39,261 bases of DNA from positions 1 to 39,261 of the forward strand of contig JAGORO010000007.1 of NCBI GenBank assembly GCA_018062785.1, given 5' to 3'. The position numbers and the translations under genes were made by a program. This stretch comes from Candidatus Saccharimonadota bacterium. Its GTDB lineage: Bacteria; Patescibacteriota; Saccharimonadia; Saccharimonadales; UBA4665. The stretch's first letter is position 1, and every line of letters begins with the position of its first letter. This document shows positions 1-39,261 of this stretch, piece by piece. The notes under the pieces were generated by a model, which was not told the DNA's origin, ran no database searches, and saw nothing but the letters and a program-made list of their open reading frames with translations.

Positions 1-160
1 TTGGCACTTCAAGAGGTGGGAATTGAACGCCTGTTGCCGGAGGCTACAGGGTGAGACGTGCCTGTGGCACGTCGCAAGGGAGCCCACTCTTGCGAACTTG
101 TTTGCAAAGATGTGGCGACGGGCTCGCCGAAGGTGAGTCAATTCCCCTTGGGATCACCAT
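1..160 (+). ncRNA. Structured CCA-ended element, copy A (5' end cut by the window)
   Basis: Five helices can be drawn by eye. P1 pairs 18-26 with 138-146 (9 perfect pairs). P2 is 30-34/46-50 with an inner GCC/GGC. P3 is 55-62/66-73 with loop TGT. P4 lies within 83-114 and is less regular. P5 is 123-128/132-137 with loop GAA. After P1 the sequence reads like the 3' half of a tRNA: a T-loop from position 55 (TCAATTC), a T-stem strand, a 7-nt acceptor strand, A73 and CCA at 157-159. A terminator follows. The matching tRNA 5' half is not visible. The helix order and P5 sequence recur at 38947-39089, and the architecture recurs at 11095-11226. It could be a T-loop intron or an end remnant of an integrative element. 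Function unknown. Confidence 0.5.
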
Positions 161-198
161 AAAATGCTCACCGAAAGGTGGGCTTTTTTCATGGTGAT
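153..198 (+). terminator. Intrinsic terminator with an outer stem into the CCA end
   Basis: A GCTCACC/GGTGGGC hairpin (166-172/177-183, loop GAAA) is followed by six T. An outer 8-bp arm pairs ATCACCAT (153-160, containing the CCA end of element A) with ATGGTGAT (191-198). It ends the RNA of element A before the pyk promoter. Confidence 0.8.
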
Positions 199-234
199 GG
201 GCGGCGTATCTTGCGCTACATAAGCATAAGCAAG

Positions 235-240
235 TACACT
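235..240 (+). promoter_or_regulatory. -10 box for pyk (leaderless type)
   Basis: TACACT ends 7 nt before the pyk ATG and no Shine-Dalgarno sequence lies between. This is the spacing seen at many genes in the window and suggests a leaderless mRNA. Confidence 0.55.
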
Positions 241-247
241 AATAGTC

Positions 248-1687
248 ATGGCAGATTCTAAGAAAAGGAAAAACGTATCACTTTCTGAGTATAAGCGTAC
301 GAAAATTATTGCTACGGTTGGGCCCTCTACCAACAGCTACAAGCAAATCAAGGCCCTGATAGACGCTGGTGCAAATGGTATCAGGCTTAATTTTAGTCAT
401 GGCACACACGAAGAGCGCGTGCAGCAAATTGCGTGGATCCGTAAGGCGAGCCATGAGACAGGAAAGCCAATCGCAATCATACAAGATCTTCAAGGTCCCA
501 AGATACGGCTCGGAGACTTCGACGGGGTCGTGCCGGTGCAGAAGGGTCAATCATTGAGGCTCCAGTTCGATGCGGATTACGCGGCTACTGGGATATTGCC
601 GACACAGTATGATCTTGCGAAAAAGGTAAAACGAGGAGAGAGGCTATTGCTGGCTGACGGCCGTCTCCATACGCATATTACGAGCGTCAAAGACGGGACT
701 GTACACGTCCGTACCGAGAATGATGGTGTTCTGCTTCAGAGAAAAGGCATAAACCTTCCCGATACAGACTTTGAAGGCGATGTTATTACTGCAAAAGATA
801 GAGCAGATTTGGCGTTTGGCAGCGAACAAGATATTGATTACGTTGCGATGAGCTTTATTCAAACTCCTAAGGATATTCGGGCCATAAAAAGGATTATTCA
901 CAACCTCGGAAGCCCCCGCGCTGTCATTGCTAAGATAGAGACCAAGATGGCGGTAGAGAATCTAGAGGAGATCATCCAAGAAGCAGACGCTATCATGGTG
1001 GCTAGGGGTGACCTTGCGGTGGAGACATTGCCAGAGAGTGTGCCAATCGTACAGCGAAAGATTATTGGTTTGGGGCTTAAGCACCGCAAGCCAACGGTAG
1101 TTGCGACGCAGATGCTTGCGAGTATGACTGAAGCGCCCGAACCAACGCGCGCAGAAGTCTCGGACATCGCCACTGCAGTATTGGTTGGGGCGGATTGCGT
1201 TATGCTCAGCGACGAAACCGCAAGCGGTAGGTATCCCGTAGAGGCGGTCGAGGTAATGAAGCGAGTCATTATGTACACGCAATCACACCCGCCGCTTCAT
1301 ACCGACTTTTCTCCTGTTTTTGAGCCTGCAAATACAAAAGAGCTCGCAATAAGTCGGGGAGTTATTAGCTTGGCAAACAGTATCCAAGCGAAAGCGATCG
1401 TTGCCGAAACAAAAACTGGCGCAACAGCTGTTCAAATTGCCTGCGAACGGCCAGGTATACCAGTGATTGCAGTTACGGATGTCGAGCGCACCGCGAACCA
1501 GTTGGCAATCGTCTTTGACATCAAATCGTACGTACGTCCTGCTGGTCGCGAAGCAGCAACTAAAATGACCGATTTTTTGCAGAAAAACAAAGTTTTCAAA
1601 AAAGGCGATATTATCGTAACTGCCAGTGGCCAATATCCTGGTGTTGTCGGCACCACCGATACGATAAAAGTGCGCCAGTTACTGTAG
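248..1687 (+). CDS. pyk: Pyruvate kinase
   Basis: Catalyses phosphoenolpyruvate + ADP to pyruvate + ATP, the last ATP-yielding step of glycolysis, in the cytoplasm. At 479 aa it has normal length. The barrel opens with the typical KIIATVGPSTNS and RLNFSHG segments. IQDLQGPKIRLGDF leads into the B domain. The metal/substrate segment AKIETKMAVENLEEII and VARGDLAVE follow, then ATQMLASM and MLSDETASGRYPVEAVEVM. The C-terminal ~120 residues form the usual alpha/beta domain. It is first of three glycolytic genes on the same strand (pyk, pgk, tpiA). The start is supported by the -10 box 7 nt upstream. Its own promoter lies after a terminator, so it is probably not cotranscribed with the upstream structured element. 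Confidence 0.97.
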   Translation: MADSKKRKNVSLSEYKRTKIIATVGPSTNSYKQIKALIDAGANGIRLNFSHGTHEERVQQIAWIRKASHETGKPIAIIQDLQGPKIRLGDFDGVVPVQKGQSLRLQFDADYAATGILPTQYDLAKKVKRGERLLLADGRLHTHITSVKDGTVHVRTENDGVLLQRKGINLPDTDFEGDVITAKDRADLAFGSEQDIDYVAMSFIQTPKDIRAIKRIIHNLGSPRAVIAKIETKMAVENLEEIIQEADAIMVARGDLAVETLPESVPIVQRKIIGLGLKHRKPTVVATQMLASMTEAPEPTRAEVSDIATAVLVGADCVMLSDETASGRYPVEAVEVMKRVIMYTQSHPPLHTDFSPVFEPANTKELAISRGVISLANSIQAKAIVAETKTGATAVQIACERPGIPVIAVTDVERTANQLAIVFDIKSYVRPAGREAATKMTDFLQKNKVFKKGDIIVTASGQYPGVVGTTDTIKVRQLL

Positions 1688-1774
1688 TCAGCGGCAGGGT
1701 GGGTAGTGTATAGTTATAGCATAAGAAGTATCGGATGCTAGCTAGGAAGGTGTGATCGAGGTGGGTTCGGACGA

Positions 1775-3064
1775 ATGAGTTTTGCGAAAAAAACAATGCG
1801 AGAATGTGATCTGGTGGGTAAGCGAGTGCTGTTAAGGGCGGATTATAATGTGCCACTCGACGAAAAAGGGGCTATAGTTGATGACTATCGAGTTCGTCAG
1901 AGTATTCCAACCATAGAGTACTTGCTTGAACAGGGTGCTAGTATTCTCATATGCTCTCACCTAGGGCGTCCAGACGGTAAGCCGAATGATACAGAAAGCC
2001 TTTTTCCGGTCGCAAAATGTCTCCAAGATTTGCTCGGGAGACCTGTTACTTTTGTGGCAGATTGTGTCGGCGAGCGTGCTGAAAAAATAGCTGCGAGTAT
2101 GAAGCCCGGTGCTATTGTTTTGCTCGAAAACCTTCGGTTTCATGCGGGTGAGGAAGCAAACGACACCGAGTTTGCTCGCCAACTCGCTGCCTTAGCTCAG
2201 GTTTTTGTCCAGGATGGATTTGGCGTGGTGCACCGTGCGCATGCGAGCACTGATGCTGTTACAAAATTTCTGCCATCAGTTGCTGGGCTATTGCTGGAGC
2301 GCGAGGTAGACACCATAACGCGCGTTATGGAAAACCCAGAGCGTCCTTTGATCGCAGTCGTTGGCGGGGCTAAGATTGCCGATAAAATCGAAATTTTGCA
2401 GCGATTTATACAGATTGCCGACGTCGTGGCAGTAGGTGGCGCAATGGCAAATACGTTCTTGCAGGCTTCTGGCCTTGCGGTGGCTAAAAGCAAAACCGAT
2501 ACCGAAGATCTGCCCCTAGCCAAGGAAATTCTTTTTACGGCACGCAAGGAAAGCAAAAAAAGAGACTTCGTTTTTTACCTTCCTCAGGATGGTGTTGTGG
2601 CAAATAAGCTAGACTCAACAGTTCAGACTCGGATTGTTGACTGGAGCGCGAATGTGATCGCCGATATCGAAAGCTATCCGAAGCGGCCGTCTCATGATTC
2701 AAATCGCCTCCGCTCTGACGAGATGATCTTGGACATTGGGCCGTTCAGCGGTGCATTCATCGCCGGAATGATACAACTTGCAGGTACGGTCGTATGGAAC
2801 GGTGCTATGGGTGTGACCGAGACCAAAGGATTACAAGGTCCTGTAGGTCCCTTTGCGCATGGTACAGAACTACTGACAGAGGCAATGCTGGGACAGTTTG
2901 GCAATAAGCCCTTTACGGTTGTCGGCGGGGGAGATACGGTCGGGTACATCGAAGATAGAGGTTTGGTTGCTATTTTTGACCATGTATCCACTGGTGGTGG
3001 TGCGAGTCTAGAGTTGATGAGTGGACGGACCTTGCCAGGCGTTGCAGCACTGGAGGACGCGTAA
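1775..3064 (+). CDS. pgk: Phosphoglycerate kinase
   Basis: Transfers phosphate from 1,3-bisphosphoglycerate to ADP. At 429 aa it is longer than the usual ~395-400. Visible motifs are RADYNVPLD, SHLGRPDG, ENLRFH, HRAHASTDAV, GGAKIADKI, WNGAMGVTE, VGGGDT and STGGGASLELMSG. The extra length appears to lie mainly in the C-terminal half, around the segment containing ESYPKRPSHDSNRLRSDE. The canonical DAFG-x-x-HRAHAS segment reads DGFGVVHRAHAS. The gap from pyk is 87 nt and includes a TATAGT-like box near 1710. No leaderless box abuts this ATG, so it may be translated from a purine-rich leader (GAGGTGGG). tpiA follows 42 nt downstream. Confidence 0.96.
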   Translation: MSFAKKTMRECDLVGKRVLLRADYNVPLDEKGAIVDDYRVRQSIPTIEYLLEQGASILICSHLGRPDGKPNDTESLFPVAKCLQDLLGRPVTFVADCVGERAEKIAASMKPGAIVLLENLRFHAGEEANDTEFARQLAALAQVFVQDGFGVVHRAHASTDAVTKFLPSVAGLLLEREVDTITRVMENPERPLIAVVGGAKIADKIEILQRFIQIADVVAVGGAMANTFLQASGLAVAKSKTDTEDLPLAKEILFTARKESKKRDFVFYLPQDGVVANKLDSTVQTRIVDWSANVIADIESYPKRPSHDSNRLRSDEMILDIGPFSGAFIAGMIQLAGTVVWNGAMGVTETKGLQGPVGPFAHGTELLTEAMLGQFGNKPFTVVGGGDTVGYIEDRGLVAIFDHVSTGGGASLELMSGRTLPGVAALEDA

Positions 3065-3095
3065 TATAAGATTGCACATTAGAAGGAAGTGATTA

Positions 3096-3101
3096 TATAC
3101 T
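3096..3101 (+). promoter_or_regulatory. -10 box for tpiA
   Basis: TATACT ends 5 nt before a GTG codon at 3107. This supports a GTG leaderless start over the ATG at 3116. Confidence 0.5.
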
Positions 3102-3106
3102 AAAGC

Positions 3107-3907
3107 GTGAGCAGTATGGAAAAGAAGATACTTATCGTAGGCAACTGGAAAATGCACCTCAATACACAGCAGGCGAGTGTTTTAGCGCACCGACTGCACG
3201 AAACTATCCAAAAGCGACGTGACGTCGAGGTGGTGATTGCGCCGAGCATGCTCACCCTGCAGCCGCTTAGTCACGAAATTGATAGGCGGCGTTTTCGGCT
3301 GTGCGCCCAGAATGCTCATCCCCAAGACGAAGGTGCGTTTACGGGTGAAGTTAGCTTCGCTATGCTAGGAGAACTGGCGCACTATTGCCTCGTTGGTCAC
3401 TCGGCTCGCCGACTTTACTTTGGCGAAACCGATGATTTTATACGAGATAAGGTAGCGGCTGCGGTTAGAAATGAGATAGTGCCCATTATATGTGTCGGCG
3501 AAACAAGAATTGAGCGCGAGGCAGGCGAGAGCCGAAAAGTCTTGAGCAACCAAATCACAACTGCCCTTATGAACGTGACAAGTTCGGATCTAGAAAATGT
3601 TGTCATAGCATATGAGCCGGTTTGGGCAATATCTACATTTGACGGTATTCTTGCTAAGCCAGAAGACGTCGAAGAGGCAATCACATTTATTCGCAAGCAA
3701 ATCGCCAGCTTGTACGGCGCTCGTTCGGCAGCGAAAGTCCGCATACTGTATGGCGGAAGCGTGAACGAACATGACGCAGCTAACTATTTGCGTGTCGACG
3801 GCGTAGACGGCGTGTTGGTGGGTGCCGCGAGTATCAACTACAAGCAGTTCAGCAAAATTGCTGAGGTTGCGTATGGTATTAGTATCGAGAAGGCATCTAA
3901 AAAGTAA
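3107..3907 (+). CDS. tpiA: Triosephosphate isomerase with a substituted GHSERR motif
   Basis: Interconverts dihydroxyacetone phosphate and glyceraldehyde-3-phosphate. At 266 aa the barrel is complete: GNWKMHLN with the active-site Lys, GHS with the electrophilic His, AYEPVWAIS with the catalytic Glu, and phosphate-binding ILYGGSVN and GVLVGAAS. One oddity is that the near-invariant GHSERR motif reads GHSARR (codon GCT at about 3396), so the Glu that normally contacts the catalytic Lys is Ala. The start is ambiguous. GTG at 3107 fits the upstream -10 box, while ATG at 3116 gives the more conventional N-terminus MEKKILIVGNWKM. The stop overlaps the next gene's ATG by 1 nt (TAATG), implying translational coupling. 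Confidence 0.95.
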   Translation: MSSMEKKILIVGNWKMHLNTQQASVLAHRLHETIQKRRDVEVVIAPSMLTLQPLSHEIDRRRFRLCAQNAHPQDEGAFTGEVSFAMLGELAHYCLVGHSARRLYFGETDDFIRDKVAAAVRNEIVPIICVGETRIEREAGESRKVLSNQITTALMNVTSSDLENVVIAYEPVWAISTFDGILAKPEDVEEAITFIRKQIASLYGARSAAKVRILYGGSVNEHDAANYLRVDGVDGVLVGAASINYKQFSKIAEVAYGISIEKASKK

Positions 3908-4611
3908 TGCCCGCCGAAAATTCTGAGTCAGAGTTTGAGAATCGCCAAGTGATGGATGTTTCAACGCCCGGTGAGGGTGTACCCACTCCCACGGCTCGCC
4001 CAATTATTGTCCAGAGTCGTTCGATGGTAAATGCAGACCCAATGGTTGCACGCCAGCGAGATGCAAGGCGTGTTCCCGAAGATTCGTTACGTGCCTCTGA
4101 AGATACGACACAAGAAAAGTCCGCAACACAACCTAAAGATGGTGAGGACGGTGCAGTCGCTCCACCTACGCCAACAGAAGACAAGCTAGCAGAGGAGCCT
4201 GCATCGCACGAGCATGCGGTGTCGCCGACGGCTAGCTCACACAAGAAAAAAACACTCGCTCCAACCGATTTGCCTAATGAAAGCAAGGCGACCGATGTAC
4301 CAACAGCAAGTACTGGTGTTGGTCCCGAAAACCAAGTCGAGGAAAATGAAGCGCTCGAAAACTTGCGCCAGAGGTTCCAAGGTGAAAAAGTGCCAGATTC
4401 CGAACTAGAATCGTCCAAGCGAGAAGCGGAGCTGCTGTCACACCTCGAAGATGACACATACACCCTTCAGATTCACAAAAAAAAAGGTCACTTCGAAAGA
4501 GTGCTTTTGGTCGTTTTGGTCGTAGGCTTGCTGCTACTGATAGGCATAAACGTTGCGCTAGACTTAGGCACTATTAGCATCCCCGGCATTCCTCACACCA
4601 ACTTTTTATAG
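3907..4611 (+). CDS. Uncharacterised C-terminally membrane-anchored protein
   Basis: A 234-aa protein of no family I recognise. Residues 1 to about 185 are low-complexity, rich in Glu, Ser, Thr, Pro and Ala, and probably disordered. Around residue 190 comes a basic patch (HKKKGHFER), followed by one strongly hydrophobic helix at about 195-217 and a short tail of ~17 residues. This suggests a tail-anchored protein with a long cytoplasmic N-terminus, or an exported tail if the topology is inverted. It is coupled to tpiA by a 1-nt overlap and ends just before the helicase gene. No function can be assigned from the sequence. Confidence 0.8.
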   Translation: MPAENSESEFENRQVMDVSTPGEGVPTPTARPIIVQSRSMVNADPMVARQRDARRVPEDSLRASEDTTQEKSATQPKDGEDGAVAPPTPTEDKLAEEPASHEHAVSPTASSHKKKTLAPTDLPNESKATDVPTASTGVGPENQVEENEALENLRQRFQGEKVPDSELESSKREAELLSHLEDDTYTLQIHKKKGHFERVLLVVLVVGLLLLIGINVALDLGTISIPGIPHTNFL

Positions 4612-4623
4612 CCCTAGCCGTGC

Positions 4624-4629
4624 TAGAAT
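4624..4629 (+). promoter_or_regulatory. -10 box for the UvrD/PcrA helicase gene
   Basis: TAGAAT lies 6 nt before the GTG start at 4636, in the recurrent leaderless arrangement. Confidence 0.5.
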
Positions 4630-4635
4630 GAATGG

Positions 4636-6825
4636 GTGCAAGATATTCTAGAGGGTTTGAATCCCGAGCAAAAAAGGGCTGTGTTGGCAACAAACGGACC
4701 GCTACTAATTCAGGCGGGTGCGGGGAGTGGCAAGACAAAAACATTGACGCATCGTATTGCGTATATGATCCAATCGGGCCAAGCGACCCAAGACAGCATC
4801 TTGGCGGTCACATTTACCAACAAGGCTGCTCGCGAAATGAGAGAACGCGTCTGGGCACTGATGGGTTATGGCAGCGAGACGGCCTCCCAGAAAGACGTGC
4901 CGCGTATGTTCATGCCGTGGATGGGGACGTTTCACTCGATTTGTGTGCGCTTACTTCGGCTCGACGGCGAATACGTAGGTGTGCCTAAAAATTTTGTTAT
5001 TTTTGACGAGGCCGATAGGCAGAGTATTGTGAAGTCGATTTCGAAGCGTCTTGGTATCGACGAAAAAACCTATCCTGCCCGAGTAATCTCCAGCCAAATT
5101 AGTAGTGCAAAAAATGACTTGATAGACCCAGAGAGTTTCGCTAGTCATGCTAGAACACCATCTGGCCAAGTGGCAGCCGAAGTGTTCCCGCTATACGAAA
5201 AGGCCTTGCACGATGCAAAGGCGCTCGACTTTGATGATCTGATTGGCAAAACAGTTTTGCTACTCGAAAAACATACCAATGTGCGTGAGCGTTGGCAACG
5301 ACAATTCACGCATATTATGATAGACGAGTACCAAGATACCAATACCGCACAGTATCGTTTGGTTAAGTTACTGACTGGCCAGCAGCAAAATATTGCTGTA
5401 GTCGGCGACGATTGGCAGTCTATCTACTCTTGGAGAGGGGCAGATTTTAAGAATATTCTAAACTTCGAACGAGATTACAAGGACTGTACGGTTATTGCAC
5501 TCGAACAAAACTATCGAAGTACGGCACATATCCTCAACGCTGCTCACGGCATCATTACCAAAAATCAACATCGTTCAGACAAGAAGCTGTGGACAGCGAG
5601 TGAGGAGGGTCTAAAGGTCCAAGTACGCCAACTTGCAAGCGAACGTGCGGAAGCAGAAGCAATTGTGCGGCAGGTGAGACGGGCGAATGATCAGGGCCAA
5701 CGAGAGCTAAAGGATTTTGCCGTACTGTATCGTACCAATGCGCAAAGCCGGACGGTCGAAGAGGCTTTTTTGCAGTACGGTGTGCCGTACCGCATCGTGG
5801 GCGGAGTTCGGTTCTACGATCGAAAAGAGATTAAAGATTTGTTGGCGTACCTTCGCTTACTGTACCAGCCAGAGGACGTAGCTAGTTTTCAGCGTATTGT
5901 AAATGTGCCAACTCGTGGTATTGGGGTGGCGAGCCTAGGCAAGTTTAACCAGTATGCAGTAGAGGTAGGGTCACTCGAACGCGCTCTTGTTGAAATTGAA
6001 GGCAGCTCTATAACCGGCAAAGCAAAAAAGGGGTTTATTGAGCTTCGTGATATTTTGGTAAGCTTACGCAGGAGTGTCGATGATATTGCACCAGATCTGG
6101 TACTTGATTCGCTTGTGAAGCGACTCAAGTACCTAGCATTTTTAGACGACAAAACACCACAAGGCGAAAGCAGACAAGAAAACGTGCGTGAACTCATCGG
6201 TGTGGCGGCAAATTATCAAGAAGTAGGCCTGAGTGGCTTCCTAGAAGAAATGGCACTACTCTCTGATGTTGATACGGCCAGTTTTGGTGACAATGTTGTG
6301 ACGCTCATGACGCTCCATGCCGCTAAGGGGCTAGAGTTCCCCGTTGTGTGTATGGTAGGTCTTGAGGAAAGTGTTTTGCCGCATAGTCGGGCTTTGTATG
6401 ATCAGTCGGAGATGGAAGAAGAGCGTAGGCTGTGTTACGTAGGCATGACAAGAGCCCGCGAAGAATTGTATATGTTCTACACGCTGCGAAGAGCCCTATA
6501 TGGAGGGGTGCAACATAACATTCCGAGTCGGTTCCTGTCCGAAATCGATGCCGCATATGTCGAACACACGACGATAGCGCCGACGTTTGGACGCATGGAG
6601 TTCGAGGATGTACCCAACGAATTCATTGATATACCTGCCCAGCCGAAACTCTCCGATAACGAGCCAAGATACGTCGAAGACTTTGTGGAGGGTGACACCG
6701 TAGAGCATCAATTGTTTGGTCGAGGTACGATCGTGGAGATGGACGGTGATGTTGCCGCCATCTACTTTAGTGGCAAGGGTGTTAAAAAACTTAACACTGC
6801 CTTCGCTCCACTCAAGAAGCTATAG
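4636..6825 (+). CDS. pcrA: UvrD/PcrA-type superfamily 1 DNA helicase
   Basis: ATP-dependent 3'-5' DNA helicase of the UvrD/PcrA/Rep group, acting in excision repair, replication restart and removal of recombination filaments. All the diagnostic motifs are visible: the Q-motif region LNPEQKRAV, Walker A AGAGSGKTKTLTHR, DEYQDTN, GDDWQSIYSWRGAD, LEQNYRS, VLYRTNAQSR, TLHAAKGLEFPVV and YVGMTRARE. The C-terminal region carries the Tudor-like tail typical of PcrA (EGDTVEHQLFGRGTIVEM). At 729 aa it is full length. The GTG start is supported by the -10 box 6 nt upstream and by the normal N-terminus LNPEQ. Whether it is UvrD or PcrA in strict orthology cannot be settled here. Confidence 0.95.
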   Translation: MQDILEGLNPEQKRAVLATNGPLLIQAGAGSGKTKTLTHRIAYMIQSGQATQDSILAVTFTNKAAREMRERVWALMGYGSETASQKDVPRMFMPWMGTFHSICVRLLRLDGEYVGVPKNFVIFDEADRQSIVKSISKRLGIDEKTYPARVISSQISSAKNDLIDPESFASHARTPSGQVAAEVFPLYEKALHDAKALDFDDLIGKTVLLLEKHTNVRERWQRQFTHIMIDEYQDTNTAQYRLVKLLTGQQQNIAVVGDDWQSIYSWRGADFKNILNFERDYKDCTVIALEQNYRSTAHILNAAHGIITKNQHRSDKKLWTASEEGLKVQVRQLASERAEAEAIVRQVRRANDQGQRELKDFAVLYRTNAQSRTVEEAFLQYGVPYRIVGGVRFYDRKEIKDLLAYLRLLYQPEDVASFQRIVNVPTRGIGVASLGKFNQYAVEVGSLERALVEIEGSSITGKAKKGFIELRDILVSLRRSVDDIAPDLVLDSLVKRLKYLAFLDDKTPQGESRQENVRELIGVAANYQEVGLSGFLEEMALLSDVDTASFGDNVVTLMTLHAAKGLEFPVVCMVGLEESVLPHSRALYDQSEMEEERRLCYVGMTRAREELYMFYTLRRALYGGVQHNIPSRFLSEIDAAYVEHTTIAPTFGRMEFEDVPNEFIDIPAQPKLSDNEPRYVEDFVEGDTVEHQLFGRGTIVEMDGDVAAIYFSGKGVKKLNTAFAPLKKL

Positions 6826-6864
6826 TGTGGTCCGGCCCCAAATCGACAAGTCAATTTGCTATAC

Positions 6865-6870
6865 TATAGT
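6865..6870 (+). promoter_or_regulatory. -10 box for the RpfB-like gene
   Basis: TATAGT (overlapping an upstream TATACT) ends 6 nt before the ATG at 6877. This selects that start over the in-frame TTG at 6856, which would lie inside the promoter. Confidence 0.5.
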
Positions 6871-6876
6871 GAGTAT

Positions 6877-8241
6877 ATGGCAGCAAAAACGAGGGTAACG
6901 ATACTGAAGGCAGATGTAACTGCGCCAAAAAAACGTCAAACTGTGTTGACGCCTGAAGCCTCGCACCACAAAACGGTTGAAGCCAAAAAACATCAGGTAG
7001 AGCCAGCAAACAGTGCTGAGCTTTTCGGGGCTACCGACCTGAATGATAAAAAGACATTTTGGCAGCGTCTTCATGACCACCCGGCAGGTTATGCATTGGC
7101 GGCATTTTGTATACTGCTGTTGTTTTTTGCAGGATGGGCGGTGTTTGCGCGACGCAATCAGATTGGTGCGTTCAACACCGAGCAAACTTCGCGGATTATC
7201 ATTCTGGAGCATGATGGTCAAAAAGTAACACTCCCCACCGACGCCAAAACGGTCGGCGAGCTACTTGAGCGTCGCGGTATAAAGCTCAAAAAGGGTGATC
7301 GTGTCGAGCCAGATAGCAATGAGCGCATTGTGCAGGACAACTTTCTCGTCCATGTCTACCGCGCCGAACCCGTAACAGTCATTGACGGTGCGGCAAAAAC
7401 AATCGCACTTAGTGCTGGCGAAACAGCAAGAAGCGCGGTACGTGCCTCGGGAATTACCCTGTATCCAGAGGATATTGTGCGCGATCAGTGGCAAGAAAAC
7501 ATCGTGACCAGCACTAGCTTCGGTAACACCTATGTAATTACTAGGGCTACGCCCGTTGAACTTTCGATGTATGACCATCCATCTACGGTCCGTACACAAG
7601 CCAAGACTGTTGGTGAGTTAGTTCAGCAAAAGGGCATAAAGCTCGGCAAAGAGGATTATCTCAAACCTGTCGCCACGACGCCAATTACCCCAGGTATGAA
7701 AGTTATCGTTAATCGTAACGGCATACGTACGGTAACGCTCACCGAAGATGTGCCACCGCCACAAGAGGTGGTAACAGACACCTCACTTACATTTGGTGCG
7801 ACTGCAGTGCGACAAGAAGGCTCGCCTGGCAAGCGTAATCAAACGTACGAAATAAATATTCAGAATGGCGAAGAGGTAAGTAGGCGACTCGTTCAGTCGG
7901 TTACGACGGTCGAGCCGGTCAAGCGCATTGTGGCAAGGGGGAGCACCTCCAATGTGCCGGCGAGCAAACAGGCTGTGCTGGCAGCGGCAGGGGTTAGTCC
8001 GGCAGATTACGCCTACGTAGACTACATATTTTCTCACGAATCCGGATGGAACGCGGCGGCCGCAAGCCGTAATGGGTACTACGGTCTTGGGCAAACGAGT
8101 CTAGGTAAGCTTAGTAGTGCTTGCCCAAATTGGGCAAATGACCCCGTCTGCCAAACAAGACTATTTACGGGCTATGCCACGGGTCGATACGGAAGCTGGG
8201 CGGGGGCTTACGACTATTGGCTCTCGCATCGTTGGTGGTAG
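6877..8241 (+). CDS. RpfB-like cell-wall protein (DUF348 x3, G5, transglycosylase-like)
   Basis: Probable surface-anchored peptidoglycan hydrolase. A basic cytoplasmic N-terminus is followed by one transmembrane helix at about residues 70-91. Three DUF348 (YabE-type) repeats come next, each with a phrase like KTVGELLERRGIKL. A G5 domain (about 300-350) contains RNQTYEINIQNGEEVSRRLV. The last ~80 residues form a lysozyme-like domain with HESGWNAAAASRNGYYGLGQ, where the Glu is the likely catalytic acid, and end in AYDYWLSHRWW. This order matches actinobacterial RpfB and is related to Bacillus YabE. rsmA lies 69 nt downstream, a neighbourhood also known from Actinobacteria and Firmicutes. The likely role is remodelling its own or a host cell's wall; that is inference. 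Confidence 0.88.
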   Translation: MAAKTRVTILKADVTAPKKRQTVLTPEASHHKTVEAKKHQVEPANSAELFGATDLNDKKTFWQRLHDHPAGYALAAFCILLLFFAGWAVFARRNQIGAFNTEQTSRIIILEHDGQKVTLPTDAKTVGELLERRGIKLKKGDRVEPDSNERIVQDNFLVHVYRAEPVTVIDGAAKTIALSAGETARSAVRASGITLYPEDIVRDQWQENIVTSTSFGNTYVITRATPVELSMYDHPSTVRTQAKTVGELVQQKGIKLGKEDYLKPVATTPITPGMKVIVNRNGIRTVTLTEDVPPPQEVVTDTSLTFGATAVRQEGSPGKRNQTYEINIQNGEEVSRRLVQSVTTVEPVKRIVARGSTSNVPASKQAVLAAAGVSPADYAYVDYIFSHESGWNAAAASRNGYYGLGQTSLGKLSSACPNWANDPVCQTRLFTGYATGRYGSWAGAYDYWLSHRWW

Positions 8242-8298
8242 GCCGGCATTTTTTGCATACATAACATGGCTCGACTCGTACAAAACTAACAGGGGTGG

Positions 8299-8304
8299 TA
8301 TACT
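8299..8304 (+). promoter_or_regulatory. Extended -10 box for rsmA
   Basis: TGGTATACT (extended -10) ends 6 nt before the GTG start at 8311, with no room for a ribosome-binding site. Confidence 0.6.
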
Positions 8305-8310
8305 GGTTTT

Positions 8311-9111
8311 GTGAATACTATACCAAATAAAAGTCTTGGCCAGCATTGGCTACACCACAGTAGTGTGCTGGATGCGATATGCGAAAGCGCCGACGTCCAG
8401 CCAAGTGATGTTGTGCTAGAAATTGGGCCAGGTCTCGGTACGCTTACAAATAGACTTCTGCTACGTGGTGCTCATGTAACGGCCGTAGAGTTTGATGCGC
8501 AGCTGGCCGCAAACCTTACGCAAAATATTGTGAAGCACGGTTCCTTGGATACGGACGCACTCGAAAATCTCACGGTCATCGAAAGCGACATACTTAAGCT
8601 AGATTTTCGAGATTTACCGACGGACTACAAAGTAGTAGCTAATATTCCATATTATCTTACAAGTAATCTTATTCGTGTGCTCTGCGAAAGTACTAATCCC
8701 TTTAGCAAAGCAGCCATCCTAATCCAAAAAGAAGTCGCCGAGCGTGTTTGTGCCAGTCCAGGGCAGATGTCGATGTTGAGTGTGAGTGCGCAGTACTACT
8801 GCGAGGTGCAGCTCAGTATTTTTGTACCCAAAGAGTTGTTCGTCCCTCCTCCAAAAGTAGACAGCCAGGTGCTAGAATTAACGTTTAGAGACAAACCACT
8901 TTTTGAGGACGTCGATACTAAAGAGTTTTTCCGAGTTGTAAGGGCAGGATTTAGCCAGAAGCGAAAGACACTGGTTAATTCGCTCAGTGGTGGTCTTGCT
9001 ATGGAGAAAAATGATGTTCGCATCTGGCTTAAGCGCGCGGACATAGCAGAAAACACTCGTGCCCAAGCTCTTTCGCTACGGGATTGGCACATGCTGTACT
9101 TGAAAAGCTAA
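8311..9111 (+). CDS. rsmA: 16S rRNA dimethyladenosine transferase RsmA/KsgA
   Basis: Dimethylates two adjacent adenosines in helix 45 of 16S rRNA using S-adenosylmethionine, late in small-subunit assembly. At 266 aa it has normal length. Motifs seen: NKSLGQHWLHHSSVLDAI at the N-terminus, SAM-binding EIGPGLGTLTNRLL, the catalytic NIPYYLTSNLI, IQKEVAERV, and FVPPPKVDS. The C-terminal helical domain contains the usual FSQKRKTLVNSL. The GTG start is fixed by the -10 box 6 nt upstream. Its position behind an RpfB-like gene mirrors the rpfB-ksgA order of Actinobacteria. The 225 nt that follow (9112-9336) show no gene. Confidence 0.97.
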   Translation: MNTIPNKSLGQHWLHHSSVLDAICESADVQPSDVVLEIGPGLGTLTNRLLLRGAHVTAVEFDAQLAANLTQNIVKHGSLDTDALENLTVIESDILKLDFRDLPTDYKVVANIPYYLTSNLIRVLCESTNPFSKAAILIQKEVAERVCASPGQMSMLSVSAQYYCEVQLSIFVPKELFVPPPKVDSQVLELTFRDKPLFEDVDTKEFFRVVRAGFSQKRKTLVNSLSGGLAMEKNDVRIWLKRADIAENTRAQALSLRDWHMLYLKS

Positions 9112-9336
9112 GACCCATTACAGCAAATGACTATGTATTGCTACTGGTCAATATACCAAGCTAATAGTTCGCAAGTTCGTGTGAATGAATCGAATCATTA
9201 AAGCAAATTAGCTTCCTATATCGGATACTTTGTAAATTGCCGATTGGATGTAGTAGGGGAAGAACGTAAGCTTATGATCGTCATCTTTAGCTCTCACGAG
9301 GCTCAACAGCAAACCACCCTAGATTAATTAGGCGGC

Positions 9337-10785
9337 TTAATTAGAATTAAGCTGGTACTTCTTGCCATCATCAAATGTAGTGCCAATGAAGAACTTTGTG
9401 CATGGCGCAAAGGACTCACCGCAATTTCGGTCATCGTTTGCAGAGGCTGGTATGTAAGCGTATTGGCTACCATTCCTGCCGATATATCGACCACTTGGGT
9501 CCTTGAATATGCTTGGATCACTACCCTTCATCTTTTTACTAATGAGGTCATCTTGTTCGACAGACATAGTATATCTATCCGGATACGATCCTGTTTGGGT
9601 TTTATAGAGTTCAAGTGCAGTCTTAATGCCCTTTAGGTCGGCAATCCGCTCCTTGTCGTCTTCACTTCCACCTCGCTGCCAAGCTTTATTGAAGACTGCC
9701 GCATTGACAATGCCGTAGCTAAGTTTGCTGGTTAACTGATCGCCAGTTACTGACTCTACGCTTACGGATTTCACGCGGTTTAGTTTGATACTGAATGTAG
9801 CGTTTTTGAAAGGACGACCACTGTAGCTAATTTGTTCAATGCTTCTTGACTTTAGGCCTACCCAGATTTCCACTCTTACGCTGTCTGCGACGATATCTTG
9901 GATGCTCGATAGCCCAGACAAAATAGGTACACCGGCATTTTTATCCAATTGCCCAACCATAAGCTTGAACGCATCTCGATCAAGGACAACATCATACTTG
10001 CGTACCTGCTTTCCATTAATCGTTTCTATTCCGGCAATCTTTTCTAGGGTTGCGCCCGGAATACCTCGAATTTTTGCTGGTGCGGGAGTAGCTCCTACGG
10101 GCTGCTTGAGAATAAAATCATCTACCTGTATCCATTCATGCTGATGGGCGGAAATGCCGCTTGATTCACCAAAAGCAGCGATTGCTTCTGGGGCACCAGG
10201 TTTGCCATAGTTGGTATAACTCTTTGCCATGGTTTTAAGATCACTAACCCCACTAAATCTAAGGTATACTTTACTGCCATTTTTAACTACATTGAGACTG
10301 GGGTATTGAGGGGTGGCGGACATAAATAGTTCGGTCGACGAATTTCCATTATGGGCTATTTTTGTCCGAGCGCTAAAATCAGGATCATTCGGGCCGGCTT
10401 GGTCTAGCTTACTGACCACTTCATAATCAGACGACTTCTCTACAAAAGCTACGACCGCACTATTCAGTAGTACCTCTGGCTTATTAGGGACATAATAAAG
10501 GAAGAAGTATGCAGCCGCACTGCCTGCTAGCATAGCCAAAACAGCTAGGACCCCAAAGACAGCTATCAGTTTACGTTTGGCTGTTGCCTTGTGAATTTCG
10601 CTTCCGGTAACGAATTGCTGTGGCGGACTAGGGAGAAGAGGAGTGGTGACGATGGTGGGTGAACTAGGGCTCTCGAGTGCCTGCTGACTAGGCTGAGTAG
10701 CTGACAATGTGTCAATTGATTGGCTTTTGGTATCTGTAGGGTTAAAAATTATCTCATCCTTAAATTTTTGTTGCTCATCATTCAT
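9337..10785 (-). CDS. Membrane-anchored protein with pseudopilin-like C-terminus
   Basis: A 482-aa protein if started at the ATG at 10785, which has AAAGGAG 12 nt upstream; a TTG 27 nt further up is possible but would lie within that ribosome-binding region. Residues 1 to about 65 are polar and Pro/Ser/Gln-rich, and a single transmembrane helix spans about 72-95. A large exported region of ~250 residues follows, with alternating hydrophobic strands reminiscent of LppX/LolA-type lipid-binding folds (weak impression). The last ~110 residues resemble the periplasmic half of type II/IV major pseudopilins: a helix with LKGIKTALELYKTQTGSYP, then DPSGRYIGRNGSQYAY and a Cys pair. No prepilin leader is seen, so it is not an ordinary pilin. 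Function unknown. Confidence 0.8.
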   Translation of the reverse strand: MNDEQQKFKDEIIFNPTDTKSQSIDTLSATQPSQQALESPSSPTIVTTPLLPSPPQQFVTGSEIHKATAKRKLIAVFGVLAVLAMLAGSAAAYFFLYYVPNKPEVLLNSAVVAFVEKSSDYEVVSKLDQAGPNDPDFSARTKIAHNGNSSTELFMSATPQYPSLNVVKNGSKVYLRFSGVSDLKTMAKSYTNYGKPGAPEAIAAFGESSGISAHQHEWIQVDDFILKQPVGATPAPAKIRGIPGATLEKIAGIETINGKQVRKYDVVLDRDAFKLMVGQLDKNAGVPILSGLSSIQDIVADSVRVEIWVGLKSRSIEQISYSGRPFKNATFSIKLNRVKSVSVESVTGDQLTSKLSYGIVNAAVFNKAWQRGGSEDDKERIADLKGIKTALELYKTQTGSYPDRYTMSVEQDDLISKKMKGSDPSIFKDPSGRYIGRNGSQYAYIPASANDDRNCGESFAPCTKFFIGTTFDDGKKYQLNSN

Positions 10786-10923
10786 TCTGTTGTTGCGCTC
10801 CTTTGCGTTCAAATCGCAATGGTTACTATTGTTTCTACAGGCCTAATTATATAGTACTAGCCATAAAAGTTTTAAGATAAAAAGCTCCGCATGCTTTAGT
10901 GGTACTTTTGTCGACAAATAGCT

Positions 10924-10974
10924 GCGTAATGCGTTACGCCAGTACAAATTATTTAGGAGGGGCTAGCCCCTCCT
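10924..10974. repeat. Two palindromes downstream of the pseudopilin-like gene's start
   Basis: GCGTAA/TTACGC (10924-10939, loop TGCG) and a perfect 20-nt palindrome AGGAGGGGCTAGCCCCTCCT (10955-10974) stand in a gene-free stretch. There is no T-tract, so neither is a clear terminator. The rest of 10786-11061 shows nothing recognisable. Confidence 0.5.
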
Positions 10975-11061
10975 CGCTATTCAGAAATAAATTCGAGATT
11001 AATTCCCTCTCTAAGCCAGTGCGCCATACAAGCTAGGCAGTATCCCCAGTCTGTCAGCCAA

Positions 11062-11086
11062 AAAAACCCACCTTTCTAGGTGAGAC
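11062..11086 (-). terminator. Terminator after the left tmRNA-end repeat
   Basis: Read on the minus strand, a CTCACCT/AGGTGGG-type hairpin is followed by seven T. It lies just downstream of the CCA end at 11095 and may be the original tmRNA terminator, left behind at the far end of the integrated element. Confidence 0.65.
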
Positions 11087-11094
11087 ATTTATCT

Positions 11095-11113
11095 TGGTGG
11101 AGTTGGTGGGTAC
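11095..11113 (-). repeat. Left direct repeat of the tmRNA 3' end (att-like)
   Basis: Minus-strand GTACCCACCAACTCCACCA matches 18 of 19 positions of the true tmRNA 3' end at 15079-15097 (GTACCCACCAGCTCCACCA), in the same orientation. A duplicated tRNA/tmRNA 3' end is the classic scar of site-specific integration. The pair brackets about 4.0 kb containing the serine recombinase. Confidence 0.75.
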
Positions 11114-11226
11114 GCGCCAAGCTTCGCTTGGCTACTTTAAGATGCTCGCAGTTACAAGCACAGCTTGACTGGAGCATCTCCTCGGATTGCCACAGGCAAC
11201 CCTCGCCCTCTCGGGGCAGTACCCAC
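11106..11226 (-). ncRNA. Structured element, copy C, at the left end of the integrative element
   Basis: Five helices are visible on paper. P1 is 11106-11113/11219-11226 (8 perfect pairs). P5 is 11116-11122/11126-11132 (7 bp, GAA triloop on the minus strand). P4 is 11141-11147/11172-11178. P3 is 11185-11191/11195-11201 (TGT triloop on the minus strand, closed by GCC/GGC). P2 is 11205-11208/11214-11217. The order and loops match copies A and E while the stem sequences differ, which suggests selection on structure. P1 merges with the T-stem of the left tmRNA-end repeat. It could be an RNA or recombinase-bound DNA; transcription is unproven. Confidence 0.5.
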
Positions 11227-11240
11227 ATGTTCATAAATGG

Positions 11241-11270
11241 AAAAGTCCTACCCTTTCGGGTAAGACTTTT
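11241..11270. terminator. Bidirectional hairpin terminator
   Basis: AAAAGTCCTACCC (11241-11253) pairs with GGGTAAGACTTTT (11258-11270) with one mismatch and loop TTTC, with A- and T-rich ends on either side. On the minus strand it follows another CCACCA end at 11275-11280. Confidence 0.65.
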
Positions 11271-11273
11271 TCA

Positions 11274-11405
11274 TTGGTGGAGCACCTCGAAAAAAGTTCA
11301 CCCCTCATCATCGAAGAAGTACGCCGCTGGCGTGATTTACTCTGGGACGACTACCTAGACTACAAGTACAGAGAAAAACGCACATCAGAGGTACATAACC
11401 CCTGA
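11274..11405 (+). pseudogene. Possible 43-codon gene remnant
   Basis: From TTG at 11274 the frame reads LVEHLEKSSPLIIEEVRRW and continues with a charged, amphipathic stretch ending KYREKRTSEVHNP before TGA. The composition looks like a real protein tail. There is no start codon context, and the 5' part runs into a minus-strand CCACCA end. It may be the 3' remnant of an earlier coding sequence disrupted at this junction, or chance. The following stretch 11406-11682 has a palindrome (GGGTATACCC near 11406-11415) and no gene. Confidence 0.3.
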
Positions 11406-11682
11406 GGGTATACCCCTCTATATATAGGAACTGTTAGAACGTGTATGAGGAGTGAGTAAGAACTTGTCGATGAGCACTGGCTACATCATCTATCTAACTC
11501 TATTATAGCATTTTGAGGCTTTTTCGTGTCGCACAATCTACCTTGAACGACATACCCTAACAGGGGTAGTATTGTTTATTTACCGACAGGAGGGCTTGTC
11601 AAGTGCTGGTGTTATTTTCGCCCACCCCTGTTAAAAAACATACTATACCATAATTAATTTAGCATGGGCTTTTGCTGCGGAA

Positions 11683-12519
11683 TTAGTTAATGGGTTCGCC
11701 TTTGAAGTACACCCGACCGTCTTTCTGCTTAACTTCGTCGGCACCGTCGTGATAGAACTGTATGTCACACGTTTTCTGTGCCTGACGTGCTATAGGTACA
11801 ATAGTATTCACTGTTCGGTCGGCAAGATACATTTGATATTTACCTCTCGCATTGTTCCAAGCACTACTAGTTGGCTGTCCCATGTAGTTGTATTCGTCAA
11901 AGGTTAAAATGCCACTAGCAGTTGATTCTGGCGTCTTTTCCCAATCACCACCTTTTCCATTGCTGTAACTGAGTTTGTAAATCTTGCAGCTATTTAGTAG
12001 CTCAGTAGCCTTCTCGACAGTCACTTCTGAATAATAGCTGTTAACTTTGTCTTGATGTTCTTGGGTTTTAACATTTTCCTTGTGCTGAGCCGCCAAGATA
12101 AAAGGAGATGACGCTCCCCCCAGCACTGCCATAACACTAAGTACCAAGACGGTTGTTGTTACTTTCTTAAACCCACCTGAAAAATAATTTTTGGATAATG
12201 CTCTTAGGGTAACAAAAATATTAACTAACCCTAGTAGCCCAGTAGCTAGAAGGATCGGTGCAGCCCCAATAGCTATATAAACACCAGCGAAAGGTATGAG
12301 TGTCAGTGCAAGCAACCCGCCATTGAGTATCAAAATGATTAGCGATACCACTAACCAAGTTTTGAGCAGCTTATGACCCCCATCATTAGGTAATAAAGGC
12401 TGGGAGACTATTGGTTGAAGTTGTTGCCCTGTGCTAGAACTAACAATAGCTGGCCGCTCTGAGGATTGTATATTTTGTGGCTGTTCGATTGGTTGATTTT
12501 TATTTTCTTCAGGATTCAT
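11683..12519 (-). CDS. Multi-pass membrane protein, cargo of the integrative element
   Basis: A 278-aa protein of no recognised family. A Gln/Pro/Ser-rich cytoplasmic N-terminus (about 1-45, ending PLLPNDGGHK) is followed by three or four hydrophobic helices between about 50 and 145. An exported C-terminal domain of ~130 residues contains two Cys (NSCKIYKL, KTCDIQFY) that could form a disulfide. The overall plan, and the phrase PLLP before the first helix, recall the chromosomal membrane protein at 9337-10785. It lies inside the tmRNA-bounded element on the opposite strand to the recombinase and is its only sizeable cargo. The role is unknown; surface exposure could matter for host contact or superinfection exclusion (speculative). 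Confidence 0.75.
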   Translation of the reverse strand: MNPEENKNQPIEQPQNIQSSERPAIVSSSTGQQLQPIVSQPLLPNDGGHKLLKTWLVVSLIILILNGGLLALTLIPFAGVYIAIGAAPILLATGLLGLVNIFVTLRALSKNYFSGGFKKVTTTVLVLSVMAVLGGASSPFILAAQHKENVKTQEHQDKVNSYYSEVTVEKATELLNSCKIYKLSYSNGKGGDWEKTPESTASGILTFDEYNYMGQPTSSAWNNARGKYQMYLADRTVNTIVPIARQAQKTCDIQFYHDGADEVKQKDGRVYFKGEPIN

Positions 12520-12755
12520 ATTTGAATTTTAACATAACCATATGCCACCTTAACTGTAAAACCCTATCCTAGACGCTCTCCGTGCGTTCCACGGGGTATT
12601 TCTATTAGATAGCTCGTTCACTTTTCTTCCCAATAAAAGCAGTGCAACGTCGCATATAATTTTTCACCAGATGTTTGCGTCTGCAACGCTTTTTTCCGCC
12701 CTACATTTTCCAGACTTATCTGACACCAAAACTTCCAAAAATACAGTAAACGTAA

Positions 12756-12995
12756 CTAGTTAATCTGTGGGATTGTCAGAAAACTAAACACCGCCTTGTT
12801 CTGGTTGCTCTTAGCGGTTGCCATTCTTTCTGCGAATATTGTGTTACGTAAGTGGCGATAGTAGGTATCACGACTGATCCCTACGTACCTACAGGCTTCA
12901 GTGATAGTCGTATTGTGTTGGATTAAATCTACAAGCACCTCAATGGTACGATAATTAACCTTAGCTGGTCTGCCTATGACTGTTTTGTACACCAT
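12756..12995 (-). CDS. Small helix-turn-helix DNA-binding protein
   Basis: A 79-aa protein with a clear helix-turn-helix: TIEVLVDLIQHNTTITEACRY leads into VGISRDTYYRHLRN, resembling the HTH of resolvases and phage terminase small subunits. The ATG has AAAAGGAG 6 nt upstream, a strong ribosome-binding site unlike the leaderless core genes. It is divergent from the recombinase operon, and its start lies about 65 nt from the perfect promoter at 13059-13087, so it could repress that promoter or act as the recombination directionality factor. Both roles are inference. The upstream gap 12520-12755 shows only a short CCGTG/CACGG hairpin. Confidence 0.75.
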   Translation of the reverse strand: MVYKTVIGRPAKVNYRTIEVLVDLIQHNTTITEACRYVGISRDTYYRHLRNTIFAERMATAKSNQNKAVFSFLTIPQIN

Positions 12996-13058
12996 AATTA
13001 CTCCTTTTGTTTTTCGGTGTTATCTCTATTCTTATTATCTCAAATACACCATTTCAAC

Positions 13059-13087
13059 TTGACAAATCTCAAGCGTAAGCGTATAAT
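13059..13087 (+). promoter_or_regulatory. Perfect-consensus sigma70 promoter of the recombinase operon
   Basis: TTGACA (13059-13064), a 17-nt spacer and TATAAT (13082-13087) match the consensus exactly. No core gene in the window has such a -35 box. It reads toward the recombinase genes, with a leader of about 120 nt. Confidence 0.85.
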
Positions 13088-13176
13088 TAGAAGTACGATA
13101 GTGAGTGTCTTGGTGTCATAGAACACATATACATACACTTTCTTGAGGTCTACCCATCCCTTAGTCGATGTTAGCC

Positions 13177-13193
13177 CTCGATAATTTATCGAG
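13177..13193. promoter_or_regulatory. Palindrome in the recombinase operon leader
   Basis: CTCGATAA-T-TTATCGAG, 8-bp perfect arms, lies 90 nt after the promoter and 20 nt before the first ORF. It is a candidate operator for the divergent HTH protein or an RNA hairpin affecting expression. There is no experimental basis. Confidence 0.45.
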
Positions 13194-13212
13194 ACAAGCA
13201 TTGGGCTATTAG

Positions 13213-13419
13213 ATGGATGATCCATCAAAAGTTCAACCAGTATCAAACGAAGAAAGCCCACAGCGAGAGCCAGCGGGTGATTTTGTCGTTCCTACAGAAA
13301 TAACATCTGAAACTCCTAAGCAAAAGGAAACTTATGACAAAGCAGACCTGGACGAATATTGTTTATGGTTGTATAGCATATATGAAAGATTAGAGATAGA
13401 ATCAGATAAACGCACATAG
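13213..13419 (+). CDS. Small acidic protein in the recombinase operon
   Basis: A 68-aa protein of no recognised family. The first 40 residues are Pro/Glu/Thr-rich and probably disordered. The C-terminal third (DLDEYCLWLYSIYERLEIE) can form an amphipathic helix. It follows the perfect promoter and precedes the 34-aa ORF and the recombinase on the same strand, so it is likely cotranscribed with them. No strong ribosome-binding site is visible before the ATG. It might be an accessory factor of integration or excision, but nothing in the sequence shows that. Confidence 0.55.
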   Translation: MDDPSKVQPVSNEESPQREPAGDFVVPTEITSETPKQKETYDKADLDEYCLWLYSIYERLEIESDKRT

Positions 13420-13440
13420 CGTAAACAGGGAGAGCTCGGC

Positions 13441-13545
13441 ATGATACTTTTCAAGATACTTCAAGAATACAAATGGCAGTTAAATTACGACTTTGCCGAG
13501 CCGTTCCCTTTGACTGCCGTTCGTGTATTTGAGGTAGCAATATGA
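13441..13545 (+). CDS. 34-aa leader ORF coupled to the recombinase
   Basis: A short ORF (MILFKILQEYKW... ending RVFEVAI) begins 9 nt after a GGGAG ribosome-binding site. Its TGA overlaps the recombinase ATG (ATGA). The recombinase itself lacks an independent ribosome-binding site, so its translation probably depends on ribosomes finishing this ORF. No homology is recognised. It is too short for most gene callers. Confidence 0.6.
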   Translation: MILFKILQEYKWQLNYDFAEPFPLTAVRVFEVAI

Positions 13546-15176
13546 AAGATAAAGCTATCGCACTGAGGCGTATATCTGACCGTAAACAAGATGATGGGCA
13601 TAGCCTTATCGCACAAAAAGAAAGCACCGAAAGAACGGCTGAACAGCTTGGGCTATTACTGGTCAAGACATGGGACGAGATACGTTCCAGTAAAAGGGGC
13701 AAAAACTTTAAACGTCGTGACATGGAGCAAATGCTCAAATTTTGCAAACAAAACCGTGATGTTAAGTATCTTCTAATAGATTTCGTTAATCGCCTCATGA
13801 GAGAGGTCGAAATACTGATTTATTACAAGGTACTGTTCAATCAGATGGGGGTCGAACTATATTTTTGCGACCCAACTCAGCAGCACTTAAACGGAGGAGA
13901 CCAATATTCCAAACTAATGCTTCTGCTGGAAGCATACAAAGCAGAAACCGATAATGATTCAAGAGCCGAGACTACTATTGCTCGCATGAAAGCTCGCTAC
14001 AATGCTGGCTACTACATCTCCCACCCGCATCAGGGTTATATGAAGTCAGATATAGCGGGACTCCATGTTAAAGACCCTGAGCGTTTTGGGCTCTTGCAAA
14101 AGAGTGGCTACTTAATAATCTACGAACAATATACGCCCGAGCAAGCCGTGAGGTGGCTCAGTGACCACGGCTACCGCACTCGTGGTGGCAAGAAAATGGA
14201 TGTCAATCACTATATAGAGCTTATCCAAGACCGCTACTTTTGCGGGATTATTGACATCAAGAAAGAGGGTCCGCTTAGTGATATAAAGAACGTAAAGGGA
14301 CTACATGAACCCATGTTCAGCGTCCATGAACACGAAAAGCTTGTTGCAATCATCACCAAACGTAACCCTCGCATAAGGCAAAAGCATAACCCCGAATACC
14401 CTGTGGCCAATCTGATACGACACTTGGAATGTAAGCACGAAGAACTACATAGTAAATTCTCTGGATTCGCAAAGGATCGTGGTATCAGGAATGGCAAGAA
14501 ACGCCCTAAGTGTCCTACGTATCGTTGCCGTACATGTCGTCGTGAGTTCAGCCGCCAACGCCTCCATGATGGCATAGAGACACATATGAATAGTCTGGAA
14601 TTCCTACCTGACAGTGCCACATTCAAACGTGCACTGATAAAGGTATGGCGTAACCAGCGTGGCTCTGTTATCCAACGCATAAGCATTCTGGAAGCGAATA
14701 AGGCACGTATTGAGACTGACATTATCAAAACAGCAGCAGACTACGCAAAAGAACCAGAGGGAGCGGCCAAGAATGCTTTACGCCTACTGCTCGAAGATTA
14801 TGAAGCAAAGTTGGAAAACATTAAGAATGACATCACCACCACTCAGAACGTCGATATGGAGAGTGAAGATTTTGTTAAATTTGCCATGAACTTCACTGAG
14901 GAACTCAAGGAGAAATGGTGGTCTATCTCTTTTGATGAACGTCAGGGGGGTGAACAAATCTTATTCAACGGCGAATTTTATGTCGATAATTCTGCAAAAG
15001 TTCACACCCCCAAATTAAGCACTATTTACACCTTAGGGACAAATAAAAACGACCCGAATGGGGTCGATTTTAACAAAATGGTGGAGCTGGTGGGTACTGC
15101 CCCCACGTCCATCGGGTTTAAACATTCGACTCTACAGGCTTATTTAGTTTTAGAATCTTTGAATACAATTATTTAA
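13542..15176 (+). CDS. Large serine recombinase (integrase)
   Basis: Site-specific DNA integrase/excisionase. The N-terminal resolvase domain carries ALRRISDRKQ, with the likely nucleophile Ser12, then SLIAQ, and NRLMRE in place of the usual dRlsRd motif. A recombinase domain follows (about 160-260, with TPEQAVRWLSDHGYRTRGG). A zinc ribbon has Cys and His in HLECKHEELH and Cys in CPTYRCRTCRREF. A coiled coil (about 375-430) precedes a C-terminal lobe (FNGEFYVDNSAKVHTPKLSTIY). The reading frame runs through the tmRNA terminator and 98 nt antisense into tmRNA, so the last ~45 residues (from about NKNDPNG) are encoded by target-derived DNA and are probably not part of the ancestral enzyme. It is expressed from the 13059 promoter and coupled to the 34-aa ORF. 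Confidence 0.93.
   Translation: MKDKAIALRRISDRKQDDGHSLIAQKESTERTAEQLGLLLVKTWDEIRSSKRGKNFKRRDMEQMLKFCKQNRDVKYLLIDFVNRLMREVEILIYYKVLFNQMGVELYFCDPTQQHLNGGDQYSKLMLLLEAYKAETDNDSRAETTIARMKARYNAGYYISHPHQGYMKSDIAGLHVKDPERFGLLQKSGYLIIYEQYTPEQAVRWLSDHGYRTRGGKKMDVNHYIELIQDRYFCGIIDIKKEGPLSDIKNVKGLHEPMFSVHEHEKLVAIITKRNPRIRQKHNPEYPVANLIRHLECKHEELHSKFSGFAKDRGIRNGKKRPKCPTYRCRTCRREFSRQRLHDGIETHMNSLEFLPDSATFKRALIKVWRNQRGSVIQRISILEANKARIETDIIKTAADYAKEPEGAAKNALRLLLEDYEAKLENIKNDITTTQNVDMESEDFVKFAMNFTEELKEKWWSISFDERQGGEQILFNGEFYVDNSAKVHTPKLSTIYTLGTNKNDPNGVDFNKMVELVGTAPTSIGFKHSTLQAYLVLESLNTII
15043..15071 (-). terminator. tmRNA terminator, inside the recombinase ORF
   Basis: The minus strand shows a CGACCC/GGGTCG hairpin (15050-15055/15061-15066) followed by TTTTTATTT. 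It lies 8 nt past the tmRNA CCA end. It was probably brought in by the element, because a second terminator follows the left repeat. Confidence 0.8.
15079..15097 (-). repeat. Right direct repeat (att-like), the tmRNA 3' end
   Basis: GTACCCACCAGCTCCACCA on the minus strand forms the T-stem 3' strand, acceptor strand and CCA of tmRNA, and repeats at 11095-11113 with one difference. It marks the right end of the ~4-kb element. Confidence 0.75.
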
Positions 15177-15471
15177 ACTAACAAACATTTCATATTCGCA
15201 ATCTATAGTCTTAGCATGCGACTAAGATAGTTTCGCATGAGCGTCCGAAAATATAAAACGCTACCTAAAATATTCGGCATCTTCTAGGGCATTGCTTAAT
15301 TTAAATTAAGCGTATACGGCAACTGGCTTAGCAAAAGCGAGTTTAACGCTTTCGAAAGCAGCAGCTACCTTATCAGATAATTTTGCAATTACTGAGTTTT
15401 GCCTATAACGCTGACAAGCGACCTGCAATCAGAATGTAAATGTACCAATGTCGAGCTTAAAATTCAGCCCC
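15079..15471 (-). ncRNA. ssrA: tmRNA (transfer-messenger RNA)
   Basis: Rescues stalled ribosomes and tags the nascent chain for degradation. The 5' GGGGCTG (from 15471) pairs with CAGCTCC before A and an encoded CCA (15079). A P2 helix pairs ACATTC...TGCAGG with CCTGTA...GAATGT. The likely resume codon is GCA (15384-15386), giving a 26-residue tag that begins AKLSDKVAAAF, ends KPVAVYA and stops at TAA (15306-15308) inside a perfect 18-nt palindrome. Length is 393 nt. Oddity: the T-arm GTGGG/CCCAC encloses GGCAGTA instead of a TTCRANY-type loop. The 3' end is overlapped antisense by the recombinase ORF and duplicated at 11095. A TATAAT box lies at 15509-15514. Confidence 0.92.
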
Positions 15472-15508
15472 ATTTTCACAGCCATAAAGCAAGGCTGCCC
15501 AGATCAAT

Positions 15509-15514
15509 ATTATA
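15509..15514 (-). promoter_or_regulatory. -10 box of tmRNA
   Basis: Minus-strand TATAAT sits 37 nt upstream of the mature 5' end, which implies a 5' leader of about 30 nt to be removed by RNase P. No clear -35 box is seen. Confidence 0.6.
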
Positions 15515-15586
15515 GCAAAAACGTAAGCAAAAAGCAAATAATACTTTGGCTGTGAGATTTCGTACACAAACCTTTTGCGTAAGGAG

Positions 15587-15592
15587 TATACT
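15587..15592 (+). promoter_or_regulatory. -10 box of the 55-aa ORF
   Basis: TATACT lies 21 nt before the ATG at 15614, leaving room for the GGAGGA ribosome-binding site: a leadered counterpart to the leaderless promoters. Confidence 0.55.
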
Positions 15593-15613
15593 GGAACATA
15601 GGAGGAACACACT

Positions 15614-15781
15614 ATGTCACTACAAGAAAAATTCCGACATCAACGTAAGGGCGAGGGCAGCAAGGCTCGCAGTACACTCCACAAACATGACGGGCACAAA
15701 ATGGCCAATGTCGTAAACCACGTACACTCCGTACGGCAGCACCTACTAGGAGCAGCAAAGCTACCGGATACAAAGATTTAG
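15614..15781 (+). CDS. Small basic protein, 55 aa
   Basis: Starts MSLQEKFRHQRKGEGSKARS and ends LLGAAKLPDTKI. It is rich in Lys, Arg and His, so it may bind nucleic acid. The ATG follows GGAGGA by 8 nt and a TATACT box lies further upstream; both signals support expression. It lies divergent from tmRNA and outside the integrative element. No family recognised. Confidence 0.6.
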   Translation: MSLQEKFRHQRKGEGSKARSTLHKHDGHKMANVVNHVHSVRQHLLGAAKLPDTKI

Positions 15782-15835
15782 TATACCTTGAGTAAATAAA
15801 GAACCAATATTGCTCTGTTGCAATGGGGTAGATAT

Positions 15836-16246
15836 TTACTTATGTAACTTTGGGTCAAATACGGCTAAGAACACCTCCATATTAGGGAAAATATTTTCTT
15901 TCCTTGACTCTTCGGGACTGAAAAATTTTAGTTCTACGCACTCGTCCGACGGAATAAAGTCCAGATTTCTGAGCTTGATCTCGTAGATAGCGTTAGCCAC
16001 AAAGCCTCCATGTCCAGCCTTAGGGGCGGTAATAAAATATTTCGGGGTGTCCGATACCTCAATCACCTCTAGCCCAGTCTCTTCTTTGATTTCTCATCTG
16101 AGGCAGACAATAGGGTTTTCACCGTGATCTAGTCCACCACCAAGGAACTCCCATTTACCGTTGTCTTCCTTTGCTAGCAAAAACCTGCCGATGCTGTCCA
16201 CTACGGTCCCCTTGATGCTCACTCGGTAATGGTTTTGTTCGTTCAT
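15836..16246 (-). pseudogene. Nudix hydrolase, broken by a nonsense codon
   Basis: The two halves are in one frame. The first is MNEQNHYRVSIKGTVVDSIGRFLLAKEDNGKWEFLGGGLDHGENPIVCLR. An in-frame TGA (16094-16096) follows, and then the second half, starting EIKEETGLEVIEVS. Joined, they give a Nudix box G-x5-E-x7-R-E-U-x-EE-x-G-U in which the stop occupies the Arg position (CGA to TGA is one transition). Neither half alone holds the whole catalytic box, so the enzyme should be dead unless the codon is read through. The start at 16246 has AAGGGG and a TATACT box upstream. An intact protein would be ~136 aa, a usual Nudix size hydrolysing nucleoside-diphosphate derivatives. Confidence 0.8.
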
Positions 16247-16311
16247 TATGATGCCCCTTGTCGTAAAGTATACACCAAACAAAAAACCAGTCTAACGACC
16301 GGTCCTTGGTT

Positions 16312-16388
<77 letters not shown>

Positions 16389-16424
16389 TGAATCTGGCTA
16401 TCAAATAACATCATGCTATAAATG

Positions 16425-16640
16425 TGCGTGTATGGCTTGTTGGCTAGAGCGCTTGTGAAAGCGACACTTCTCTTACATGCCTTCGGCATGGGCCAACTGA
16501 GCATGTCCTTTCGTCAGGGTTCACGCATGTATCTTGTTTTGTCCTAGCGGACAAGAGTGTTGATACGCGTCGATCAAATGCTATGCTCTTCCTCTCAAAA
16601 TTCTACTCAGTCGCCTTTGGCTCCTTGGATTAGAATTTTG
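16425..16640. repeat. Hairpin-rich stretch with inverted pieces of the tRNA-Ala D-arm
   Basis: TGCGTG/CACGCA (16425-16430/16522-16527) encloses GTTGGC/GCCAAC (16439-16444/16492-16497). Inside are two hairpins, one CGCTT-GTGA-AAGCG and one CATGCC-TTC-GGCATG (ending 16490). A TTGTCC-TAGC-GGACAA hairpin follows, then a 10-bp arm CAAAATTCTA/TAGAATTTTG near 16596-16640. GTTGGCTAGAGCGCTTG at 16439-16455 is identical to the tRNA-Ala D-arm region but inverted relative to the tRNA gene. GCTCAGTTGGC occurs on the other side in the tRNA's own orientation. No ORF is convincing in 16389-16735. Nature unknown. Confidence 0.45.
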
Positions 16641-16735
16641 GCAAAAACCCAGAATACCTTGAGGGTTCAGAGGTTAAGTGTAGCGGGTTGTGTAATTGCG
16701 GGCAAGTAGTTTGTCGAGGCCACTCTAGAGCCGAG

Positions 16736-17353
16736 CTAACGTTCGGCAAGCATTTCGCGGTTTCTAACCGCTTGGAACGCAATGCCGATAGCCAAAAGGC
16801 CAATGCTCAACAGACCGAGGCCAAGAATAGTAAGTACCAGCGATCCAAAAGAAAATTCAGAAACGAGGTTTTCGAAGTGATTATTTGCAAATGGCAGTAA
16901 CACAGACATGGCAAGGATGAAACTAACCAGTAAAGACATGAGCGAGCAAAAGTGCACTATACGTTGCCGCAATAAGAACTGCTGGTAGGCCTTCTGGTCA
17001 AATGATTCTGGGTGGGTATACTGCCCAGACCCAACTTCTTTCTGGTAAGAATATTTTGAATTTGCCGACAAAATACTCTGTACTATAAAGTAGACAATCA
17101 GACCCACGAAGCACCAAAACAAAAAAAGCACCACAGTTTTACTGAATTCAAAGTCGTCAATTTTCGCCAAAAACCCAGTGATATTTTGCCCTGCTTGGCT
17201 CTGGACGAACTGCCTTGTACCAGCCACATCGTATGCGTCTAGGATCGTTCCCAAGTTGCCGAGAACCATAAGGAGGGCGCTAAAGATTGTCGCATACGCA
17301 AAGTCTACGCCGTCAGGTCTTGCCTTTTGCCAGAAGTTTTTAAATGTATCCAT
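16736..17353 (-). CDS. Four-helix integral membrane protein, uncharacterised
   Basis: A 205-aa protein. Hydrophobic helices lie at about 18-40, 72-95, 130-153 and 168-192. A Tyr/Gln/Lys-rich loop (SANSKYSYQKEVGSGQYTHPE) sits between helices 2 and 3. Short charged ends suggest both termini are cytoplasmic. The ATG follows AAAAAAGG and a TATGAT box. It is divergent from the MurF-like gene with a ~80-nt shared upstream region. I recognise no family. Confidence 0.75.
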   Translation of the reverse strand: MDTFKNFWQKARPDGVDFAYATIFSALLMVLGNLGTILDAYDVAGTRQFVQSQAGQNITGFLAKIDDFEFSKTVVLFLFWCFVGLIVYFIVQSILSANSKYSYQKEVGSGQYTHPESFDQKAYQQFLLRQRIVHFCSLMSLLVSFILAMSVLLPFANNHFENLVSEFSFGSLVLTILGLGLLSIGLLAIGIAFQAVRNREMLAER

Positions 17354-17422
17354 CCTTTTTTCATCATACTATACGCACAAGCAAAAGCAATAACATCGTA
17401 GTAGGAATGCCAAAAAGTAGGC

Positions 17423-17428
17423 TATACT
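17423..17428 (+). promoter_or_regulatory. -10 box of the MurF-like gene
   Basis: TATACT lies 1 nt before the ATG at 17430 and 7 nt before an in-frame ATG at 17436. The usual 6-7 nt spacing in this window favours the second. Confidence 0.5.
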
Positions 17429-17435
17429 TATGGTT

Positions 17436-19049
17436 ATGGTGTTACGTACTTTGATGTGGTTATACTCTCCAAAATTAGCAGCCAGATTGGTCGCAGCATT
17501 ACATACCCGAAGCAATTCGGTTCCAGAATACTTGCGCTGGTTCCATAGTCTAGGGGCTGCTACCCTGACAAAAGATACTGAGAGCTTCAATGATTCTCAG
17601 CGCGTAAGAATGCTTCAATTGTTGGTGCTAGTATGGGTTATCTTAGTCTGTACGTTGTATATGCAGTGGTATAAGGGCGAACAGGCTGGGTATTGGGCTT
17701 TTGCGGTCGCACTGTTTTTGGCTTATCCTTTGGTCTTGACCTACAGCCTAGCGATTTTTGAGGGAGTGGGTCAGATTGCGCAGAATTTATTGCACCCCAA
17801 AAAATTTGGTAAACACCTACTAGCGTCTATTCTCGAGAGCCAAGTAAGGCGCTTACGTAAAAAACATAGGTTTACGGTCGTTGCCGTGGCGGGATCGGTG
17901 GGAAAGACCTCCACAAAGACCGCTGTGGCCCAAGTGCTAGGCCAGCGCTATCGGGTTTTGTACCAACGGGGCAACTATAACGACCGGCTTACTGTGCCGC
18001 TCATATTCTTCGGTATTTCGGCGCCAAACGTACTCAATGTATTTGCATGGATGCGTCGTTTAGGGGCTATCGAGTCGGCTATCTCGCAGCCGTACCCTTA
18101 CGATGTTGTGGTTGTAGAGCTGGGTACGGATGTGCTAGGGCAGATGCGACAGTTTGCTTACCTCAAACCTGATTTGACTGTACTAACAAGTATTGCGCCA
18201 GAGCATATGCAAAACTTTACGTCGCTTGATGATGTTGCCGCTGAAGAACTTCAAGTATTCACTTACAGCAAAAAAGTTCTCGCAAATATCGACGACATTG
18301 CCCCGAAGTATTTGGCAAAATTACAATTCGCAAGTTACGGCTACGGCAAGAGTGATTATCGAATTTCGACAAAAGCGCAAGGCATACAGCCTCAGACCCT
18401 AACAGTCACCTATAAAAGAACCAAGTTGACTACCCGATCGGCTATCTTGGGGGAGCCGGGCGCAAAAAGTGTCACGGCCGCGATGGCAACTGCGCATATG
18501 CTAGGAATGCCAAGCACCGAAATCGTAGAAGCAGTGGCCAGTGTCAATCCTGTAGCCGGTCGCCTGCAGCTACTTGAAGGCAAGCGCGAATCGATCCTCA
18601 TTGATGACACCTACAACGCAAGTCCATCTGCCGTTCAGGCTGCGCTGAAGCTTCTTTATTCTGTGAAATCCACGCAGCGAATTGCGCTTTTGGGCAGCAT
18701 GAATGAGCTTGGTGTGCACTCAAAGCTAGCACACCAGGCAGTGGGCAGCGCGTGTGATCCAAAAAAACTCGATATTGTAGTTGTGGTCGGCCAAGAGGCA
18801 GGTCGTTGGCTGGCTCCAAAGGCTCGAGCGATGGGGTGTGAAGTTCATGTCTTTACCTCCCCCTATGCGGCAGGCAACTTTGTTGCTAAGCGTCTAAAAA
18901 AAGGAGCGGTAGTCTTGGCCAAGGGGTCTCAAAACGGCGTATTTCTCGAAGAGGCGCTTAAGCCACTCATCAAACATCCGAGCGATACTGCCAAACTCGT
19001 ACGGCAAAATCAGGCTTGGGCTATCGCAAAGAAAAAAGCATTCAGGTAG
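17436..19049 (+). CDS. murF: MurF-type Mur ligase with an N-terminal membrane domain
   Basis: Probable UDP-N-acetylmuramoyl-tripeptide--D-alanyl-D-alanine ligase, the last cytoplasmic step of peptidoglycan precursor synthesis. Two transmembrane helices at about 60-110 precede the ligase; canonical MurF is soluble. The ATP loop is AVAGSVGKTSTKTAVAQVL. It is followed by the metal/substrate region VVELGTDVLGQM and LTSIAPEHMQNF. The MurF-type signature IDDTYNASPSAVQAAL follows, then the C-terminal LLGSMNELG and VLAKGSQN. At ~537 aa it is longer than E. coli MurF (~450) because of the membrane domain. The membrane anchor could channel product to MraY. The ATG at 17430 is an alternative start, less likely given the promoter spacing. 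Confidence 0.88.
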   Translation: MVLRTLMWLYSPKLAARLVAALHTRSNSVPEYLRWFHSLGAATLTKDTESFNDSQRVRMLQLLVLVWVILVCTLYMQWYKGEQAGYWAFAVALFLAYPLVLTYSLAIFEGVGQIAQNLLHPKKFGKHLLASILESQVRRLRKKHRFTVVAVAGSVGKTSTKTAVAQVLGQRYRVLYQRGNYNDRLTVPLIFFGISAPNVLNVFAWMRRLGAIESAISQPYPYDVVVVELGTDVLGQMRQFAYLKPDLTVLTSIAPEHMQNFTSLDDVAAEELQVFTYSKKVLANIDDIAPKYLAKLQFASYGYGKSDYRISTKAQGIQPQTLTVTYKRTKLTTRSAILGEPGAKSVTAAMATAHMLGMPSTEIVEAVASVNPVAGRLQLLEGKRESILIDDTYNASPSAVQAALKLLYSVKSTQRIALLGSMNELGVHSKLAHQAVGSACDPKKLDIVVVVGQEAGRWLAPKARAMGCEVHVFTSPYAAGNFVAKRLKKGAVVLAKGSQNGVFLEEALKPLIKHPSDTAKLVRQNQAWAIAKKKAFR

Positions 19050-19104
19050 TCGGTACGGCAATGCCACAGAAGGCACGAACGTATCGACCAAGTTGTAGAT
19101 ATGG

Positions 19105-19110
19105 TATGAT
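19105..19110 (+). promoter_or_regulatory. -10 box of the DUF5663-like gene
   Basis: TATGAT ends 6 nt before the ATG at 19117. Confidence 0.5.
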
Positions 19111-19116
19111 AAGCGT

Positions 19117-19662
19117 ATGTTAAAACTCGACAACAACCTTCTACAAGAATTAGGATTGGGCATTCTGCCAGAGGAGCAAAAGCGCTCAATGTTGCAGCAC
19201 ATTTACGATACGCTTGAGCTACGTGTTGGCACTCGCCTTGCCAATCAAATGACCGATCAGCAGCTACAGGAATTTGAGCAATTCATTGATGCTGGCGGCG
19301 AGAACAATCAGGCCCAAGCGCTGCAATGGCTCGAGACAAATCTGCCCAACTACAAACAAGTTGTGAATGATGTGTTCGAAGAGTTGAAGGGCGAAGTAAA
19401 GCAGATGGCTCCCCAGATTTTGGCAGCTACACCAGCGCCTACTACACAAGGAGTTGTAGATCAGCCCCAAGTCCCAGCACAAGATTTTACTGCCTCGCAG
19501 TCACCGCGGCCCGTCGCCGCGCCAGACCATACGAGTCAACAAACCCCGCAACCAAGCTATGGCGCCCAGCCACAGCCGATGTCACCGCAGACTCCACATC
19601 AGCCGTATTCCCAGCAGCCACAACCAGGCTACTCAAATCATCAAGATCAACCACCTGCTTAG
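19117..19662 (+). CDS. DUF5663-like protein with a Pro/Gln-rich tail
   Basis: 181 aa. The N-terminal ~95 residues are predicted helical (LLQELGLGILPEEQKRSMLQ, then TDQQLQEFEQFIDAGGENN) and resemble the DUF5663 domain common in Patescibacteria. This assignment is from memory and is tentative. The remaining ~85 residues are disordered, with repeated QTPQPSY/QPQP-type units. There is no signal peptide or membrane helix. It converges on fmt, and the two stop codons overlap by 3 nt (19660-19662 and 19659-19661). Function unknown. Confidence 0.75.
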   Translation: MLKLDNNLLQELGLGILPEEQKRSMLQHIYDTLELRVGTRLANQMTDQQLQEFEQFIDAGGENNQAQALQWLETNLPNYKQVVNDVFEELKGEVKQMAPQILAATPAPTTQGVVDQPQVPAQDFTASQSPRPVAAPDHTSQQTPQPSYGAQPQPMSPQTPHQPYSQQPQPGYSNHQDQPPA

Positions 19663-20633
19663 ATTTTCTGAATACTACTTCCGTAGCCTGCTAGGAATGC
19701 TTGAGCGGCCATTTCTTGCTTGCCAGCTGGCTTAAGCGCGTCGATTCCAAGAGCCCCAGCCGCTGTCTGTATCAGTAGCTGCTTACCGTGCACAAACACA
19801 TCGCCATTTGCTAGTTTCGTATCTGGCAGTTCATTTTCATTCACGACATGTGCCTTTGTTACGATGACGTCAATGCTATCGATCGTCGTGCGACTTTTGG
19901 GCCAGCCATGGAAGGCACGAATTTCTCGCTCTAGATCGTGTGCAGATTTGGAAAAATCAAGTACGCTATCTTGTTTAGTAAGCTTGCGTGAGTACGATGC
20001 TTCGGCGGGATAGTCTGGAACATGTCGGTGAATATCGAACTGCGATTGCTCAATTTTTTTGGCCGAAACAATGTAGTCTGGCAACAAGTCGCGCAGTAGA
20101 GCATCACTGAGACCGATAAGTTTGGCGGTCAGTTCCTCGTTGGTGAGTGTGTCGATATCTTCTTGAATCCCAATTCCAAGCAGCGGTCCTTCGTCCATTG
20201 CTTCGACGAGGTGCATCAGGCTAACCCCAGTTTTTTTCTGTCCGCTCAGTAGCGAAAAGGTAATTGGATCGGCCCCACGCCACTCGGGCAACAGGCTAAA
20301 GTGGCTATTTATGATTCCTCGTGGAAACGCATCAATGACATCTCGTGAAACAATAATGCCGAAATCTATGAGCACGCCAACGTTGCTTTTGAAGTTGGCT
20401 TTCTGGACTGCGTCGGAAGCTTCGTGCTTGGAGCTAACGAGCACTGTTGGCAGCGAATGGTTTTCGGCAACGGTGAGCACCGGCACCGAGCCACGGTGGT
20501 GCGCAGGCCGAGGCTTGGTGACGATTGCTTCGATGGCAAAATTTTCTAGGAGTAACTCTAACGAGCGGGCAGCGACCGGTCCAGTGCCAAAAAAAACAAC
20601 CGAAGGTTTAGTCTTCGCCCCAGAGTGTGGCAT
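19659..20633 (-). CDS. fmt: Methionyl-tRNA formyltransferase
   Basis: Formylates initiator Met-tRNA using 10-formyl-THF. At 324 aa it has normal length. The N-terminus reads VVFFGTGPVAARSLELLL. The folate-binding signature is NSHFSLLPEWRGADPITFSLLSG, with the catalytic Asn and His, and TGVSLMHLVEAMDEGPLL follows. A C-terminal OB-like domain is present (FHGWPKSRTTI...). It begins 26 nt inside the end of def, so the pair is translationally linked in the order def-fmt. The two enzymes add and then remove the formyl group. 5-formyl-THF cyclo-ligase at 35759 serves the same folate pool. Confidence 0.95.
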   Translation of the reverse strand: MPHSGAKTKPSVVFFGTGPVAARSLELLLENFAIEAIVTKPRPAHHRGSVPVLTVAENHSLPTVLVSSKHEASDAVQKANFKSNVGVLIDFGIIVSRDVIDAFPRGIINSHFSLLPEWRGADPITFSLLSGQKKTGVSLMHLVEAMDEGPLLGIGIQEDIDTLTNEELTAKLIGLSDALLRDLLPDYIVSAKKIEQSQFDIHRHVPDYPAEASYSRKLTKQDSVLDFSKSAHDLEREIRAFHGWPKSRTTIDSIDVIVTKAHVVNENELPDTKLANGDVFVHGKQLLIQTAAGALGIDALKPAGKQEMAAQAFLAGYGSSIQKI

Positions 20634-21186
20634 TGTTCTCGATTTCCTTTTTGTAATCTAGACCCTTAAGCTTACCATCCTTGTCGAGTGTGAAGAAGGC
20701 CTTTTCATCCTCGCGGATGTGGTCGATAAACACTTTGCCGTTGGTGTGGTCTATTTCGTGCTGAAAAATGCGCGCCAGAAACCCTTCTGCTGTGAGGCGG
20801 ATTTCTTTGCCATCTTCGTCGAGTGCCTTAACGCGCACGCGGCTATGGCGAGGCACGAGGCCGTAAAGGTCCTTGATGCTCAGGCAGCCCTCATAGTCTT
20901 CGAAAATCTCGCCCTCGTACTTGGTAATCTCTGGGTTAATAAACACTCGAAACGTCTTGTTTTTTTTATCGTTGAAATCGCTGCGGATGACAACCACGCG
21001 CCACAGCTCGTTGATCTGGACGGCAGCGAGCGCGACGCCTACTTCGTGGTCACGGGTTGCTTCCCAATCGAGCGTCGTTTGACGCATGGTTTCGATAAGC
21101 TGGGTGATTTCGTCACCAATAAATCCTACTTTTTTGGAACGTTGGCGTAAGTGCGGGTTGGGCAAACTAATTAATTTCTTTTCCAT
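20608..21186 (-). CDS. def: Peptide deformylase
   Basis: Removes the N-formyl group from nascent proteins, as a metalloenzyme. 192 aa. The three signature motifs are present with small changes. Motif 1 is VGVALAAVQIN (usual GxGLAAxQ). Motif 2 is EGCLSI, with the metal-binding Cys. Motif 3 is RIFQHEIDHTNGKVF, with the two metal-binding His and the catalytic Glu. The C-terminus extends ~30 residues beyond motif 3. A TATACT box lies 12 nt upstream of the ATG. It overlaps fmt by 26 nt. Confidence 0.95.
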   Translation of the reverse strand: MEKKLISLPNPHLRQRSKKVGFIGDEITQLIETMRQTTLDWEATRDHEVGVALAAVQINELWRVVVIRSDFNDKKNKTFRVFINPEITKYEGEIFEDYEGCLSIKDLYGLVPRHSRVRVKALDEDGKEIRLTAEGFLARIFQHEIDHTNGKVFIDHIREDEKAFFTLDKDGKLKGLDYKKEIENNATLWGED

Positions 21187-21205
21187 AACTTCTCACAAAG
21201 TATAG

Positions 21206-21242
21206 CATGTTAGACGTTGGACATTAGACGTTTGATGTTGGA
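21206..21242. repeat. Imperfect short tandem repeat
   Basis: Units like TTAGACGTTGGACA, TTAGACGTTTGATGTTGG repeat about 2.5 times between def and the KH-protein gene. A hairpin AGGCCC-TTC-GGGCCT lies near 21321-21335. No gene lies in 21187-21405. Confidence 0.4.
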
Positions 21243-21405
21243 AAATCTCATTAACACCAATAGTCTAAGCTTCATCACCATTTTCACATCTCACCTCTAA
21301 TAATTCATCCTCGTTCGGCAGGCCCTTCGGGCCTAGGGGTGCTCGGCTAATGCCTCGAAGATCGGGAATGGAATTCTTTCTAAATTCTACCTTCCGGCGT
21401 CCAGC

Positions 21406-21870
21406 TTATATATCAAGATCATCGAGGTCGGCAAGTTCGGCACGGGTGCGAGCAAGGGCATCGCTTTCGGGCTTTACTTCTGGCTCAGCTGGCTTTTCTT
21501 CGAGCTTTTCCTCTTGGGCTGTGACGTCTTCGTCTCGAGCATTACTTTTAACGGGGGTGGTATCATTGTCATTTTGGGATCGTATAGGCTGTTCCATTGG
21601 CTGGCCGTTTTCGTCCAAACGATCTACATCAACAATCTTGAGATTGTAGCGAGCCTCTTGCTTGGTGCCGAGTGCACGAAGCAGGGTGCGGATGCTTTGT
21701 GCGGTTGCGCCGCGCTTGCCGATCACGCGGCCAAGGTCTTCTGGGTGGACAGTTAGTTCAAGCAGAACTCCTTTTTCATCGACACGACGCTCAATAGAAA
21801 CTGCATCGGGGTTACTAACGAGTGATTTTACGACAAATTCTACAAATTGCTGGTCTATGCTGGCTGACAT
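21406..21870 (-). CDS. KhpA-like KH-domain RNA-binding protein with an acidic extension
   Basis: 154 aa. The first ~78 residues form a type II KH domain like KhpA: FVEFVVKSLVSNPDAV, VHPEDLGRVIGKRGATAQSI with the GxxG loop, RTLLRAL. KhpA proteins are usually ~75-85 aa. Here a second half of similar size is acidic and probably disordered (EEKLEEKPAEPEVKPESDALA, ending DLDDLDI). The likely role is sRNA/mRNA binding in cell-envelope regulation, by analogy. Translation is from GAAGGAG 5 nt before the ATG, with a TATACT box upstream that abuts a 25-nt inverted repeat. trmD lies divergently upstream. Confidence 0.85.
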   Translation of the reverse strand: MSASIDQQFVEFVVKSLVSNPDAVSIERRVDEKGVLLELTVHPEDLGRVIGKRGATAQSIRTLLRALGTKQEARYNLKIVDVDRLDENGQPMEQPIRSQNDNDTTPVKSNARDEDVTAQEEKLEEKPAEPEVKPESDALARTRAELADLDDLDI

Positions 21871-21905
21871 GGCTTCTCCTTCAGGTTAGTTACGTGTATA
21901 AGTAT

Positions 21906-21930
21906 ACCACCTCGTGATGTACGAGGTGGT
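21906..21930. promoter_or_regulatory. Inverted repeat abutting the -10 box of the KH-protein gene
   Basis: ACCACCTCGT (21906-21915) pairs with ACGAGGTGGT (21921-21930) perfectly with loop GATGT. On the minus strand it runs directly into TATACT (21901-21906) and so covers the spacer. An operator, or an attenuator hairpin for an upstream transcript, is possible; there is no T-tract. Confidence 0.45.
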
Positions 21931-22057
21931 GTTGTAAAGACAACTCGCTTATGGTACGCTACCAGTGTCTTATAGAAATATAGAGACCAAAACAAACACA
22001 CCTATACGCTTCTGCGAGTCAAAACGTAAACAAACATTTTGAGAGCTTATATGTGGC

Positions 22058-22085
22058 AAAAAGATCAGTTTCGGCTGATCTTTTT
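22058..22085. terminator. Bidirectional intrinsic terminator before trmD
   Basis: GATCAG/CTGATC (22063-22068/22075-22080) is flanked by five A and five T, so it can work on both strands. The trmD -10 box starts 3 nt later. Confidence 0.8.
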
Positions 22086-22087
22086 GC

Positions 22088-22093
22088 TATACT
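22088..22093 (+). promoter_or_regulatory. Extended -10 box of trmD
   Basis: TGCTATACT ends 6 nt before the trmD ATG, directly after a terminator; leaderless. Confidence 0.65.
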
Positions 22094-22099
22094 GCGATC

Positions 22100-22747
22100 A
22101 TGAAGATACTTGTGATAACGCTCTTTCCACAGATGTTCGAAGGCGTTTTGGGCAATAGTATGCTCTGGAAGGCGAGCGATAAAAATATCGTCGAGTACGA
22201 ATTGATAGATTTGCGTCAGTTCGGCCTTGGTCCACGGCAACAGGTCGATGATGTGCCCTACGGCGGTGGTGACGGTATGTTGCTGATGGTTGAGCCGTTG
22301 GTTCGGGCCATAGAATTCGCCAAGTCGAAAAGCCCGGACGCGCGAGTGCTTTTGCCGACACCTCGGGGTAGGGTATATAAACAATCAGACGCAAAACGGC
22401 TCGCTGCGAAAGAGCAAGATATCATCATTGTATGCCCCCGATATGAAGGCTATGACGAGCGGATTATGGAGTGGGTAGACGAGCCAATCTGTATCGGTAA
22501 TTACGTGCTGACCGGAGGAGAGCTGCCAGCTATGGTGATTATCGACAGCGTTGTTCGCCTGCTTCCGGGTGTGCTGGGTGGCGAAACAAGCGCAGCCATC
22601 GAGTCGTTTCAGGATGACGATAAATCTATTGAGTATCCGCAATACACACGCCCCGAAAACTACGAAAATCGAAGAGTCCCAGAGGTCTTGCTAAGTGGGC
22701 ACCATGCTGCAATCGAGCAGTGGCGCAAAAATCAGAGTATACTATAG
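22100..22747 (+). CDS. trmD: tRNA (guanine37-N1)-methyltransferase
   Basis: Methylates G37 next to the anticodon, preventing frameshifts. A SPOUT-fold homodimer. At 215 aa it is slightly short for the family (about 240), mainly at the C-terminus. Motifs: ITLFPQMFEG at the start, DDVPYGGGDGMLLMVEPL, ICPRYEGYDERI-type segment (here VCPRYEGYDERIMEW), and the knot IGNYVLTGGELPAMVIIDSV followed by RLLPGVLG. SAM binds in the trefoil knot. It is the first gene after the terminator; sodN follows 26 nt downstream with its own strong ribosome-binding site, so cotranscription is likely. Confidence 0.96.
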   Translation: MKILVITLFPQMFEGVLGNSMLWKASDKNIVEYELIDLRQFGLGPRQQVDDVPYGGGDGMLLMVEPLVRAIEFAKSKSPDARVLLPTPRGRVYKQSDAKRLAAKEQDIIIVCPRYEGYDERIMEWVDEPICIGNYVLTGGELPAMVIIDSVVRLLPGVLGGETSAAIESFQDDDKSIEYPQYTRPENYENRRVPEVLLSGHHAAIEQWRKNQSIL

Positions 22748-22773
22748 CTATTAGTTACTACGAGGAGGTTGGT

Positions 22774-23160
22774 ATGGGATTACTTTCTAAGTTTGTAAAG
22801 CCGGTGTACGCACACTGTGATTTGCCGTGCGGGGTGTATGACCCAGCGCAAGCGCGGATTGAAGCACTGAGTATTAAGGCAATCGCCACGAAGTACGACG
22901 GGCTAGACGAACACAATAAGCTAAGAGCGGTGATTATTGTCGAGCAGCGCGCGGAGCTGGTTAAGCACCATCTGTGGGTGCTATGGACAGACTATTTTAA
23001 GCCCGAGCACCTCGAAAAACATCCCAATCTGCACGACCTTTTCTGGCGGGCAACGAAGCAAGCGGGAGAGTGCAAGCACCACCTGTCGGTCGAGCAAGCC
23101 GACAAGCTCTTGGAGCAAATCGATGAGATTAGCAAGGTCTTTGAGAGCACGCGTAGCTAG
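22774..23160 (+). CDS. sodN: Nickel superoxide dismutase precursor
   Basis: Disproportionates superoxide using nickel. The mature N-terminus is unmistakable: HCDLPCGVYDPAQARIEA, where His1, Cys2 and Cys6 form the nickel hook. It follows a 13-residue propeptide (MGLLSKFVKPVYA) that must be cleaved to expose His1. 128 aa in all; the remaining sequence is a helical bundle with HNKLRAVIIVEQRAELVKHH. The ATG at 22774 follows GAGGAGG at ideal spacing; the longer frame back to 22720 lies inside trmD and is unlikely. The next gene is the maturation protease, the same pair as in Streptomyces and marine bacteria. Confidence 0.95.
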   Translation: MGLLSKFVKPVYAHCDLPCGVYDPAQARIEALSIKAIATKYDGLDEHNKLRAVIIVEQRAELVKHHLWVLWTDYFKPEHLEKHPNLHDLFWRATKQAGECKHHLSVEQADKLLEQIDEISKVFESTRS

Positions 23161-23203
23161 GCTGAGGAGCTGGCGAGGCATTCGTGATGTAGATTCGACG
23201 GGC

Positions 23204-23560
23204 ATGGTTGAGCGCGTAGAGCGGCATAATCTAGGGCATGTATATTCTATGGCGACTGGACGTATATTCTTACGCAAAGTTGTCGGCCGTAGCATGTTGC
23301 CAACGCTGGCGGATGGGCAGGTTTTAGTCTGCTGGAAAAATGCAGCCATTCGGCGGGGGGACGTAGTGATTGTGCACCATAACGGAATGGAGAAGATAAA
23401 GCGGTTAAAGACCATTCGGACGCACCATGTGTACATTGTTGGTGATAACAGGGCAGCAAGTACCGACAGTAGGCATTTTGGCTGGATTAGCCGTGATGCC
23501 GTGGTTGGTCGTGTGATTTGGCCCAAGTCAGACGAGAATTTAGACGTACCACCAGCGTAA
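23204..23560 (+). CDS. sodX: SodX-type nickel SOD maturation protease (S26 family)
   Basis: Small signal-peptidase-like serine protease expected to remove the SodN propeptide. About 118 aa from the ATG at 23204. The Ser motif is VVGRSMLPTLADGQVLV. The general-base Lys lies in KIKRLKTI, and the box GDNRAASTDSRHFGWI is typical of S26 enzymes. There is no N-terminal membrane helix, as expected for a cytoplasmic SodX rather than LepB. The start is uncertain: the frame is open far upstream inside sodN, and ATG at 23249 (just before RIFLRKVVGRSM) is an alternative. Its position right after sodN supports the assignment. Confidence 0.85.
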   Translation: MVERVERHNLGHVYSMATGRIFLRKVVGRSMLPTLADGQVLVCWKNAAIRRGDVVIVHHNGMEKIKRLKTIRTHHVYIVGDNRAASTDSRHFGWISRDAVVGRVIWPKSDENLDVPPA

Positions 23561-23634
23561 AAAGTAAGATATTTTATAGTGGCGGGGTAGGTTTTTGACT
23601 ACACTCTAGACATAGAAGTCTAGGAGAATACTAT

Positions 23635-23889
23635 ATGGCAGACGAAAAGGTAGGCAATGGTAAGGGTTGGCACGGCGATCCGGAAGCTCACGCGAGAGCT
23701 GGCCGCAAAGGCGGTAGGGCGAGTTCGGGGAACTTCAAAAACAATCCAAAACGCGCAGCTGAGGCTGGCCGCAAAGGCGGAAGTGTAAGCCCCAGCAACT
23801 TCAAGAACGATCCCGAGCGTGCTCGTTTGGCTGGTCGTAAAGGCGGAAGTGTAAGCCCTACGAAGAAGTCGGCAACTCAGGAGTTATAG
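23635..23889 (+). CDS. KGG-repeat stress protein (GsiB-like)
   Basis: 84 aa, very hydrophilic. It has three copies of the KGG motif in AGRKGG contexts (AGRKGGRASSGNFKNNP, AGRKGGSVSPSNFKNDP, AGRKGGSVSPTKK), spaced ~20 residues apart. Such proteins are stress-induced and hydrophilin-like, thought to protect against desiccation or heat. The ATG follows TAGGAGA. It is followed closely by a GlsB-like gene, another stress-linked family. Confidence 0.85.
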   Translation: MADEKVGNGKGWHGDPEAHARAGRKGGRASSGNFKNNPKRAAEAGRKGGSVSPSNFKNDPERARLAGRKGGSVSPTKKSATQEL

Positions 23890-23890
23890 C

Positions 23891-24148
23891 TTGATCAATG
23901 TGGTTCTATGGCTTACGTTAGGGGCTTGCATCGGGTGGCTCGTCTCATGGTTGGTTTGCGGCCCAAAGCGACATTCGAAGGTGACACACAGTATCGTAGG
24001 GGCTCTGGGTGGAGTCGCCGGTGGCTTCATCATACATGAGTTGAGCGGTGCGGGCTTAGCTGTGTTTAGGCCGGCAGGTTTATTGGTTGCTGGCTTGGGG
24101 GCGGTCCTGCTTGTCGGTATCTACGAGTTTATTGTCAGACTAGACTAG
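23891..24148 (+). CDS. GlsB/YeaQ/YmgE-family membrane protein
   Basis: 85 aa with three hydrophobic helices and glycine-rich packing motifs (GACIGWLVSWLV, SIVGALGGVAGGFIIHEL, LVAGLGAVLLVGIYEFIV), the pattern of the transglycosylase-associated/GlsB family. The TTG start at 23891 has CAGGAG 8 nt upstream and begins 1 nt after the KGG gene's stop, so the two are coupled. A stress-envelope role is suggested by family and neighbour. The gap 24149-24445 contains only a weak 34-codon ORF from 24164 and no clear signal. Confidence 0.85.
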   Translation: MINVVLWLTLGACIGWLVSWLVCGPKRHSKVTHSIVGALGGVAGGFIIHELSGAGLAVFRPAGLLVAGLGAVLLVGIYEFIVRLD

Positions 24149-24445
24149 CGCAAGCATAGTATCTATGGACAAAACAGAACTCCGGTCAGAACCAGTATTT
24201 CGACACTTGATTATTCATAAATCAGTACATTCGCAAGAGTTGGAGCCCACCCTTCCATCAATAGGGTAGACCATACAGAGTATTCATACTTGTAGAATAT
24301 ACAACAGTTATTATTGATTAATGCGTAGTATTTGTGTGGCAATATAGCATACCGCGTGGAAATAGCTTGTGTTTCTGGAGTGGCCTGATAGAATTCCACC
24401 AGATACCATACATCGAAATACAAATAGAAATTAGAAGGGAAACGT

Positions 24446-25255
24446 ATGTTTCTAAAAAAAGATGAGCGCGGTGTAACGCACCACTTTATTTTGCCAGTAG
24501 TCGCCTTTGTGTTAGTTGGTGCTGCAGGTTTATTCGTCGCAAAAGCTAGTAATGTGGATACAATGAACGCTACCAATGCCACTGCGCTTCGTACAAAGAC
24601 AAAGACGGCAACCATTGTGGTACCATATCGCAAACCACAACAGGACCCAAATTATTTGACACCTGATGCGCCGACATCAAAAACCTACTGCGAATCTCCC
24701 TATGCCTATAGTCCTGACTCTGATTCGTGTATCAATCCTGTGGGCATAGCTAACAAGTGCAAGCAAAAAATGAAAACAGACAATGCGAACATTGTTAACA
24801 TTAAGCGTGTTGGCAAGAATGTAAAGGTGACATGTAGCGGCAATCAGACAAAAGCTAAGACGACAAGGCGGTCAAGTCAATCGGCCAAACCGAGTCCGAG
24901 TACAGTAGGTGCTAACGGCATCTCCTACGGTGTGTGTATGTCTAAGGGACGTGCCTGGAATAAAGCAACTAATAACTGTGATCGAAGATGTACAAATCCG
25001 AACAATGCGATCACCAACCTCTCTGGGAACCAAATTGATTACTGCCGTTCTCGTGCTACTACTGCCGCTGCACCTGCGGCAAGCACGGTTGGATCCAATG
25101 GAATAAGCTATGGCACCTGTGTTGCCAAGCACCGAGCATGGAGCAATAATACCTGTCAACGCACCTGCGCTCCTAACTGGTCGAACCTCACAAATCTACC
25201 GGGCAACCAAATCGACTACTGTCGGACCTACAACCCTCGTGCGGTAGGTATGTAG
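24446..25255 (+). CDS. Exported Cys-rich protein with two tandem repeats
   Basis: 269 aa. A short basic N-terminus (MFLKKDERGVTHH) and one hydrophobic helix (about 14-34) anchor or export it. Thr-rich linkers are followed by two homologous ~52-residue C-terminal repeats. Each starts STVG(A/S)NGISYG and contains RAW and a GNQIDYCR close. Each has four Cys in matching positions, and a more divergent Cys region (YCESPYAYSPDSDSC) precedes them. Paired disulfides in an exported domain are likely. The ATG follows AGAAGGGA. The function is unknown; an adhesin-like or cell-surface role would fit an epibiont but is inference. Confidence 0.8.
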   Translation: MFLKKDERGVTHHFILPVVAFVLVGAAGLFVAKASNVDTMNATNATALRTKTKTATIVVPYRKPQQDPNYLTPDAPTSKTYCESPYAYSPDSDSCINPVGIANKCKQKMKTDNANIVNIKRVGKNVKVTCSGNQTKAKTTRRSSQSAKPSPSTVGANGISYGVCMSKGRAWNKATNNCDRRCTNPNNAITNLSGNQIDYCRSRATTAAAPAASTVGSNGISYGTCVAKHRAWSNNTCQRTCAPNWSNLTNLPGNQIDYCRTYNPRAVGM

Positions 25256-25265
25256 AAACCCTTTG

Positions 25266-25303
25266 GTGGTACAGAGCGCCCCAGCCGAGAGGGTACTCTG
25301 TAC
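25266..25303. terminator. Perfect hairpin after the Cys-rich gene
   Basis: GGTACAGAG pairs with CTCTGTACC (9 bp) around a 20-nt loop. No T-tract follows, so termination is only probable. The rest of 25256-25551 is AT-rich before the next gene, with nothing else identified. Confidence 0.4.
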
Positions 25304-25551
25304 CGTACAGTAGATATATATTCGCAGGGCAAGACCTTACCAACACTGTGTATGTTCTGGAAAGATGATACAGACATCAAGAAGTAAGGCCCAGACTCCA
25401 AAGCCCCCTTGTCCTATTTCAGGATAAAAATCTCCTACAGCAATGTTCTTGTCGTATGACCAAAAAACCATAAGGCCTAATTTTCTACAATACCCAAGGA
25501 CCAATAAAATATTGCAAATAATAATCTAAAGTTATATAATATAAGATAATC

Positions 25552-26682
25552 ATGAAGTCGCACGAAGTAATTTGTTCCGAACTAGCATCTCAATCGGCAC
25601 AATCGTCAGAAAATCAACAATCGTCTATGCGTTTTGGGTTGATGGCGGCAGGCCTCTCCCTGACTGCCGCGCTCGTTATAGCACCTACGGGGGCCTCCGA
25701 AGCAACAGGAGCGCTTGGCGGTCAAGACGGAATGATGAGTACTCAAGCGGGATCACAAGAGGCATCTTCAATTCGCGTTCTTACATACAATGTCTTGGGT
25801 TCGAATTTTCCGGGCACTGCAGCGATGATACACGGCGGTTCGGTGGTCGATCGCGCCAATCGCTCTACTGATCTGATCAAAAATCAGATAGATGCAGACG
25901 TGCTTGGGGTCCAAGAGCTGCAGCCAGATCAATATCGAATGTTTGCCGCGAGGCTTCCTGGATACAAGCGGTACCCAACCACCGCAAACTACATGAGCGA
26001 CACGACGATATTCTGGAAGGAAAATCGTTTTCGCCTGAAGGATACAGGATCAGTCGCGTATCCAACCTATGAAGATAGGGGTCTTAAGAGTGGCAAGCAC
26101 TCGCCGTGGGTGAAGCTAGAGGATAAGAAAACTGGCAAAGTATTTTTTGTAGTAAATAACCATCCTGTTGCATGGAATAAGGCCTCGGGTTCGGATGAAG
26201 GTGGTGCCTTGAAGCGTGAACGTGCGGCACATATTATCCATGGCTGGGCAGTTGCAAAATTTAGAAAATCAGGCAAGGCAGTTCTGGCAATTGGCGATTT
26301 TAACTCCGCATTCGTAATTCGCAGCGAGAACTCTGGTAAGTTTGATGTCGTCAAGGACGATGCCTACAACGGCAATCGCTATCGTTTACCGTACTGTATC
26401 ATTACCAAATCGGTCTTGGCAAATGCTTATGATCTGGCGCTGCCTTCCAAGAGACTTCCCGATAATGGCCTAGACAATAAGTTTCATTGTCCATCAGAAC
26501 TTGGAAAAAATGACGGATCACCAACTGTTCATCCAAATCGAAAGGCGCCATTGATGCGCATTGACCATATCTATGCAACACCGAGTAAAGTCAGCATACT
26601 AAAATTCGACCGCAACCTGAGCGAAAAGGCGGCTCATGCCTCTGATCACTGGCCGACTTTCGTTGACTTTGCAATCAAATAG
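25552..26682 (+). CDS. Exported endonuclease/exonuclease/phosphatase-family protein
   Basis: 376 aa. A hydrophobic segment at about 25-48 (FGLMAAGLSLTAALVIAPTG) serves as signal or anchor. The rest is an EEP (DNase I-like) fold: RVLTYNVLGSNF with the metal-site Asn, LGVQELQP with the Glu ligand, FVVNNHPVAW, AIGDFNSAF with the catalytic Asp-x-Asn, RIDHIYAT, and ASDHWPTFV with the terminal His. Substrates in this family include DNA, phosphoinositides and sphingomyelin. An exported copy in a nucleotide-scavenging episymbiont could be an extracellular nuclease, but specificity cannot be read from the sequence. The -10 region before the ATG is AT-rich and has no ribosome-binding site. Confidence 0.85.
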   Translation: MKSHEVICSELASQSAQSSENQQSSMRFGLMAAGLSLTAALVIAPTGASEATGALGGQDGMMSTQAGSQEASSIRVLTYNVLGSNFPGTAAMIHGGSVVDRANRSTDLIKNQIDADVLGVQELQPDQYRMFAARLPGYKRYPTTANYMSDTTIFWKENRFRLKDTGSVAYPTYEDRGLKSGKHSPWVKLEDKKTGKVFFVVNNHPVAWNKASGSDEGGALKRERAAHIIHGWAVAKFRKSGKAVLAIGDFNSAFVIRSENSGKFDVVKDDAYNGNRYRLPYCIITKSVLANAYDLALPSKRLPDNGLDNKFHCPSELGKNDGSPTVHPNRKAPLMRIDHIYATPSKVSILKFDRNLSEKAAHASDHWPTFVDFAIK

Positions 26683-26841
26683 CTTTACGTGAACCAATAG
26701 AGTATACGTGTAATGCGTGCTCACAAGGACAATATCTCTTATATCGATCGAAAATGACTTCGAACACTAACAGAAGATAGGCGGAGCCCATGTCGGGAGT
26801 TATGAAAACGAAGGCTGAGGATTTATATAGTGCGTAGAGGC

Positions 26842-29220
26842 TTAGGCTTCGTGACGCCATTCCCAGTCACGAACTTCTGGCATGTCCATACCGTTCTGGT
26901 GGATGTAGTTGGTGTGTTCGATGAGCTTTTGCTGCATAGTAGTGCGCAGTGTTTGAGCTGCTTCATCACGCAATCCCACACGTTCAATGACATCGATAAC
27001 CAGGTGGAATCGGTCCATGTCATTCTTGACCGTCATGTCGAAGGCGGTCGTAATTGTGCCTTCTTCTTTGTAGCCACGGACGTGCAGGCGTTGGTTGTTA
27101 CGTCGGTAGGTCATTCGGTGCACTAGCCATGGGTAGCCGTGAAAAGCGAAGATATTTGGTTTATCTCGAGTAAATATTTCGTCGTACGCAATATCGCTCA
27201 AGCCGTGCGGGTGCTCGGTATCTGGCTGGAGACGCATGAGATCGACGACATTAACTACACGTACCTCAAGGCTGGGCAGATTATCTCGTAAAATTGAGAT
27301 GGCGCCCATAATCTCCAGCGTACGAATGTCTCCTGCTGCCACCATCACGACATCCGGTTCTTCACCGGGCTTGCACGTTCCGGCCCAATCCCAGACACTC
27401 AAACCTTTGCTGCAGTGTTCGATCGCATCTTCCATGTTGAGCCACTGAGGGGCTTCGTGTTTACCGCAGATCGTCAGGTTTATGTAGTTGCGGCTACGTA
27501 AGCAGTGGTCCATGACACTCAGTAGACAGTTGGCATCAGGAGGCAGGTAGATTCGTGCTACCTCGGCTTTTTTATTGACAAGGTGGTCGATGAAGCCTGG
27601 GTCTTGATGGGTAAAACCGTTGTGGTCTTGCCGCCAGACATGGGAAGTCAGTAGGTAGTTGAGTGAGGCAATCGGTTCGCGCCACGGCAACTCATTGCAC
27701 ATTTTTATCCATTTGGCATGTTGGTTGACCATTGAGTCGACAATTCGGATAAAGGCTTCGTAACTATTAAAAATCCCGTGCCTTCCGGTTAGGAGGTATC
27801 CCTCGAGCCAACCTTGAGCTTGATGCTCGCTCAGTTGCGAGTCTACAATGGCGCCTTGGGTGTCTAGAAACTCATCAGCCTCCCGGGTGCGAGCGTTCCA
27901 CTGCCGACTTGTGGTCTCGAATACGGCTTCTAAGCGATTCGAGACTGTTTCGTCCGGAGCGAACATGCGGAAGTTATGGTGCTCTTGGTTGAGCTTAATG
28001 ACATCGCGGATCCACGGTCCGAGCATGTGGGTGTTGCCGGCATTGACAATGCTAGGATAGTCGACTTGGACAGCATAATCTCTAAAGTCGGGGAGGTGCA
28101 GCTCACGCAACAATGTGCCACCATTGGCATTTTTGTTTGCGCCCATGCGATGTTCGCCCTTTGGTGCAAGCTCTTCGAGGTCAGCACGTAACCGACCAGA
28201 TTCATCAAACAGCTCCTCTGGTCTATAGCTGCGCAGCCAGTCCTCGAGCTTTTGGAGATTTTCGGGGTGCTGCTCATCGACGAGGAAGGGAACTTGGTGT
28301 GAGCGGAAGTTACCTTCATTTTTTTTGCCATCGACTTCTTTTGGTCCGGTCCAACCTTTTGGCGAATCGAGGATAATCATTGGCCAGCGAGGACGTGTCG
28401 TATCGCCCGCTTCTCGTGCGTTTGTCTGAATTCTGCGAATCTCGGCTATGGCCTCGTCGAGCTTGCTTGCCATTAATTGGTGCATGTGTGCGGGATCGTC
28501 ACCTTCGACGAAGTAGGGTGTGTAGCCGTACCCACGGAATAGCTGTTCCAGCTCCTCTCGTTCGATGCGAGCCAGTAGCGTCGGGTTGCTGATCTTGTAG
28601 CCATTGAGATGGAGTATAGGTAACACCACACCGTCCGTCTTGGGGTTGAGAAATTTATTGGAGTGCCATGCTGTGGCTAGAGGGCCGGTTTCGGCTTCGC
28701 CATCGCCCACCACGCAGGCTGCGATTAGGTCTGGGTTGTCGAAGACTGCTCCAAAAGCGTGGCTAAGGCTGTAGCCAAGTTCGCCGCCTTCGTGTATGGA
28801 GCCGGGTACCTGCGGTGATACGTGGCTACTGAGCCCACCGGGCCACGAGAAGAGCTCGAAAAAGCGCTTCATCCCCATTTCGTCTTGAGTCATTTCGGGA
28901 TAAATCTCGCTCCAAGTGCCCTCAAGGTAGGTATTACTCATGAGTGCGGGACCACCATGTCCGGGGCCAGAAAAGTAAACCACACTGATATCAAACTTCT
29001 TAATAACGCGGTTTAGGTGGACGTAAATAAAGTTTTGCCCTGGGGTTGTGCCCCAGTGGCCAAGCAACATGCTTTTGACATCCTTGATTTCGAGCGGTCG
29101 GCGGAGGAGTGGATTGTCTCGGAGGTAAATTTGACCGACCGACAAGTAATTTGACGCACGCCAGTAGGCATCGAGACGGTCAAGCATCTCTTGTGAGAGC
29201 GGCTCATCAATGGTTTGCAT
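26842..29220 (-). CDS. xfp: Phosphoketolase (xylulose-5-P / fructose-6-P)
   Basis: A thiamine-diphosphate enzyme that splits xylulose-5-phosphate (and often fructose-6-phosphate) with phosphate, giving acetyl-phosphate plus glyceraldehyde-3-phosphate (or erythrose-4-phosphate). 792 aa, full length. Signatures: [72 protein letters not shown], and [15 protein letters not shown] near the end. Its ATG overlaps the acetate kinase stop by 1 nt (TAATG), so both are made from one message with ackA first. Together they yield one ATP per acetyl-phosphate, bypassing upper glycolysis. Confidence 0.97.
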
Positions 29221-30398
29221 TAGTTTTCTCCTTGTGTTGTTAGTTGTCTGGTTGCTTTAGCGATTGCTATGGCTTCATTGGTATGGATAACGTGCACCCC
29301 AACATCGGATTCTCTGGATGAAATGAGCCGAGCGTGCTCACCATTACGCTGTGAGTCGATCTGAATACCAAGAAAGGCCAGTCTTTTGCAGATACGGTGT
29401 CGTATCTCGGCCGATCGTTCGCCTATGCCTCCGGTGAAAATCAAGCTATTGAGACCGCCAATACTGGTCGTGAGACCGCCGATCGCCTTGCTAATTTGGT
29501 AGCAAAACAATTCGACCGCATCGGCAGCGTACTGGTTAGCTGCCTGCGCTTGCAGGAGTGTTAGCATATCAGCACTGAGGTCGGATACCCCAAGTAGGCC
29601 GGATTTGTGATTAATAATTTCGTCTATCTCGTCTAGATTCATTCCGTCGTGTCTTGCCAGATAGGTAAGAATTCCGGGGTCGAGATCACCACTTCTTGTG
29701 CTCATAGGTACGCCAGACGTAGGCGTGAAGCCCATTGTTGTTTCTTGTGGCTTGCCACCGGTAAGGGCTGCGAGACTACAGCCACTGCCTAGATGAGCCA
29801 TGATGACTTTGCCATTTGCGGCTGCAGCGCCCTCGTGATGAGAAAAACTGTCGAGGATGTACTGGTACGATAATCCGTGAAAGCCATAGCGACGCAGCCC
29901 CTGTTCGTAGTATGCGCGAGGTAGTGTTGTTAGCTTGGCTACAAGTGGCAGATCGTGAAAAAATGCAGTGTCGAAGCAGGCTACGTGGGGGACGGTGCCA
30001 AATGCGATCCGCAAGGTTTTTAGTGTTTCAAGGATGGCTGGCATGTGGTCTGGGTCGAGGTAACTGAGTTGCTCTAGCCTGTCATATGATGCGTCATCGA
30101 TGAGGGTAGGTTCGTGGAAGCTGCTGCCGTGTACTACGCGATGCCCAACCGCCGTAACTTCTTGGCCCGAGCTCTGTTCGTTTAGCCAAGGAATGAGCAC
30201 CGTAACGAGGGCTTCGTGGTGTGAGATTGCCATCACCGGAGTTGCTATTCCCCCAGCTAAAAACTGCGCTTGAGCCTGCCCAATGTTTTCTACCGATGCA
30301 GAAGCAACCTCGTTGAGCGTATTGGTCTCAAAAAGCGCCAGTTTAATACTCGAAGAGCCGGCGTTGCACGTTAAGAGGTAGGCCATGTGCGGTCCCAC
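29220..30398 (-). CDS. ackA: Acetate kinase
   Basis: Converts acetyl-phosphate + ADP to acetate + ATP. 392 aa, with the ASKHA fold. Motifs: [77 protein letters not shown] and [13 protein letters not shown]. First gene of the ackA-xfp operon. The start is ambiguous. The GTG at 30398 lies 6 nt after a TAGTAT box and fits the leaderless pattern, giving MGPHMAYLL. The ATG at 30386 gives [13 protein letters not shown], closer to homologues. Confidence 0.96.
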
Positions 30399-30404
30399 CC
30401 AAAG

Positions 30405-30410
30405 ATACTA
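30405..30410 (-). promoter_or_regulatory. -10 box of the ackA-xfp operon
   Basis: Minus-strand TAGTAT ends 6 nt before the GTG at 30398. The 200 nt further upstream hold no other gene on this strand. Confidence 0.45.
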
Positions 30411-30608
30411 ACCATAAGCATAGTATACCTCTGCTGGGCACGCAGTGGAATACCATGATGCAAATTCCGACAAATTATATGATGTCAAAATGGCAACACT
30501 AGTACGCCGTTGCATGCAGAAATCTTCACACAAACTGGGTAAGAAATCTCACAGCTATAATCACAAGCAATCGCTATAGTAGTAAACAGTTAAGCAAGGA
30601 GGGTCAAT

Positions 30609-30722
30609 ATGAAGAACGCACAACTAGCACAACTTGGTATTTCTCCACGAAGCGAGGATGAACTCCACGAGGCCTTGAGCCGATTTGAGGCAAAGTGGGA
30701 ACGAAAGTTCAGTCGCTTGTAG
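30609..30722 (+). CDS. 37-aa small protein
   Basis: MKNAQLAQLGISPRSEDELH continues to a tail KWERKFSRL. The ATG follows AAGGAGG at good spacing, a TATAGT box lies upstream, and a terminator follows 37 nt after the stop, so it is a free-standing transcription unit. The central part can form one charged helix. No family recognised. Confidence 0.65.
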   Translation: MKNAQLAQLGISPRSEDELHEALSRFEAKWERKFSRL

Positions 30723-30758
30723 GTATAGTGGTCTCTATATGATAACGGTTGATACAGC

Positions 30759-30790
30759 AAAAAGGATCCATCTGCGAGAGGGTCTTTTTT
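30759..30790 (+). terminator. Intrinsic terminator after the 37-aa ORF
   Basis: AAAAAGGATCC pairs with GGGTCTTTTTT (with G-T pairs) around a ~10-nt loop and ends in six T. Confidence 0.75.
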
Positions 30791-30837
30791 GCCTACGCAC
30801 CTACATGAGGTAGTAGGGCATAGAGTAGCAAGATAGC

Positions 30838-31980
30838 TTACCTAGTACTAAGTCGATGGTACGACCCAACCGCCTCAGAGATATTTGTGAAGCCATCGCG
30901 CTCGAGAAGCTGTACGAGATTGTGGTTGATATTGCCAACCAGTTGTGGGCCTTCAAAAATTAAGCCGGTTATGAGACCAACTACCGATGCACCCAGCCGG
31001 ATTTTTTCGTACGCATCTTCGGCGCTACTGATTCCACCTACGCCAACTATGGTAACTGTGCTCCCGTAAGTTTGATACATTTTTTTGATGAGGTCATTGC
31101 TGCGCTGTTGTGTTGGCTTGCCACTCAAATTTCCGAGAACTTCATCCGGAGGCCTCATGTCGCTAGCTAGATCATTTCGATTTTTGTTTAGGTTGCCCAC
31201 GACAAATGTCGTTACGGCGTAACTGAGCGCAACATCAACAAGGGCATTATACGCCGGCCAGTCGAGGTTGATGGGCATTTTGAGCCAAATAGGTTTGATG
31301 GGGCTTTGGGATTGAATCGCCCGTAGTAATTTCTGCAATCGTTTCGGTGTAGTAAAAGGCTCTCCACCGTAAGTATTCGGACACGAAATATTCACTTCGA
31401 TACATCGGACACGAGGACTGGCTTCGGCTAACTTGACGCTTTGTAGGTAGTCTTCGATGGCAACGCTGTCGATTACAACCGAGGGTAGATTGGTTTTGGC
31501 AACGGATAGCACGAGGGGTGTCTGGGCAAAAAATTGACGAGGATAGCCATCGATCGCCTTTAGTACGTTCTTGGCGCCACGATTGGCGAGCCCGACGTGC
31601 ACCACGAGTGATCTGGCTTTTGGCAGACGGTGGAACCAAGGCTTAGGGTTTCCGTCGCAAGGCTGAGCAGTGACGGAGCCGACCGTCACAAAGCCAAAAC
31701 CAATTGTTCCGAGTACTCGCGTCAAATCGCCGTTTTTGTCGAACCCGGCTGCAATGCCAACTGGATTAGGAAAGTAGATACCATCAATGGTTTGTGATAG
31801 TCGTTCTTCATTACGATACGCTAGTGAACCCAAAAGAAAGCTGATTGGCCGCTGCTTGTGGAGTACGGGTGCGTATCGCACCAGAAGTGAGTGAACGGCA
31901 TCAGGACTCATCCGAAAAAGAATCGGCTTGCAGCCATATCGATACAGCAGTCCTGAGGCGACAGATAGGAGACGGTTCAT
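30838..31980 (-). CDS. pyrD: Dihydroorotate dehydrogenase, class 2-like with an active-site Cys
   Basis: FMN enzyme oxidising dihydroorotate to orotate in pyrimidine synthesis. 380 aa. The N-terminal helical extension (about 1-45, LLYRYGCKPILFRMSPDAVH) and IYFPNPVGIAAGFDKNGD are typical of class 2, membrane-associated enzymes. FMN/phosphate segments are GFVTVGSVTAQPCDGNPKPW and IVGVGGISSAEDAYEKI-type (TIVGVGGISS). Oddity: the catalytic loop reads VNISCPNTYGG, with Cys where class 2 enzymes normally have Ser; Cys is the class 1 base. No other pyr gene is nearby. A TATACT box lies 8 nt upstream of the ATG. The natural electron acceptor cannot be inferred. Confidence 0.92.
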   Translation of the reverse strand: MNRLLSVASGLLYRYGCKPILFRMSPDAVHSLLVRYAPVLHKQRPISFLLGSLAYRNEERLSQTIDGIYFPNPVGIAAGFDKNGDLTRVLGTIGFGFVTVGSVTAQPCDGNPKPWFHRLPKARSLVVHVGLANRGAKNVLKAIDGYPRQFFAQTPLVLSVAKTNLPSVVIDSVAIEDYLQSVKLAEASPRVRCIEVNISCPNTYGGEPFTTPKRLQKLLRAIQSQSPIKPIWLKMPINLDWPAYNALVDVALSYAVTTFVVGNLNKNRNDLASDMRPPDEVLGNLSGKPTQQRSNDLIKKMYQTYGSTVTIVGVGGISSAEDAYEKIRLGASVVGLITGLIFEGPQLVGNINHNLVQLLERDGFTNISEAVGSYHRLSTR

Positions 31981-31988
31981 ATAGTACT

Positions 31989-31994
31989 AGTATA
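31989..31994 (-). promoter_or_regulatory. -10 box of pyrD
   Basis: Minus-strand TATACT ends 8 nt before the ATG at 31980, without a ribosome-binding site. Confidence 0.5.
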
Positions 31995-32016
31995 CGCTTT
32001 AGTATGCCAAGGGTGG

Positions 32017-32682
32017 TCAGGAGCGGTCATCGCAGCCGAGCTTATCGAGCATTTTGGCAAGCTCTTTTGTTTCGAGTGAGCTGACATCAATTCTTCGTTG
32101 CAGCGCGATGATATAGCCATGAGTAATACGTTTGATTTTTTCGGCATCACCGCGCCAGAATGGCCCAATCTCGTGGGCTTGTTCAGTGTTCATGACTCGC
32201 CCCACAATCTTGACGCTGCCAAAAAATGGCCCAACGGTCGACGAAACGCTCAGTACGTCTTCGATACGCAAGCTGGTGACTTCTGCCATTCGAAAAAACC
32301 ATCGCTTTGTAATGGTTAGCTTGGCTCGATCAAGAGAAAACGTATCAGGAAATAGCGTCAAAAGAGGGACGGTAGAGGACTGTACGAGTATCGCCGTAGA
32401 GCCAGCAATGGCTCGGGTCAACTCCTCGCGAGATTCTTCCTTGCTTAGTGGCACTACTGCTGTCTGATGTGCAGGGTCTGGGACGTACGAATCATAATTG
32501 GGCGTATTGTGTGGGTATCCTCCGTATGTTTGTGGGGTGGGTCCGGCGTCAGACACAGGGACTTGCTGTTGCGGGGCGGGGATCGCACCAGGTTGTGCCG
32601 ATTGAGGGTGCACGTTGGCTGTATCTAAATCAATGGCTTGACCTGCAGCTGCTTCGAATGCTTGAGTTGCTTTTCGTTTCAT
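32017..32682 (-). CDS. PH-like domain protein with a disordered N-terminus
   Basis: 221 aa. Residues 1 to about 95 are Pro/Gln/Ala/Tyr-rich (GAIPAPQQQVPVSDAGPTPQ) and disordered. The C-terminal ~115 residues look like a bacterial PH/GRAM-type beta domain: strands DTFSLDRAKLTITKRWFF, EDVLSVSSTVGPFFGSVKIV, then a closing helix (GDAEKIKRITHGYIIALQRR). No membrane segment. The ATG follows AAAGGAG. The stop is TGA, one of few in the window. It lies just upstream of pyrD on the same strand, but pyrD has its own promoter. Function unknown. Confidence 0.65.
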   Translation of the reverse strand: MKRKATQAFEAAAGQAIDLDTANVHPQSAQPGAIPAPQQQVPVSDAGPTPQTYGGYPHNTPNYDSYVPDPAHQTAVVPLSKEESREELTRAIAGSTAILVQSSTVPLLTLFPDTFSLDRAKLTITKRWFFRMAEVTSLRIEDVLSVSSTVGPFFGSVKIVGRVMNTEQAHEIGPFWRGDAEKIKRITHGYIIALQRRIDVSSLETKELAKMLDKLGCDDRS

Positions 32683-32877
32683 AACGTCTAGGCTCCTTTA
32701 CAAAGTAGTTTACTTGGTATTTATTTGCTTGGGTACGAAAATTCTTACAAAAATGCTACTTCTCTGTTGGGTGTCAAGAGAACCCAACGCGTCAGCCTCC
32801 TCTTGCAAGGCAGCCAAGAAAGGAGCATTATAAGTACTACAAACGTTACGTAATATAGGTGAAGGAGAACTGTGTAT

Positions 32878-33057
32878 ATGGCAGCAAAGTTTGAAGTGTA
32901 TGAAAGTGGCAAAGGGTTCCGTTTTCGTCTAAAGGCAGGTAATGGTGAGATCGTGGCCACAGGCGAAAGCTATGCGACAAAAGATGGTGCGGTCAAAGGT
33001 TGCGAGGCTGTTAAGCGCGCAGCAGCGGAGGCCGAGGTTGTCGAAGTCGAAGCATAG
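32878..33057 (+). CDS. YegP/DUF1508-family protein
   Basis: 59 aa: KFEVYESGKGFRFRLKAGNG, then ETYATKDGAVKG-type segment (here ESYATKDGAVKGCEAVKRAA). This is one DUF1508 unit; E. coli YegP has two. A small beta-strand/helix domain of unknown function, often linked with stress. The ATG at 32878 follows AAGGAG by 10 nt; an in-frame GTG 6 nt upstream is too close to that site. The upstream gap 32683-32877 contains a GTTGGG/CCCAAC hairpin near 32766-32790 and no other gene. Confidence 0.85.
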   Translation: MAAKFEVYESGKGFRFRLKAGNGEIVATGESYATKDGAVKGCEAVKRAAAEAEVVEVEA

Positions 33058-33084
33058 ACAAAAAACTCTTCGGTACGACCAAAA

Positions 33085-33111
33085 ACATCCCGTAGCTACG
33101 GGATGTTTTTT
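33085..33111. terminator. Perfect palindromic terminator
   Basis: ACATCCCGTAG/CTACGGGATGT (33085-33106, 22-nt perfect palindrome) with A and T runs on both sides serves the YegP-like gene and probably the convergent gene at 33125. Confidence 0.85.
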
Positions 33112-33124
33112 ATGTTGCGACCGA

Positions 33125-33580
33125 TTATTCTGCGTCGGAAGGGCTAGTGTCGTCGATGATCTCTAGGGGGCTGTTTGCTGCAGACAACGTAAAGTTCGTT
33201 TGTTGATTTTTCTTGGTACCGAGGACGTATACTTTATACGTTTCATTCGCACGGGCGCTGCTCGAAATCTCTACAGGAGATGCACCAACGGATTCTGCTT
33301 GTATCTTTCCTTTCTCGTCCGCGATTCGCAGCTGAAGCTTATCTTCTGTATCCCACTGTATGCTGGCGCGAATAGTGCCGGCATGGGTAGAGCTAAAGTC
33401 GTACACTCTGAATATATGATTTTGATCAATGTTACCTTGGACGTAAAATTCGTGGGAAGGAGCCCGTGCGGAGAATATTATCCAAGCTGCAGCAAATGCT
33501 CCGACCACTAAGAGTATCTGGAATCCAAAACGTAAAAAGACGTTTCGTACATGTTCATTAAACGGTGCATGAAACTTCAT
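33125..33580 (-). CDS. Membrane-anchored small exported domain
   Basis: 151 aa from the ATG at 33580, which lies 7 nt after a TATGCT box (33588-33593); the frame also has an ATG at 33592 inside that box. One transmembrane helix (about 20-40, FGFQILLVVGAFAAAWIIF) precedes a ~90-residue beta-rich exported domain (HIFRVYDFSSTHAGTIRASI, YKVYVLGTKKNQQTNFTL), like the bacterial pre-peptidase/adhesive beta sandwiches in shape only. An acidic tail ends it. It is the next gene downstream of the SulP transporter on the same strand, with no visible link in function. Confidence 0.75.
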   Translation of the reverse strand: MKFHAPFNEHVRNVFLRFGFQILLVVGAFAAAWIIFSARAPSHEFYVQGNIDQNHIFRVYDFSSTHAGTIRASIQWDTEDKLQLRIADEKGKIQAESVGASPVEISSSARANETYKVYVLGTKKNQQTNFTLSAANSPLEIIDDTSPSDAE

Positions 33581-33624
33581 ACTAGGTAGCATAACCGAAA
33601 TCAGGCGTAAGAAAAAGGTCTAAG

Positions 33625-35679
33625 CTACGCGTTTCGGTGTGTGCGTAGGTAGGCTTCGATACGCCGTATGTCATCGTGGTCTTTTTTACGTGCAATGCGT
33701 TGCTTGCACTCGATCAAATCATCGAGGCCCATAAATCGCACACCGTCTTTGACGAATGAGCTAGGCAATAAGTCATGAAGTTTAGCTCCAACATAGGTCT
33801 CCATGATCTGGTAGCCATGCCTCGAGAGGACTTTTTTGCCATCGTCTTGAATGTACTCGCGCCATCCTTTTCTCAAGAACTGTTTGTAGATTTTCTTCGA
33901 GACTACTAAGTCTACGTCGTTAGTATCACGAATCCCTAATGTTTCAAGCACGCTCCCACCGATGACAACGTAGTCACTCAGCGGTAATTTGAGTCGACTG
34001 ACCATATCGATACTGGAGCGTCGGCTTGTTGGGGCATCAAAGATGGCAGCCTGTAGGCTTGGGTACACATTATGCTTGCCAATCACCTCGATTAACTTGT
34101 AGGAGCCTAGAAGTGTTTGTAGGTCTGGCGAGACATGCGCAAGGCAGACCAAAATATCATCCGCACTGAAGGTGTAGACGAGTCGTTTGATGACGTCAGC
34201 AGCCGTGTAGTCAATATCATTTACGCCCCCCATATCGATAACAACAGTATGGACAGGGTGCTTGCTTTCCTTGACGGCTCCCCTAATCCGCTTTGAAAAG
34301 TAGTTGGCATTTTCAAAAAAAAGCGAACTATTAAACCTATACGCTAACACACCCTGAGGTGACGAGCGATGTTTGTGGTGTTTGTCGAGTCTTTCGTTTG
34401 CCCACGGTGCAAGCTTGCCGTCTTGTAGTAGAATCTCGTCGGTTGGCCGGTACTGCCTCCGCAGTCTATCGACGATTGAAGTCGCAACCGCAATCAGCAC
34501 GCCATGCTGCACTCCAAGTACTGTGACACCAATAAGCGCAATAAGCGCAATGACAAGCTCGTTTTTGCGAGAGCGGGCAATGCGCCGTAACTGAGCCGTA
34601 TCAAACAGGTGCGTACCGACGATGCATATAATTACGGCCAAGGAGGCTATAGGTAGGTACGCGAACATTTCGGTAAAGAATAGAAGGATGATGGCAATAT
34701 AGAACGCCATGTATATATTTACCATTTGCGTTCGACCGCCATTCATTTCTGCCGCTAGGGTTCTCGGTGGACTGCCATTTATCGCAAAGCCTCCAAGGGT
34801 GGCCGAAGCGATATTTGCAAAACCCAAAGCATTCAGGTCTCTATTGTCATCTACGGGCTCGTCGAAGCGGCTTGCGGTATTACGTATGACCGCGGAGCTC
34901 TGGGCCAGTATAACAATGGCGATAGCAAGCGCCGTAGGCGCCAAGGTCTGAGCTGTGGCGAGGTCGAACTTTGGCAAGAAGAATCTAGGCAGTCCAGGTT
35001 CGACTGCGCTCACGACCTGCACACCATACGTATCGATGCGTCCGAAGTAAACGGCCAATATTGCTACCACTATGCCGATGAGCATGCCCGGTAGTTTCCT
35101 CTTGTTTAGCAAGAATATAAGGCCGAAAAGACCGAGCGAAAAATACAACGTAGGGAGGTTGGCTTGGCCTAGATTTACTAGAGTGTGACCAAGTTTTTCA
35201 ACAGCAGTACCTGATGCCTCGATGCCCAATAGTTCTGGTAGTTTACTCAGAATGAGCTGTACGCCAATTCCTGCTACGAAACCTACAAATACGGGGCGAG
35301 ATATGAGGTCCGCAAGGAATCCAAAACGTGCTGCCGCCATAACGACGAGGATCGCACCCACCAAAATACAGAGCAGAGCAACCGCATTACCATAGGCTGC
35401 GGTATTGGCAACTGCCACGGTTGCAGCTCCAGAGGCGACAAGTGCTGCCGTGGCCGAATCGGCCCCGACGACGAGATGCCGAGATGACGTGAGTAGGGCG
35501 AAGACGACCGGCGCCAGTAGAGCGCAGTACAATCCAGCTTGGAGTGGCACGCCGACAATAGCCGCAAAGGCAAGTGATTCGGGAATGGCAATAGCGGTAA
35601 CGACAAGTGCGGCTAAGGCATCGCGCTTGAGCTGCCTCGCGGTGAGGCCCTCGAAGGTAGTAAATTGTGGAATTTTCAT
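33625..35679 (-). CDS. SulP anion transporter fused to STAS and nucleotidyltransferase-like domains
   Basis: 684 aa from the ATG at 35679. Residues ~1-430 form the SulP membrane domain (10 or more helices). They start with FTTFEGLTARQLKRDALAAL and contain PESLAFAAIVGVPLQAGLY and ATLGGFAINGSPPRTLAAEMNGG. SulP proteins move sulfate, bicarbonate or other anions. Residues ~440-550 are a STAS domain (RFNSSLFFENANYF, VVIDMGGVNDIDYTAADVI). The last ~130 residues are unusual: DYVVIGGSVLETLGIRDTNDVDLVVS has the GGS...DxD pattern of Pol-beta-type nucleotidyltransferases and is followed by a helical, basic tail. The longer frame to 35775 runs into the divergent gene and is rejected. Exact substrate unknown. 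Confidence 0.9.
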   Translation of the reverse strand: MKIPQFTTFEGLTARQLKRDALAALVVTAIAIPESLAFAAIVGVPLQAGLYCALLAPVVFALLTSSRHLVVGADSATAALVASGAATVAVANTAAYGNAVALLCILVGAILVVMAAARFGFLADLISRPVFVGFVAGIGVQLILSKLPELLGIEASGTAVEKLGHTLVNLGQANLPTLYFSLGLFGLIFLLNKRKLPGMLIGIVVAILAVYFGRIDTYGVQVVSAVEPGLPRFFLPKFDLATAQTLAPTALAIAIVILAQSSAVIRNTASRFDEPVDDNRDLNALGFANIASATLGGFAINGSPPRTLAAEMNGGRTQMVNIYMAFYIAIILLFFTEMFAYLPIASLAVIICIVGTHLFDTAQLRRIARSRKNELVIALIALIGVTVLGVQHGVLIAVATSIVDRLRRQYRPTDEILLQDGKLAPWANERLDKHHKHRSSPQGVLAYRFNSSLFFENANYFSKRIRGAVKESKHPVHTVVIDMGGVNDIDYTAADVIKRLVYTFSADDILVCLAHVSPDLQTLLGSYKLIEVIGKHNVYPSLQAAIFDAPTSRRSSIDMVSRLKLPLSDYVVIGGSVLETLGIRDTNDVDLVVSKKIYKQFLRKGWREYIQDDGKKVLSRHGYQIMETYVGAKLHDLLPSSFVKDGVRFMGLDDLIECKQRIARKKDHDDIRRIEAYLRTHRNA

Positions 35680-35745
35680 AGTGCTTACGTATAGTATAAG
35701 CTTTAACCCCGAGTACATACAACGGCAACTGGCCGAAGCAAGGAG

Positions 35746-35751
35746 TATACT
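35746..35751 (+). promoter_or_regulatory. -10 box of 5-formyl-THF cyclo-ligase
   Basis: TATACT ends 7 nt before the ATG at 35759. A divergent TATACT (35693-35698, minus) faces the SulP gene. Confidence 0.6.
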
Positions 35752-35758
35752 GCAACGT

Positions 35759-36274
35759 ATGCAGCCAGCAGTCATGAAGCACCTTTTACGAACTCGACTT
35801 ATTGCCCAGCGTACGCTTATAACGGACCGACAGTGCGATCAGGCCAGTAGGGCCTGTCTGCGCCAGATCATGCGTATCGACTGGTCAACTATTCGTACAG
35901 TATGTATGTATTCCTCGATTTCTCGACTGAAGGAGATCGATACGCAGGACATTTTGTGCTGGATAAAGCGAACCTATCCAAAAATTGTCGTTGAGGTGAT
36001 CGATCAATCAAAAAATGCCGCAATGCCTCTCGGGCAATTTGATCTACTATTCATCCCGGTCGTTGGTTTTAACAGGGGTGGTTTTCGTCTGGGAATGGGT
36101 GGCGGCTGGTACGATAGGTTCCTAGTAACACAGGAGCATGCACATAGAGTAGGGCTTGCATATGCGTGGGCAGAGCTCGATGATCTGCCTGCCGAGGCAC
36201 ACGACCAAAAGCTGGACTACATCGTCACGCCTACCGAATACATCGATGTATCCGCAGAAAAAGCTGCAGCGTAG
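35759..36274 (+). CDS. 5-formyltetrahydrofolate cyclo-ligase family protein
   Basis: 171 aa. Converts 5-formyl-THF to 5,10-methenyl-THF with ATP. Family marks: RTRLIAQR near the start, PLGQFDLLFIPVVGFNRGGFRLGMGGGWYDRFL, which is the classic substrate/ATP box (usually LGYGGGYYDR), and LDYIVTPTEYI at the end. The front third is weakly conserved, and the usual N-terminal KxxLR segment reads MKHLLRTRLIAQR. The open frame extends back to 35405 antisense to SulP, but the promoter fixes the start at 35759. It fits with fmt for folate one-carbon use. Confidence 0.88.
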   Translation: MQPAVMKHLLRTRLIAQRTLITDRQCDQASRACLRQIMRIDWSTIRTVCMYSSISRLKEIDTQDILCWIKRTYPKIVVEVIDQSKNAAMPLGQFDLLFIPVVGFNRGGFRLGMGGGWYDRFLVTQEHAHRVGLAYAWAELDDLPAEAHDQKLDYIVTPTEYIDVSAEKAAA

Positions 36275-36411
36275 CCCGATACCGCTTATGGTGAAAAAAA
36301 TCACACAAAAAATGTTAGGAAACTCACCGAACTCTCAGCATGGGCGCGATACTATGTATATGCAATGACTCGGCAGCACACACTTTTGCGAGCATTGCAC
36401 TATGAATATAT

Positions 36412-36453
36412 AAAGCCTCGGCTATGGATACCCCCACATCCACCGAGGCTTTT
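36412..36453 (+). terminator. Intrinsic terminator
   Basis: AAAGCCTCGG pairs with CCGAGGCTTT (36412-36421/36443-36452), with T-rich sequence following. It ends the transcript from 35759. Confidence 0.7.
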
Positions 36454-36492
36454 CCTTTAGTATCGAATATACCGAATGCCCAAGAAAACGAC

Positions 36493-36498
36493 TATACT
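36493..36498 (+). promoter_or_regulatory. -10 box of the DagK-like gene
   Basis: TATACT ends 7 nt before the ATG at 36506. This selects that start over the ATG at 36476. Confidence 0.55.
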
Positions 36499-36505
36499 TA
36501 GGCAC

Positions 36506-37408
36506 ATGAGAACATTCGACCATATCGCTCTAATCTACAACCCAAAAAGCAAGGGCGATGCTGTCCAAAAGGCAGAAATGCTACAAAGGGCACTTGCACG
36601 ACGAAAACAATGGATAGGCGCTCGCGCCGTACTTGTACCAACGCAACATGCAGGCCACGCAAAAGAGCTTGCGAAAGAAATAAGTCTAGCGCACAAGAGA
36701 CCGCTTATCATCTCGGTAAGCGGTGATGGTGGATATAACGAAGTGGTGAACGGTGCTATGGAAGCCAAGCGTATGCAAAAACATGCACATCCGGTAGTTG
36801 CAGTCCACAGTGCCGGAAATGCCAATGATCACAAGCGAGCACTGCAGGGTGGTACATCACTCACAGTGCTTATCAGGCGAGGCGACCCAAAGCCGATAGA
36901 TCTTCTGCTTTTTAGCGCGCACGGTTCTGGAAGTGCAATCGAGCGGTATGCCCACAGCTACATTAGTCTTGGTCTAACATCTGAGGTTGCCCATAAAGTG
37001 AATGCACACGGCAAAGGCTTTTGGCGCGAAGCGAAGCAGATTTATTGGTCATTTACATCGTTTACTCCGCTCGAAATTGTGCGATTTGGTCGAAAGAGAC
37101 GACTCCACAATATTGTCTTTGCCAACATACACACAATGGCCAAAGTAGTCCAACTCGATACCAAATCTACCGTGCAGGACGGAAAGTTTGAAGTGATCGC
37201 CCTTACACACCACGGCAAGGTGCGAATGCTGCTGTCTCTTGTCCGTGCAGTACTGCTTGGATTTCGTAATCCGCCGAGCAAACGAGCCTACCGTTTTTCG
37301 GTTGTTCGCGAGGAAGTCGTGCAGCTCGACGGCGAGACAGAAAAAATTCCTGCCAAGAGTACTGTGCGTGTCAGCTGTCAGAGAAGGGCCATCGAGACAC
37401 TGTATTAA
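36506..37408 (+). CDS. Diacylglycerol kinase-family protein (DagK/YegS/LCB5 fold)
   Basis: 300 aa. Lipid kinase fold: HIALIYNPKSKGDAVQKAE opens the domain, and the nucleotide-binding glycine loop is VSGDGGYNEVVNGAM (family consensus GGDGTxNEVxNG, so the Thr is Gly). HSAGNANDHKRAL replaces the usual GTxNDFAR. The C-terminal beta domain ends with VVREEVVQLDGE and an STVRVS strand. Such enzymes phosphorylate diacylglycerol, undecaprenol-like or sphingoid lipids. With two glycine-loop motifs altered, activity and substrate are uncertain. Leaderless promoter at 36493. Confidence 0.85.
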   Translation: MRTFDHIALIYNPKSKGDAVQKAEMLQRALARRKQWIGARAVLVPTQHAGHAKELAKEISLAHKRPLIISVSGDGGYNEVVNGAMEAKRMQKHAHPVVAVHSAGNANDHKRALQGGTSLTVLIRRGDPKPIDLLLFSAHGSGSAIERYAHSYISLGLTSEVAHKVNAHGKGFWREAKQIYWSFTSFTPLEIVRFGRKRRLHNIVFANIHTMAKVVQLDTKSTVQDGKFEVIALTHHGKVRMLLSLVRAVLLGFRNPPSKRAYRFSVVREEVVQLDGETEKIPAKSTVRVSCQRRAIETLY

Positions 37409-37428
37409 GGTTTGCAGTCCATGCTTGG

Positions 37429-37434
37429 TACACT
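37429..37434 (+). promoter_or_regulatory. -10 box of the 189-aa ORF
   Basis: TACACT ends 6 nt before the ATG at 37441; leaderless arrangement. Confidence 0.5.
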
Positions 37435-37440
37435 GTATGT

Positions 37441-38010
37441 ATGAAACAAGACGGGCCGAACGGTGCAGCCTTAATCGCAGACTTTCAGTCAGTAGTGCTT
37501 ACTCTGGCAACAAAGGACGCGGCCGTGTATGAGGCGAACCGCTCAGAGAAAGAGTTGATGGAATACCTCACCATAGTAAGTCATGGATCATATTTGCAGC
37601 CAGCAACCCTTGCCCAAGACGAGCAGCAGCGAATAACCCAAGCGAGTGTTGATGCGCATCTCAAAAAGGCTCAGGCTGACCAAGTGCTGTCTATGAGCGA
37701 GGCACAGATAGCGGCCACTACGCGTAAGATGTCGTCTGAGTGGAAGGGTAAGAAAATACGGTTGCGCGCTGTCGATGCGACTACCAAGCCATTCCGCGGC
37801 CACTATTTCGATCCGCGTCACGGTAGTAGACTAAGTAACGTGAACGTTACTCAGGTAGCCGGTGTAGTAGAGGAGGTTTTGCCCGAAAAGAATGTCCTAA
37901 TTTTGCGTCCAACCCTCATGAGCAGATGGTCTCACTCCGGACTGCAAGCGTACATTATTACGATGGTCGACCCGGTGACATTCGTGCCCTTTGTTGTGCC
38001 CGAGGCATAA
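37441..38010 (+). CDS. Uncharacterised soluble protein
   Basis: 189 aa, no signal peptide or membrane helix. The first ~100 residues are predicted helical and polar (DEQQRITQASVDAHLKKAQA). The second half looks like a small beta domain (KKIRLRAVDATTKPFRGHYF, VTQVAGVVEEVLPEKNVLIL, AYIITMVDPVTFVPFVVP). I do not recognise the family. It is transcribed from its own promoter 32 nt after the DagK-like gene. A GCCCAT/ATGGGC hairpin (38054-38071) follows the stop as a weak terminator. The gap 38011-38239 holds no other gene. Confidence 0.7.
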   Translation: MKQDGPNGAALIADFQSVVLTLATKDAAVYEANRSEKELMEYLTIVSHGSYLQPATLAQDEQQRITQASVDAHLKKAQADQVLSMSEAQIAATTRKMSSEWKGKKIRLRAVDATTKPFRGHYFDPRHGSRLSNVNVTQVAGVVEEVLPEKNVLILRPTLMSRWSHSGLQAYIITMVDPVTFVPFVVPEA

Positions 38011-38239
38011 CGGTAAAGTTTTAAGGATGCTTTACGACTCACCGAAGAGAGTAGCCCATCCTTTCATGGGCATTATTATACACAGTACGCGAACAGATTG
38101 GCTGTTTATCACTAGGGTATGTTGTATAAAGCATGGTGCTATTGGCTTAATTAAACTCACCCAGTAATGACGAGAATGGTCATGGCCAGTCGCTCTAGTG
38201 AACTGAGGCCTGCCCTCTGGTTAGTTGAAGGCCTGACTA

Positions 38240-38629
38240 TTATCGATCAAGGCAAGCGCGGTAAGCACGCTGTGAGTCGGAAGTTGCCAAAGAAGAATTG
38301 TCTGCAGCCGGACTGCTGTATCCGACCTCTTTTGCGCAGGCTTCTTGTTTGTTTTGCCATTTTTTATCAGTAAGCATACTGGGCAGGCCAACAAAAAGCA
38401 GCACACTAAAAATTGCCATACCAAGGGTAATGAAGAAGATTAGCATAAATCTCTTCAATTCATGCGTGGGCTTAGCTCGAGTATTCTCATTCCTTCTTAG
38501 TAGGTAGGCTGCGCCATAAATACTCACCGACAATGCAGTAATGATGAGCAGTGGCAAAAGAACAAAATAGAGGAGGGTAATATCGGCACAGCCGCCATCA
38601 GTACAAATCCACGCGAATTGGGCCAACAT
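38240..38629 (-). CDS. Two-helix membrane protein, uncharacterised
   Basis: 129 aa. Helix 1 spans about 16-42 (DITLLYFVLLPLLIITALSV) and helix 2 about 62-85 (FMLIFFITLGMAIFSVLLFV), with a basic loop between (LLRRNENTRAKPTHELKR). An exported or cytoplasmic C-terminal tail of ~45 residues has two Cys (QEACAKEVGY, YRACLDR). The ATG lies 6 nt after TATACT (38636-38641). It lies downstream of the 88-aa ORF on the same strand. Confidence 0.7.
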   Translation of the reverse strand: MLAQFAWICTDGGCADITLLYFVLLPLLIITALSVSIYGAAYLLRRNENTRAKPTHELKRFMLIFFITLGMAIFSVLLFVGLPSMLTDKKWQNKQEACAKEVGYSSPAADNSSLATSDSQRAYRACLDR

Positions 38630-38635
38630 ACAACT

Positions 38636-38641
38636 AGTATA
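38636..38641 (-). promoter_or_regulatory. Extended -10 box of the 129-aa ORF
   Basis: Minus-strand TGCTATACT ends 6 nt before the ATG at 38629. Confidence 0.55.
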
Positions 38642-38668
38642 GCACGAGGTGTGAGTATAGAAATTTAG

Positions 38669-38935
38669 TCAAGGTGTAGTATTGTTGTGTGAGCTATCTA
38701 GTTTGCCGCACTCAACCCAACCGTCTCCTGGTGCAACGCAGTAGTTAGGTCTCGGCGAGCATCCATTCGGTCCTTCACACGAGGATTTTCTAGAAGATAG
38801 TAAACCTACAAGTACGAACCCAATGATCAGAAGAACCAAAAAAACGAAAACAGCTTCTACTATTACTAGCTTGCGACTGAAGGGTTGCTTCATGGAATCA
38901 ATTATAGCAAGAAAGACTTCTGCGGCGTCTTTCAT
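38669..38935 (-). CDS. Single-helix membrane protein with a Cys-rich exported tail
   Basis: 88 aa. A transmembrane helix at about 22-46 (LVIVEAVFVFLVLLIIGFVL) is followed by a tail with four Cys (SSCEGPNGCSPRPNYC, WVECGKLD), likely two disulfides. AAGGA lies close before the ATG, and copy E of the structured element ends 11 nt upstream, so E may form its 5' leader. The stop is TGA. No family recognised. Confidence 0.65.
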   Translation of the reverse strand: MKDAAEVFLAIIDSMKQPFSRKLVIVEAVFVFLVLLIIGFVLVGLLSSRKSSCEGPNGCSPRPNYCVAPGDGWVECGKLDSSHNNTTP

Positions 38936-38946
38936 TGTCCTTAATT

Positions 38947-39089
38947 TGGCTGGGGGTGAGGGATTCGACTCACCTTCGGCGAGCCCGCAACTTCTGCCTT
39001 GAAAGCGTAGCTTTCAGGTGAAGGTTGCCTTGCGATATGCCACCGGCATATCTCACCCCGATCACGAACATAATCGTGCGCTGAACCCC
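38947..39089 (-). ncRNA. Structured CCA-ended element, copy E
   Basis: Same helix order as copies A and C. P1 is 39083-39089/38960-38966. P2 is CACGA/TCGTG (39063-39067/39074-39078). P3 is 39034-39041/39045-39052 (GGT triloop on the minus strand). P4 is 38987-38991/39024-39028 with an inner TGAAAGC/GCTTTCA. P5 is 38969-38974/38978-38983 with a GAA triloop. P5 and its flank GGGCTCGCCGAAGGTGAGTC are identical to copy A. The 3' side reads as a tRNA 3' half from T55: T-loop TCGAATC, acceptor strand, G73 and CCA (38947-38949). No terminator follows; an ORF starts 11 nt later. Unknown class. Confidence 0.5.
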
Positions 39090-39096
39090 GTATCTC

Positions 39097-39140
39097 AGCC
39101 ATGAAAAAACACCACGCTATGGTGGTGTCATTTCATGGCT
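39097..39140 (-). terminator. Terminator with an outer stem, upstream of copy E
   Basis: ACACCAC/GTGGTGT (39109-39115/39122-39128) with six T on the minus strand. An outer arm AGCCATGAAA/TTTCATGGCT (39097-39106/39131-39140) includes a GCCA end, the same plan as the terminator at 153-198. It closes a transcript entering from beyond the window. Confidence 0.75.
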
Positions 39141-39261
39141 CCCTTGTACGCCGAAATTCGAACCTATTTCGAGCAAAATGGCTAAAGCTCAGCCCTGCCG
39201 CCTGCGCGAGCGCCACTTCATGGCGGGGTGCTGATATTTTGGGAGTTCAGAAAAGTTGCAA
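39141..39261 (-). other. Hairpin-rich 3' part of a further CCA-ended RNA-like sequence
   Basis: Read on the minus strand it contains CGCCA/TGGCG, GGCT/AGCC and CGAAAT/ATTTCG stems and ends GGGAGCCA before the terminator. CTCCC near 39241-39245 could pair with GGGAG. It does not fold as a standard tRNA by eye, and the 5' side is outside the window. No ORF is convincing. Confidence 0.3.

Follow-up and report, generated by a model that had tools for sequence, protein, structure and literature searches.

Rickettsia palindromic elements are mobile, palindromic sequences of about 100-150 nt with RNA-like folds, which insert mainly into the protein genes of a reduced genome. Likened by description only, they resemble the element presented here in size, mobility and RNA-like fold and differ from it by their protein-gene targets. 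The REPIN/BIME sequences with their RAYT partners (PMC3116915) share with it a short, extragenic, structured and multicopy nature, spread within the genome, compensatory changes, tandem clusters and a correlation between element presence and Y1 transposase genes. However, REPINs spread over the extragenic space, whereas the present element is confined to tRNA/tmRNA loops in one orientation, has three different hairpins around a conserved junction, and is absent from the ends of most Y1 genes examined. The introns of archaeal (Thermoproteales) tRNAs (PMC4033280) are similar in that related inserts occupy several loops of different tRNAs, up to three per tRNA and in the sense orientation, but here it is a partial tRNA copy beside an intact gene that is interrupted, and only 3 of 194 copies yield a tRNA once the element is deleted. 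In tDNA islands (Islander, PMC4383910) the insertion is likewise marked by a restored tRNA or tmRNA and a displaced fragment; the present element differs in its size (about 200 bp), the lack of integrase and cargo, the two mirror arrangements, the use of several loops and the conserved RNA-like fold. Finally, inverted triplication by template switching (ODIRA, PMC10766183) yields a copy, an inverted copy and a copy, the same order as a tRNA 3' part, an inverted piece and a second 3' part in one of the forms described below (form 1); this is an analogy only, as here the pieces are tens of bases long, the host is bacterial and the element lies in the third copy. Literature searches found such an element nowhere described, and the preliminary description, which knew of no matching family, agrees with Rfam, where no family matched the three copies in question even at E<=10.

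The window, i.e. the whole 39,261-nt stretch of DNA analyzed, is an entire contig (C4) of an 862 kb genome in 22 contigs. At either end the window runs into inverted repeats associated with the element, and another contig of this genome, C7, ends exactly at the CCA of a tRNA-Gln (G000:C7:38266). The window contains three copies of the element, one (copy A) on the plus strand, spanning 18-146 from P1 to P1, and two (11106-11226 and 38960-39089) on the minus strand. Their parts are as follows; the E-values, which are rough, come from a covariance model from which the window was held out.

18..26, plus strand: P1 5' strand GGGAATTGA of copy A, an inverted T-arm copy, pairing with 138-146
30..50, plus strand: P2 hairpin CCTGTTGCC..GGCTACAGG of copy A, its 3' strand overlapping the first core bases
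48..139, plus strand: core (P3-P4-P5) of the tRNA-Glu copy (A), 95.1 bits, E=2e-19
138..159, plus strand: orphan tRNA-Glu-type 3' half TCAATTCCCCTTGGGATCACCA, 21/22 identical to the tRNA-Glu end of a relative (G662, locus L144)
11095..11113, minus strand: orphan tmRNA 3' fragment GTACCCACCAACTCCACCA, matching the tmRNA end at 15079 in 18/19 positions and containing the P1 3' strand (11106-11113)
11116..11132, minus strand: P5 hairpin GCCAAGC-GAA-GCTTGGC (sequence inspection, fold)
11119..11209, minus strand: core (P3-P4-P5) of the tmRNA copy, 37.7 bits, E=8e-7, RNA fold z -7.5
11205..11217, minus strand: P2 hairpin GCCCcgagaGGGC (sequence inspection, fold)
11219..11226, minus strand: P1 5' strand GTGGGTAC, an inverted copy of the tmRNA T-arm, pairing with 11106-11113
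11275..15087, no strand assigned: integrative element of about 3.8 kb, separate from the structured element, inserted in the 3' end of the tmRNA and bounded by the core repeat GCTCCACCA (11275-11283, 15079-15087)
13542-15176, plus strand: large serine recombinase (544 aa) of the integrative element
15079..15471, minus strand: intact tmRNA, partner of the 11106 copy (Rfam RF00023, 64.3 bits)
38947..38968, minus strand: orphan tRNA-Gln 3' half TCGAATCCCTCACCCCCAGCCA, 21/22 identical to the tRNA-Gln(CTG) of the genome (G000:C17:68834-68855), its first two bases common with the last pairs of the core
38967..39059, minus strand: core (P3-P4-P5) of the tRNA-Gln copy, 108.9 bits, E=1.8e-22
39063..39078, minus strand: P2 hairpin CACGA..TCGTG of the tRNA-Gln copy (sequence inspection, fold)
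39083..39089, minus strand: P1 5' strand GGGGTTC of the tRNA-Gln copy (sequence inspection, fold)

The preliminary description had claimed three copies of one architecture recurring at tRNA/tmRNA 3' ends; inspection, folding and the covariance model identify all three with P1-P5 as drawn, and each ends in an orphan tRNA or tmRNA 3' fragment. On its own strand every copy reads P1 5' strand, P2 hairpin, GGTGAG, P3, GCAAGG, P4, CG(GG), P5 and the 3' fragment to CCA, where P3 has a 3-nt loop closed by GCC/GGC, P4 is long and bulged, and P5 has a GAA loop. The P3 stem sequences quoted earlier are present as well, with the labels C and E swapped relative to the coordinates. Of the five helices, P3-P4-P5 form the conserved core; the 5' strands of P1 and P2 lie outside it and represent an inverted copy of the 3' region of the neighboring tRNA. 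In the tmRNA copy, for instance, the sequence GTGGGTACTGCCCC at the P1 5' strand is, read in reverse complement, exactly the T-arm of the tmRNA, GGGGCAGTACCCAC. Compared with full genes, the CCA ends are identical in 21/22 positions (the tRNA-Gln copy, C, and copy A against the tRNA-Glu of a relative) or 18/19 (the 11106 copy against the tmRNA of the window), and an exact-pattern search revealed no intact tRNA-Glu partner for copy A in its own assembly. RNA folding gave z-scores of -4.7 (18-148), -7.5 (11098-11228) and -4.6 (38958-39090), with 0/200 shuffles as stable, and folding as single-stranded DNA gave -4.4, -6.2 and -3.2 for the same intervals; taken together, the two kinds of fold surpass nearly all shuffles. 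For copy A, the lowest-energy RNA fold pairs P2-P4 differently, and the helices described here are those of the DNA fold and the covariance model.

The core comprises 93 nt, its three conserved hairpins arranged about a junction (GGTGAG / GCAAGG / CGGG) that is conserved too. In the first alignment, made of 23 copies from other genomes only (window held out) and with the core structure drawn by hand, 94.8% of the cells are paired and double changes occur at 25 of the 32 pairs, compared to 30-45% and 5-11 pairs in controls with the partners slid by 1-3 columns. RNAalifold, to which the structure was not supplied, found the same three helices. A covariance model and a genome search had been named earlier as a check; the model built from these 23 copies recovers all three window copies (108.9, 95.1 and 37.7 bits) and many more elsewhere: seven copies in the same genome and 88 in the fetched loci. 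Two near-identical copies of that genome (L108:1004-1096 and L109:1052-1144, in contigs C1 and C10) have no recognizable intact tRNA nearby. Among the 88 copies 95.5% of the pair cells are paired, in an alignment that leans to the structure, and double-sided changes at 30 of the 32 pairs uphold the original suggestion of a selected structure; as far as aligned sequences can tell, they support the action of purifying selection on the structure of the element. G-U intermediates are frequent in P3 and P5, unlike their A-C complement, which is rare, hence the folding strand would be the tRNA-sense one. The 93-nt model offers a concrete search tool for a new RNA or single-stranded DNA family.

In the 194 distinct copies collected, the element interrupts a partial tRNA or tmRNA copy, an intact tRNA adjoins most copies, and the orientation is nearly always that of the tRNA sense strand: a tRNA on the same strand is present within 200 bp of 139 copies, and one on the opposite strand within that distance of 2 (p=7e-39). 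The insertion points are the T-loop, the anticodon loop (Pro, Gln), the D loop and the D/anticodon junction, with tRNA frequencies biased by the way in which copies were gathered, namely by similarity search, in some cases begun from the tRNA-Gln copy. Two arrangements recur. In form 1 an intact tRNA is followed by a gap of mostly 60-94 nt, the element, the orphan 3' half of the same tRNA and a terminator, and the 5' half is absent altogether; in form 2 the tRNA 5' part is followed by the element, a gap of mostly 22-73 nt and the intact tRNA. The form 1 gap contains a T-run (terminator) in 66/74 copies and an inverted copy of the 3' region of its own tRNA in 72/74; the latter supplies the P1 and P2 strands, and in 68/74 cases the orphan half of the same copy is the better pairing partner for P1. 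Orphan 3' halves of form 1 are mostly 19-22/22 identical to the neighboring working tRNA. The form 2 gap exhibits a TATAAT-like (-10-like) box in 87% of copies, compared to 46% for shuffles, and alterations are frequent in orphan D-arms and in the D-loops of orphan 5' halves. The unit is about 200 bp long and cargo-free in nearly all copies examined. A single orphan tRNA may be hit repeatedly: three copies interrupt an orphan tRNA-Glu (L202), one each in the D, anticodon and T region, and two each occur in a further four orphans (L151, L168, L217, L160), while tandem amplification of units was found in L124, L125 and L141. A near-complete tRNA-Gln orphan interrupted by the element (L039:5700-6040, G038:C95) has the anticodon CTA, not CTG, and another orphan tRNA-Gln, directly upstream of the element at 1010-1102 (minus strand) in L121 (G388), has a different short hairpin in its D loop.

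The element is present in 112 of 393 sampled Saccharimonadales genomes, patchily and with up to at least 10 copies in a genome; these genomes are mostly metagenome assemblies, in which the element is often found at contig ends. In a phylum-wide sample of 380 genomes all carriers but one belong to Saccharimonadales, the exception being a weak match at a contig end, and among the matches listed the relatives carrying it are titled almost only Candidatus Saccharibacteria/Saccharimonadia. The phages, plasmids and viral contigs searched contain no element, which rules out a carrier of this kind among those sequence sets. In the genomes searched the element is thus nearly confined to the small, parasitic Saccharibacteria (TM7). 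Over a quarter of the genomes sampled in this order of ultra-small episymbionts, some of them human oral species, carry this strongly conserved, previously undescribed structure. It may disrupt assembly and is a likely reason for contig breaks in Saccharimonadales genomes; it is also a source of half-tRNA genes able to mislead tRNA annotation.

Mobility is indicated by the relationships among copies. The nearest relative of a copy resides in the same genome for 22 of 87 copies, against 4.3 expected (maximum 15 in 2000 permutations), and copies from one genome are alike even where they differ in tRNA or in form, while nearest relatives are not enriched for a common tRNA type (p=0.18; 87 copies). 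One pair of genomes provides an empty site: G356 has tRNA-Ala, Val and Ile, where G388 has tRNA-Ala, an orphan Val 5' part, the element, an intact tRNA-Val and tRNA-Ile. The ancestral acceptor stem is on the orphan and the intact tRNA-Val of G388 has another one, therefore more than insertion occurred there. An empty-site comparison at the pyruvate kinase locus found no synteny, and no new insertion was seen between near-identical strains.

We therefore regard this sequence as probably a structured, miniature, non-autonomous mobile element, which spreads by copying from one tRNA gene to another and duplicates part of the tRNA as it does so. According to the proposed mechanism, it would copy itself into the loop of a tRNA gene, and the insertion event, or later selection, would leave one complete transcription unit next to a half gene with the element in it. 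By analogy with inverted triplications (PMC10766183), the inverted tRNA pieces closing P1 and P2 look as if produced by template switching (fold-back), and some enzyme would act on the folded sense strand, be it RNA or single-stranded DNA. It is conceivable, if rather doubtful, that the element moves as RNA, being inserted into tRNA loops by cutting and religation or by reverse splicing, and that the chimera is copied back into DNA beside the gene. This RNA-level reading stays alive because the orientation is strict at loops of unrelated sequence; if true, it would explain the strict sense orientation, the varied loop positions, the multiple inserts per tRNA and the truncated halves. The element would tie together tRNA genes, palindrome-driven rearrangement and miniature mobile elements, and tRNA loops may serve such elements as safe harbors.

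Of the two readings offered originally, a new class of self-splicing or enzyme-spliced introns in tRNA loops is hardly credible. The T, anticodon and D loop positions and the sense orientation are intron-like, and the tRNAs of Thermoproteales hold up to three introns that moved between tRNAs (PMC4033280). However, deletion of the element restores a tRNA recognized by ARAGORN in only 3/194 copies, compared to 61/61 in a control where it had been inserted in silico into intact tRNAs and then removed, hence an intron within a functional tRNA is most unlikely. Moreover, a complete tRNA adjoins most copies, form 1 lacks the 5' half, orphan D-arms are often altered, loops other than the T-loop are used and no known Rfam intron family matches the three window copies at E<=10. 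The second reading, end structures of serine recombinases, or more generally ends of the attR type from serine or tyrosine integrases that target tRNAs, with displaced island fragments as in tDNA islands (Islander, PMC4383910), is very improbable too. It agrees with the displaced 3' fragment and restored gene, which are the classic island signature, with the near-identity of the orphan halves to their neighbors, as expected of displaced target-gene fragments, and with the serine recombinase adjoining the tmRNA in the window; the 11106 copy is 3.9 kb from the intact tmRNA because the integrative element with this recombinase lies between them. On the other hand, the units are small and without cargo in nearly all copies examined, the two arrangements restore opposite halves, several different loops are used, most copies have no recombinase nearby, and the window island has a core of its own, GCTCCACCA. 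The large serine recombinases of PF07508, with seven matches in the genome of the window, occur in 24/30 element-rich and 21/30 element-free genomes (p=0.55), in a comparison that, like the other co-occurrence comparisons below, ignores phylogeny. In two genomes (G446 and G622) the element follows an otherwise undisturbed tmRNA by about 50-70 nt with no recombinase insertion, therefore the window island is best explained by a separate insertion at a later time, and most likely the recombinase entered a tmRNA locus already carrying the element. The three tmRNA copies, spanning three genera and two families, have very different yet paired P4 stems and tmRNA-specific features in common; they look like an old inherited lineage with its structure kept, or may reflect independent insertion of one subfamily. 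Judged from these comparisons, the element looks mobile and yet, at the tmRNA site, long retained.

This retention across two families, with stems changed but paired, fits also a non-coding RNA serving the host, in which the core and the half tRNA are transcribed as a decoy, buffer or regulator of the neighboring tRNA or tmRNA and are spread by gene duplication. The purifying selection on structure, the strict sense orientation (139:2) and the orphan 3' halves still 19-22/22 identical to the working tRNA in most form 1 copies point the same way. We nevertheless find a host function unlikely, in view of the patchy presence (112/393 genomes), the within-genome clustering across unrelated tRNAs, the several copies inside one dead tRNA and the location of copies outside the transcription unit of the intact tRNA, on either side of it, because of which cis control is not obvious. 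No mobilizing enzyme was found among the families compared (reverse transcriptases, large serine recombinases, Y1 transposases). Reverse transcriptase was rejected as a partner, since it shows no association (7/30 element-rich, 8/30 element-free genomes). A REPIN-like element, mobilized in the form of single-stranded DNA by a REP-associated tyrosine (Y1/HUH) transposase, would account for the presence of Y1_Tnp genes in 22/30 element-rich versus 4/30 element-free genomes (or 2/30 if only genes of RAYT size are counted; p=1e-7, optimistic as the genomes are related), and REPINs too show structured hairpins with compensatory changes (PMC3116915). However, 8/30 element-rich genomes have no Y1 gene, most sampled Y1 genes are flanked by their own palindromes (about 22 nt, of the AGGxCxGxCCT type) unlike the core, and the element lies within about 0.5 kb of only 2-3 of 20 Y1 genes. 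The strict tRNA-sense orientation is also unexpected for REPINs, and instead of a wide extragenic distribution 139 of the 141 tRNA-near copies are on the same strand, with peaked distances, so that this reading appears fairly improbable.

A RAYT-like Y1 transposase gene is found beside an apparent recA in several genomes of the family (L291 in G000:C14, L293, L302, L306, L307). In the window, a NUDIX hydrolase frame (15837-16246, minus strand) carries a single in-frame TGA, within the Nudix box (LR*EIKEETGLE), but is otherwise open, and is likely a recent pseudogene.
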